Origin: Deltaproteobacteria bacterium
Lineage (GTDB): Bacteria > Desulfobacterota > Desulfobaccia > Desulfobaccales > 0-14-0-80-60-11
NCBI GenBank assembly: GCA_030018495.1
Contig: JASEFS010000028.1
Location: 1-48,283, forward strand
DNA: 48,283 nucleotides
Reading direction: 5' to 3'
The notes under the pieces are model-generated. The model made no database searches. It was not told the origin of the DNA and worked only from the letters and a program-made list of their open reading frames with translations. Positions 1-48,283 of the stretch are shown here, piece after piece. A program made the position numbers and the translations under genes. Each line of letters starts with the position of its first letter. Within the stretch, counting starts at the first letter, position 1.

Positions 1-241
1 CCCCCAACCCCGTATATCGGTAGCCCAGGCTTCCAGCCTGTGCAGGCACGGGCAAGATGCCCGTGCTCCCGGTCGCGGATTCTCACCCCTTCCCCCAACC
101 CCCCTTGCCACCACTGGCCAGAGTATTGATAAACCTTTTGAAATTCTGACCACTGACCACTGGCCACTGACTACTAATTCCCGGCCTTCCCCCCACCTCG
201 CCCCGGAAGCTGGCTACCGCCTCTGCCGGCGGCGGGAAGGC
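1..241. repeat. Repeat-rich DNA upstream of the polymerase remnant
   Basis: No complete gene is visible here. Near 26-42 lies a variant of the CAGGCT/AGCCTG palindrome that recurs near argG. At about 46-66 there is a perfect hairpin with arms GCACGGGCA and TGCCCGTGC around a 3-nt loop. At 148-175 there are four heptads (GACCACT, GACCACT, GGCCACT, GACTACT), the same period-7 structure seen at four other intergenic sites. From about 197 the reading frame of the next gene is open and its translation already resembles the family B polymerase sequence that precedes motif B. Confidence 0.6.
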
Positions 242-1180
242 TTGGTGCCCCGGACGCTGAGGCCGATTTTGAGCTTGAGGGAGCGGCTCAAGACCAAGGC
301 AAAGGAGCTGCCGCCGGATTTGGCCTCATCTTACAAGGAGCGGGCCAATGCCCTCAAGTGGATGCTGGTTACCTGTTTCGGGTATTTGGGCTACAAGAAC
401 GCCCGGTTTGGGCGCATCGAGGCCCACGAAGCGGTGACCGCGTACGGCCGTGACAAGCTCCTGGCCGCCAAGGAAATCTCCGAGGCCGCGGGCTTCACCG
501 TGCTCCACGGCTTGACGGACTGCCTGTGGGTGAAGAAAGAGGGGATGGCCGCGGCGGAACTGGAGGACTTGTGCCGGGACGTCTCGGCGGCCACCGGGGT
601 CAAGCTGTCCCTGGAAGGATGCTACCGCTGGATCGTGTTCATGCCGTCCCGGCAGAACCCGGCGCGCCCGGTGGCCACCCGCTATTTCGGGGTCTTCGAA
701 GACGGCAGCCTCAAAATCCGGGGTCTCATCTGCCGGCGCCGGGATACGCCGCCTTTGGTGCGCCGGGCCCAGGAGGTCCTGTTGGAGCGCCTGGCCGGGG
801 CGGCCACCCTGCCGGAGCTGGCCGCGCTGCGGCCGGAATTGGAGGAATTGGCCGAAAGCTTTCGCCGGCGCCTCCGGGAAGGCGGCATCAACCCAAGGGA
901 GCTGGTGATCACCCGGGTGCTGTCAAAGCCGGTGGAGGACTACAAGGTGGACACCCCCACCGCGCTGGCGGCCCGGCAGTTGGCCCGGGCCGGCGTGCAC
1001 GTGGTCCCCGGCGAGAAAGTGCGCTACGTGCACCGGGAGAGGCGGGGACCCAAGGAGACCCGGGTGGCGGCCGCGCCCTTCATAGATGATCTGGAAGATT
1101 ATGACGCGGGGATTTATCTGGAACTGCTGGAGCGGGCGATCAGTGAAATAATGACAGGGGTGTTTGGGGGCGCGGCCTGA
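242..1180 (+). pseudogene. C-terminal remnant of a family B DNA polymerase (PolB2-like)
   Basis: The 312-residue product matches only the C-terminal part of family B DNA polymerases. It has a motif-B-like segment at about residues 38-57 (ALKWMLVTCFGYLGYKNARF) and a motif-C-like segment at 88-96. The exonuclease domain, the first part of the palm and motif A are missing. The open frame extends upstream to about base 200 with polymerase-like sequence (APEAGYRLCRRREGLVP), so homology begins before the TTG at 242 and then stops abruptly beside a heptad repeat tract. Motif C reads GLTDC (residues 90-94) where active enzymes have GDTDS, so the first catalytic Asp is Leu. Motif B has TCFG in place of the usual NSxYG. 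The family B C-terminal fold is clear. Assignment to the PolB2-type inactivated group and pseudogene status are inference. It could also be an expressed, shortened protein using TTG. Confidence 0.6.
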
Positions 1181-1242
1181 AAAAGCACAGTCGGGACGCC
1201 TGTGCCACCCGTTTCTCAAGCAAAACTCGGGGATAGATCGGC

Positions 1243-1266
1243 GTTCCCAAGCGGGAGCTTGGGAAC
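1243..1266. repeat. Perfect palindrome GTTCCCAAGC-GGGA-GCTTGGGAAC
   Basis: Two 10-bp arms are perfectly complementary around a 4-nt loop. A nearly identical copy lies at 46848-46871 and shorter relatives at 46820-46836 and 46425-46444. It sits between the 3' ends of the polymerase remnant and plsB, so it could act as a bidirectional hairpin, although no T-run follows it. Confidence 0.75.
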
Positions 1267-1334
1267 GAGCCAAAAAAAATCGAGAGCTCTGTCAGGGATA
1301 ATGCGGCTAAAACGGATTCCTCATTCCGGGCTTC

Positions 1335-4031
1335 CTAACGCCTCAAAAAGCGAGCCAGTTGGCGGCCGTAGTAGTCCTTGGCGTCTTCGTCGGAAGGCGG
1401 GCTGAAGGTGGTGGCCCCCTTGCCTTCGGGAACCCGCTTGGTGATGATGCCCTTTTCGCCGAAGAGCTTCAGGGCGTTTTTAAAGTTGGCTTCGGACAGG
1501 GCCTCGGAGCGCTCCACTTCCCCCAATTTGTAAAGCTTGTGGCCGATATTCTGGATGCGCTTCAGGAATTCCTTTTCGCTCCGGGGCTTTTTCTGCAGGT
1601 ACTTGATGGAGCGGAAAACTATCCAGTAGGATTCCAGGTAGTTGTAGAGGAGGTTGGCAAAATAGGCCAGCTCCTTCAAGCCTGAGGCCGAAAGGGTGTA
1701 GCGTTTGCCCTCCCGGTCGAGGTTCACCAGCACGCCCCGGGAGGTGAAGTAAGACAAGGTCTCGTCCACCTGGGCCTCCTGGTCGTCATAGACGAATTCA
1801 TACTTGAACAGGTCTTGCAGAAACTGAAGATCGGTGACGACCTGCTGCCGGTCAAAATCAAAGCCCTGTCCGGCCAGAATGGACAAGGACGCCATGGAGG
1901 CCGGGAGGAAAAAGTGAATGATGTTATTTTTGTAATACTCCAGCAAGGGCCGCTTGGTTTCGTCGATGCTGTAGCCCCCCAAGCCCAGCTCGTCGGTAAG
2001 GCCCTCTTCCTTTTCGATAGGGGTGATCAGCTTGCGGGATTCGCACAAAGCCAGAGTCTCTTCCACCGCGCCGGTGAGCTTGTCCAGGGAATCGGCCTGC
2101 GAGATGCCGCGGTTCCTTAAATAATCCTCCAGCACCTGGATGATCCTGATCAGTTCGCGACGGTAAACGCCTTTGCGGGGATAGGTGAGGAGCGCGGCAC
2201 ACACCAAAGCGAAGGGGGTGACCACGGATATCCGGTTGATGGCCTGGACGACCTGGAAGGAGAGGTCGAGGCTGAGATCCCGGATGCTCTCCGGCTGCTC
2301 CAAATTATATTGCTCCGCGTGATTGGCCAGATAGTCGTTCAGCGAAATGGGCTCGCTGAATTGAATATAGGCCCGGCCATAACGCTTCTTCAGGAACTTC
2401 CGGGCCTTGACCAACTGGCCGACGGACTCCGTCTCCTTTTTCTGCCCTTCCAGTTCCCGGAGGTAGGATTTTTCCTCCAGCACCTGGTCATAGCCGATGT
2501 AGGTCGGCACCAGGAAGAGATCAGGGGTGGCCCCTTCCTTATAGGCTCTCAGGATCATGTTGAGCAGCCCCAGCTTGGGCAGCACCAGCTTGCCGGTGCG
2601 GGACCGTCCCCCCTCAATGAAAAACTCCAGATTGTAGCCGGTTTTGATCAGGGTCTTGATGTAGGTGTACAGAACTTCGGCATAGAGCTTGGCGCCATGG
2701 AAGCGGCGGCGGATAAAAAAAGCCCCGGAATCCCGGAATATCCACCCCAGGGGCCAGAATGCCAGGTTTTTCCCCGCGGCCACCCGCGGCGGGTGCATAT
2801 TGTGCTCGTAAATGTAATAGTTGAGAATCAGATAGTCCAGGTGGCTCTTGTGACAGGGGATAAAAATCAGGGTGCCTTTCTGGCCGGCTTCCCGGACCCG
2901 CTCAAAGCCCTCGCTGTCAAAGAAGATGCCGTCAAACAGGTTGCGGGACAGCCAGCGCACCACCCGGTCCATGATATTGACCAAAAAGACGTTGAAATCC
3001 GCGGAAATTTCCCAAAAATAATCCTGGGCCGTTTTCTTGACCTTGGAAAGCTTTTTTTTCTCCGTTTCCGCGGTATGTTCGATAAAGCGCGTGAGTCCCG
3101 GGTCGGTTAGGGTCAATTCCAGCACCTCTTCCCGGGACTTGATGACGGGTCCGGTGATTATGCGCCGTTTGCGGTCTATGCGGGCGATTAAGTCGCGCCT
3201 GACTTGCTGGGCCAGTTCCCGCAAGGACGCGCCTAAAGGGGCCGCAGCCAGAATCTCCTTAAGGTTGACCGGATCGGCAACCTCAACTACAGCGCGTTTG
3301 GCCTTGAAAAGGCAGAGCCCCAGCTTTCGGAGCTTGCCGGGGTTTTCCCGGTCTCCGAAAAACAGGTCCAGCAGGCCCTTGTCCTCGCGAGCCGGGTCCC
3401 GGCTGTAGATAATCATCTGGGGCACCAGGAAAATGGGAAAATCAACCTGGGACTGGATTTCCAGGAGGTGCCGGATAGGGTCTTCCCGGGGCTTGAGGAA
3501 GCGGTGTCGGAAGCCCACTTGGTCGACCAGGAAGAGCAGCGAGGCGCGCTTTTCTTTTAGTATTTTAAAAAAATAGCCGTCCTGAAAGGGGTTGGGCCAG
3601 GCCCGGCGCCTGGTGAAGTAATTCAGGGTGGCTGAAATGATCTGGATGAGGTGGGAGAAAGGCTGAAACATCCACAAGTTCGTATCAAAGGCCACTTCCG
3701 GGGCAGGCATGCCCAGCTTTTGAAAGCGGCGGTTGAAGAACAGGAAATCCAAGTGGCTGCGATATTTCAGGGCATAAACCACAGCGCCCTGGGAGGCCAC
3801 TTCCTTCAGGCGTTCCTGATGACGCTGGTTAATCGTGACCTTGGAAAAAAACGGGTCCAAAGTAAACCGCAGCAGCAAACCGGGGCGGCTGGGCAGATAA
3901 CCGGCATAGTGAAATTCCTGGCCGCCGAGCCATGAGGTCAGTCGATTGAGCTGGCGCCTGAGCCAGCCCCAGGATTTTTCCTCTTTCGTTGGGACGTCCT
4001 GATGCTGCTTATCCGGGGATTCTGAAGTCAT
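1335..4031 (-). CDS. plsB: Glycerol-3-phosphate 1-O-acyltransferase with tandem acyltransferase domains
   Basis: PlsB acylates sn-glycerol-3-phosphate at position 1, the first step of phospholipid synthesis, at the inner membrane. The catalytic domain is intact: HKSHLD (H394, D399), then GAFFIRR, FIEGGRSRTGK and VPTYIGYD, the four blocks of the family. At 898 residues it is longer than E. coli PlsB (about 807). The extra N-terminal region looks like a second, degenerate acyltransferase domain: YRSHLD at residues 90-95 has Tyr for the catalytic His, followed by FTRRR, a LFLVDQVGF segment where EGGRSR is expected, and FLVPQ. The C-terminal 400 residues resemble the PlsB helical extension. It is the last gene of a minus-strand run, 161 bp after tatC. 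The ribosome site before this ATG is weak. Confidence 0.9.
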   Translation of the reverse strand: MTSESPDKQHQDVPTKEEKSWGWLRRQLNRLTSWLGGQEFHYAGYLPSRPGLLLRFTLDPFFSKVTINQRHQERLKEVASQGAVVYALKYRSHLDFLFFNRRFQKLGMPAPEVAFDTNLWMFQPFSHLIQIISATLNYFTRRRAWPNPFQDGYFFKILKEKRASLLFLVDQVGFRHRFLKPREDPIRHLLEIQSQVDFPIFLVPQMIIYSRDPAREDKGLLDLFFGDRENPGKLRKLGLCLFKAKRAVVEVADPVNLKEILAAAPLGASLRELAQQVRRDLIARIDRKRRIITGPVIKSREEVLELTLTDPGLTRFIEHTAETEKKKLSKVKKTAQDYFWEISADFNVFLVNIMDRVVRWLSRNLFDGIFFDSEGFERVREAGQKGTLIFIPCHKSHLDYLILNYYIYEHNMHPPRVAAGKNLAFWPLGWIFRDSGAFFIRRRFHGAKLYAEVLYTYIKTLIKTGYNLEFFIEGGRSRTGKLVLPKLGLLNMILRAYKEGATPDLFLVPTYIGYDQVLEEKSYLRELEGQKKETESVGQLVKARKFLKKRYGRAYIQFSEPISLNDYLANHAEQYNLEQPESIRDLSLDLSFQVVQAINRISVVTPFALVCAALLTYPRKGVYRRELIRIIQVLEDYLRNRGISQADSLDKLTGAVEETLALCESRKLITPIEKEEGLTDELGLGGYSIDETKRPLLEYYKNNIIHFFLPASMASLSILAGQGFDFDRQQVVTDLQFLQDLFKYEFVYDDQEAQVDETLSYFTSRGVLVNLDREGKRYTLSASGLKELAYFANLLYNYLESYWIVFRSIKYLQKKPRSEKEFLKRIQNIGHKLYKLGEVERSEALSEANFKNALKLFGEKGIITKRVPEGKGATTFSPPSDEDAKDYYGRQLARFLRR

Positions 4032-4192
4032 GCCGCCACAATTCCGCTGAAGGAAGCTTTGTCCATAAGAAATGAAATTATAGAAGAAGGGCTTCTTCTG
4101 TCAACTTAAATGGCTGATATCCGCTGCTGTGTGCTCCCACAGGGAAGACCACCGGTATCAACCCGAAACACTTGTCAGAACCACACCCTGAT

Positions 4193-5059
4193 TTAGTGAT
4201 TATGGGGCAGGTCAGGGCCGCTTGGGTTGGCCGGAACAGCAGCCGCGGCCGGAGCCGGGCGCCGTTCCCCGACCAGACGGACCAGAAGAATGGCTATTTC
4301 GTACATGAGATACATGGGGATAGCCACCACCAGCATGGTTACCAGATCGGCATGAAAGGCCGCGACCACGGCGCTGAGAAGGATAGCCAGCCGCCTCTGG
4401 CTCTTTAAAAAGTCCGCGGTCACCAATCCGGTCCGGGAGAGGATCAAAAAGATCAAGGGCAGCTCGAAGATGAGGCCGAAAAGCAGGAGCAGCCGCAGGC
4501 AGAAATTCACGTATTGGCTGAGATTGAGCATGGAGTAGAGAACTTCGCTCTCATACGCCATGGAAAAGGAGATAATCAGCGGCCACACCAGATAGATGAA
4601 GAATACATCACCCAGAAGAAACGCCAGCGTGCCGAAAGGGACGAAAAAATAGACGTATTTGCGCTCATGCTCGTAGAGAGCCGGAGCCAAAAACAGCCAC
4701 AATTGGTAAAGAATAACCGGGAAGGCCAGGGCCAGGCCGGTGATCAGGGAAATCTTCATCTGCACGAAGAACGGCTCCAGGGGCGCCATATAATTAAGTT
4801 TGTGAGGCGAGACCTTGGGCGGTTCGGGCTTAAGACCCAGGTTCTTCGATAAAGCGGGAAAGGTGCGGGTTACCCAGGAAGAGATTTGATAGTTGATCTT
4901 TTGGGTGAAAGAAGGCTCCCGCAGGGGCCGCTGGATAAAGCGCTCCACCGTATGGGTGAGCGGCCAGGCCACCGCCATGCCGATGAAAAGAGCGATAAAG
5001 GAGACAATCAGGCGCTTGCGCAATTCCTGGAGATGCTCCAGAAAGGACATTTCGGTCAT
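4193..5059 (-). CDS. tatC: Twin-arginine translocase subunit TatC
   Basis: TatC is the multispanning receptor of the Tat pathway, which exports folded proteins across the inner membrane. Conserved segments are visible: LEHLQELRKRL at the cytoplasmic N-terminus, PLEPFFVQMK before TM3, YQLWLFLAPALYEHERKY in the first periplasmic/cytoplasmic turn, and FELPLIFLILSRTGLV, with six hydrophobic spans. A loop of about 50 residues between TM1 and the PLEPF motif is longer than in E. coli. The frame is open up to an ATG at 5140. I prefer the ATG at 5059 because AGGA lies about 7 nt upstream and it places the conserved N-terminal helix at the start, giving 288 residues. No tatA or tatB is present in the window. 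Confidence 0.93.
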   Translation of the reverse strand: MTEMSFLEHLQELRKRLIVSFIALFIGMAVAWPLTHTVERFIQRPLREPSFTQKINYQISSWVTRTFPALSKNLGLKPEPPKVSPHKLNYMAPLEPFFVQMKISLITGLALAFPVILYQLWLFLAPALYEHERKYVYFFVPFGTLAFLLGDVFFIYLVWPLIISFSMAYESEVLYSMLNLSQYVNFCLRLLLLFGLIFELPLIFLILSRTGLVTADFLKSQRRLAILLSAVVAAFHADLVTMLVVAIPMYLMYEIAILLVRLVGERRPAPAAAAVPANPSGPDLPHNH

Positions 5060-5177
5060 GCGTTGTTCCTGTGGAAACCGTCCTTGCTTTGCCGGCCGGG
5101 GCGGCAAAATGCCGTTGATCAGGGCTGCTTGATTTTTCATTTTAAACTATCGGGGAGGCCAGAGCAATGCGCCTGTA

Positions 5178-5909
5178 TCAGGGGTGTGCATGCTCCGGTT
5201 CTGAAGGAACCGAACCTTTTGTGTTGGGGATATGAAGGAGTTCAGAGACCGTAACCATTTCGTATCCCCTGGATTTCAGGGCCGGCAGAACGATTCTCAG
5301 GGCGTCCACCGTATTCTTATGGTCGCGCCGCCCCAGTTCGTCCCCGTCGTGAAAGATAATGATGGCGCCGTTGTGCACCCCCTTTAGAACGTTGGCGGCA
5401 ATCGCCACGTCGTCCAGACCGCGCCAATCTCCGGAATCCACGGACCACAGGACGAGGCGCTCGTGAAGGTGTCCCAAGTAATTTAAAAATCTCTGATTAT
5501 AATTACTGTACGGCGGCCGAAAAAGGTTGCGGTCCGGGGAGCCCAAACAATCAAGTTCCGCTTCGGTCCGCTCCAACTCCTGCTGCCAGGCGGCTTTGTC
5601 CACCTGCGGAAAGCGCTTATGGCTGAAACTGTGATTCTCCACTTCGTGGCCGTGCTTCAGAAGCCCACGAATTATCCGGGGGTATTGGAGCGCATGGCAC
5701 CCCAAAACAAAAAACGTGGCCTTGGCCTGGTACCGGCATAACAAAGAGCAAATTTCTTGGGTATAGGGGGATGGCCCGTCATCAAAAGTCAAGGCGATGC
5801 GTTTTTCCGCGGGGGAACCATGGACGATGAGCGCGGCCGGTTCCGCCCAAACCGGACTGAGGCGCAGCAGGCTAAGGAGAATCGCGGCAATAAGAGTTCC
5901 GGCCAGCAA
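5178..5909 (-). CDS. Secreted polysaccharide deacetylase (NodB family, CE4)
   Basis: CE4 enzymes remove N- or O-acetyl groups from chitin oligomers, peptidoglycan or exopolysaccharide. All five catalytic blocks are present in the 243 residues: TFDDGP (D43, D44), HSFSH (H93, H97), RPPY (131-134), DSGDW (158-162) and FHDG (H187). A signal peptide or N-terminal anchor covers residues 1-22, so it acts outside the cytoplasm. It lies 71 bp after the M24 peptidase gene and 118 bp before tatC on the same strand. The substrate is unknown; peptidoglycan or the exopolymer made by the 18-26 kb locus are both possible, and that link is inference. Confidence 0.9.
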   Translation of the reverse strand: MLAGTLIAAILLSLLRLSPVWAEPAALIVHGSPAEKRIALTFDDGPSPYTQEICSLLCRYQAKATFFVLGCHALQYPRIIRGLLKHGHEVENHSFSHKRFPQVDKAAWQQELERTEAELDCLGSPDRNLFRPPYSNYNQRFLNYLGHLHERLVLWSVDSGDWRGLDDVAIAANVLKGVHNGAIIIFHDGDELGRRDHKNTVDALRIVLPALKSRGYEMVTVSELLHIPNTKGSVPSEPEHAHP

Positions 5910-5956
5910 TTTAAACTTTTATTCGGTAATGCTCTTTGAGTTTTGCGAGGTCTGCA

Positions 5957-5983
5957 TGACCCCGCCCCGTGAGGTGGGGGTCA
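5957..5983 (-). terminator. Hairpin at the stop codon of the M24 peptidase gene
   Basis: On the minus strand TGACCCC and GGGGTCA form a 7-bp outer stem that includes the stop codon of the M24 peptidase gene. No T-run follows, so this is at most a weak or Rho-assisted terminator or an mRNA 3'-end stabiliser. Confidence 0.3.
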
Positions 5984-7168
5984 AATAATGGTTACCTGCC
6001 GGGAGCTCCGGGTCAGCCACTCCACCCCCTGATCCGTGATGCGGCCCGTGTCCTCCAGGCCTACCATGCCTATTTCCGGCAGGAAGAGCTTGGGTTCAAA
6101 GGCCAGCACCATGTCAGCTTCGAAAGGAAAGGGGGAGCGGGCGGTGAGGAGCGGCAGCTCATCAAGCTCCAGCCCTACCCCATGGCCGATGAAGCTCACC
6201 CGGTCGGCGCCCCAGCCCATAAAATATTCCCCCCAGCCATGCTTATCCACCTCATTCACCAGGCGCTGATAAAGATCGCCGGGCTGAACCCCGGCCCTGA
6301 CTTCTGATTCGAAGATGCGAAACAGCTCCAGGATGAGATCATAGGCCCGCCAGGCCATGGCGGGCAGTTCCCGGATGGCGTAAAGGCGGGTCATATCGGC
6401 CACGTAGCCGTCGACGCAGGCGGCCAGGTCGATGCTGATGGGCTCGCCGGCGGCCAGCAGTTTCCGGCCCGCGCCCTGAGGAAAGGCCGGGCTGAAGCCC
6501 AAACCGCCGCTGGGCGTGTCCACATAAGCCGCAGTCAGGCCCGAAACTCCCGAGAGCACGTGGCCATAAAACATTTCCATGTCCCAGCGGCGCACCCGCA
6601 CCAGGCCCTGGTGCTCCAACTGCCGCAGACGGTACTCGATGGCCGCGGTCAATTCCAGTTCGCTCACTCCCGGCTTGATTAAATTAGGGGCTTCTTCCAG
6701 GGCGAGGTCCAGCATGGCCGCGGCCCGCCCGATCCGTTCCAGTTCGTAAGCGCTCTTCACCATGCGCTGGCGGCGGACCAGCAGGGACAGGTCTTTTATC
6801 GCGGCCTGAGGGAACAGGTAATCTTTGAGACGGACATAAAGGCTCGCCGGCAGGACGTCCAGTTCCAGGCCGATGGTGTCCGGCTTGACCGGCATTTCAT
6901 TGATAAAACCCGGAAGCTCCTTCAGATCTCCATAAAAGGCCGTTTCCCAGGGGGTTTCCCCTACTGCGGGATGCTGCCGGGGCCGGCGCACCAATAAGAG
7001 GGGTTTGCCCGTCGCGGGCGCCGCCAGGAAGCCCTCCACCACGGTGCCGGTGTAGTAGAACAGGTCCGCGGGCTGGCGGATGAGGGCCAGGCTGATGTCA
7101 GCTTCAGCCAGCAGGCGCTGGAGATGGTCCACCCGGCTGATGAGTTCGGATTTCGGGACGATTTCCAT
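5981..7168 (-). CDS. M24 family metallopeptidase (Xaa-Pro aminopeptidase-like)
   Basis: The protein has the creatinase/prolidase layout: an N-terminal substrate-binding domain (about residues 1-150) and a C-terminal pita-bread domain. The expected metal ligands are visible: Asp in SIDLAACVDGY, Asp in ADMTR, His in FIGHGVGLE, Glu in LAFEPK and Glu in GLEDTG. It probably cleaves the N-terminal residue from X-Pro peptides in the cytoplasm; no signal peptide is present. Its ATG shares one base with the TGA of the upstream LUD-domain gene (TGATG), so translation is probably coupled. Aminopeptidase P versus prolidase cannot be decided from sequence. Confidence 0.9.
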   Translation of the reverse strand: MEIVPKSELISRVDHLQRLLAEADISLALIRQPADLFYYTGTVVEGFLAAPATGKPLLLVRRPRQHPAVGETPWETAFYGDLKELPGFINEMPVKPDTIGLELDVLPASLYVRLKDYLFPQAAIKDLSLLVRRQRMVKSAYELERIGRAAAMLDLALEEAPNLIKPGVSELELTAAIEYRLRQLEHQGLVRVRRWDMEMFYGHVLSGVSGLTAAYVDTPSGGLGFSPAFPQGAGRKLLAAGEPISIDLAACVDGYVADMTRLYAIRELPAMAWRAYDLILELFRIFESEVRAGVQPGDLYQRLVNEVDKHGWGEYFMGWGADRVSFIGHGVGLELDELPLLTARSPFPFEADMVLAFEPKLFLPEIGMVGLEDTGRITDQGVEWLTRSSRQVTII

Positions 7169-9054
7169 CAGGTTTCCGGATTATACACTGCCACGTCGAG
7201 TTCGGCCGGACCCTGGGCCCCCAGCACCAGGACCTTTTCGATGTCCGTGGTGCGGGTGGGGCCGGTGAGCCAGGTGACCAGGCCGGGAGCCTGCCCCGCG
7301 GTGAGCTGCAAGGCTTCGCCCACAGTTAACCCCGACTGGTCAGGAGGAATCAGGACCACGTGGCGCCGCGCCCTGAAAGGCAGCCAAGCCGCCGGCCAGG
7401 ACCCGGGAGCCACGATAACCGAGCCGGATTCCAGGACGGCTGCCATACCCACCGTGACCGCGGTGTCTATCTCGGAGGGCCAGGAGTCTTGGGCCAGCCG
7501 CGCCTCAACCCCCAGCCCTGCCAACCCGGCGACCGCGGGCTTGGTCAGGTGGTGGTCCTCCAGCCATACCGGACCTGATGCGCCTTCCGCCAGGTAGCGG
7601 GCCAGCGCCTCCGGTCCCTGAATATCCACGAGCCCGGCCCCGGCTTCCTGAAAGCGGCTTTCTGATGTTAAGGACGCGGTTTCCGCAACTTTGGGCGGCT
7701 CTTCAGGAAATTCCTCCGGTAATGTCTGCCTTGCAGGCAACGGGCTAAGCCTTGCCGGGCTTCGCCCGGCGGATTGATGAAAGCTAACCCGCGACAGAGG
7801 TGCGCCCAAAAAGTTTTGGGCCGTTCTCCGGGAAAGGTCCCCGGCGAATCGGCGCAGGGCGGTATCCATGCCGCGGTACAAACGCGGGCGGGCCAGGATA
7901 AGCCCGGCTCCCCGGGAGAGAAGACGCATGCCCCTAAAACGCGTACCCGACTGCCGCACCGACAAAATCTTTTCCGGAAGATCAATGCCCACCGGACATA
8001 TTGCACCGCACGCACCGCATTGGGTGCAAAGACTGGAGATATCGCCCAGGGGGGCCAGGTACCGGGCCAGGAGAATGCCGATGGCCCCGGGATAGACCCT
8101 GCCGTAGAGATGCGCACCGCCGGCTTGGAATACCGGGCAGATATTGAGGCAGGCGCCGCAGCGCAAGCAGTACAAAGCTTCCTGCATGTCCGCATCGGCC
8201 ACCAGGCGGCGCCGGCCGTTGTCCAACAAGACCAGGTAAAAGCTCTGATAATCGCCATCCTGGTGGGGCTTCAGACCATGTATAAAATGCACCAATGCGG
8301 TGAGGCGCTGGCCGGTGGCGCTGGCCGGCAAAAGGCGCAGGAATGGTTCCAACTCCGGCAGGGTGGGAATCACCTTTTCCAAACCCATAAGCGCCACGTG
8401 AACCCGCGGCAGGGCCAGGCTCTGGCGCAGATTGCTCTCATTTTCCAGGAAAACCAGGGTCCCTTCCCGAGCCGCCGCGAAATTGACGCCGGTGATACCC
8501 ATCTGGGCTTCGCCGAAGCGGGACTTGAGCCAGAGGCTGGCCGCCTGGCAGAGGGCCGCCGGCTCCGCCGGGCAATCGAGCCCCAGGTGCTTCGCAAAGA
8601 TGGCGGCTATCTGGCCGCGGTTGAGGTGCAGGGCCGGAGCTGTCAAGTGGGCCGGGGCGTGGCCCGCCAGCTGGATAATGAATTCCCCCAGATCGGTTTC
8701 GGTCACTTCCAAACCGGCCTGAACCAGAAAAGGATTGAGCCGGATCTCCTCGGTGGTCATGGATTTGGATTTGACCACCTTTTCGACCTTATGACGCCGG
8801 GCAATCTGGAGAATATGCTGCCGGGCCTGTGCGGCGTCCCGGGCCTGAAGCACCGTGCCGCCCCAACCTTCAACTCTTCTCTGGAGCGCAGCAAGAAGGT
8901 CATCCAGGCGGCTGACGGCCTGCGCTTTGCTTTCCCGGGCTTGGCGGCGCCAGGTTTCCCACTCCGGGTATTCCCGGACCAGGCGCTCCCGGGCGGCCAG
9001 GGCCCGGTGCGCGGCGGCCCGCACTGTCTGCGGCGATGTCGGCGCGGCGCTCAT
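7168..9054 (-). CDS. LutB-LutC fusion: LUD-domain Fe-S oxidoreductase
   Basis: Residues 1 to about 290 form a LutB/LldF-type LUD domain (note KSKSMTTEEI). Two ferredoxin-like 4Fe-4S sites follow, CLRCGACLNICP near 298 and CTQCGACGAICP near 343. Residues from about 480 to 628 form a second LUD domain of the LutC type, with a run (TVGMAAVLESGS) typical of that family. In Bacillus the three-protein LutABC complex oxidises L-lactate; here B and C are one polypeptide and no LutA-type cysteine-rich subunit is in the window. The proline-rich linker (about residues 425-475) is encoded by DNA with two palindromes. The gene starts 11 bp after ppiD ends and overlaps the M24 gene by one base. Lactate use is inference; other 2-hydroxy acids are possible. 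Confidence 0.85.
   Translation of the reverse strand: MSAAPTSPQTVRAAAHRALAARERLVREYPEWETWRRQARESKAQAVSRLDDLLAALQRRVEGWGGTVLQARDAAQARQHILQIARRHKVEKVVKSKSMTTEEIRLNPFLVQAGLEVTETDLGEFIIQLAGHAPAHLTAPALHLNRGQIAAIFAKHLGLDCPAEPAALCQAASLWLKSRFGEAQMGITGVNFAAAREGTLVFLENESNLRQSLALPRVHVALMGLEKVIPTLPELEPFLRLLPASATGQRLTALVHFIHGLKPHQDGDYQSFYLVLLDNGRRRLVADADMQEALYCLRCGACLNICPVFQAGGAHLYGRVYPGAIGILLARYLAPLGDISSLCTQCGACGAICPVGIDLPEKILSVRQSGTRFRGMRLLSRGAGLILARPRLYRGMDTALRRFAGDLSRRTAQNFLGAPLSRVSFHQSAGRSPARLSPLPARQTLPEEFPEEPPKVAETASLTSESRFQEAGAGLVDIQGPEALARYLAEGASGPVWLEDHHLTKPAVAGLAGLGVEARLAQDSWPSEIDTAVTVGMAAVLESGSVIVAPGSWPAAWLPFRARRHVVLIPPDQSGLTVGEALQLTAGQAPGLVTWLTGPTRTTDIEKVLVLGAQGPAELDVAVYNPET
7727..7770. repeat. 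Two palindromes inside the LutB-LutC linker coding region
   Basis: TGCCT-TGC-AGGCA (7727-7739) and GCCGGGC-TTC-GCCCGGC (7754-7770) sit side by side in the part of the gene that encodes the linker between the Fe-S and LutC domains. The paired-hairpin arrangement resembles the intergenic palindrome pairs near 46970-47010. Confidence 0.5.
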
Positions 9055-9065
9055 TGTTCCATTAG

Positions 9066-10955
9066 TCAGGACGGCATGTCGATGATTTTGATATCCGCGC
9101 TCTGGCGCTCCTTGGCCAGCCAGGCTTCAAAGAGAAGCCGCCTTTTTTGCTCCAGGACCTGCTGGCGCAACTTCTCTTCCTGTTTTTTAAATTCCTCCGG
9201 AGAAGGGGCGCGCCTGCCTTTGAAGGCCAGCAGGTAATATTTGTCTTTCCAGAATACCGGCTTGGCGGGGTAAGGATTTTGTTGAGAAAGCTGAAACGCG
9301 GCAGTGGTTAAGGGTTGGGCCAGGGGTTGTTTCAGAAATCCCTCAGAACGCTTGAACCAGCCGCTGGACTGCACGGAGACCTTGGCGTCGGCCGCCACCT
9401 TGGCGACGGACTCTCCCTTTTGCAGGCGCTGCAAGAGGGTCTCAGCCTCTTTTTCCGCCAGAGTTTTAGCCTGCTGGCGGCTGACGGCCAGGCGCACCTG
9501 TTCCTTGACCTTGTCAAATGGGGGCACATGTGCCTCCTGGCGCTCCTGGCAGTGGATAATGGCAAAGCCGCCGGGCGCGTCCAGGACTTTGCTGATTTCG
9601 TCCACCTTAAGGCCCAGAGCGGCTTGTTTCAACGACCGCGGCAGTTCCAGGCCGGCTATCTGGTCCCCCATGGCAAAAAGCGGAGTTTCTTTTAAGGTGG
9701 CATTATATTTTTTGGCGGTTTCCACAAAATTTGCTGCGGTGACTTCCCCTCGCGCCCGTTGGGCGGTTTCTTTGGCCAGGTCCCGGCTTTTTTCCTCCCG
9801 GAGTTTTTTAGCCGCGAGAGCCCGTGCTTCGGGTTCCGGAAGCCTTTCCTTTTCCTTTATTTCCGTCATTTTTATGACGTGGTAGCCCTGGGGCGTTTGG
9901 GCCAAGCCCACCTCGCCCGGGGAAAGCGAGAAAGCAGTTTTCTCCCAGGCGGCGGGTTTATCCCCCCGCTTGACGTCCCCGAGGTCGCCCCCCTTTTTGC
10001 GGCTGTCGGAATCCTGGGAATGGGCCTCCGCCAGTTTGGCGAAATCCGCCCCGGTCCTGGCTTGCTGCAAGAGATCCTTGGCCTTTTTCTCCAGTTCCTG
10101 CTTTTGAACAGGCGCGGCCTTGGCAGGTACAGGCAGAAACACCTCCTGCACCCGGATCACTTTGGGACGGGTAAAGTCGCTTTCGTGTTCCTGGATGTAT
10201 TCATCCACTTCCTTCTCGCCCGTTTTGACCGCTCCGGCAAAGTCCTGAGGCAGGAACAGCATGTATCTTATACGGACGCGGTCCGGCACCTGAAATTCCT
10301 TCTGGTGCTCTTGGTAATAGGAAGTCAGTGCGGGCTCGGACGGGGTTTGTTTGGCCAGGTAGGCCTCAGGGGAGACCACCAGGTAATCGACCTCGACCTC
10401 CTCCTCCATCAAGCGGAACATCTCCTGGAGCTCGCCCTCCGATACCTTGGCGAACCCCGTAATTGTCTGAATAACTTTCTGATACAGAAGATTCTGGCGC
10501 TCCCCGGATTCGAATTCGGCAGGCTTGACCCGCACCCGGGTCAGGATGGCCTGATAGCGCCGCTCGCTGAATTTCCCGTCTTCCTGGAAATACGGCAGAC
10601 CGCGGATATGGTCGCGCAGTTCGGAAGTGCTGACGTCAAGGCCCAACCGCTCCGCGGCCTGACGCATGAGCATTTCATCGATGAGAAGGTTGAGGGCTCT
10701 TTCTTTAAGACCCAGGGCCTTGAACTGTTCTTCGGTGAGTTCCCCTTTGGCCCGCTCCTGAAATTCCCGCACCATTTGATTATACTGGCGGTTGTAAACG
10801 GAGCGGAAGATGGGTTCGCCGTTTACTCTGGCCACTTCATCGAAACGGCCCGGCCCCATGCCGCCGATACCCCAAAAGATAAAGACGATGACAATGGCGC
10901 CGATGGCTACGGCTATGACCCAGGAACGGGAATGTTTTCTCAGTAACTTGAGCAT
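9066..10955 (-). CDS. ppiD: Periplasmic folding chaperone / PpiC-type isomerase, PpiD-like
   Basis: At 629 residues this matches the size of E. coli PpiD (623). It has one N-terminal membrane span (about residues 13-30), a SurA/PpiD-type N-terminal chaperone region with a DEMLMRQAAERLGL segment, and a parvulin-like domain at about 265-362 (starting RVQEVFLPV, including GGDLGDVKRG and ending GYHVIKM). A long helical C-terminal part follows. PpiD is anchored in the inner membrane near the Sec exit and helps newly exported proteins fold. It starts 10 bp after cpoB and is followed by the LutB-LutC gene after 11 bp, so it is in the same run as the Tol genes. SurA would be the alternative, but the N-terminal anchor favours PpiD. 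Confidence 0.88.
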   Translation of the reverse strand: MLKLLRKHSRSWVIAVAIGAIVIVFIFWGIGGMGPGRFDEVARVNGEPIFRSVYNRQYNQMVREFQERAKGELTEEQFKALGLKERALNLLIDEMLMRQAAERLGLDVSTSELRDHIRGLPYFQEDGKFSERRYQAILTRVRVKPAEFESGERQNLLYQKVIQTITGFAKVSEGELQEMFRLMEEEVEVDYLVVSPEAYLAKQTPSEPALTSYYQEHQKEFQVPDRVRIRYMLFLPQDFAGAVKTGEKEVDEYIQEHESDFTRPKVIRVQEVFLPVPAKAAPVQKQELEKKAKDLLQQARTGADFAKLAEAHSQDSDSRKKGGDLGDVKRGDKPAAWEKTAFSLSPGEVGLAQTPQGYHVIKMTEIKEKERLPEPEARALAAKKLREEKSRDLAKETAQRARGEVTAANFVETAKKYNATLKETPLFAMGDQIAGLELPRSLKQAALGLKVDEISKVLDAPGGFAIIHCQERQEAHVPPFDKVKEQVRLAVSRQQAKTLAEKEAETLLQRLQKGESVAKVAADAKVSVQSSGWFKRSEGFLKQPLAQPLTTAAFQLSQQNPYPAKPVFWKDKYYLLAFKGRRAPSPEEFKKQEEKLRQQVLEQKRRLLFEAWLAKERQSADIKIIDMPS

Positions 10956-10965
10956 TTGTTTTGAC

Positions 10966-11661
10966 CTATGGGGCGGTTCCCAGCCGCTTGCGGGCTTCCT
11001 GGGCTTCCGGGCTGCTGGGATAATTTTTTGCCAGTTTCTTTAGGGCAATCCGGTAATTGGTTTGCTGCTGCAACTGTTCGTAAGACAAGGCTTGGCGCAG
11101 CAGCGCCGAAGGGGCCAGGACGCTGGCGGGGTGCAGGTTGACCAGCTTGTTGTATTCCACCGCCGCCTCCCGGTAACGCTTTTCCTGATAAAAGCTGTCA
11201 GCCAGATAATAGCGGGCCTCGGGGGCCTTGCTCCCATGCGGCCGGTTTTTCAGATACTGGTAAAATTTTTGCCGGGCTGTATCATAATTTTGGCTGCGGT
11301 AAAGGCGCATGGCTTCATTAAAAGTTTTGTCCTCAACTTCAGGGGCCGGGGAGGGGTATTCCGACTTTGAGGAAACGGGAGCAGCAGCCATGGGAGCCTC
11401 AGAGGGTTTAGAAACCGGCGCGGCCATTCCGGGGCGCCCTTGCTCCAGTTCCGCCACCCGACTCTCCAAAATTCGCACCCGGTCTTCCAAGGCTAGCATT
11501 CTCTCCTGCGGCATCGGCGCCGCCGCGGGAGGCGGCCCCGCTGTCTGGCCAGGCGCCGGCGGCGGCGCGCTCGTCCGGGTCGGCACAAAAGTATAAGTGT
11601 CCGCACAGGCTGAAAGAAACAATACCAGGCCTACTGAAATGATGGCGAAGCCGCTCCTCAT
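10966..11661 (-). CDS. cpoB: Tol-Pal associated protein CpoB (YbgF), putative lipoprotein
   Basis: The layout is that of YbgF/CpoB: an N-terminal signal with a lipobox-like LSAC (Cys19), a proline-rich stretch, a short coiled coil (about 50-75, LEDRVRILESRVAELE) and three C-terminal TPR repeats (from about 113). CpoB links the Tol machine with peptidoglycan synthesis during division in E. coli. There the protein is periplasmic; here the Cys suggests an outer-membrane lipoprotein, which is inference. It follows tolR by 12 bp. Confidence 0.88.
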   Translation of the reverse strand: MRSGFAIISVGLVLFLSACADTYTFVPTRTSAPPPAPGQTAGPPPAAAPMPQERMLALEDRVRILESRVAELEQGRPGMAAPVSKPSEAPMAAAPVSSKSEYPSPAPEVEDKTFNEAMRLYRSQNYDTARQKFYQYLKNRPHGSKAPEARYYLADSFYQEKRYREAAVEYNKLVNLHPASVLAPSALLRQALSYEQLQQQTNYRIALKKLAKNYPSSPEAQEARKRLGTAP

Positions 11662-11673
11662 ATGCTGCCCTCC

Positions 11674-12081
11674 TCAGGGGGTTGGCGGGGCCGTGACGAT
11701 GCCCAGCTTTTCGACTCCCGCCTCCTTCAAAATGCTCATCACCTGGACCACCAGGCCGTAGGGCACCTCCCGCTCGGATTTGAGCAAAATTTCCCGTCCT
11801 CCAGCGCCGGGAGTTATTGGCTTAACCGCGCCGCCCAGGTCGGCCAGCTCCACTTGGCGGTCACCCACAAAGACCAGGCGCTCCCTGCTGATGGAGACGA
11901 CCATGGGCTGGTCGTGGGCCATGGGACTGGCCTTGGCCTCCGGCAGATTGACAGGCAATCCCTGGGAGAACATGGGCGCGGTCACCATGAAGATCACCAG
12001 CAGGACCAGCATCACGTCCACGAAGGGAGTGACGTTTATCTCAGACAAAGGCTGCCGGGAATTTTTTAAGCCCAAGGCCAT
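11674..12081 (-). CDS. tolR: ExbD/TolR family proton-channel subunit
   Basis: The 135-residue protein has the family form: a short cytoplasmic N-terminus, one membrane span (about 20-38, FVDVMLVLLVIFMVTAPM) with the conserved Asp, and a small periplasmic domain. With the TolQ-type protein it forms the proton-driven motor that energises TolA or TonB. It starts one base after tolQ ends. TolR is chosen over ExbD because cpoB follows, but TolA, TolB and Pal are not in the window. Confidence 0.88.
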   Translation of the reverse strand: MALGLKNSRQPLSEINVTPFVDVMLVLLVIFMVTAPMFSQGLPVNLPEAKASPMAHDQPMVVSISRERLVFVGDRQVELADLGGAVKPITPGAGGREILLKSEREVPYGLVVQVMSILKEAGVEKLGIVTAPPTP

Positions 12082-12082
12082 G

Positions 12083-12826
12083 TCAGCGGTTTCCTTTAAG
12101 CAGTTCCAGGAGGTCTTCGGCGAAGCCTTCGAGGTCGGCTTCCAGACGCCGCACCCGGCCCAGAAAATAATTATACGCGATCACCGCGGGAATAGCCGCC
12201 ACCAAGCCGGCCGCGGTGGCGATGAGGGCTTCAGCGATGCCGGGCGCCACGGTGGCCAGGGAGGCTGAGCCTTTCAAGCCTATCTGGTGAAAGGAGGACA
12301 TGATGCCCCAGACGGTGCCGAAGAGGCCGATAAAGGGCGCGGTGTTGCCGCAGGTGGCCAGAAACGACAGGGACTGGCCAAGGCGCTGCACCTGCATGGC
12401 CAGCGCGCCGCGCACGGCGCGCCGCACTGTTTCCTCCCGGCTGAGCAGCGACCGGCTGATACCCTGTGGCCGGCTGTCTCCCACCGGAGCCGGGTTCAAA
12501 CCTGAAAGGCTGACATAACTCTGGCGAAAGATGGCGGCCGCAGGGGAAAAAGTCATTCTTTGGGCGTGTTCATCAGCGGAAGCCAAATCGGGAGACAGCC
12601 AGAATTGCTTGAGAAAATCGGCGTTGTTCTTCTGCGCCCGGTTAAGCTGCCGGTATTTGGCGATAATGATGGCCCAGGAGATTATGGAAAAGGCCAGGAG
12701 GATGAGCATGACCGCCTTGACTACCGGGCCGGCGCCCCATACCGCGGTGAGGATATCCCAGTCGGAGCCGGCAACCGCGCTCTCGGGGGAAGGGAAAGCA
12801 ATTCTGGAGGTATCAATGGTATACAT
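12083..12826 (-). CDS. tolQ: MotA/TolQ/ExbB proton channel protein
   Basis: Three membrane spans are visible: about residues 37-57, 155-180 and 195-220. The family region LGQSLSFLATCGNTAPFIGL leads into TVWGIMSSFHQIG and then the APGIAEALIATAAGL helix. Five TolQ subunits surround a TolR pair to carry protons. It is the first gene of the long minus-strand run and a good sigma-70 promoter lies just upstream, implying an untranslated leader of only about 10 nt. No Shine-Dalgarno sequence is seen before the ATG. Confidence 0.9.
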   Translation of the reverse strand: MYTIDTSRIAFPSPESAVAGSDWDILTAVWGAGPVVKAVMLILLAFSIISWAIIIAKYRQLNRAQKNNADFLKQFWLSPDLASADEHAQRMTFSPAAAIFRQSYVSLSGLNPAPVGDSRPQGISRSLLSREETVRRAVRGALAMQVQRLGQSLSFLATCGNTAPFIGLFGTVWGIMSSFHQIGLKGSASLATVAPGIAEALIATAAGLVAAIPAVIAYNYFLGRVRRLEADLEGFAEDLLELLKGNR

Positions 12827-12841
12827 GGCAAAAACTTAGTG

Positions 12842-12871
12842 ATTTTATTGTTATCAGCGGCAGGTTGTCAA
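12842..12871 (-). promoter_or_regulatory. Sigma-70-type promoter for the tolQ run
   Basis: On the minus strand a perfect -35 (TTGACA, 12871-12866) is followed after 18 bp by TAAAAT (12847-12842), five of six matches to the -10 consensus. The predicted start of transcription is near 12835 and the tolQ ATG is at 12826. Confidence 0.55.
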
Positions 12872-12916
12872 GGTCGGGCAGAGCCGGAGAGAACCGGCGC
12901 CTCCTCGCCCTTGCTC

Positions 12917-12945
12917 TTGACTCGCTCCTTGAGGTAAACTGAAAT
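12917..12945 (+). promoter_or_regulatory. Candidate sigma-70 promoter for dnaE
   Basis: TTGACT (12917-12922), a 17-bp spacer and TGAAAT (12940-12945, four of six matches) lie about 40 bp before the dnaE ATG. It is divergent from and about 45 bp away from the tolQ promoter. Confidence 0.35.
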
Positions 12946-12982
12946 AAGTATCGGCCGCGCAAAGATCCGCTCAGGGGAGAAT

Positions 12983-15900
12983 ATGGCAGCATCGCCGTTC
13001 GTGCATCTCCATGTGCATACCGCTTACAGCCTGTTGGACGGGGCAATCCGCATCCCGGACCTCCTGGATCGGGTCGCGGCCCTGGAGATGCCGGCGGTGG
13101 CCATCACCGACCACGGGACTCTTTTCGGAGTGTTGGATTTTTACCAGAAGGCCGCCAAGGCCGGCATCAAGCCCCTCCTGGGCTGCGAGGTCTACGTGGC
13201 GCCGGCCAGCCGGCATGACAAGCGCGGCGCGGCCAAGGGGGAAAACTTCCACCTGGTGCTCCTGGCCATGGACAACCAGGGCTATAAAAATCTTGTCCAG
13301 CTTGTCACCAAGGCGCACCTGGAAGGTTTTTACTATCGGCCCCGGGTGGACAAAGAGCTTTTGCGCGAGTTGAACGGCGGCTTGATCGCCCTGTCTTCCT
13401 GCCTGCACGGCGAAGTGTCCCGGCATCTCCTCAATGACGATGTGAAAGGCGCCGAAGCCGCGGCCAGGGAATATGCCGAGCTTTTCCCGGAGCGGTTTTA
13501 TCTGGAAGTCCAGGCCAATAATCTGCCGGAGCAGGAAAAAGTCAACGCCGCGCTCCGGGAGCACGGCCCCCGCTGGGGTCTGCCCCTGGTGGCCACCAAC
13601 GACTGCCATTACCTGAAACCCGAAGATTCCAGGGCCCATGACGTGCTCCTGTGCATCCAGACCGGCAAGACCATCAATACCTCAGGCCGCATGCAGTTTC
13701 ATACCGACCAGCTCTACTTCAAGAGCTCCGAAGAAATGGCGCAGATTTTTCCTGCCGAACTCCTGGCTGCGTCCGGGGAAATCGCCTCCCGCTGCGAAGT
13801 GAAGCTGGACTTGGGCCATTTCCGCTTTCCCGTCTACCCGGAGGCCTCCGGCGAGAGCATGGAGGAACATTTGCGCCGCCAAGCCCGGGAAGGTCTGAAA
13901 AAGCGCTTGGCCGCCATGACGGCAGGGTCCGGCCATCCGGAGGCGGATTACTGGCAGCGCCTGGAATTCGAGCTTGACGTGCTGGAAAGCAAGGGCTTTG
14001 CCGGCTATTTCCTGGTGGTGGCGGATATCATCAATTACGCCCGCAAAAAGCACATACCGGTGGGGCCGGGACGGGGCTCGGCCGCTGGCAGCCTGGTGGC
14101 TTACGCCCTGGGCATCACGGACCTTGACCCCCTGGCCCACGGCCTGTTTTTTGAGCGCTTCCTCAACCCTGAGCGCATGAGCCCGCCGGATATTGACATG
14201 GACTTTTGTTTTGAGCGCCGGGGAGAAATCATCCACTACGTGGCCAAGACTTACGGGTATGAAAATGTGGCCCAGATCACCACCTTCGGCAGCATGAAGA
14301 CCCGCCAGGTGATCCGGGACGTGGGCCGGGCTCTGGAGGTGCCGTACGCCGAAGTGGACAAAATCGCCAAACTGGTGCCGGAGCAGCTCAATATCACCCT
14401 GAGCCAGGCCCTGGAGCGGGAGCCGCGCCTGAGGGAACTGAGGGACGCCAATCCCACGGTAAAAGACATTTTAAGCATTGCCGAAAAATTGGAAGGGCTG
14501 CCCCGGCACGCCTCCACCCACGCGGCCGGGCTGGTCATCAGCGACAAGCCTTTGTGGGAATATCTGCCGCTTTACAAGGGCAGCAAGGGCGAACTGGTGA
14601 CGCAGTTCGACATGAAGGGCGTCGAGAAAGTGGGGCTGGTGAAGTTTGACTTCCTGGGTTTGCGCACTCTCACCGTCATCGACCAGGCGGTCCGCCTTAT
14701 CCGGCGCAGCTACCGCGCAGAGTTCGACATCTCCCGGATTCCTCTAAACGACGCCGACACTTTCGCCCTTCTCCAGGCCGCCAACACCTCCGGGGTATTT
14801 CAGTTGGAATCCAACGGCATGCGGTCCCTCATGGTGCGTCTGAAGCCCTCCACTTTTGAGGACATCGTGGCCCTGGTTGCCCTGTACCGGCCCGGCCCCA
14901 TGGAAAGCGGCATGCACGAGGACTATGTGCGCCGCAAGCACGGCGAAGCCAAAGTAACCTATCTGCTGCCGGAACTGGAGCCCATCCTACAGGAGACCTA
15001 TGGCATCATTCTTTACCAGGAACAGGTGATGCAGATCGCCGCGGCCGTTTCCGGCTACTCCCTGGCCGAGGCGGATATCCTGCGAAGAGCCATGGGCAAA
15101 AAGATCCCGGAGGTCATGGCGGCCCAGCGGGAGCGCTTTGTCACCGGCGCGGTTGCCAAGGGCATCGCCGCGTCCACCGCGGAGGCCCTGTTCAACCTCA
15201 TCGAGAAATTCGCCGGCTACGGCTTCAACAAATCCCACAGCGCCGCGTACGCGCTCATCGCCTACCAGACCGCGTATCTCAAGGCCCACTACCCTCTGGA
15301 ATTCTTGGCGGCCCTGTTGAACAGTGAAATTAGCCATACCGCTTCTCTGGCCAAGCACATTATGGAGGCCCGGGACCACGGCATCAGGCTCCTGCCGCCG
15401 GACATCAATCTGAGCGACCGGGACTTCACCGTGGAAGACGGCCAAGTGAGGTTCGGACTGGCCGGAGTGAAGAACGTGGGCGTGGGCGCCATCCTGGAAA
15501 TCCTGGAGGCCAGGAAAAACGGCCCCTTCACCGGTTTAGTCGATTTACTGGCGCGACTTAATCTCACCAAGGTGAACCGGAAAGTTCTGGAAGCCCTGAT
15601 CCAGGCGGGAGCCCTGGATTCGCTTCAGCCCAACCGGGCCCGGCTGATGGCGGGATTAGAGACGGCTTTAGAAAAAGTGCAGAACCTGAAACGCTTACAG
15701 GCTGCCCGTCAGATGTCCATGTTCGGCGATTTGCCGGAAGCCGACACGGACGAGTGGCTGCCCGAGGTGCCGGCCTGGGAGGAATCCGAAAAGCTGGCCC
15801 GGGAGAAGGAGGCCTTGGGCGTCTACCTCTCAGGCCACCCCCTGGATGCCTACCGCCATATTCTGAAAGCCTGGGTAAAGGTAAGCATTGCTGACCTTGA

Positions 15901-16414
15901 CGAGGTTCCCGACGGCGACGAGGTTTCCCTGGGCGTGGTGGTGACCGCGTGCAAAGAGAAAATGAGCAAACGGGGCGGTCGCCTGGCCATCCTGACGGTG
16001 GAGGATCTCACCGGGTCGGTGGAGGTGCTGGTGTTCGGGGAGCTCCTTGACCGGGCCGCAGCCTGGCTTAACCAGGCGAGCCTCCCCTTGTGGCTGAAAG
16101 GGACTCTGATAAAGGAGGAGCAGGGTCCCAAAATCAGAGCCCAGGAGATCGCCCCCTTGGGCGCCTCCCTGCCCCGCTGGCCTCAGCGACTGGATTTGCG
16201 CCTTCAGGCTGCCACCATAACCCGGGCACAGCTTGTCGCCCTCAAAGAGGTCCTGGGCCGTCATGCCGGCCCTGTCCCGGCCTTTCTGCATTTCTTGGAA
16301 CCCGGCAACGGCGACATGGTCCTGGCCCTGCCCGAGGAACTCAGTCTCACGCCGTCGGACAATCTGGTCAACGACCTCAACCGGGTGTTCGGCTATCCGG
16401 TACTGAGCCTGTGA
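12983..16414 (+). CDS. dnaE: DNA polymerase III alpha subunit
   Basis: DnaE is the replicative polymerase. The 1143-residue product has an N-terminal PHP domain (HLHVH at 8-12), the family C palm with PDIDMDF near residue 400 holding two catalytic Asp residues, the fingers region, tandem helix-hairpin-helix elements near 830-870, an OB-fold from about 975 and a C-terminal tau/beta-binding part. Unlike E. coli DnaE, every PHP ligand position looks intact: HLHVH, ITDHG, GCEVY, FHLVL, SSCLHG and NDCHY. That pattern is known from DnaE proteins with metal-bound PHP and possible 3'-5' exonuclease activity. GGGGAG lies just before the ATG. The gene stands alone, convergent with the TonB-family gene. 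Confidence 0.97.
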   Translation: MAASPFVHLHVHTAYSLLDGAIRIPDLLDRVAALEMPAVAITDHGTLFGVLDFYQKAAKAGIKPLLGCEVYVAPASRHDKRGAAKGENFHLVLLAMDNQGYKNLVQLVTKAHLEGFYYRPRVDKELLRELNGGLIALSSCLHGEVSRHLLNDDVKGAEAAAREYAELFPERFYLEVQANNLPEQEKVNAALREHGPRWGLPLVATNDCHYLKPEDSRAHDVLLCIQTGKTINTSGRMQFHTDQLYFKSSEEMAQIFPAELLAASGEIASRCEVKLDLGHFRFPVYPEASGESMEEHLRRQAREGLKKRLAAMTAGSGHPEADYWQRLEFELDVLESKGFAGYFLVVADIINYARKKHIPVGPGRGSAAGSLVAYALGITDLDPLAHGLFFERFLNPERMSPPDIDMDFCFERRGEIIHYVAKTYGYENVAQITTFGSMKTRQVIRDVGRALEVPYAEVDKIAKLVPEQLNITLSQALEREPRLRELRDANPTVKDILSIAEKLEGLPRHASTHAAGLVISDKPLWEYLPLYKGSKGELVTQFDMKGVEKVGLVKFDFLGLRTLTVIDQAVRLIRRSYRAEFDISRIPLNDADTFALLQAANTSGVFQLESNGMRSLMVRLKPSTFEDIVALVALYRPGPMESGMHEDYVRRKHGEAKVTYLLPELEPILQETYGIILYQEQVMQIAAAVSGYSLAEADILRRAMGKKIPEVMAAQRERFVTGAVAKGIAASTAEALFNLIEKFAGYGFNKSHSAAYALIAYQTAYLKAHYPLEFLAALLNSEISHTASLAKHIMEARDHGIRLLPPDINLSDRDFTVEDGQVRFGLAGVKNVGVGAILEILEARKNGPFTGLVDLLARLNLTKVNRKVLEALIQAGALDSLQPNRARLMAGLETALEKVQNLKRLQAARQMSMFGDLPEADTDEWLPEVPAWEESEKLAREKEALGVYLSGHPLDAYRHILKAWVKVSIADLDEVPDGDEVSLGVVVTACKEKMSKRGGRLAILTVEDLTGSVEVLVFGELLDRAAAWLNQASLPLWLKGTLIKEEQGPKIRAQEIAPLGASLPRWPQRLDLRLQAATITRAQLVALKEVLGRHAGPVPAFLHFLEPGNGDMVLALPEELSLTPSDNLVNDLNRVFGYPVLSL

Positions 16415-16900
16415 AACAATTCCAGCATATTTTTACCCCAATCATTTTGTGTAACAGCCAGCCTGAGCGAACAAGTCTATAATTCCTTTCATAATTTGCC
16501 CCACTCACCCCGGCCCTCTCCCCCCGCCAGCGGTGGGAGAGGGTGGAAATGATTGGCCGCGCCAAGGCTTTGGGGAAACCCACTGCAAAAGAGAAATGCA
16601 CAAAAGGCAACAGACGCTGATGCGCAGCTATCACCCTGGCAACCCCCCCCAACGGCAGTAATCGGCAGAGAATATCAATGATTCCGTGGAACATCAATGA
16701 GTGATGAATTCGTCATGCCATGGTGAATTCATTGCTTTTTACCCTCTCCCCCAATTTGGGGGAGAGGGCAGGGTGAGGGGGCATGAAAGCGCTTGAGATT
16801 CAACATAGAATAGCCAATTTGAAATCGTTTAAAGAAGAAAGAACAATCCCTCAAATACAAGTGAGGTAAGTCCGCCGGTAGCCGCAGATTGCTCTTTGCT
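16415..16900. repeat. Gene-free 486 bp with an inverted pair of CCCTCTCC-type repeats
   Basis: No credible gene is present. Copy 1 (16499-16544) and copy 2 (16741-16782) are the same repeat in opposite orientation. Each contains a hairpin built of CCCTCTCCC and GGGAGAGGG, followed or preceded by a CTCACCC-type tail. The 200 bp between them have no recognised content. The region separates the convergent ends of dnaE and the TonB-family gene. Confidence 0.6.
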
Positions 16901-17794
16901 TTAGCTTGCCAGGTCTTTTAGCTGATAGACAATAGGGACTTCCACGGTGAGGGAGTTCTTGTGGAGTTCGGGAGGAAAAGGCGGGAAGGGCGCGGCCGCC
17001 AAAACGCACTGGGAGGCCTGTTCATCAAGAACGTCGACCCCCGAGGGTTTGACGATTTGCACTCCCTGACTCAGGGCGCCGGTATTGCTCAGGGTGAAGC
17101 GCAGGCGCACCACCCCTTCCAGGTGGCGGGCTCTGGCCAGCGGCGGGTACCGGCGATGGGCCAGGATGCGGGCCCGGACCAGACCGAGGTACCGGGTTTG
17201 GGCCGCGGCCAGACTCCCGGAGCCGCTCCCCGGATGGCCCTGGCCGCCTCTACCCTGACCCGCACCCAGACCAGACCCGGATGCGGATCCCGCTCCCGTG
17301 GAGGACATGCCGATCCCTGAGCCCGAAGCCGCGTCTGATTTGGTCGATGATGCAATAAAATCGGGTGTCGCTGTGCTTGCCGCGCCAGGGGATGTTGATT
17401 CTTTCGGCGCCGTCACCTGCGGCGCAGGCTCGGGAGCCAGGCGCCGGGGCTTTTGCCGGGCAGGCGGCACGCGTTTTTTGGCCTTGGTCATGACACGGGG
17501 CAACGGCGGAGATTTTTTAGCAGACTGAAACGCGGCAGGCGCCGCGGCTCCGCCTGCTGCTTTTCCCGAGACAATCGGGTCGCCGCCGGGCGCCGGTGCT
17601 ACCAGGTTCACTTCCAGGATGCCCGGGGAGTTGGGGAATTTATAAGAGCCTGCGGCCAGGACCAGGGCCACTATGGCTGCATGGAGGCCCAGAGAGAGCA
17701 GAAGACTCCCGGCTCCGAAAGGCCGTTCAAGATCGGGTCGCAGACTGGCCATGGCGAAAAAAAATCCCTGAGTCGCGTGACCCAAGGATTGCAC
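16901..17794 (-). CDS. TonB-family energy transducer under cobalamin riboswitch control
   Basis: The protein has an N-terminal membrane anchor (about residues 28-48, LLLSLGLHAAIVALVLAAG), a Pro/Lys/Ala-rich periplasmic spacer, a Gly/Ser-rich stretch (about 150-195) and a C-terminal TonB domain (about 200-297: RARILAHRRYPPLARARHLE, then GVVRLRFTL). TonB proteins pass proton-motive energy from ExbBD/TolQR to outer-membrane receptors. A cobalamin riboswitch lies 77 bp upstream on the same strand, so this transducer probably serves corrinoid uptake; no BtuB-type receptor is in the window. Start: GTG at 17794 with AGGGA about 12 nt upstream, or ATG at 17752; neither ribosome site is strong. Confidence 0.85.
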   Translation of the reverse strand: MQSLGHATQGFFFAMASLRPDLERPFGAGSLLLSLGLHAAIVALVLAAGSYKFPNSPGILEVNLVAPAPGGDPIVSGKAAGGAAAPAAFQSAKKSPPLPRVMTKAKKRVPPARQKPRRLAPEPAPQVTAPKESTSPGAASTATPDFIASSTKSDAASGSGIGMSSTGAGSASGSGLGAGQGRGGQGHPGSGSGSLAAAQTRYLGLVRARILAHRRYPPLARARHLEGVVRLRFTLSNTGALSQGVQIVKPSGVDVLDEQASQCVLAAAPFPPFPPELHKNSLTVEVPIVYQLKDLAS

Positions 17795-17870
17795 CCGTTT
17801 TCTTGATCCCTGGCGGAGTTTTCAACCCCTGGAACCCCCTCCGTACCGCGCGGCGGGCAATCCCTTTACA

Positions 17871-18020
17871 GGCAGGTCTTCTGACTCCCGGATCGCCCTA
17901 GTCCCTGCGCCTTCCCCCAGCCTGAGGCTGACGTGGCACGTTGCAGGTTTCGTCCCCGGTTACAGCGGCGGGACCGTGCCGGCTTCGCACCGGCTTCCCT
18001 TTTGAGCCTTGCGGCACCTG
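17871..18020 (-). ncRNA. Cobalamin (B12) riboswitch
   Basis: Read on the minus strand, the region starts with CAGGTGCC, then AAAAGGGAAGCCGGTGCG, a CGGTCCCGCCGCTGTAACCGG core, GGGGGAAGG and the 3' landmark GAGTCAGAAGACCTGCC. These are the conserved elements of the adenosylcobalamin-sensing riboswitch in the correct order. The first gene downstream is the TonB-family gene. No long intrinsic terminator was seen between them, so control by access to the ribosome site is more likely; that is inference. Confidence 0.93.
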
Positions 18021-18289
18021 TAAATTTGCTCATATTGTAGTGTCTCAGTTTGGGTTGTCAAGGCCTTAATGCAGAGGGCAGGGGGGAGGGTATTATGGGG
18101 ACTTGGGTTATTTGTAAATAATAAAATCCCTTTTAAAAAAGTTTAGGTTTTACTTTATCCAACCCAAAACCCAAAACCTGAAACCTAAACCCTGGCCCCT
18201 GACCACTGACCCCTGACCCCTGGTCCCTTGCTTGTCCCAGCGGATTAAGCTAAACTTCTTTTTAATTCAAGCAAATCGGGGAAAAAAAC
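18021..18289. repeat. Intergenic DNA with a ten-unit heptad tract
   Basis: From 18161 to 18230 the sequence can be cut into ten consecutive 7-mers without a gap: AACCCAA, AACCCAA, AACCTGA, AACCTAA, ACCCTGG, CCCCTGA, CCACTGA, CCCCTGA, CCCCTGG, TCCCTTG. The unit changes gradually along the tract. The remaining bases hold no recognised gene; the promoters of the epimerase gene and of the riboswitch transcript must lie here but were not identified with confidence. Confidence 0.7.
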
Positions 18290-19276
18290 ATGGCAGACTT
18301 GTCGGATTATACTTTCCTGGTCACCGGCAGCGCCGGGTTCATCGGGTTTCACGTCTCTCGGGCGCTTCTCGGGCAAGGCGCTGAAGTTATCGGGCTGGAC
18401 AACTACAATGATTATTATTCACCGGCCTTGAAGCGCGACCGGGACCGGGAGCTGCGGCGCCATGAAAAATTTGTGTCGATTGAGGCGGACCTGGCCGACC
18501 TGCCGGCTGTGGAGGCCCTTTTTGCCAATCACCGGCCCCAAAAAATCTGCCATCTGGCGGCTCAGGCCGGGGTGCGCTATTCCCTGATCAACCCCTTCGC
18601 GTACCAGAAAGCCAATCTGGAAGGATTCCTCAACCTCATTGAGTTGGCCAAACGGCATCAGGTGGAACGGTTCGTCTATGCCTCCAGTTCCAGCGTTTAC
18701 GGGGGTCTGACCGAACTGCCTTTTGCCGAAACCCAGCGCACCGACACGCCCATAAGCCTTTATGCCGCCACCAAGCGGGCCAACGAGCTGATCGCGCATG
18801 CTTACTCTCATCTGTTCGGTCTTCCCACCGTGGGCCTGCGCCTCTTCACCGTGTACGGCCCCTGGGGCAGACCGGACATGGCCATGTGGCTCTTTGCCGC
18901 GGCCATGCTCAAGGGGGAGGCCATCAAGGTGTTCAACTATGGGCAGATGGAAAGGGACTTCACCTATATCGACGACGCGGTCCAGGGCATACTGGGGGCT
19001 TTGACGGCTCCGGACCTGGACGCTTATGAGATTTTCAATATCGGCAATCACCGGACCGAACCGCTTCGCAAAGTAATTGCGCTGTTGGAGCAGGAGTTGG
19101 GAGTCAAGGCCAAACAGGAGCTTTTGCCCATGCAGCCCGGCGATGTGCCGGCTACCTTTGCCGACGTGGCCCGGGCCCGGGCCAAGTTGGGATTTAACCC
19201 CGCCATTCCCATTGAATCAGGGATTCCCCGATTTATTTCCTGGTTTAAAGAGTACCATAAACCAGAGCAAGATTAA
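18290..19276 (+). CDS. UDP-glucuronate 4-epimerase
   Basis: This short-chain dehydrogenase-type epimerase has the NAD-binding TGSAGFIG (residues 12-19), SSSSVYG, the catalytic YAATK and the RLFTVYGPWGRPDMA segment typical of UDP-glucuronate 4-epimerases (CapI/LspL group). It interconverts UDP-glucuronate and UDP-galacturonate in the cytoplasm. It is the first gene of a locus that continues with a GT2 synthase and an exporter, so UDP-galacturonate may be one substrate of the polymer. UDP-glucose 4-epimerase is less likely because of the GPWGRPDMA motif. Confidence 0.88.
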   Translation: MADLSDYTFLVTGSAGFIGFHVSRALLGQGAEVIGLDNYNDYYSPALKRDRDRELRRHEKFVSIEADLADLPAVEALFANHRPQKICHLAAQAGVRYSLINPFAYQKANLEGFLNLIELAKRHQVERFVYASSSSVYGGLTELPFAETQRTDTPISLYAATKRANELIAHAYSHLFGLPTVGLRLFTVYGPWGRPDMAMWLFAAAMLKGEAIKVFNYGQMERDFTYIDDAVQGILGALTAPDLDAYEIFNIGNHRTEPLRKVIALLEQELGVKAKQELLPMQPGDVPATFADVARARAKLGFNPAIPIESGIPRFISWFKEYHKPEQD

Positions 19277-19311
19277 CCTCCGTCCCCTCTGCTTCCAGAA
19301 ATCTTCAATTG

Positions 19312-19329
19312 AGCCTTGTAGGCTTTTTG
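19312..19329 (+). terminator. Weak intrinsic terminator after the epimerase gene
   Basis: AGCCT and AGGCT form a 5-bp stem with a 3-nt loop, followed directly by TTTTGT. It is small and could allow read-through into the GT2 gene. Confidence 0.35.
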
Positions 19330-19498
19330 TCACATTTGTCCCAATTATTCCCAATAAATAACGATTTCTTGTTGACAAAATAATTTTTTTATCTGAGAAA
19401 AAGAAAAATACCTCAGGATTTCTCTGATGCGTTTATAAGGGATGGCTTCCAGATGAGTTGTTAGGAGAAAGACGAGTTATTCCAGGGAGGGAATACAC

Positions 19499-19561
19499 GT
19501 GAAAACAACCGGTCTACTCCGGCACTGGTCTGGGAGCTTGGACTCGGGGGGTTCTCGATGA
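19499..19561 (+). CDS. Possible 20-residue leader peptide overlapping the GT2 start
   Basis: A GTG with an excellent ribosome site (GGGAGGG, 8 nt spacing) opens a 20-codon frame, VKTTGLLRHWSGSLDSGGSR with Met at the start. Its TGA overlaps the ATG of the glycosyltransferase gene by ATGA. The GT2 ATG itself has only a poor, G-rich site. The arrangement would couple translation of the synthase to the leader. No homologue is known to me, and it may be fortuitous. Confidence 0.35.
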   Translation: MKTTGLLRHWSGSLDSGGSR

Positions 19562-21138
19562 TGAGTGAGAACCCTCTTCTTTTTTTATGGGCTGACCGCC
19601 GCGGTCGGCTGCCCTATCGCCGCTATTTGGATTTGGAGGACCGCCCTCGCCGGCTGGCGGCCCAAAACTTTTCCCTTCTCACCCTACTTTGCGGAGGGAT
19701 TTATCTGGTCTGGCTCGGAAAGCTGGTCTGCCACACTTGCGGCTGGCAGGAAATCCTGTTTTTAGCCGCTGAAATCCTGGCCTTTACGCTCCTGCTTTTT
19801 TTGGCTTTTGATATCTGGCGGCTCCGTTTCCACCGGGCGGAAGGCCTGGCCATCGAAAATCCTTATCCGGTGGATATTTTTGTGACTTACTGCGGGGAAC
19901 CTTACGAGGTGCTCAAGACCACCTTGAAAAGTGTGAGCCGCATCGATTATCAGCCGGTCCAAGTGTATGTCTTGGATGACCATGGCTCTCCCCGGGTAGA
20001 AGCGCTGGCCCGGTCCCTGGGCTTTCAGTACCTCTCCCGACCGGCTGCCGGACTGCCTCGGCATGACAACAAAAGCGGCAATCTGAATTTCGCCTTGAAG
20101 CACAGCAAGGGCGACCTGATTCTGGTGCTGGACGCCGACCAGGTGCCGGAGCCGGATATTTTATCCCGCATGGCGGGGTTCTTCCGCTTGCCTAAGGTGG
20201 CGTACGTCCAATCCAAACAGGCCTTTTATCTGCCCAACGGCGATCCTTTCTACAACCGCGACGAAATTTTTTATGAGGTGGTTCAGTCCAGCAATGACCA
20301 CGCCAATGCCGTAATCTCCTGCGGCTCCGGGGTTGTCTATCGCCGCCGGGCCCTGGAGGAATTGGGCGGTTTTGTCACCTGGAATATCGTCGAGGACTTC
20401 ACCACCTCCTATGAACTGCTCAGCCGCGGCTGGAAGGGTATTTATTTCCCTTATGTGCTGTCGCGCGGCCTGGCGCCCAACACACTGGCCGGAGTTTACC
20501 GGCAGCGCTTCCAATGGTGTCTGGACACCATGCGCCTCTTTTTCTGGGACAATCCCTTGAAAAAGAAAGGGCTGAACTTGACGCAAAAAGTTCACCTTCT
20601 CATGATCATGGTTTGCTACCTGGTGAGCGGCCTGGTTTTTCCGGCGTTCTACACCATTCCCCTCCTTAGCTACTGGCAGGGATATTCCTTCGTGCAGGGC
20701 CAGGAACTGGACTACCTGGCGTTGCGCGGGGCTTACCTGCTGGCCACTATTTTGATGTTCCGCTACCTGTTCTGGGGTAAAAAGCCTGCCAAGCAGTTTA
20801 AAGTGTTGTGCGGCCTGTTTCCGGTTTTTGCCGGCGCCATCGCCGCGGCTTTGTTGTATCCCCCCGGCCGCAAACCGGCTTACCGCATCAACAACGGCTC
20901 GCCTTTTGCCCGGTCCTGGCATTGGTGGCACCTGGCGCCGCAGCTCTCCCTGGTGCTGCTTCACCTGATAATGCCTTTTCTGTCCCTGCACTTCGGCTGG
21001 GCTCCGCTTAAAATCGTGCTCTTCAACTCCTTGATTTCGGCCTTCGTCATCTGGGCGCTCGCTGATGTAATGCTGGCAGGGCTGAAAAAGCCCCGGTGGA
21101 CGCCCTCCATGGACCCCAGACAGGTATATGGTTCATAA
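19558..21138 (+). CDS. Cellulose-synthase-like family 2 glycosyltransferase
   Basis: This is a processive membrane GT2 (BcsA-like). Two membrane spans precede the catalytic domain (about residues 35-85), and several follow it (about 345-510). The catalytic series is visible: VLDDHG near 139, DAD near 191, VEDFTTS near 278, and Q-R-F-Q-W at 316-320. The last motif is normally QxxRW in BcsA-type synthases, so Arg is Gln here. The protein has 526 residues and no C-terminal PilZ domain, so it is unlikely to sense cyclic di-GMP directly as BcsA does. It would polymerise sugar and move the chain through the inner membrane. The next gene overlaps it by 11 bp. Polymer identity is unknown; cellulose is only one possibility given the neighbouring uronate epimerase. 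Confidence 0.88.
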   Translation: MMSENPLLFLWADRRGRLPYRRYLDLEDRPRRLAAQNFSLLTLLCGGIYLVWLGKLVCHTCGWQEILFLAAEILAFTLLLFLAFDIWRLRFHRAEGLAIENPYPVDIFVTYCGEPYEVLKTTLKSVSRIDYQPVQVYVLDDHGSPRVEALARSLGFQYLSRPAAGLPRHDNKSGNLNFALKHSKGDLILVLDADQVPEPDILSRMAGFFRLPKVAYVQSKQAFYLPNGDPFYNRDEIFYEVVQSSNDHANAVISCGSGVVYRRRALEELGGFVTWNIVEDFTTSYELLSRGWKGIYFPYVLSRGLAPNTLAGVYRQRFQWCLDTMRLFFWDNPLKKKGLNLTQKVHLLMIMVCYLVSGLVFPAFYTIPLLSYWQGYSFVQGQELDYLALRGAYLLATILMFRYLFWGKKPAKQFKVLCGLFPVFAGAIAAALLYPPGRKPAYRINNGSPFARSWHWWHLAPQLSLVLLHLIMPFLSLHFGWAPLKIVLFNSLISAFVIWALADVMLAGLKKPRWTPSMDPRQVYGS

Positions 21139-24100
21139 AGCCCGCTGGCTGGCAGCTCTGCTACCTATAATCTTCCTGGGCCTCATCTGCTGGACCGCGC
21201 TTAAGCATGACCCATATTTTTGGCGCTCCTCCCTAGCTCTCTACAAATTGGCGCAAGAGGCCGACAAGCGGGGCGAACTGCCCCAGGCCCTGCCCTTGGC
21301 GGAGAAGGCGTGGGCCAAGAACCCCCGCAACTCGGATGTCGGCACCTTCCTGGGCCGGCTTTATATCAAGGCCGGGCAGCAGGAAAAAGGACTGGAGGTC
21401 TTGCAGCAGGTGTGGTTGCGGGATGATCAGGCCGTCGCCGCCCTGCGGGGCCAGGCGCAAGTTCTGGTTGACCTGGGAAGGCGTCAGCAGGCCCTGGATT
21501 TTGTGGCGGACCTGTTGAAGAAGCAGCCTGACAACTGCGAGATTTTGGCGGTAGCCGCAGAGTTGGCCAGCCTAAGCGAAGAAGACCGGCCTCTGGCCGC
21601 GAGCTATTATCAGCGCCTTTACCAGCTTCGCCCCGACCCCCGGGTGCGACAAAAATTAATAGAATTGTTGACCGGTTTGAACCGCTTTAAAGAAGCCATA
21701 CCTCTTCAGGAAGAGGAGGTCTCCCAATCACCCGGAAGCCCGGAAGCCTTGCACCGCCTGGCTTTGCTGCACTACTGGCTGAGGGATTACCAGGCCGCCG
21801 GCCAGATTTACCAGCGCCTCTTGGAGAAATGTGCAGATAACCACGGCTTTCGGGAAGAGGCGGCCCAGGCGGCCGAGGCCGCCCAGAACCTGGATGAGGC
21901 GCTGAAGCACTACCTCTGGCTCTATGCCCGGCACCAGGGGAAAAAGGAGTATGCCCTGAAACTGGCCAGGCTCTGGGCCCGGAAAGGCAACCATGCCGAG
22001 GCCGTTGCGGTGCTAGCTCCCCTGATGCAGGGCAAGCCGGAAGCGGACGTGCAGCGCTGGTATGCCCTGGAGGTCCTGTTGACCGGGGACTTTGACAAAG
22101 CCTTAAAAACTTACCGCAGCGCCTGGGAAGCGGGCGACACCCACCAGGAAACCATCATCAATCTGGCGCGCCTCTACGGCCGCAGTCAGCAGTTTGCCAA
22201 GGCCGCAGGGTTTTGGGACGAAGCGCGGCGGCGGCAACTGGTGCAGGGGGAACTGCGCTGGGAGGCCGCCCTGGCCTACTCCTATGCCCACCGCTACGGC
22301 GAGGCGGTGGACATTCTCCAGCCTGTGGAGCGGGACAACCCCAAGCACCCCCGGATTCAGGCTTTCCTGGGGCAACTGCATTTCTATCAGAAGCATTGGG
22401 GCATAGCGGCGCAATATTTCCGGAAATATTTGGAAAAACACCCGGAGGACCTGGAAGTGCGGCGGCTGCTGGCCGAAGCCCTGGCCTTTAAGAAAGATGC
22501 CAGGGATGAAGCCATAGACGCTTACGGCGAATTAACCAAGCGCGTGGATGACGCCGCGGTGCGTCTGCGGAAGGCGGCGCTGCTATTAGAGGCGCAGCGG
22601 TGGGAGGAGGCCCGCCAGGAGTTGGCCCAGTGTCAGGCTCCGCAGGACCCACGGCTCCGAAGGGAACAGGCGCGCTTGTATCTCTGGCTGGGCGACCTGG
22701 AAGAGTCTCGAAAACACTATGAAGACTACCTGGCCAGGGAACCGGGGGACAGGGAGGCCCTTCTGGAGCAGGCCAGAGTTCTGACTTATCTGGGGCGCAG
22801 CCGGGAGGCCGGGGAGCTCTTGCGCCGCCTGCAAGGGGAGGCGGCCGGGCAGGGAACGGCTTCACCCGAAGCCCGGGCCGTTCTGGCAGCCTCCATTGAA
22901 GCTTCATTGGCCGGAAAAAACTGGCAGGAGGCAGCCCGGTGGGCGTTGAAGCTCTATAGCATACAGTTCCCTAATAAGGGGCGGCCCGCCAGGACCTGGC
23001 GGGAGGCCTGCGACTGGCATGAAGAAGCCCGCCTTGCGCGGCTCAATGGCAAGGCCGAACTCAAGGTGGTTCAGGTCGGCTTTCAGGACGAGCTTGAAAC
23101 CGAGGCTGAGGAATTCGCTTTACTGACGCTGGAGGAGAGGACCTGGATAGCCCGGGCGCTGTACCACGGCGAAGATGTTCGAAGCCTCAATCTGGCCGCC
23201 GACCTGCTGGTGGATAACCTGTGGAAAAACCGGTATCACCACCCTTCCCTTATTATCTTGGGGGCCATCCTGCCGCGTCTGCCCCGCTACGAAGATCTTT
23301 CCCGGCTGGTTTACCGCATCCCGGGCATCAAGGTCGGCAGTCCGGAATACGTGGCCTCCCTTGCCTTCTTTTCCAGCAACCTGGGCCGCCAGGGGGGCAA
23401 ACTGGACTACCTCCTGCATGTTCTGCGGGAATACCGCGAACATAAAAAGCCGAAGAATCCGGGTGAGCTTCTGGCCCTGGCCCATCTGGCCACTGAGGTG
23501 GGAGAGCGCCGCTTGGCCGAGGACTATTATCGGCGGGCTCTCAGACTCAAGCCGGATGATGAGCGCATTGCTCAACTCCTCTTGAACTGCCATATGTCGC
23601 AGAAGGAGTGGGACAAGGCCCTGGCCTCTTTGAACAAAAACGGCCTCAACGCCGACAACGCCATGGACGCGGCCCGCGTTTACCTGGTGCGGGGCCAGTA
23701 TGAGGGGGTCAAGGCCGCGGTGGCTGTGGTCCCGGAAAATCATCCGGAGCGCGATCAGGCCTTGCTGCTCCTGGCCCAGGTCTGCCGCCTGGAGCGCAAT
23801 TTTCCCGAAGCCCTCAAGACCTTGGAACAGCTTAAGGCGCGCATACCCGCGGAAACCTGGCTGATGGAAAAGGCCCAGGTTCTGGAAGCCATGGGGGATA
23901 AAACCGCGGCTGGAGTTTATAGCGAGGTGATCAGTTATCGGCCTGATTCGCAGACCGCCAGGATTGCCGAGGCGCGGCGGGCGCGGTCGACTGGCAACTG
24001 GGCCGGGGCCTATAAGGCTTATGCGCGGGCCCTGGAACAGGCCCCACAAGACATTCAGCTCTTAAACGAATTGGAATACGTGCGCCAGCAAATGCGGCCC

Positions 24101-25282
24101 CAGGTGGCTTCCCGTGGCTTTGCCAATCCGCAGGGGGAACGGCGCCCGGAAGAAGCCGCCCGTCCCTGGCAATTTTCCCGGCCAGACCGGGAGTTTTTGG
24201 GTCGGATGCCGGGCGGCGGAGGCGTCCCTCTGCTTCAGCCGGAAACCATGTATTTTGATGACCACAACGGTCTTTACGGGCTTATTGTGCGCGCCTCCGG
24301 CAGCTTCAGGCTGACCAGGGCGATCCCCATGCAAATGGCCGTGGAATACCGGGAATACAACCAAAATGCCCGCTCTCTGGAACAGGGGCCGGTAGACTTG
24401 GGGCTGGTTCAGGTTTACAACCAGACAGCCCATGACGAAAGCCGGCTGCGACGCCTGGAAGTCTCCCTGGGAGCCGGTCCCGTGGCGCTGGCCGACCGCC
24501 TGCGCCTGAGCGGCGAAATTATCTGGCGGCGCTACTGGAAGCGAGTGGATCGCACTATCACCCAGAAGGGGCAGCAATTCTTCCCCTTTCCCGACCCCGC
24601 TTTCCTGGATGTCACCGTCAATGAAAAAAGCACTCTAAAAGAACAGCGAGACCGCCTTTTCGGAGCCTTGCAGCTTGATTTTCCCATCACGCTCAAAACC
24701 GACGGCAGCCTCAAATACAGCCGCCGGGATATTTTCGATCAGGATGCCGCGCTTTTCCCCCGCTTATACCAAAGCGTTTCGAACCTGGGCGACGCCAAGC
24801 TGGTCACCTACCATCAGGTGGAGTTCAGCTTCAACCATCAATTCCGCCCCGGCTTGGAATGGCGCGGCAATGCGGGAGGCGCTTTTTTCTCGGACGACAA
24901 CCGGCGTTTTACTCTTTATCAGGGCCTCTACTGGCGGGCCGTTAACCGGCCGCGCCTGCAGGTGGGGATAACGCCTCACTACTATTTGGCGGCCTACCGG
25001 AAGGAGCAGCCCGCCTACTTCAGTCCCCACGCTTACCACGCCCTGGGGCTGGGATTTGATTTCAGCCGCCAGATTTTTCGCCTGCCCACGCTGATCCTTC
25101 AGGGAACGGCGCAGGCCGTAGGCCAGCACGGGGATTGGGGGCCGGCTCTGCACGGCCTGGCCGCCTTGGAATGGGAAATGGTGCACAATTTTTTCATTGA
25201 TCCCCATGTTTTTTATTTCAGGGAGTGGGTCGATGACTATGACATTCTGACTTTCGGCCTCTCCATGCGCTATACCTTCTGA
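21128..25282 (+). CDS. TPR scaffold fused to an outer-membrane beta-barrel exporter (BcsC/PelB-like)
   Basis: The 1384-residue protein has one N-terminal membrane span (about 7-26), then roughly 1000 residues of tetratricopeptide repeats, then a C-terminal region (about 1040-1384) of alternating amphipathic strands that ends in aromatic Phe (MRYTF), the usual beta-barrel signature. BcsC, PgaA and PelB have this order; PelB also keeps an inner-membrane anchor, so the overall form is closest to PelB. It probably guides the nascent polysaccharide through the periplasm and out of the cell. The 11-bp overlap with the GT2 gene supports a joint function. Repeats were recognised by pattern only (for example WARKGNHAEAVAVLAPL). 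Confidence 0.85.
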   Translation: MVHKARWLAALLPIIFLGLICWTALKHDPYFWRSSLALYKLAQEADKRGELPQALPLAEKAWAKNPRNSDVGTFLGRLYIKAGQQEKGLEVLQQVWLRDDQAVAALRGQAQVLVDLGRRQQALDFVADLLKKQPDNCEILAVAAELASLSEEDRPLAASYYQRLYQLRPDPRVRQKLIELLTGLNRFKEAIPLQEEEVSQSPGSPEALHRLALLHYWLRDYQAAGQIYQRLLEKCADNHGFREEAAQAAEAAQNLDEALKHYLWLYARHQGKKEYALKLARLWARKGNHAEAVAVLAPLMQGKPEADVQRWYALEVLLTGDFDKALKTYRSAWEAGDTHQETIINLARLYGRSQQFAKAAGFWDEARRRQLVQGELRWEAALAYSYAHRYGEAVDILQPVERDNPKHPRIQAFLGQLHFYQKHWGIAAQYFRKYLEKHPEDLEVRRLLAEALAFKKDARDEAIDAYGELTKRVDDAAVRLRKAALLLEAQRWEEARQELAQCQAPQDPRLRREQARLYLWLGDLEESRKHYEDYLAREPGDREALLEQARVLTYLGRSREAGELLRRLQGEAAGQGTASPEARAVLAASIEASLAGKNWQEAARWALKLYSIQFPNKGRPARTWREACDWHEEARLARLNGKAELKVVQVGFQDELETEAEEFALLTLEERTWIARALYHGEDVRSLNLAADLLVDNLWKNRYHHPSLIILGAILPRLPRYEDLSRLVYRIPGIKVGSPEYVASLAFFSSNLGRQGGKLDYLLHVLREYREHKKPKNPGELLALAHLATEVGERRLAEDYYRRALRLKPDDERIAQLLLNCHMSQKEWDKALASLNKNGLNADNAMDAARVYLVRGQYEGVKAAVAVVPENHPERDQALLLLAQVCRLERNFPEALKTLEQLKARIPAETWLMEKAQVLEAMGDKTAAGVYSEVISYRPDSQTARIAEARRARSTGNWAGAYKAYARALEQAPQDIQLLNELEYVRQQMRPQVASRGFANPQGERRPEEAARPWQFSRPDREFLGRMPGGGGVPLLQPETMYFDDHNGLYGLIVRASGSFRLTRAIPMQMAVEYREYNQNARSLEQGPVDLGLVQVYNQTAHDESRLRRLEVSLGAGPVALADRLRLSGEIIWRRYWKRVDRTITQKGQQFFPFPDPAFLDVTVNEKSTLKEQRDRLFGALQLDFPITLKTDGSLKYSRRDIFDQDAALFPRLYQSVSNLGDAKLVTYHQVEFSFNHQFRPGLEWRGNAGGAFFSDDNRRFTLYQGLYWRAVNRPRLQVGITPHYYLAAYRKEQPAYFSPHAYHALGLGFDFSRQIFRLPTLILQGTAQAVGQHGDWGPALHGLAALEWEMVHNFFIDPHVFYFREWVDDYDILTFGLSMRYTF

Positions 25283-25340
25283 CCAAACTCGGTTCAAAAG
25301 GCTTTTAAAAGTTGCACCTTTTTTGAAAGGGAGCAGCATC

Positions 25341-26612
25341 ATGACGGGGCGAAGTTCTTCCTGCCTGCGATGCCTAAGCGAACGACGTTCTCTGCTGCTG
25401 TTCTCCTTCGTGAGCCTCCTTTTTGTCGGCGGCTGCGCCGAAGTGACCCGACCTGCGCCCACCGCGGCGGAGATTGAGGAGGTCCAACTCGAAGCCAGCC
25501 GGCGTTACCCTTTCAAAAATTGGGCCGTGGAGCGGGTGTCGAGGGTCTTCCTCAAAGAACTGATGGTGCTGCCGCAGATTCACGGCCGCACGTACCCGTT
25601 CCTGGGCTTCAACTGGTGGGTGACGGAAGCCGACAAAGTGGTCATCGACAATATCTGGAAACCCTCGCCCGCGGCTGACGCCGATCTCAGGCCGGGTGAT
25701 ATCCTGCTGGCCGTGAACAACTGGCCTATTTACCCCTGGGTGGTGGAGTGGGACAGGAAAACCAGGCTGACCCGGGATGTGATGCGGGATATGTTTTGGG
25801 TGAACCGCATGGGGCGCTATGGCAAGAAGTATCCCACCGATGGTTTGCTGGTGTTGGCCCTGCCGGGCGAAATCCTGGTCTCCTTGATGCTCGACCTCAA
25901 GCATATCGCTATGGAGAGCCGGGGCCGTTATCTTACGGGTCCGGTTGATCTTCTGGTGCAAAGAGGCGAGGAAAAATTTCCAGTGACTCTCTACCCCCAG
26001 CACCTGCCAGCCGATTACGCCATCCTGGTGGATTCTCAGGATCGGAGCCTGAATGCCTATGCCGCCCCTGGATGTCTCATCCTGTCCCGCCGGCTGGTGT
26101 CGTTTTGCCTGAATGACGACGAACTGGCCATAGTCATCGGCCATGAACTGGCTCATCACGCCTTCGGCCACCTGGTGCGCGGGGCCGGCCAGCGCCATCT
26201 GGGGGGTGTGGCCGGGCGCATGTGGAAGTTGGTGGGCGGCTTCGCCACCCAGACGCTGAATGTGCTCATGGATTGGCGCCGGGCTATCTGGATTGACGAG
26301 CGGGTGCCTTCGGTGGCCGAGGACGCCATTGTAAGCGCTTTTTCCCGGGAAGATGAGCGGGAAGCGGATATATACGGCGCGTGGTACGCCTACCAAGCGG
26401 GATATGACCTGGACAAAGGTTTGGCCGTTTGGGAGCGAATGGCCGGCATCGGGCATGATCCGTTTGAACGCACCTATTTTCTGGATTCCCACCCCACCCC
26501 TTTGGAGCGGTTGGCCCGCTTGAGAAAAGTCGCCGACTACTTCAAGAACGGACGGGCCGCGGAAGTGTTTTTACAAGCGCCCACTTTGAAAGACAAACAG
26601 CCCCGCAGTTAA
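25341..26612 (+). CDS. M48 family metalloprotease lipoprotein with a PDZ-like segment
   Basis: Zinc-protease motif HELAHHAFGH (H268, E269, H272) and a downstream READIYGAWYAYQAGYD segment mark family M48. A lipobox-like FVGGC puts the lipidated Cys at residue 32, so the protein is probably periplasmic and membrane-anchored. A PDZ-like stretch (ADADLRPGDILLAVNN, about 110-125) precedes the catalytic domain. The ATG at 25341 has AAAGGGAG about 8 nt upstream and is preferred over an upstream start at 25323. Position behind the exporter gene suggests a quality-control or processing role in polysaccharide export, as BepA has for outer-membrane proteins; that is inference. Confidence 0.88.
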   Translation: MTGRSSSCLRCLSERRSLLLFSFVSLLFVGGCAEVTRPAPTAAEIEEVQLEASRRYPFKNWAVERVSRVFLKELMVLPQIHGRTYPFLGFNWWVTEADKVVIDNIWKPSPAADADLRPGDILLAVNNWPIYPWVVEWDRKTRLTRDVMRDMFWVNRMGRYGKKYPTDGLLVLALPGEILVSLMLDLKHIAMESRGRYLTGPVDLLVQRGEEKFPVTLYPQHLPADYAILVDSQDRSLNAYAAPGCLILSRRLVSFCLNDDELAIVIGHELAHHAFGHLVRGAGQRHLGGVAGRMWKLVGGFATQTLNVLMDWRRAIWIDERVPSVAEDAIVSAFSREDEREADIYGAWYAYQAGYDLDKGLAVWERMAGIGHDPFERTYFLDSHPTPLERLARLRKVADYFKNGRAAEVFLQAPTLKDKQPRS

Positions 26613-26647
26613 ACTCATTCAACGGAATTCCGGCAAGGGAGTCCATC

Positions 26648-26821
26648 ATGGCACGGCTTATTCAGGAAATCTGTCTCTCAGCGGCTTCATGGCAAACCCT
26701 CCTGGCCGTACTGATTCCGGCGGCGTATCTCTGCGCAAAATACCTTAGAAAACGGGAAGAAAAATTTTATGAAGCCATATATCGCCGAGAGCGGATCACT
26801 CGGAGACTGATGGAAGGTTGA
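26648..26821 (+). CDS. 57-residue single-span membrane protein
   Basis: A 57-codon frame starts at an ATG with AAGGGAG 6-7 nt upstream, 36 bp after the M48 gene and on the same strand. The product has one hydrophobic span (about residues 16-31, QTLLAVLIPAAYLCAK) followed by a highly charged tail rich in Arg, Lys and Glu. Function is unknown. Spacing and ribosome site suggest it is the last gene of the exopolysaccharide run. I do not recognise a family. Confidence 0.55.
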   Translation: MARLIQEICLSAASWQTLLAVLIPAAYLCAKYLRKREEKFYEAIYRRERITRRLMEG

Positions 26822-26977
26822 GGTTATGCGGGCCGGAAAATGAGATTTTTCATTAAACCGGCTGCCTTCACTCTTCCAATTTGAGCAACCTAAAGCCTTG
26901 GGAGCCTTCCAGGTTTGCCCTTTATCCGCCTGCAATGCTCACGGCTTCCAAACAGGGCTTCCACCGATGCGCGCCTG

Positions 26978-27898
26978 TCAGGAAACGGGCAGGATGATGG
27001 TGACCCAGGTCTGCCCGGCGCCGCTCACTGCCTGCAAACAGCCGCCGTAAGGGGCAAGCAAGCGCTTGGCCATATAAAGGCCAAGACCGGCCCGAGGGTT
27101 GACGGCGGTGCTTTTCGTGGTAAAGAACGGCTCAAAGATGCGGTCAGCCAAGGCGGCAGGAATGCCGCAGCCCGTGTCCCCGATGCGAATAAGACGCCGG
27201 TTCCCCTCCAGCTCCGTTTCCACTGTCAAGCGGCGCAGTTCAACATTTTCCATGGCCTCCAGGGCGTTTTCCACCACGTTGCGAAAACTCTGGCTGAAAT
27301 CCAGGTAATGCCCGTAAATAGGGGGCAGGGCGGCCCCGAAACATAATCGCGTTTGAACCTGATGCTTGAAAAACAAATCATTCTGAAAAAGGGCCAATTC
27401 ATCCTGGTAAAGCCGGTTGAGATCAATATATTGCGGGTCCTCCTGGTCTTCATGAGCGGCCTGGCGGAGGAGATCTCGGGTAATAATCTGCAGGTTCTCA
27501 AGCTCCTGGCTCATTTGTTTGAGCCTTTGCTGACGCTGGGCCAGCAGCATGCCCAACTTTTCCGCCGCGGGCGAGGCCAATTCTGCCAAATACCTTTGCT
27601 CCTCCGAAGCCTTCTGCGCCAATATCTCCAATTGAAAAGACAATACCTGCAGGGGCGCGTTCAGGTTGTGAATGATGCCGTGACAGCGCCGGCCCGCGGC
27701 CGAATGGCGAAAATAGCGCACCAATTCCCTAAGGGCTCTCTCCAGGAGTCCTTCCGGGCCGGCCGACGACGGTGACAAAACCGCGCTTGGCGGCGACTGC
27801 CTGGAAGGACCGCCGGCGCAGTTCGAGGACGGCCTTGTTTTACCACGATCAGCGGCTGGTGCAGGTAATGTTTCAGGCAAAATCTCACCCCCGGCCAT
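26978..27898 (-). CDS. Soluble sensor histidine kinase
   Basis: The C-terminal 230 residues form a kinase core: H-box GIIHNLNAPLQ with the presumed phospho-acceptor H77, N-box NVVENALEAM, G1 IGDTGCGIP, F-box FEPFFTTK and G2 AGLGLYMAK. No membrane span and no recognised sensor domain are present; the first 60 residues are Pro/Ser-rich and probably disordered. The H-box lacks the classic HELRTPL form and is closer to the HNLNNPL style of NtrB-like kinases. It is 302 bp downstream of the HD-GYP gene on the same strand; the REC-SHOCT protein further upstream is the obvious candidate partner. Confidence 0.87.
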   Translation of the reverse strand: MAGGEILPETLPAPAADRGKTRPSSNCAGGPSRQSPPSAVLSPSSAGPEGLLERALRELVRYFRHSAAGRRCHGIIHNLNAPLQVLSFQLEILAQKASEEQRYLAELASPAAEKLGMLLAQRQQRLKQMSQELENLQIITRDLLRQAAHEDQEDPQYIDLNRLYQDELALFQNDLFFKHQVQTRLCFGAALPPIYGHYLDFSQSFRNVVENALEAMENVELRRLTVETELEGNRRLIRIGDTGCGIPAALADRIFEPFFTTKSTAVNPRAGLGLYMAKRLLAPYGGCLQAVSGAGQTWVTIILPVS

Positions 27899-28200
27899 GC
27901 CTGTAAGGCTCGTTTATTGCTTTATTGCTTGTTTAGCAGAAACCATACCAGCCGCCGGACGGAATTTTTTCAAGAAGTAACGGTCTTTAGGCGGCCAAGT
28001 ATGGGGCTAAGGCGGGCGAACGGATGAAAGTATAGACTTTGCCATAGAAACATTGTGCCCGTGCGGGGAGGGCTCGGGAATGCTACTTGATGTTAACTTT
28101 CAATTCCATGGATTGAGTTGGGACTTGGGGTCGGCGGCACGGCTTATGGCCCTGGCCCCCGCTAACGGCCTAAATTATAAGGGTGCCTGGCAATGATTAG
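27899..28200. other. Gene-free 302 bp between kinase and HD-GYP genes
   Basis: No gene, clear promoter or convincing hairpin was found. The stretch upstream of the kinase (near 27978-27998) holds a GC-rich segment that partly resembles one upstream of the REC-SHOCT gene, but the match is too short to call. Confidence 0.4.
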
Positions 28201-28866
28201 CTAAATTTGCGAGAGGCCGGCGCTGATAAACTCGAGAAATTCCCGGGTCAGATCAGGATCAAACTGCCTCCCCGATTGCAAAGCGATTTCCTTAACGGCG
28301 GCGCGGGGAGTAAACCGACCCCGATAAGGCCGGTCGGTAACCAGCGCGTCATAAACGTCGGCCAGCGCGGTGAGGCGAGCCAGGAAAGGGATTTCTTCCC
28401 CTGAAAGTCCAAGGGGATACCCCTGTCCATCCCAGCGCTCATGATGGCAGAGAATTATTTCCTTTTCTCTCGCAGTTAGGCCAAGGGGCTCAATGATTTT
28501 ATAGCCGATCAGGGGATGGGCGTGGATGTGCTCCCTTTCCTCAGGGGTCAGAGGTCCGGGCTTGAGAAGAATGGCATCGCTGATGCCGATTTTGCCGATA
28601 TCGTGCAAATAAACCGCAGTCCTCAGCGCCAGCAAGTCATCGGCAGGCAGACACAAAAAACGGGCAAAACGGACGGCCAAGTCTGTTACTCGGGTTGAGT
28701 GCCGCCCGCTATAAGGGTCCCGGGCAGACAGCGTGCGCAGCAGAGCGCTGATGGAATCCGTAAGCTGCGGGGATGCCGTCCGCCTCGCGGCGACCGGCTC
28801 GAAAGAGCCGCCGGCCACCACGTCAGGCCTAAAGCGATTGGAAGCGATAGCTTTGCCGATATTCAA
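28201..28866 (-). CDS. HD-GYP domain protein, probable cyclic-di-GMP phosphodiesterase
   Basis: The domain occupies almost the whole 221 residues: HSTRVTDLAVRFA helix, LHDIGKIG (H88, D89), HPLIGYKII, HHERWDGQGYP (GYP at 149-151) and ALADVYDALVTDRPYR. All catalytic positions of the active class look present. Such enzymes hydrolyse cyclic di-GMP to pGpG or GMP in the cytoplasm. There is no REC domain, but the gene begins 25 bp after a stand-alone REC protein ends, so the pair may work like the usual REC-HD-GYP fusion. Confidence 0.9.
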   Translation of the reverse strand: MNIGKAIASNRFRPDVVAGGSFEPVAARRTASPQLTDSISALLRTLSARDPYSGRHSTRVTDLAVRFARFLCLPADDLLALRTAVYLHDIGKIGISDAILLKPGPLTPEEREHIHAHPLIGYKIIEPLGLTAREKEIILCHHERWDGQGYPLGLSGEEIPFLARLTALADVYDALVTDRPYRGRFTPRAAVKEIALQSGRQFDPDLTREFLEFISAGLSQI

Positions 28867-28891
28867 GACAATGCCTTTTGGGCGGCGCCGG

Positions 28892-29542
28892 TCATATGCA
28901 CAGGCGCTGTTTTAAAGTTTGATATTCTCCTTCAGTGATCAGACTCTCCTGATAAAGGTGGCGCAGCCGCAGCAAATCAGCCTGACATTGATCCCTCCGG
29001 TTAGAGACCGCATTCAGCCTGGGAAATGGAAAGGATGGAGAAAAGCTCCTGGCATCGGTCATCGGCTGCTCTCCGCCAACCTCATTTTGCTTTGCAGGGG
29101 CAAGGTCTGTCAGCTTGGCCGTCAAGACATCCAGCTTTTGAAGAAGTTCCTGATTTTGCCGGTGGAGCACCAGGAGTCTGGCGGCGTTGGCTACGGCGAT
29201 ATCTATTTCTTGAAGTTTGAAAGGCTTGCGCAGATAGTCGTAGGCTCCCTCCCGGATCGCCTGCATGGCGCTGTCAAGGGAGGCGTAGCCGGTCATGACC
29301 ACCACCAGGGTGGCTTTGTCTTTCTGCTTGGCGGCCCTGAGCACGGCCATACCGTCGGCTTCCGGCAATACCAAGTCGGTGATCACCAGGGAATAATCTC
29401 CCTTCAGCAAGAGATCCTGAGCCTCCCTTCCATTTATCGCCAAGTCAACATGGTGGCCCTTATCGCGCAGGAAGCCGGCCAAAGCCTCTCCCAGATTGAG
29501 GTCATCTTCTGCAATTAGAATACTAAGTACGGTCCCGTTCAT
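28892..29542 (-). CDS. Response regulator with C-terminal SHOCT-like domain
   Basis: Residues 5-125 form a receiver domain: acidic pocket EDD (12-14), phospho-acceptor D56 in VITDLVLP, Thr in VVMTGYAS and Lys in YLRKPFK. A coiled-coil segment (about 128-150) follows. The last 40 residues (QADLLRLRHLYQESLITEGE and on) match the SHOCT pattern, a short helical domain usually found at the ends of membrane or secreted proteins. No DNA-binding domain is present, so output is probably through protein contact. It is first in a trio with the HD-GYP and kinase genes. Confidence 0.85.
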   Translation of the reverse strand: MNGTVLSILIAEDDLNLGEALAGFLRDKGHHVDLAINGREAQDLLLKGDYSLVITDLVLPEADGMAVLRAAKQKDKATLVVVMTGYASLDSAMQAIREGAYDYLRKPFKLQEIDIAVANAARLLVLHRQNQELLQKLDVLTAKLTDLAPAKQNEVGGEQPMTDARSFSPSFPFPRLNAVSNRRDQCQADLLRLRHLYQESLITEGEYQTLKQRLCI

Positions 29543-29897
29543 TATTAATATTGGTATGTAAAACAGGCGTCTTTTTGAATTCAGCCCGCATTCGGTCTTT
29601 GGCCGCCTGCCTGGGAAGGTCGCTAATCTGCTATGTCAAACTTATCGGCTGCTCGGGATGGCCTGTTAAAAAATCGCCTTTAAGTTTCAGGGGAACAAAT
29701 TCCGATGCACAGCTTCTTGAGGGACTAAGTTCCGTGAGGCGGGTGATTTTGGGCGGCCTATACTTCGAAAGAGCTTTCGGAAGAGGTTCGGTTTGTGAAC
29801 CGCCCCCGCAAGGGGTTTCGTCAAAACGTGGTTCGGCAATTATTTCCAGTAATCAAATGCTGGAGTGAGCAAAGATTAGTTAGGGAGGCTCGGGATA
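29543..29897. other. Gene-free 355 bp with a cluster of short hairpins
   Basis: No credible gene. Between 29751 and 29815 several complementary segments occur: CGAAAG/CTTTCG (29766-29779), GGTTC/GAACC (29785-29801), GGGCGG/CCGCCC (29751-29756 with 29800-29805) and CCCC-GCAA-GGGG (29804-29815) with a GNRA loop on the plus strand. Some of these pairings exclude each other. It could be a structured leader or small RNA, but no known family is recognised. Confidence 0.35.
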
Positions 29898-30545
29898 TTA
29901 GAAAAAGTCCGTGAGGAAGGGATTGTTTTCCTTTTCCTGTCCCAATGTTGAATTGGGGGAGCCTCCATAATCATGGCCCGGCCAGATAACAGTGTCATCA
30001 GGGAGCGGCATGATTTTTTCCTGAAGCGACCGGATCAGGCTATCCAGAGAGCCTCCCGGCAGGTCGATGCGGCCGGCGGCCTCCACAAACAGGGTGTCGC
30101 CGGTGAACAGGTGCCCCGGAAAGGCCAGGCAGATGGAGCCGGGGGTATGTCCGGGGGTGTGGATGACGGCGGCCTCCCAGTCCCCCAGGTGAAGAGATTG
30201 GCCGTCTTCCACCGGAAGGTCAACCCGGGTGAGGGGCGGGAAGCCTTCGGCCTGCGCCATGGCCTGCATCTCCGGGCGGCTGAAGAACTCCCAGTCCAGG
30301 CGGTGCATCACCACCGGCGCGCCGGTTTCCCTGACCCAGTGATCGTTGCCGGCGGTGTGGTCCGCGTGCCCGTGCGTATTGACGATCCAGCGCAGGCGCC
30401 AGTTCTCCTGGCGCAGGCGGGCCAGCAAGGCAGGGGCCGGTCCGCCCGGATCCACCACCAGGGCTTCCCCCTTGTCGGTGCAGGCCACCAGATAGGTGAT
30501 GATTTCCAGAGGGCCGATTTTTTCAGAAAATATGGCTAAAGGCAT
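29898..30545 (-). CDS. MBL-fold metallo-hydrolase (glyoxalase II / YcbL-like)
   Basis: The beta-lactamase-fold metal site is complete: HGHADH (residues 58-63), HTPGHTPGS, FTGDTLF and WPGHDYGG. Size (215 residues) and absence of the C-terminal glyoxalase II helical domain match the small YcbL-type group. A hydroxyacyl-glutathione hydrolase or other thioester hydrolase role is likely, with sulfur dioxygenase as an alternative. It lies at the end of a minus-strand run, 32 bp after the gene for a secreted helical protein. Confidence 0.88.
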   Translation of the reverse strand: MPLAIFSEKIGPLEIITYLVACTDKGEALVVDPGGPAPALLARLRQENWRLRWIVNTHGHADHTAGNDHWVRETGAPVVMHRLDWEFFSRPEMQAMAQAEGFPPLTRVDLPVEDGQSLHLGDWEAAVIHTPGHTPGSICLAFPGHLFTGDTLFVEAAGRIDLPGGSLDSLIRSLQEKIMPLPDDTVIWPGHDYGGSPNSTLGQEKENNPFLTDFF

Positions 30546-30577
30546 GCAAATGGCCGAGCCTTCATTGCGCCGCCATT

Positions 30578-31108
30578 CTATTTGTTCAGGAACCGAAAGA
30601 CCATCTCCTGGTTGCGCAGGGCGTAGATTTCCGCCTTGATAGACTGGACATGGGCTCTTTCGTATTCACTCTTGGCCTGGCGCTGTAACGAGATGGCCTG
30701 ATCGGTCTGTCCCCGGGCTTCGGCTTGCTCACCCTTCTTTTCCTTGTCTTCGGCAGAGGCCATCAATTGATCCGCCTGAGCCAAGGCATCCTCACAAAGC
30801 TTTTTGTTAATAGCTTCCTGCTGCGTCTCCTTATCCGTCAACTGCCGCGCCTGCTGGGCCGGAGAGCATTCCTTGACAAGGATGGAGAACAAGGAGTTGG
30901 CCTCTTTCACCAGGGCCTTGGCTTCGGCGGTATACTTGTCGTTCAATTTCTTTTCAGCCTTGTTCAGCAGGTCGCTGGCGCGCTTGTAGATGATGGCGTG
31001 ATCGGGACCGCAGGCCGTGGTATTAGTGGTCTGGGCCAGCCCGCCGTGGACCAGGGTCAGACTGATGAGAAAGGCCGCGAACAGACAAAAATAACGTGAA
31101 TGCGACAT
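30578..31108 (-). CDS. Secreted alpha-helical protein of unknown function
   Basis: A signal peptide is clear (about residues 1-25, cleavage probably after GGLA). The remaining 150 residues are strongly helical, rich in Ala, Lys, Gln and Glu, with heptad-like spacing and two conserved-looking Cys residues (CGPDHA near 33 and LVKECSPAQ near 80) plus a third in KKLCEDA. It is probably periplasmic. No family is recognised and no function is proposed. Confidence 0.7.
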   Translation of the reverse strand: MSHSRYFCLFAAFLISLTLVHGGLAQTTNTTACGPDHAIIYKRASDLLNKAEKKLNDKYTAEAKALVKEANSLFSILVKECSPAQQARQLTDKETQQEAINKKLCEDALAQADQLMASAEDKEKKGEQAEARGQTDQAISLQRQAKSEYERAHVQSIKAEIYALRNQEMVFRFLNK

Positions 31109-31129
31109 GAGTTCATCCTCTGAGAGAAT

Positions 31130-31375
31130 TCAATGAAGTTGGAAGGTTTCCGTAATAGCTCGTTGAAATTTGGGACGGTAAATCAGATCGAAGGCCAAAT
31201 CCTTGCCTGGAAACAGTTTTAAGGCCTGACTGCGGATATTTTCCACCACCTGTTCCGCCTGGGCGAGGGAGAAGCGGCCGGCACGGATTTCACTTAAAGC
31301 CAAATCCACCATGAACCGCAGGTAGCGGAGATTGCGGTTTTCCTCCCGTATAGCTGCTTGCAATTCCTTGTCCAC
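31130..31375 (-). CDS. Conserved-looking 81-residue protein of unknown function
   Basis: The protein is short, soluble and mostly helical, with no signal peptide. A segment LSEIRAGRFSLAQAEQVVEN is followed by RSQALKLFPGKDLAFDLIY. Spacing of 21 bp to the next gene and 66 bp from the L,D-transpeptidase gene on the same strand supports a real gene. Function is not recognised. Confidence 0.65.
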   Translation of the reverse strand: MDKELQAAIREENRNLRYLRFMVDLALSEIRAGRFSLAQAEQVVENIRSQALKLFPGKDLAFDLIYRPKFQRAITETFQLH

Positions 31376-31441
31376 TTGATCCCACCCTCGGCCTTCCCAG
31401 GGGCAGTCCAGCGCTGCCTTTAATCGGCAGGGTCAGAGGTC

Positions 31442-32425
31442 TTATTCTAACCTGGCATCCCCGGACTGTAAAGGAAAAAGCCCCAGCTGTCGGGGTTTGG
31501 GAGATTCAGAAATGGTGAGTTCTTCCGGTTTGGCAACCGTCTTGGTGACATCCTGGGCGATGCCGGTCTTGCCTTTTAACACCAGGCTGACCTTGTGCCA
31601 ATCGATGCGGTCCTGCAAACGGTGGCTTTCCACCAGTTCCTTAACCCAAGCCATGCCATCAAACTTCTTTCCATAAATGTTGGGATGCGCTTCCAAATAG
31701 ATTTTGCCCTGAACCGTGAGGGCCATTTTAACCGGTTGATATATGATTTTGACCATGTTGCCCACCTCAACCAGAGGAAAGAGTTGGGCGATTTCTTCAG
31801 GGAGCATGCGGATGCAGCCATGAGAGACCGCATGACCGACGCTCCAGGGGCGGTTAGTGGCGTGGATGCCGACCCCGGGGGCGGAAGTACCTATCCAATA
31901 GGGGCCCAGAGGATTTTGCGGGCCGGGCTGGACGCGATCCAGAACTTCTCTGCCCAGATCGGCCATTTCTTCCCGAATGGAAGCCGGCACTATCCAAGTA
32001 GGATTTTTGGCTTTGTTGACGATGTAATAATCGCCGTCGGGGGTAGGCCAGGAGCGGCGGCCGACCGCCAAGGAATAACGGCGCTGATAGGCACCCTGAT
32101 GAAAATGGTAGAGCTTGAGCTCCGGCAGATTGATCACCAGACCGTGGCTCAGTTCAGTGGGCACGATGTGAGTGTCGTCCACAATAACGGTTTGGCCGGG
32201 CTTGAGGCGGAAAGGTTTTCCCACTTTATTGCGCTGGGCCAGGATTTCAAACCTGACCCCCTTTTCCTGAGCCAGGCGGGCCAGGTCGATGGCTTTGGTG
32301 ACTTCGAAGGTTTCTTCGCCGCCCCGCACCAGGTAATACAAAAATGGGGAAGGGATGTCGGCTCGGGCCAGTGAGGCGGCAATCAACAAAATACCCAGCA
32401 ATAAACCGATCCAGCTCAAACGCAT
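31442..32425 (-). CDS. L,D-transpeptidase (YkuD family)
   Basis: The YkuD catalytic block is intact: GIHATNRPWSVG with H188 and SHGCIRM with the nucleophile C204. A signal peptide covers residues 1-22. An N-terminal segment with KPGQTVIV suggests a LysM-like peptidoglycan-binding part, and the catalytic domain starts near 94 (GLVINLPELKLYHF). These enzymes form 3-3 cross-links in peptidoglycan or attach proteins to it. Its ATG shares one base with the TGA of the upstream gene (TGATG). Confidence 0.92.
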   Translation of the reverse strand: MRLSWIGLLLGILLIAASLARADIPSPFLYYLVRGGEETFEVTKAIDLARLAQEKGVRFEILAQRNKVGKPFRLKPGQTVIVDDTHIVPTELSHGLVINLPELKLYHFHQGAYQRRYSLAVGRRSWPTPDGDYYIVNKAKNPTWIVPASIREEMADLGREVLDRVQPGPQNPLGPYWIGTSAPGVGIHATNRPWSVGHAVSHGCIRMLPEEIAQLFPLVEVGNMVKIIYQPVKMALTVQGKIYLEAHPNIYGKKFDGMAWVKELVESHRLQDRIDWHKVSLVLKGKTGIAQDVTKTVAKPEELTISESPKPRQLGLFPLQSGDARLE

Positions 32426-33186
32426 CAGTAGTCCACCTCGGCCATATAAGGAAAATGGTCGGAAGGGTAACGCCCCTCTCGATTATGGTCAATAATAGCC
32501 ACCTGCCTGACCCGAAAAGGCGGCGTAACGAGAATCCAATCAATGCGGCTGCCCCGGGGCTTGCCGTCAAAGGCGTGCTGGGTGGGCCTCTCCTCAGATA
32601 CCGGGTGCAGGGCCCGCCAGGTATCCAGCAGATTGCTGCCGGACCCGAGAAGCTGCCTATAAACCTGGGCATCCGGCGGTTCGTTGAAATCCCCTGCCAG
32701 GATCAAAGGTCTTTCCTGAGTCAAGAAAAATTCCCGAATCATACGCGAACCTTCCAGCCTGGCCTGTTCCGAAATATGGTCCAGATGAGTATCGGCGAAC
32801 CAAAACCAGAGGTCCCGCCCTTTTTCCCGGAAGAGGCCGTAGGTCACCATGCGGGGGAAGGCGCTGTCCCAACTTTTGCTGCGATGTTCATCGGGTGTTT
32901 TCGACAGCCAGAACTCAGCGCTGTTTTTTGCATCAAAAACCGCGGTGCGATAAAAAATGGTGGGATACTGGCAGGTGCGGTCAACATCGCGGTGTTCCAC
33001 CAGGGGCTGATATTCGGGAAGCTGCCGGGTGAGGAATTCCAGTTGCGGCACCGTGCCCTCCTGGGTCCCCAACAGATCCGGCCGATAAAGCAGAATGGTT
33101 TCCACCACCAGGTCTTTGCGGAAGTCCCACTGGTTCGGGCCGTCCAAGGGGTTGGCGAAGCGCAGGTTAAAGGTCATGATGCGCAT
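32425..33186 (-). CDS. Endonuclease/exonuclease/phosphatase (EEP) family hydrolase
   Basis: The EEP fold is shown by MTFNLRFAN at the N-terminus, LLGTQEG (metal-binding Glu), ADTHLDH, LAGDFNEPP, RIDWILV and PSDHFPYMAEV at the C-terminus, which give the full set of catalytic Asn, Glu, Asp and His positions. At 253 residues with no signal peptide it is probably cytoplasmic. The exact substrate (phosphodiester, phosphatidylinositol-like or nucleic acid) cannot be read from sequence. It starts 7 bp after the dGTPase gene and overlaps the next gene by one base. Confidence 0.9.
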   Translation of the reverse strand: MRIMTFNLRFANPLDGPNQWDFRKDLVVETILLYRPDLLGTQEGTVPQLEFLTRQLPEYQPLVEHRDVDRTCQYPTIFYRTAVFDAKNSAEFWLSKTPDEHRSKSWDSAFPRMVTYGLFREKGRDLWFWFADTHLDHISEQARLEGSRMIREFFLTQERPLILAGDFNEPPDAQVYRQLLGSGSNLLDTWRALHPVSEERPTQHAFDGKPRGSRIDWILVTPPFRVRQVAIIDHNREGRYPSDHFPYMAEVDY

Positions 33187-33193
33187 GGCGGCC

Positions 33194-34357
33194 TCAGGCG
33201 AACTTCAAGGGCAGCGGCTGGGGAAAAAACAATTCCTGGCACTGCCGCAGAAAATAGGCATCCGTCATTGAGGCGATAAAATCCCTGACGATCTCTGCCG
33301 GTTGAAGACTCTCCAGATACCCGCCAGCCATGGACGCCAGAAAGTCGGTCCAGATGGGGGAGGCCAGCCGTTTTTCCCGAACATCCTGCAATAATCGTGC
33401 AAAGAGGGCGGAGCACAATTCCTCGATCTTGCCGGTTTCCTCTTTAATGCGGGGATTGTTGTAAATGCGTTCATAATTAAAATCCCGGAGGACCTTCAGC
33501 GCCTGGCCCACCTCCGGGCTGTAGCCCACATAATTTTTTTGATAACTGTGATTAATGAGGTCGCTGACCAGGCTGTAGACTATGGCGCCGTTGGTGCGCC
33601 CCAGGCGCTCCTGGACGACCTCGGGCAAATCGTCCCGCCGGACCAGGTTAAGCGTAATGGCGTCTTCCAGGTCCCGGCCGATGTAGCTGATGGTGTCGGC
33701 CAGACGCACCACGCAGCCTTCCAGAGTCATGGGCTTGAGTGGAATGCCGGGGTCCGCCAACTTCAGGCGGATCTCTTCCTCCAGCCGTTCGAAGGTCTTT
33801 TCCCGATCCGGGGCGAGGCGCTCCAGGTGGGTCTCGCCGTCATGGCAGAGAATGCCGTCCAACACCTGGAGGGAAAGGTTCAGACCGCGGCCGTCTTTTT
33901 CAACCCGGTCCAAAAACCAGACACCTTGGACGCTGTGCAGAAACGGGCCGATGCCATGCTCTTGGCAGAGTCGGGACAGGATGCGCTCGCCGTCATGGCC
34001 GAAAGGCGGATGCCCGATGTCGTGACCTAAAGCAATGGCTTCCAGCAGGTCCTCGTTCAGGCGCAAATAACGGCCGATGGTGCGGGAAATTTTGGAGAGA
34101 AGCTGAACGTGCAAGACCCGGTGGCTGATGTGTTCGTGCTCGATCAGATAGAAGACCTGGGTCTTATCGATATAACGGGTATAGGCTCGGGAGTGCAGGA
34201 TGCGGTCGGCATCAACCGCGAAATTCTGACGGTGGCCCTCGGCGATGCGTTCTTCAAAGCGGCGCCGAATGGCTTGGCTGCTCTTGGCGGCGTGGGGGGA
34301 AAGCCAGGTCTCCTCCTCCCGATCCAGGTTGCGCCGAAGTTCCCCCAAATCAACCAT
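33194..34357 (-). CDS. dgt: Deoxyguanosinetriphosphate triphosphohydrolase-like protein
   Basis: HD-domain dNTP triphosphohydrolases split dGTP into deoxyguanosine and triphosphate. Visible motifs include RILHSRAYTRYIDKTQVF, EHEHISHRVLHV (metal His), ALGHDIGHPPFGHDGE (HD pair) and the C-terminal CVVRLADTISYIGRDLEDA. The frame is open to an ATG at 34414, but the ATG at 34357 has GGGGGAG 4-5 nt upstream and begins with the usual family N-terminus, so 387 residues are preferred. It is first in the minus-strand run that ends with the MBL hydrolase. Confidence 0.9.
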   Translation of the reverse strand: MVDLGELRRNLDREEETWLSPHAAKSSQAIRRRFEERIAEGHRQNFAVDADRILHSRAYTRYIDKTQVFYLIEHEHISHRVLHVQLLSKISRTIGRYLRLNEDLLEAIALGHDIGHPPFGHDGERILSRLCQEHGIGPFLHSVQGVWFLDRVEKDGRGLNLSLQVLDGILCHDGETHLERLAPDREKTFERLEEEIRLKLADPGIPLKPMTLEGCVVRLADTISYIGRDLEDAITLNLVRRDDLPEVVQERLGRTNGAIVYSLVSDLINHSYQKNYVGYSPEVGQALKVLRDFNYERIYNNPRIKEETGKIEELCSALFARLLQDVREKRLASPIWTDFLASMAGGYLESLQPAEIVRDFIASMTDAYFLRQCQELFFPQPLPLKFA

Positions 34358-34512
34358 TCTTCTCCCCCGAAAGTAATGATAGCATAGGGGAAATTTGTCC
34401 TCAAGAGAAAGCAAAGACTCTGAATCTGGATTTCTTAAAGAAGGTGTATTATTTATATAACCAAGGCTCAGATTAGGAAATTCAGGCGGCTTCCGGCCTG
34501 AAGGGAGGGAAT

Positions 34513-34794
34513 ATGGTCAAGGTGCTGCTCGAGAGAACCATTAAGGGTAAAAACGTCGGCGAAATCGTCAGGCTCCTCAGACAAATGCGCGTCCTGGCCA
34601 TGCAGCAGCCCGGCTATATTTCCGGGGAAACCATGCACGCCCTGGATGACCCCAACCATTATCTGGTCATCAGCACCTGGGAATCTTTGGAGCACTGGCA
34701 GTCCTGGTACGATAATCCGGACCGGCAAAGGCTGCAGGCGGAAATCGACAGCAAGCTGGAATCGCCGACGCGCCTCAGGGTTTTTACTTACTGA
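34513..34794 (+). CDS. Antibiotic-biosynthesis-monooxygenase (ABM) domain protein
   Basis: A single ferredoxin-like ABM domain makes up the 93 residues: an N-terminal strand, the AMQQPGYISGE turn, NHYLVISTWES and HWQSWYDNPDRQ. Such proteins include monooxygenases acting without cofactor and proteins of unknown role. A GGAGGG site lies just before the ATG. It is alone on the plus strand, divergent from dgt. Confidence 0.85.
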   Translation: MVKVLLERTIKGKNVGEIVRLLRQMRVLAMQQPGYISGETMHALDDPNHYLVISTWESLEHWQSWYDNPDRQRLQAEIDSKLESPTRLRVFTY

Positions 34795-35130
34795 CGAATT
34801 GTTCAGAATTTCGCTAATATATTTTTCTCCTAAAGCGTTCTTGCACCTTTGCGTGAGATATTTTTTTCTCTCGCAAAGGCGGCAAGGCGCAAAGGTCGCA
34901 AAATATGTACCGAATTTATAAAAAGTTAACCCCTGACCCCTGACCCCGGGCCCCTGGCCCCGGGCCCCGGGCCTCTGATCCCTGATCCCTGCCTCCTGGT
35001 CACCAGCAGACGAAATTGTTTCCCTGCCGAAACTTATTAAACCCATTTTTAACAAATTCCGACTCCCCTTGAGAAAAAACCGTAAAGTTAGTGCAGCATT
35101 CTCCCGAATGGGAGGAAAACATCTGGAATT
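34795..35130. repeat. Gene-free 336 bp with a hairpin and an eleven-unit heptad tract
   Basis: CCTTTGCG and CGCAAAGG (34846-34879) form a long hairpin that continues as GAGA/TCTC around a T-run. From 34928 to 35004 the DNA divides into eleven consecutive heptads: AACCCCT, GACCCCT, GACCCCG, GGCCCCT, GGCCCCG, GGCCCCG, GGCCTCT, GATCCCT, GATCCCT, GCCTCCT, GGTCACC. No gene is present. Confidence 0.7.
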
Positions 35131-36144
35131 TTGCTCATGCGCGTTCAGATTCGAAGAATTTTTATCAATACAGGCATAGTAATCATGATGCTGGGGTTGG
35201 CCTCGGGCTGCCAGGTGAATTTAACCGGTCTGCCCCTGGTGGGGGTAATCCTGTGGGATAAGGAAATTCGCTCCCTGTCGGAGAATTTTTTGGGAGTGCT
35301 GGAAGGGCTGCGGGAGGAAGGTTATCAGCAAGGCTTAAATATCCGGCTGCAGATGGTTAATGCGGCATCAGACCGGGGGCTGGCCGCAGACGCGGTTCTC
35401 GATTTCACGGAAAAGAAGGCCCGGCTCCTGATTACTCTGGGAACGGTGCCCACCCTGGTGGCCCTGGAGGCCAGCAGGGACACGCGCCTGCCCATCCTGT
35501 ATTCGCATGTGGGCAACCCGGAGGCTACCGGCCTCTCCTGGCCTCAAGACCCAGGGCAAGTGCGCTTCACCGGCACCAGCAATGAGGTGGCCGCGGCGGA
35601 GCAGATGCGCTTTTTGCTCCTGGCCAAACCTAATCTGCAACGCTTGGGGATTCTCTACTGCACCGCCACGCCGGCGGGTGAAGCAACCGGAGCGGCGTTG
35701 GAGGCCGAAGCCCGACGACATGGGCTTGAGACCTGCGCCGTCGCCATACCGGATGACCGTCCCGAATTATTGCATGACGCGCTGGCCCGGTTGATAAACG
35801 ATAACACGGAAGTTCTGTTACTGCCCGACGACCCCGTGCTGGTCAAGCCGAAAAATTTGCAGGCTGTCTGCGAAAAAGCGGCGCAGGCCAACCTGGCGGT
35901 GGTCGGCCCCTCCCGGTCCTGCTTGTCATACGGAGCACTCATGGCCTACCATAGCGACCCGTTTGAAATCGGCCGCCAGACCGGGCGGCAGGCCGCGCGC
36001 ATCCTGGCCGGAACCCCCCTGTGTCTGGTGCCTCCGGAGAAGCCCAAGACCAAGCGGCTGACGGTGAACGTCAAGGCCGCTAACCAATTGGACCTGGCGT
36101 TGTCCAGGCATTTTCTCAGCAGGGCTTACCGCCTCATCCAATAA
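35131..36144 (+). CDS. ABC-type substrate-binding lipoprotein (TrpX family)
   Basis: The protein starts with a lipoprotein signal (lipobox LASGC at about residues 23-27) and continues as a two-lobed periplasmic binding protein of the ABC_sub_bind group, with GVILWDKEI, LRLLGI-type segments (QRLGILYC), VLLLPDDPVL and PSRSCLSYGALMAYHSDPFE. Either TTG at 35131 or ATG at 35137 may start it; a GGGAGGA site lies 17-23 nt upstream, which is long. No permease or ATPase genes follow. Instead, a hybrid sensor kinase gene begins 20 bp downstream, so this protein may be the ligand-binding input to that kinase. Confidence 0.85.
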   Translation: MLMRVQIRRIFINTGIVIMMLGLASGCQVNLTGLPLVGVILWDKEIRSLSENFLGVLEGLREEGYQQGLNIRLQMVNAASDRGLAADAVLDFTEKKARLLITLGTVPTLVALEASRDTRLPILYSHVGNPEATGLSWPQDPGQVRFTGTSNEVAAAEQMRFLLLAKPNLQRLGILYCTATPAGEATGAALEAEARRHGLETCAVAIPDDRPELLHDALARLINDNTEVLLLPDDPVLVKPKNLQAVCEKAAQANLAVVGPSRSCLSYGALMAYHSDPFEIGRQTGRQAARILAGTPLCLVPPEKPKTKRLTVNVKAANQLDLALSRHFLSRAYRLIQ

Positions 36145-36164
36145 CGGGTGAAAACCTTGAGATA

Positions 36165-38993
36165 ATGCCGGCAATCTATGGGGAGCATCAGGAGAGAACG
36201 GAGCACGCCGAACCCGTCGGGAAGAAGCCTTTGAGAAAGAAGACCTTTCGTTTCAGGATTCTGCTGCTGGGAATTTTAGCGGGCTTTCTGCCCCTGCTTA
36301 TCATTGTGTTTACGGTCAGGCTGGCCTCCTATTCCCTGCAGCAGGAGATCTCCCATTCTCTGGCTGATCTGGGGAAGCGTGAAGGAACGCGGCTGGAGAT
36401 GCAGCAGCGCGCCCTGATATTTTCCCAAATCCGCCAAAAAGCTCTGGATGTCGCCGAAGATGTGGCCAAATATATAAAACGCCTCCCCCCGAAAAATATC
36501 GCCGTTCTCCTTAAGGATAACGAATTCCGCAACCTTGCCGTGCAACCGGTGGGCTTGGTGGGGGAAACCTTTCTGCTTGACCCGCAGACCGGAAAAATAC
36601 TCCTTCATGGTCAGAAAGATTATGAAAGCCTGAATCTTAAAGAAGTCTTTCCCTTTCTGAACCAAACCCCGGAGGTCCAGTTGGCCGGGCATCGCCGCAT
36701 CATCGAATTGGGCGATAATGAGGGAGAGCCGACAAATAATTATTTGGTTTTGGTAACCGCGCCCGTGCGCCTCCCCGACGGACAGGAATTGATGGTGGGT
36801 GCTTCCCCCAATCCCAGCGAGCTTAACCAGATATTGAGTCAGGCGCATGGGATTTTCCGCACCGGCATGAATCAGACCCGGGTCCTGCTGACTACGCGGC
36901 TTTACCAGTTTCAGCAAAACCTGATTATTGTCCTGGTATTCCTTAGTTTGGTGGGATTCGCCATCAGTTTCACCCTGGTCCGAAACCTCACCCGGGATGC
37001 GGTAAGCCTGACGCACGCGGCGGAAGCCTTCAACCGCGGCAATCTCGAATACCGCATCCCTGAACCCATCACCGATGAGTTGGCCGACCTGGCCGCCACC
37101 TTGAACAGGATGGCCGCCAACCTTCAGGAAAACACCATAACCCGGCATGAATGGGAAAATACCTTCAACATCATTCCCGACCTGATAATGATCATGGACA
37201 CGGACCAGCGCCTGACCCGCATCAATCAGGCTGCGGCAGATTATCTGGGGGTGACCGCGGAAGAGGCCGTCGGCCGGCCCTGCCATGCAGTTTTGGCCAG
37301 GTCTTCGGAAACCCACCACTATTTCGCGTTTCTTAAAGAAATACCTGAATTAAAACGCCGGGAGGAATTTTACTGGGAAGACAACGGCCGAATTTTCCTG
37401 GGCACCTTAAGCTTGCTGCATGATCCCCACGGGAGGATAACCGGGGCGGTGCTCGCCGCCCGGGATATAACTGCGTTTAAGCAGATGCAGCGGGAATTGG
37501 CACAGGCTTCCCATTTTCTCAACCAGATCATCGATGCCGCCCCCCTGGCCCTGGCGGTGGTAAACCGGGAAGGTCTGTTCACCCATGTCAACCCGCAGAT
37601 TCTGGTGGAGTACGGCTATTCCCCGGAAGAACTCCTGGACCGGCATTACTCCATTATCTATGCCGATGAAAGCCAAATGACCAAGGTAATGGCCGAACTG
37701 CAGCGGCATGGCGAAGTCATGAACCACCAGGTCGATTTTCTGCATAAAGACGGCCATCGCGTCCCGGCGCGCCTGTCCATCCGCAAACTTTACGGGGAGA
37801 ACGGGGAAGTGCTGGGGTCAGTGGCTCTTAGCAGCGATATCAGCGAAGAAATCAGCCTTCAGCGGCAGTTGGAAGCCGCCCAGAAGCAGGAGGCCATCGC
37901 CACTCTGGCCGCGGGACTGGCTCATAATTTCAATAATCTGCTTATGGTCATCATGGGTCTGACCACCCTCATGTTGTCAAAAGTTACTCAGGATCATCCA
38001 TTTTATGCCGATTTGAAGGAGATTGAACGCCAGGTGCGCGGCGGCCGGGAAATCACCCGCAAACTTTTGTCGTTCCGTCGGGGCCTCGGCACCGAGACCC
38101 GGCCCATTGACATCAACAACCTGGTGGAGTTCACCGTGGACATGTTCGCCCGCACCAGGCGCGAACTTACCCTTACCAAAGACCAGGCCCCGCACCTGCC
38201 GGCTGCGGAGGTGGACCCCAGCCAGGTGCAGCAAGTGCTTATGAACCTGCTGATCAACGCCTGGCAGGCCATGCCCCAGGGAGGCGAAATCACTATCCGC
38301 ACCTCCCTGGAGCACCTGGAGGGCTGGCCCGACAACAGCTTTAATATCCAGCCGGGCCCACACATTTGCATTTCCATAACAGACACCGGCGAGGGCATGG
38401 ATGGGGAAACCCTGCAGCATCTGTTCGAGCCCTTTTTCACGACCAAGAAGCCCGGCCAGGGCAGCGGCCTGGGTTTGGCTTCCGCTTACCGCATCATCAA
38501 AAATCACCGCGGGGCCATTCGGGTAAAAAGTGAAAAGCACCAAGGCACCACTTTCGAAATATTCCTGCCTGCCAGTTCGGCCGAGCCCCAGGTGCTGGCC
38601 CCCCGGGAAGGCCAGGTTATCAACGGCCAGGGCACCATTCTCGTGGTGGATGATGAACCGTTGCTTAGGCGGGTGGCGGCCAAGCTGCTGCAAAAACTGG
38701 GTTATGCCGTTTATGAGGCCTCCAGCGGTCAGAACGCCCTGACGATTTTCCAGGAAAAGGGAGCAGACATCGATCTTGTGCTTCTGGACCTCATTATGCC
38801 CGGCCTGAACGGTTTTCAAACCCTGGAGCGCCTCAGGGCCTTGAGGCCGGAAGTGCCGATCCTCATGTGCAGCGGTTACGGCGAGGCCGATGAACAGGAG
38901 CTGCCGCCGGGCGTCAAATTCCTCTCCAAGCCCTACCCCATAGAGATTCTGTCCCAACGAGTGTCCGAAGCCCTGCAACGGACGCCAGCCTGA
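36165..38993 (+). CDS. Hybrid sensor histidine kinase with PAS domains and receiver
   Basis: Domain order in 942 residues: membrane span (about 30-50), periplasmic sensor region (about 51-248), second span (249-270), HAMP (about 270-325), two PAS domains (about 330-445 and 450-570), HisKA with H587 in GLAHNFNN, HATPase (N-box NLLINAWQAM, G1 ITDTGEGMD, F-box LFEPFFTTK, G2 GSGLGLASAYRI) and a C-terminal receiver with D875 in LLDLIMPG. A phosphorelay to an unknown output is expected. The gene starts 20 bp after a substrate-binding lipoprotein gene. The HNFNN type of H-box places the kinase with the NtrB-like group. Confidence 0.93.
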   Translation: MPAIYGEHQERTEHAEPVGKKPLRKKTFRFRILLLGILAGFLPLLIIVFTVRLASYSLQQEISHSLADLGKREGTRLEMQQRALIFSQIRQKALDVAEDVAKYIKRLPPKNIAVLLKDNEFRNLAVQPVGLVGETFLLDPQTGKILLHGQKDYESLNLKEVFPFLNQTPEVQLAGHRRIIELGDNEGEPTNNYLVLVTAPVRLPDGQELMVGASPNPSELNQILSQAHGIFRTGMNQTRVLLTTRLYQFQQNLIIVLVFLSLVGFAISFTLVRNLTRDAVSLTHAAEAFNRGNLEYRIPEPITDELADLAATLNRMAANLQENTITRHEWENTFNIIPDLIMIMDTDQRLTRINQAAADYLGVTAEEAVGRPCHAVLARSSETHHYFAFLKEIPELKRREEFYWEDNGRIFLGTLSLLHDPHGRITGAVLAARDITAFKQMQRELAQASHFLNQIIDAAPLALAVVNREGLFTHVNPQILVEYGYSPEELLDRHYSIIYADESQMTKVMAELQRHGEVMNHQVDFLHKDGHRVPARLSIRKLYGENGEVLGSVALSSDISEEISLQRQLEAAQKQEAIATLAAGLAHNFNNLLMVIMGLTTLMLSKVTQDHPFYADLKEIERQVRGGREITRKLLSFRRGLGTETRPIDINNLVEFTVDMFARTRRELTLTKDQAPHLPAAEVDPSQVQQVLMNLLINAWQAMPQGGEITIRTSLEHLEGWPDNSFNIQPGPHICISITDTGEGMDGETLQHLFEPFFTTKKPGQGSGLGLASAYRIIKNHRGAIRVKSEKHQGTTFEIFLPASSAEPQVLAPREGQVINGQGTILVVDDEPLLRRVAAKLLQKLGYAVYEASSGQNALTIFQEKGADIDLVLLDLIMPGLNGFQTLERLRALRPEVPILMCSGYGEADEQELPPGVKFLSKPYPIEILSQRVSEALQRTPA

Positions 38994-39119
38994 GGTCTCA
39001 GCCTGCCTGAAGCAAGCCTCCTTTCTAAAGTCAAAAAACTGTGGTCCTCTGCCAAAAAGTTCAACGCGGCAAAGTAATTTTTCACAACCTGATAAAGGGC
39101 TTGCCACGCCCGAGACAAC

Positions 39120-39147
39120 TTGCATAAGGTTAAATAGATGATATGAT
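39120..39147 (+). promoter_or_regulatory. Candidate promoter for the xerC-hslVU run
   Basis: TTGCAT (39120-39125), a 16-bp AT-rich spacer and TATGAT (39142-39147, five of six matches to the -10) lie about 60 bp before the xerC start. The -35 match is poor. Confidence 0.35.
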
Positions 39148-39205
39148 ATTAGAATTTAAAAAATTTTATGGCTGAGGCGACAGGGGCGCCGGTTATCCAA
39201 CCCGT

Positions 39206-40105
39206 ATGAGTCACCACGATCACTTGCAGGGTTTTTTGCAGTACCTAAAGGTGGAGCGGCAAATGTCGCCCCACACGCTGCGCAACTACCGCCTGGACCT
39301 GGTGCAGTTTCTGGATTTTTGGGAAGAACAGCACCCGCATTTACCCCTCGAAGCGGCCACCTATCGCCAGTTGCGCCCCTTCCTGGCGCGGCTTATGCAG
39401 GGCCGCCGCAAGTCGACGGTAGCCCGCAAGCTTTCCACCTTGCGGACATTTTTTAAATACCTGCAGCGGCAAGGGGCGGTGGAGTCGAACCCGGCCCGTC
39501 TGGCCCCCACTCCCAAAACGGAAAACCTGTTGCCGCAATTTCTTTCGGTGGACGAGGCCTTCCATCTCCTGGGCCAGACCCACGGCGGGGACAATTTTCT
39601 GGCCCGTCGCGACCGGGCCATACTGGAGATATTCTATGCCGGCGGCTTGCGCCTGTCGGAATTGGCCGGACTCAAAGCGGAAGATGTGAATTTGAAGGAC
39701 GGGGTGGTTAAAGTGTGGGGCAAGGGCTCCAAGGAGCGGCTGGCTTTCCTGGGCCAGCCGGCCCGGCAGGCTATAGAGGCCTATCTGCCGTTCAGGATAG
39801 CCTTGCTGCGCCGCACCCGGACTTCTGAAGCAGCGCTGTTTCTCAACTATCGAGGCGGTCGGCTCAGCTCCCGGGGGATCGCCCGGGTGGTAGGGGCCTG
39901 GGCCAGGAAAACCAGCCTGCCGGGCGGCCTGACTCCTCATGCCCTGCGCCACAGCTTCGCCACCCACATGTTGGAAGGAGGCGCGGACTTGAGGACGGTG
40001 CAGGAACTCCTGGGCCATGCCAGCATTTCCAGCACCCAGAAGTATCTTCATGTAAACGTGGATTACCTCTTGGAAGAATATGACCGGACCCATCCTCGCA
40101 AGTGA
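39206..40105 (+). CDS. xerC: Tyrosine recombinase XerC
   Basis: XerC/XerD recombinases resolve chromosome dimers at dif. The 299-residue protein has the SAM-like DNA-binding N-terminal domain (1-110) and a catalytic domain with R149 (GGLRLSEL), Lys in GKGSKER, H245/R248 (PHALRHSFATHML), H271 (ELLGHASISS) and Y280 (TQKYLHV). No mobile-element genes are nearby, so a housekeeping Xer protein is more likely than a phage integrase. It is followed by hslV after 34 bp, as codV precedes clpQ in Bacillus. No strong ribosome site precedes the ATG. Confidence 0.92.
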   Translation: MSHHDHLQGFLQYLKVERQMSPHTLRNYRLDLVQFLDFWEEQHPHLPLEAATYRQLRPFLARLMQGRRKSTVARKLSTLRTFFKYLQRQGAVESNPARLAPTPKTENLLPQFLSVDEAFHLLGQTHGGDNFLARRDRAILEIFYAGGLRLSELAGLKAEDVNLKDGVVKVWGKGSKERLAFLGQPARQAIEAYLPFRIALLRRTRTSEAALFLNYRGGRLSSRGIARVVGAWARKTSLPGGLTPHALRHSFATHMLEGGADLRTVQELLGHASISSTQKYLHVNVDYLLEEYDRTHPRK

Positions 40106-40139
40106 AGAAAAGGCCAGAGAATGAGAGGCTTGGAAATTC

Positions 40140-40685
40140 ATGTCCCCGAATGACAGCAGGTGGCGGCAAACCACCATATTAATGGTGCGTCGGGACGGCC
40201 GGGTGGCGGTGGCCGGAGACGGCCAGGTCAGCCTGGGCGAGATGGTCATGAAACACCGGGCCCGAAAGGTCCGCAAAATCCATCACGGCGAGGTCATTGT
40301 GGGGTTTGCCGGCAGCACCGCCGACGCCCTCACCCTGTTTGACCGCTTTGAGTCCAAGCTGGAGCAGCACCGGGGCAATCTGACCAGGGCGGTGGTGGAG
40401 CTGGCCAAAGACTGGCGCACCGACAAGATTCTCCGGCGGCTGGAGGCCCTCCTCCTGACCGTGGACGCGAACGCGGCGTTTCTGGTCAGCGGCACCGGCG
40501 ACGTCATCGAACCGGATGAAGGGGTCATGGCCATCGGCTCCGGCGCGCCCTATGCCTTGGCCGCGGCCCGGGCTCTGATGGCCCACACCGACTTGAGCCC
40601 GGCTCAAATCTGCCGGGAGGCCATGGAGATTGCCGGCTCATTGTGCGTTTATACGAATCGCGAAATCGTCATAGAAGAACTGTAA
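40140..40685 (+). CDS. hslV: ATP-dependent protease subunit HslV
   Basis: HslV is the two-ring threonine peptidase that works with HslU to degrade proteins. The catalytic Thr lies in [12 protein letters not shown] after a short 10-residue propeptide, and further family blocks are [42 protein letters not shown] and [16 protein letters not shown]. The length (181) is normal. Its partner hslU is separated from it by a cytochrome b561 gene. Confidence 0.96.
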
Positions 40686-40698
40686 GAGGATTTTCTGA

Positions 40699-41283
40699 AT
40701 GTCAGACCGGACAACGGCAGAAAGCCGGGAAGAATTGGACGGTATTACCATTCTCCTGCACGCCGGGATTATGGTCTTAGGCATCCTGGCCTGGCTGACC
40801 GGGGAATGGGCCGGTGACTACAAAAAGCTGCATCACTGGGGCTTTGCCATTCACAAGCATTTAGGCATAGGCCTCGCTTTTTTCCTGCTCCTGAGAATAG
40901 GCTACGGCTTTGTCGGACCTGATGCCGCCAAGTTTTCCTCCTGGGTGCCGTATTCCAAAGAACGGCTGAGCGCGGTTTGGGAAGACCTCCTCACCCTGGT
41001 CAAGCTGAAATTGCCGGACCGCCCGGCCCGCCAAGGGCTGGCGGGATTGGTGGAGGCCTTCGGGCTGGCGGTCTTTACCTGGATGGCGGCCACCGGGACT
41101 TACATGTATTACAGCCTCACGCCGGGGCAAAAGGCCGGCGGCGCGGTCCACCTGGTCAAGGAACTGCATGAAGCCGCGGAGGGTCTTATCCCCGTGTTCC
41201 TGGTCATCCATATAGGGGCGGTCATTCTCCATGCCCTGGCCGGCGACCACCGCTGGCGCAAAATGGTTTTTCTGTCGGAATAA
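40699..41283 (+). CDS. Cytochrome b561 / Ni-hydrogenase-type di-haem membrane protein
   Basis: Four membrane spans are visible (about 17-37, 50-72, 113-132 and 155-175 by hydrophobicity). Candidate haem-ligating His residues occur in LLHAGIM, HHWGFAIHKHLG, ELHEAAEG and VIHIGAVILHALAGDHRW. The family carries electrons between quinones or soluble donors and partner proteins in the inner membrane. It starts 13 bp after hslV and ends 85 bp before hslU. No partner oxidoreductase is adjacent, so its electron donor and acceptor are unknown. Confidence 0.87.
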   Translation: MSDRTTAESREELDGITILLHAGIMVLGILAWLTGEWAGDYKKLHHWGFAIHKHLGIGLAFFLLLRIGYGFVGPDAAKFSSWVPYSKERLSAVWEDLLTLVKLKLPDRPARQGLAGLVEAFGLAVFTWMAATGTYMYYSLTPGQKAGGAVHLVKELHEAAEGLIPVFLVIHIGAVILHALAGDHRWRKMVFLSE

Positions 41284-41368
41284 AACAGCTCGCGGCAGGG
41301 GCTTTTTCAACCGCAATAAGCCTCTACCAAGCTTTGACTTATAGGATAGCAGGATAAATAGGAAATTA

Positions 41369-42724
41369 TTGACCATGAATTTGCCAAAAATAATCCGCAG
41401 CTCCGGAGACCATCTGACCCCTCGGGAGATCGTCGCGGAACTGGACAAATACATCGTGGGCCAAGAGGAAGCCAAGCGCTCCGTGGCCATTGCGCTCAGG
41501 AACCGCTGGCGGCGCCAGCAAATCCCGGAGGAGCTCCGGGATGAAATCGCGCCCAAGAATATCATCATGATCGGCCCCACCGGCGTGGGCAAGACCGAGA
41601 TTGCCCGGCGGCTGGCCAAGCTGGCCCAATCGCCCTTTCTCAAGATCGAAGCCACCAAGTTCACGGAAGTGGGCTACGTGGGCCGGGACGTGGAGTCCAT
41701 GGTCCGGGACCTCATGGAACTGGCCGTATCCATGGTCAAGGCCGAAGAGCGGGAAAAAGTCAAGGCCAAGGCCGAAGAGGCCGTGGAGGAGCGCTTGCTG
41801 CAACTGCTCCTGCCGTCCGCGCCCGCAGGCCAGGAGGGGGAGGCCGTGGCCACTCGGGAAAAATTGCGCGCCATGCTCAGAGAAGGCCGCCTGGAGGAGC
41901 GCTTCGTGGAGCTGGAAGTAGCCCAGAAAGCCGCGCCCACCATAGAAATATTTTCCAGCGCAGGGATGGAAGAACTGGAGTTCAATTTCAAGGAGATGTT
42001 GTCCAACTTGATGCCGGGGCGCTCCAAGGTGCGCCACGTCAAAGTCTCCGAGGCCAGGGAAATCCTTTACCAGGAAGAGTCGCAGCGCCTCATCGACATG
42101 GACCAGGTGGTGGAGGAAGCCCGGCGCAAGGTGGAGCAGAACGGCATTATCTTCCTGGATGAAATCGACAAAATCGCGGGGCGGGACCACGGCCGCGGGC
42201 CGGACGTGTCCCGGGAGGGGGTGCAGCGGGACCTCTTGCCCATCGTGGAAGGGACCACCGTGACCACCAAGTACGGCATGGTGCGCACCGATCACATCCT
42301 GTTCATCGCGTCCGGGGCCTTTCACATGTCCAAACCTTCGGACCTCATCCCGGAAATGCAGGGGCGCTTCCCTATCCGGGTGGAACTTCAGGCCCTGGGG
42401 GCCAAGGAATTCCAGCGCATCCTGACCGAGCCGGAAAATGCCCTCATCAAGCAATACAAAGCCTTAATGGCCACCGAGGGCATTAACCTGGAGTTCACCC
42501 CCGAAGCCATCCAGGAGCTGGCCCTCCTGGCCACCCGGGTCAACGAGCGCACCGAAAATATCGGCGCCCGGCGGCTGCACACGGTCATGGAAAAGCTGCT
42601 TGAGGATATCTCTTTCCATGCGCCGGACCTGGCCCGGCAGCAGATCAGCATCACGGCTCAGTACGTGCGGGACCGGCTGGCCAATCTTATTGAAGACGAG
42701 GATTTGAGCAGGTATATTTTGTAG
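41369..42724 (+). CDS. hslU: HslVU unfoldase ATPase HslU
   Basis: HslU is the AAA+ hexamer that unfolds substrates and feeds them into HslV. Walker A GPTGVGKT is at 67-74, Walker B is [11 protein letters not shown], sensor-region [20 protein letters not shown] is near the C-terminus and the intermediate (I) domain lies between about 110 and 230. The C-terminus ends LSRYIL, the HslV-activating tail. The length (451) is normal. Confidence 0.97.
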
Positions 42725-43885
<1,161 letters not shown>

Positions 43886-44083
43886 AACAGTTGATGGCAG
43901 TTGTCAGTTTAGAAACTGCGAGACTTCGAAAGATTAGAAGAACTGCCGTTCTGAGAAGCGAAGCGACCGAAGAACCCAGATACTTCGCTGCGCTCAGAAT
44001 GACAAAATGATTTCTGCTGAGATGTCCATGTCCTAACCACTGGTCACTGGCCGCTGACCGCTCATTTCTTGGCAGGAGGCAAA
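43886..44083. repeat. argB-argD gap with a paired repeat and a four-unit heptad tract
   Basis: At 43944-44006 two near-complementary segments (TTCTGAGAAGCGAAG and CTTCGCTGCGCTCAGAA) face each other, a form of intergenic repeat seen in many bacterial genomes. At 44035-44062 four heptads follow: AACCACT, GGTCACT, GGCCGCT, GACCGCT. Confidence 0.55.
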
Positions 44084-45280
44084 GTGGTAAATCAAAGGTG
44101 GATGGAAAAGGCGGACCGCGTCATCATGCACACTTACGGCCGGCAGCCCCTGGTGCTGGTCAAGGGCGAGGGCTGCCGGGTGTGGGATGAGGCGGGCAAG
44201 ACCTACCTTGATTTTGTAGCGGGCTTGGCGGTGTGCAACCTGGGGCACGCCCACCCGGCCGTCGCCCGGGCCGCGGCCGCGCAACTGGACAAACTGGTGC
44301 ATGTTTCCAATCTCTATTACACCACGCCGCAGATCGAGTTGGCCGAGGATTTGGTGCGCCTGACCTTTGCCGACCGCGTGTTTTTCTGCAACAGCGGCGC
44401 GGAAGCCATAGAGGCGGCCATCAAGCTCAGCCGGCGCTGGGCCGCGACGCGCTTCGGGCCGGGCAGGCACCGCATCGTCTGCATGGCCAACTCCTTTCAC
44501 GGCCGCACCCTGGGGGCCCTCTCCGCCACGGGCCAAGACAAATTCTGGCAGGGCTTTGAGCCGCTCCTGCCCGGGTTCGCGTTTGTGCCCTTCAATGACC
44601 TGGAAAGCCTAAAGGCTGCGGTGGATGATTCGGTTTGCGCGGTCATGCTGGAGCCCATCCAGGGCGAGGGCGGGGTAAAGCCGGCAGACCCGGATTTTTT
44701 GCCGGCGGTGCGCCGGCTCTGCAACGAGCGGAGCGTGCTCCTGGTGTTCGATGAAGTTCAAACCGGCTTGGGGCGGACCGGCAGGCTTTTCGCGCACGAG
44801 CGCTTCGGAGTGGCGCCGGACATTATGGCCATTGCCAAGGCCCTGGCCAACGGCCTGCCCATGGGCGCGCTGCTGGCCAAAGAGGAAGCAGCCCAGGCCT
44901 TTGTTCCCGGCACCCACGCCAGCACCTTCGGCGGCGGCCCGGTGATCGCCGCCGCGGCCAGAGCGGCTCTGGAGATTTTAAGCAACTCGGATTTCCTTGC
45001 ATCTGTGAGAGAAAAAGGCGAGTACCTGGGAGAGCAACTGCGCCGGCTCCAAAACAGATTTCCCGCCATTCAGGAAGTGCGGGGCGTGGGCCTGATGTGG
45101 GGCTTCGACCTGAACACCGAAGGTGCGCCCCTGGTGGCGGCCTGCCGGCAACGGGGCCTCCTGGTCAACTGCACCCAGAACACCGTTATCCGTCTGCTGC
45201 CGCCTTTGACTATTGAAAGAGCCGAACTGGATGAAGGACTGGCGATCCTTACCGCAGCACTGGAGACCTTAAGCACATGA
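44084..45280 (+). CDS. argD: Acetylornithine aminotransferase
   Basis: ArgD transfers an amino group from glutamate to N-acetylglutamate semialdehyde with PLP. Visible features are CNSGAEAIEAAIKLSRRW, NSFHGRTLGALSATGQ, EPIQGEGGVKPA, LVFDEVQTGLGRTG and the PLP lysine in MAIAKALANGLPMGA. The frame is open from a TTG at 44069, but the GTG at 44084 has AGGAGG 4 nt upstream and is the better start (398 residues). The stop overlaps argF by ATGA. Confidence 0.94.
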   Translation: MVNQRWMEKADRVIMHTYGRQPLVLVKGEGCRVWDEAGKTYLDFVAGLAVCNLGHAHPAVARAAAAQLDKLVHVSNLYYTTPQIELAEDLVRLTFADRVFFCNSGAEAIEAAIKLSRRWAATRFGPGRHRIVCMANSFHGRTLGALSATGQDKFWQGFEPLLPGFAFVPFNDLESLKAAVDDSVCAVMLEPIQGEGGVKPADPDFLPAVRRLCNERSVLLVFDEVQTGLGRTGRLFAHERFGVAPDIMAIAKALANGLPMGALLAKEEAAQAFVPGTHASTFGGGPVIAAAARAALEILSNSDFLASVREKGEYLGEQLRRLQNRFPAIQEVRGVGLMWGFDLNTEGAPLVAACRQRGLLVNCTQNTVIRLLPPLTIERAELDEGLAILTAALETLST

Positions 45281-46185
45281 AGCGGGATCTGTTGACCATC
45301 CTGGACCTGACCAAAGAAGAGATCAATCACCTTCTGACCAGGGCTCGGGAACTGAAGCAAATACATCATCAGGGAAGCAATCACCGGCCTCTGGAGGGCA
45401 AAACCCTGGCCATGATCTTCGACAAGCCCTCCACTCGCACCCGGGTGTCCTTTGAGGCGGGCATGGCGCAGTTGGGCGGGGCGACCATCTATTTGGAGCG
45501 CGGCCAGACACAACTGGCCCGGGCCGAACCCCTGGCCGACACGGCCCGGGTGCTGAGCCGCTACGTGGACGCCGTGGTGGTGCGCACCTTCGCCCAGGAG
45601 ATGCTGGAAGAACTGGCGCACCACGCCGCGATCCCCATCATCAACGGCTTGACCGACACCCATCACCCCTGCCAGGTGCTTTCTGATCTGCTGACCGTAA
45701 GGGAAAGGTTCGGAAATACAGACGGCCTCAAGGTCGCCTGGGTGGGGGACGGCAACAACGTGGCCAACTCCTGGATCACCGCGGCCCTGCGCCTGGATTT
45801 TGAGCTGTTCCTGGCCTGCCCCCAAGGCTATGAGCCGGACCGGGGCTTAATGGCGCAAGCGGCCCGGGAAAACCGTCCGGTGCACCTGGGAGAAGACCCC
45901 GAGTGGGCCGTGTCCGGCGCGCAGGTGGTCAATACAGACGTCTGGGCCTCCATGGGCCAGGAAGGAGAGGCCGAGGCCCGCAAACAGGTGTTTCGGCCTT
46001 ACCAGGTGAACGCGGCCTTGATGCACAAAGCCGCGCCCGATGCCATTGTGCTCCATTGCCTGCCGGCCCACCGGGGCGAGGAGATCACCGGCGAGGTGCT
46101 GGACGGCCCCCAGTCCGCGGCCTGGGATCAGGCAGAAAACCGCCTGCATTTTCAAAAGGCGCTGCTGGAGTGGCTGCTTGAATAG
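45277..46185 (+). CDS. argF: Ornithine carbamoyltransferase
   Basis: ArgF makes citrulline from ornithine and carbamoyl phosphate. Carbamoyl-phosphate binding STRTRVSFEAG, THHPCQVLSDLLT and ornithine-binding HCLPAHRGEEI are intact in the 302 residues. It overlaps argD by 4 bp (ATGA), so the two are translated together. A four-unit heptad tract begins within its stop codon. Confidence 0.96.
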   Translation: MKRDLLTILDLTKEEINHLLTRARELKQIHHQGSNHRPLEGKTLAMIFDKPSTRTRVSFEAGMAQLGGATIYLERGQTQLARAEPLADTARVLSRYVDAVVVRTFAQEMLEELAHHAAIPIINGLTDTHHPCQVLSDLLTVRERFGNTDGLKVAWVGDGNNVANSWITAALRLDFELFLACPQGYEPDRGLMAQAARENRPVHLGEDPEWAVSGAQVVNTDVWASMGQEGEAEARKQVFRPYQVNAALMHKAAPDAIVLHCLPAHRGEEITGEVLDGPQSAAWDQAENRLHFQKALLEWLLE

Positions 46186-46473
46186 GGGTCAGGGATCAGG
46201 GGTCAGGGGTCAGTAAGATGCGCACTGCGGCCACTACAAAAGATAGAAGGAAAGGTGAATGATTCTTAAGGGAGGGGACCAAAGGGCGGCGGCCCCCTGC
46301 CCCCTACCTCAAACTGCCTCCCCCAACCCCTTAATGGTGGCACAGGCTTTCCAGCCTGTGCCCATATAGGGTGCGCACTGCGCACTTTACAAAAGGTTGC
46401 TTGGGAATTAGTCCTTTAAAGGTGCCCAAGCCGAGTTTGGGAACGAGTCAGATAGAACGAGTCAGATAGAAAA
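46184..46473. repeat. Repeat-rich gap between argF and the Cys-rich gene
   Basis: Heptads on the minus-strand sense (AGGGGTC, AGGGATC, AGGGGTC, AGGGGTC) run from 46184 to 46211. GCACAGGCT-TTCC-AGCCTGTGC, a perfect palindrome, lies near 46339-46360. A truncated relative of the CCCAAGC/GCTTGGG palindrome lies at 46425-46444. No gene. Confidence 0.6.
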
Positions 46474-46761
46474 ATGGCAAACCCTCTGAATAAAAATAGT
46501 GTTATGGAATGTTCCCGGCATGGCAATCGGCGCCCGACGTTCATTTGCAAACATCTGCAATACGGCGAAGGATTGGGCTTTCATCAGCCGGACGAGCCGC
46601 CTGATGAAGATTGGCCCTTTCAAAATGCCTGGTGCGATGCTTGCGATAAAGTCCTGGTGGAAGAAGGCGAGTGGAATGATCGCTCAGAATCGTTTGCTCA
46701 AATCATGGCGATATGCGAAGGCTGTTTCGAAGAAATCAAAGAGAAAAACATTAAAAGATAG
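46474..46761 (+). CDS. Small Cys-rich, probably zinc-binding protein
   Basis: The 95-residue product has Cys/His pairs in four places: MECSRHGNRRPTFICKHL, WCDACDK, and ICEGCFEE. The pattern suggests one or two structural metal sites. A DEPPDEDWPFQNAWC stretch separates the pairs. No signal peptide or known domain is recognised. It lies alone between argF and argG with repeat DNA on both sides, so a link to arginine synthesis is not supported. Confidence 0.7.
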   Translation: MANPLNKNSVMECSRHGNRRPTFICKHLQYGEGLGFHQPDEPPDEDWPFQNAWCDACDKVLVEEGEWNDRSESFAQIMAICEGCFEEIKEKNIKR

Positions 46762-47045
46762 GTCGTGAATTGTTGAAAAGATGTGCAGTGAGCACCCAGA
46801 ATAACTGTAATTAAAGGTACCCAAGCAGAGCTTGGGCTGAAAACGGCGTTCCCAAGCAGGAGCTTGGGAACGAGTAATTGAGGGCTAAGAGTTACTTTAT
46901 GGGGAGGAGTCAAGGGCCTCTGGTCTTTTACTCTTCCTTGAATCCTCCAATAATCCCTTTAAATTGGTGGCACAGGCTTTCCAGCCTGTGCATGTAAGGC
47001 GGGCACCGCCCGCCGCTGACTTTTTGTCCATAAGAAAGAAAAATC
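46762..47045. repeat. Repeat-rich gap before argG
   Basis: CCCAAGC/GCTTGGG palindromes occur at 46820-46836 and, perfectly, at 46848-46871. GCACAGGCT-TTCC-AGCCTGTGC lies near 46970-46991, followed by GGCGGGC-ACC-GCCCGCC near 46998-47014. No gene. Confidence 0.65.
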
Positions 47046-48248
<1,203 letters not shown>

Positions 48249-48283
48249 TTATAGCTTGAGGGGAGGGCTGGGGGAGCGGTGGC

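Follow-up and report, generated by a model that had tools for sequence, protein, structure and literature searches.

The window analysed here is a 48,283-nucleotide contig of a 3.46-Mb deltaproteobacterial genome whose nearest named relatives, in a scan of named genomes, are Desulfobacca and Desulfobaccales MAGs. It contains a group of genes for a putative polysaccharide secretion system (Table 1). All five open reading frames listed by a first-pass annotation of the DNA were recovered at the same coordinates, and the genes for the GT2 and the TPR-barrel exporter do overlap by exactly 11 bp. The same overlap is present in about half of the relatives, with overlaps of 8–17 bp in several more, and in the remainder the two genes abut or are separated by a short gap. 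The four large open reading frames are real genes as judged by conservation. For the M48 protease, listed from a TTG at 25323, the likely start is the ATG at 25341. The 57-residue membrane protein is also a real open reading frame but is restricted to one clade: it has no Pfam or NCBIfam assignment, and its only equivalents (40–52 residues, with a single TM helix and an arginine-rich C-terminal tail, encoded 3' of the M48 gene) are in four close relatives. A convergent histidine kinase gene follows the M48 gene in 12 relatives. This kinase gene is often accompanied by HD-GYP and response regulator genes.

Table 1. Features of the locus, with positions in the window.
Feature	Position	Strand	Basis
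SDR-family nucleotide-sugar epimerase, likely UDP-uronate 4-epimerase class; neighbour, outside the core	18290..19276	+	Pfam/NCBIfam, synteny
Candidate CsrA/RsmE-type hairpin TATTCC-AGGGAG-GGAATA, ANGGAG hexaloop	19478..19495	+	Shuffles, covariation, ANGGAN consensus
Candidate short leader ORF MKTTGLLRHWSGSLDSGGSR, stop overlaps GT2 start	19499..19561	+	Comparable short ORFs in relatives
GT2 polysaccharide synthase, 526 aa, CelA/BcsA-like catalytic core, without PilZ	19558..21138	+	TIGR03030, BcsA structures, motifs
Export protein, 1384 aa: N-terminal anchor, TPR solenoid, C-terminal barrel	21128..25282	+	Pfam, conservation
Apparently uncleaved N-terminal TM segment of exporter, then DPxFWRS motif	21146..21202	+	Cleavage-site scan, FW motif
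16-stranded beta-barrel of exporter	24230..25279	+	AlphaFold2 model, structural matches
M48 metalloprotease lipoprotein with PDZ domain	25341..26612	+	Pfam, motif conservation, fold
57-aa single-TM protein, clade-restricted	26648..26821	+	Equivalents in L031-L034

We searched for the GT2 in 59 relatives and compared wide regions around the matches, using a synteny set made up of the window and 24 Desulfobaccales relatives that belong to two families of that order. The exporter gene directly follows the GT2 gene in all 25 loci, and the M48 gene comes next in each of the 24 loci that reach that far, a few genes of the unit being interrupted by stops or frameshifts in draft assemblies. The GT2, TPR-barrel and M48 genes form a real gene unit, and the synteny search proposed in the earlier annotation finds the three conserved together within the order. 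We rejected the M48 protease as a trait of the entire GT2 family, since the loci examined outside the order gave no M48 profile match.

The GT2 matches the cellulose synthase model TIGR03030 over residues 66–405 with an E-value of 8e-59, although its score of 199 bits stays below the cut-off (699), and matches BcsA structures at 3e-37 (5ej1). The catalytic GT2 Asp/Glu-Asp motifs are kept in nineteen members. A PilZ domain is absent, as originally annotated (no PilZ match in Pfam), and alignment to E. coli BcsA shows that the gating-loop motif FxVTxK has become YRxNN, a loss that fits the absence of PilZ. Cellulose synthases carry a QxxRW motif. Here it is replaced by QRxQW, which is invariant in the 19 Desulfobaccales members and near-invariant across phyla and could signal another donor or product.

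The exporter has a mean column identity of 57% across 17 members, and its TPRs are recognized by Pfam. Modelled alone with AlphaFold2, the C-terminal domain has 16 strands (pLDDT 79, pTM 0.73). Among known structures it is matched best by PgaA, BcsC and PelB, with Z-scores of 21.8–22.5, the next unrelated barrel scoring 18.8; PgaA (4y25, Z 22.5) is tied with BcsC (6tzk, Z 22.1) and PelB. The N-terminus consists of a conserved hydrophobic helix followed by a DPxFWRS motif. A simple scan for an A/V-x-A cleavage site found none in the Desulfobaccales exporters except in one locus (L048, VAA), the sequence of another (L043) being uninformative owing to a wrong start. The same scan reports VEA in the E. 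coli BcsC control, VIA in L089 and VVA in L093. Exporters or synthases of Nitrospirota, Solidesulfovibrio, Gemmatimonadota and Acidobacteria share the FW motif, and on an Acidobacteria contig (L092) the TM helix, FWRS motif and TPRs form an internal segment fused after the last GT2 helix, in an open reading frame truncated by the contig end. Judged from these sequences, the exporter appears to be fixed in the inner membrane by an uncleaved N-terminal TM helix, although this helix could instead be a slowly cleaved signal. The barrel model, the N-terminus and the L092 fusion support the earlier prediction that exporter, TPR scaffold and inner-membrane anchor are combined in one protein.

The gene set as first described is likely to have lacked a key partner, a lipoprotein GH8 glucanase whose gene lies elsewhere in the genome. 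In a draw of 395 genomes of the phylum, each of the 18 Desulfobaccales genomes carries a single copy, never beside the GT2 gene; the copy in the window's own genome lies at G000:C30:106538-107524. A maximum-likelihood tree places the GH8s of Desulfobaccales together with GT2-TPR-linked copies, opposite E. coli BcsZ and BcsZ-like sequences, across a branch with 100/99 support. Inspection of their N-termini identifies the Desulfobaccales and GT2-TPR-linked enzymes as lipoproteins, most, though not all, of which were flagged by a lipoprotein regular expression. Over the 395 genomes, 23 have both GT2 and GH8, 4 GT2 only, 13 GH8 only and 355 neither, giving an odds ratio of 157. Common descent inflates this value, as does the inclusion of canonical Bcs operons, whose BcsA falls within the GT2 threshold. 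BcsZ is thought to clear or trim the cellulose chain. Since GH8 enzymes also cut chitosan, xylan and mixed-linkage glucan, the GH8 partner does not fix the sugar.

In the E. coli Bcs system the synthase is linked to the BcsC TPRs by a semicircle of BcsB (PMC11379886). BcsB (PF03170) was detected in none of ten genomes, the window's own included, with E. coli positive as a control, in a search that a remote homologue of this divergent protein may escape. The gene unit, its domain composition and the barrel fold support the earlier proposal of a compact synthase-dependent export system. We consider it probable that this is a cellulose-like, synthase-dependent secretion system without BcsB or PilZ, in which the exporter is self-anchored, GH8 trims the product and M48 provides surveillance. 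The GT2 would use a UDP-sugar to build a chain that most likely resembles a beta-1,4-glucan and would pass it across the inner membrane, and the exporter's own N-terminal TM helix would hold this 1384-residue partner beside the synthase. The TPR solenoid would then lead the chain outwards through the periplasm and into the 16-stranded outer-membrane barrel, the direct anchor filling the bridging role that BcsB has between BcsA and the BcsC TPRs. The unlinked GH8 lipoprotein may clear or trim the chain, as proposed for BcsZ, while the M48-PDZ lipoprotein may monitor assembly or jamming of the exporter.

It is possible, if rather unlikely, that the product of the GT2 is instead another polymer of neutral or amino sugars (PNAG-like, chitosan-like or a mixed-linkage glucan) that GH8 either cleaves or leaves untouched. 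The deviation of QRxQW from QxxRW and the broad specificity of the GH8 family are consistent with such a product, as is the sole Pfam barrel match of the exporter, a weak one below the cut-off to PgaA_barrel (PF21197, 1.6e-4); the Pfam BcsC barrel is not matched. These observations have to be set against the NCBIfam comparison, in which the GT2 matches the PgaC model at 1e-14, far more weakly than the cellulose synthase models. In addition, neither a PgaB deacetylase nor PgaD is found among the products of the unit by Pfam or NCBIfam, and the gene for a polysaccharide deacetylase at 5178–5909 is 12 kb away.

The first-pass annotation had also proposed that the polymer contains uronate. On this reading the epimerase would supply the GT2 with UDP-GalA or a similar sugar. 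In its favour, the epimerase gene lies directly upstream of the GT2 gene, in the same orientation, at 14 of the 23 testable loci, and UDP-sugar dehydrogenases are present in the genomes. However, the epimerase gene is absent from the other 9 loci, absence being counted only where the sequence extends at least about 3 kb upstream (two further loci were undecidable). Where present, it is separated from the GT2 gene by 199–589 bp, unlike the overlapping genes of the GT2-exporter unit. Five genomes without it at the locus have unlinked copies at 76–78% identity. Three genomes of genus g10 have homologues at only 54–55%, which in two of them (G022 and G024) adjoin a UDP-sugar dehydrogenase gene, and no match at E 1e-60 is found in G006 (99% complete), G017 or G027 (98% complete). 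Because the copies in genomes lacking one at the locus are unlinked, diverged or undetected, the epimerase looks like a general sugar-nucleotide enzyme outside the core. The uronate proposal therefore fails on synteny, the ground that the annotation itself had named for its refutation, and we rejected supply by the neighbouring epimerase for this reason. The GH8 link points toward a neutral glucan; overall, we regard a uronate-containing polymer as very unlikely. The label UDP-glucuronate 4-epimerase is plausible as to family but is not established as to identity, no NCBIfam equivalog reaching its cut-off and its best match among solved structures (5u4q, 1e-100) having been deposited as a dTDP-glucose 4,6-dehydratase.

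The M48 protein has an FVGGC lipobox with an invariant Cys32, a PF01435 match at 8e-22 and PDZ matches in Pfam, and its HExxH motif and distal glutamate are invariant among relatives. The model of the whole protein is poor (pLDDT 59), and we used domain models only: that of the protease domain matches BepA at Z 16.2, and PDZ domains are matched at Z 9.8. The earlier description of a BepA-like protease holds for the catalytic domain fold but not for the rest of the protein, which has PDZ where BepA has TPRs (Pfam finds none here) and falls far under the NCBIfam BepA cut-off (36 against 570 bits). A profile of the full-length PDZ-M48 protein at E < 1e-80 finds members in this order only; elsewhere in the phylum the protease half alone is matched, at 1e-33 or weaker. 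The lipoprotein is probably a lineage-specific addition that watches exporter assembly or jamming, a role that fits a PDZ protease encoded beside a TPR-barrel. That it instead serves the pathway as a dedicated processing enzyme, replacing GH8 in the slot where outgroups have a GH8 lipoprotein, would agree with its restriction to the order but is most improbable given that M48 enzymes are peptidases, that GH8 is retained in every genome of the order in the draw, and that the protein combines a BepA-like protease domain with a PDZ.

The first-pass annotation stated that no known system has this set of components, which is too strong as far as the architecture is concerned. PelB is a single TPR-barrel protein with a proposed uncleaved inner-membrane anchor (PMC12141448), and NfrB/NfrA is a two-gene GT2 and TPR-barrel system (PMC8669472). 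We found no published combination of a GT2, an anchored TPR-barrel and GH8 or M48, in a literature search that reached few subscription papers. The likeness to Bcs lies in the CelA/BcsA-type GT2, the TPRs with a 16-stranded outer-membrane channel (at fold level) and, less clearly, a GH8 glucanase. The differences are that the GT2 has no PilZ and has lost FxVTxK and QxxRW, that BcsB is undetected and the exporter apparently anchored where the Bcs exporter is signal-cleaved, and that GH8 is an unlinked lipoprotein outside the BcsZ clade, with M48 at the locus. As in PelB, a TM helix is followed by a long TPR scaffold and a 16-strand barrel, the anchor here being a sequence-based prediction, but the GT2 is BcsA-like and the barrel similarity is at fold level only; Pfam identifies no other Pel genes among the products of the unit. 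NfrB/NfrA (NGR) shares the minimal pairing of a GT2 with a TPR-barrel. NfrB carries an MshEN c-di-GMP domain, whereas the GT2 at this locus stops after the TM region and has no Pfam match to MshEN, and the GH8 and M48 partners are a further difference. Compared with BepA, with which it shares the M48 catalytic fold, the locus protease is a lipoprotein with a PDZ and without its own TPR tail. A BcsB-less relative with an anchored or fused exporter would reveal the minimal purpose of the bridge and be a simpler envelope-spanning complex to examine structurally.

Outside the order, a scan of named genomes identified the GT2 at 42–47% identity in Solidesulfovibrio aerotolerans (L089; the culturable strain DSM 16695 has the GT2/TPR/barrel/GH8 set) and in Nitrospirota (L090 and L091). 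In all three, the genes downstream of the GT2 encode TPRs with an N-terminal TM helix, a barrel and then a GH8 lipoprotein in place of M48. In Solidesulfovibrio the TM-bearing TPR protein and the barrel are encoded by separate genes, and the barrel has a typical signal peptide. A further cluster (L057) has the order GT2, PilZ (as a separate protein), TPR, TPR and GH8. In one Omnitrophota genome (L096) a single 1029-residue open reading frame joins the GT2 to a peptidoglycan-binding domain (PG_binding_1) and a beta-rich C-terminus that may be barrel-like, judging by its sequence. Comparison of barrel profiles gave a clear match for Nitrospirota L091 (hhalign probability 96) and weak ones for L089 (13) and L096 (11). 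We rejected the idea of a widespread Omnitrophota fusion, the GT2 being found at E 1e-80 in only 1 of 285 genomes.

We tentatively suggest that these systems belong to a cross-phylum class of beta-glucan secretion machines in which a TM-anchored element tied to the synthase replaces BcsB as the periplasmic bridge, an idea that falls somewhat short of being probable. This element would take the form of a separate anchored TPR protein in Solidesulfovibrio, an anchored TPR-barrel in Desulfobaccales and Nitrospirota, a GT2-TPR fusion in Acidobacteria, and one protein extending from GT2 to a barrel-like part in the single Omnitrophota genome. If so, the 1029-residue Omnitrophota protein would constitute a one-protein route from the cytoplasm to the cell surface. 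Our reading of the Desulfobaccales locus predicts cellulose-like polymers in uncultured relatives of sulfate reducers and in Nitrospirota.

Hairpins with GGA in a loop of 5–7 nt precede the GT2 gene in 16 of 26 loci, against 2.2 in mononucleotide shuffles, and are not all one homologous element. Eight loci with an ANGGA(G/A) hexaloop, picked for showing the hairpin, display compensatory changes in 3 of 8 pairs and are 95% paired; the inner four pairs are invariant and the outer three vary on both sides. In seven of the eight, the window included, the hairpin is 62–87 nt 5' of the GT2 start. The ANGGAN hexaloop is a known CsrA/RsmE recognition element (PMC7652899), and the hairpin is a candidate CsrA-type site, which would provide a point of translational control where PilZ control is absent. 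An Rfam search of the leader gave no credible riboswitch. In the same seven loci the hairpin loop could act as the Shine-Dalgarno sequence of a candidate short leader ORF; comparable short ORFs, unrelated in sequence, are found in several relatives.

The hairpin preceding the GT2 synthase gene, a candidate CsrA/RsmE-type element, has an ANGGAG loop and shows covariation. It covers the ribosome site of a candidate leader ORF, 20 codons in length, whose stop overlaps the start of GT2; the same arrangement is also present in relatives. Farther upstream, a cobalamin riboswitch lies 5' of a TonB-family gene, and CCCTGAC forms a short tandem repeat between this riboswitch and the epimerase gene. Genes for a sensor-less histidine kinase, an HD-GYP protein (HHxxxDGxGYP motif complete) and a response regulator are convergent to the exopolysaccharide unit, next to which their conservation is partial.

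Elsewhere, one GT2 cluster (L057) also encodes a stand-alone PilZ protein, two TPR proteins and a GH8 lipoprotein; c-di-GMP sensing is here placed on its own gene, via the separate PilZ protein. Genus g10 of the Desulfobaccales has an additional GT2 paralogue (42% identity) with no adjoining exporter gene and, at L055, YRVTVK at the gating-loop position. In one Omnitrophota contig, GT2, a PG_binding_1 domain and a beta-rich, barrel-like C-terminal part form a single 1029-aa ORF downstream of response regulator genes, and in one Acidobacteria contig an anchored TPR segment is joined to the GT2 C-terminus in an ORF interrupted by the contig end.

Coordinates of features in the window and at related loci
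Feature	Location	Strand
TonB-family gene	window 16901-17794	-
Cobalamin riboswitch	window 17854-18036	-
CCCTGAC repeat	window 18190-18228	
Hairpin/leader ORF	window 19478-19561	
Signalling genes	window 26978-29542	-
GT2-PilZ cluster	L057:1792-9475	
g10 paralogue	L055:818-2482	
g10 paralogue	L056:8805-10013	
Omnitrophota fusion (JADFYF010000018)	L096:8904-11993	
Acidobacteria fusion (JABFRY010000288)	L092:9902-12337
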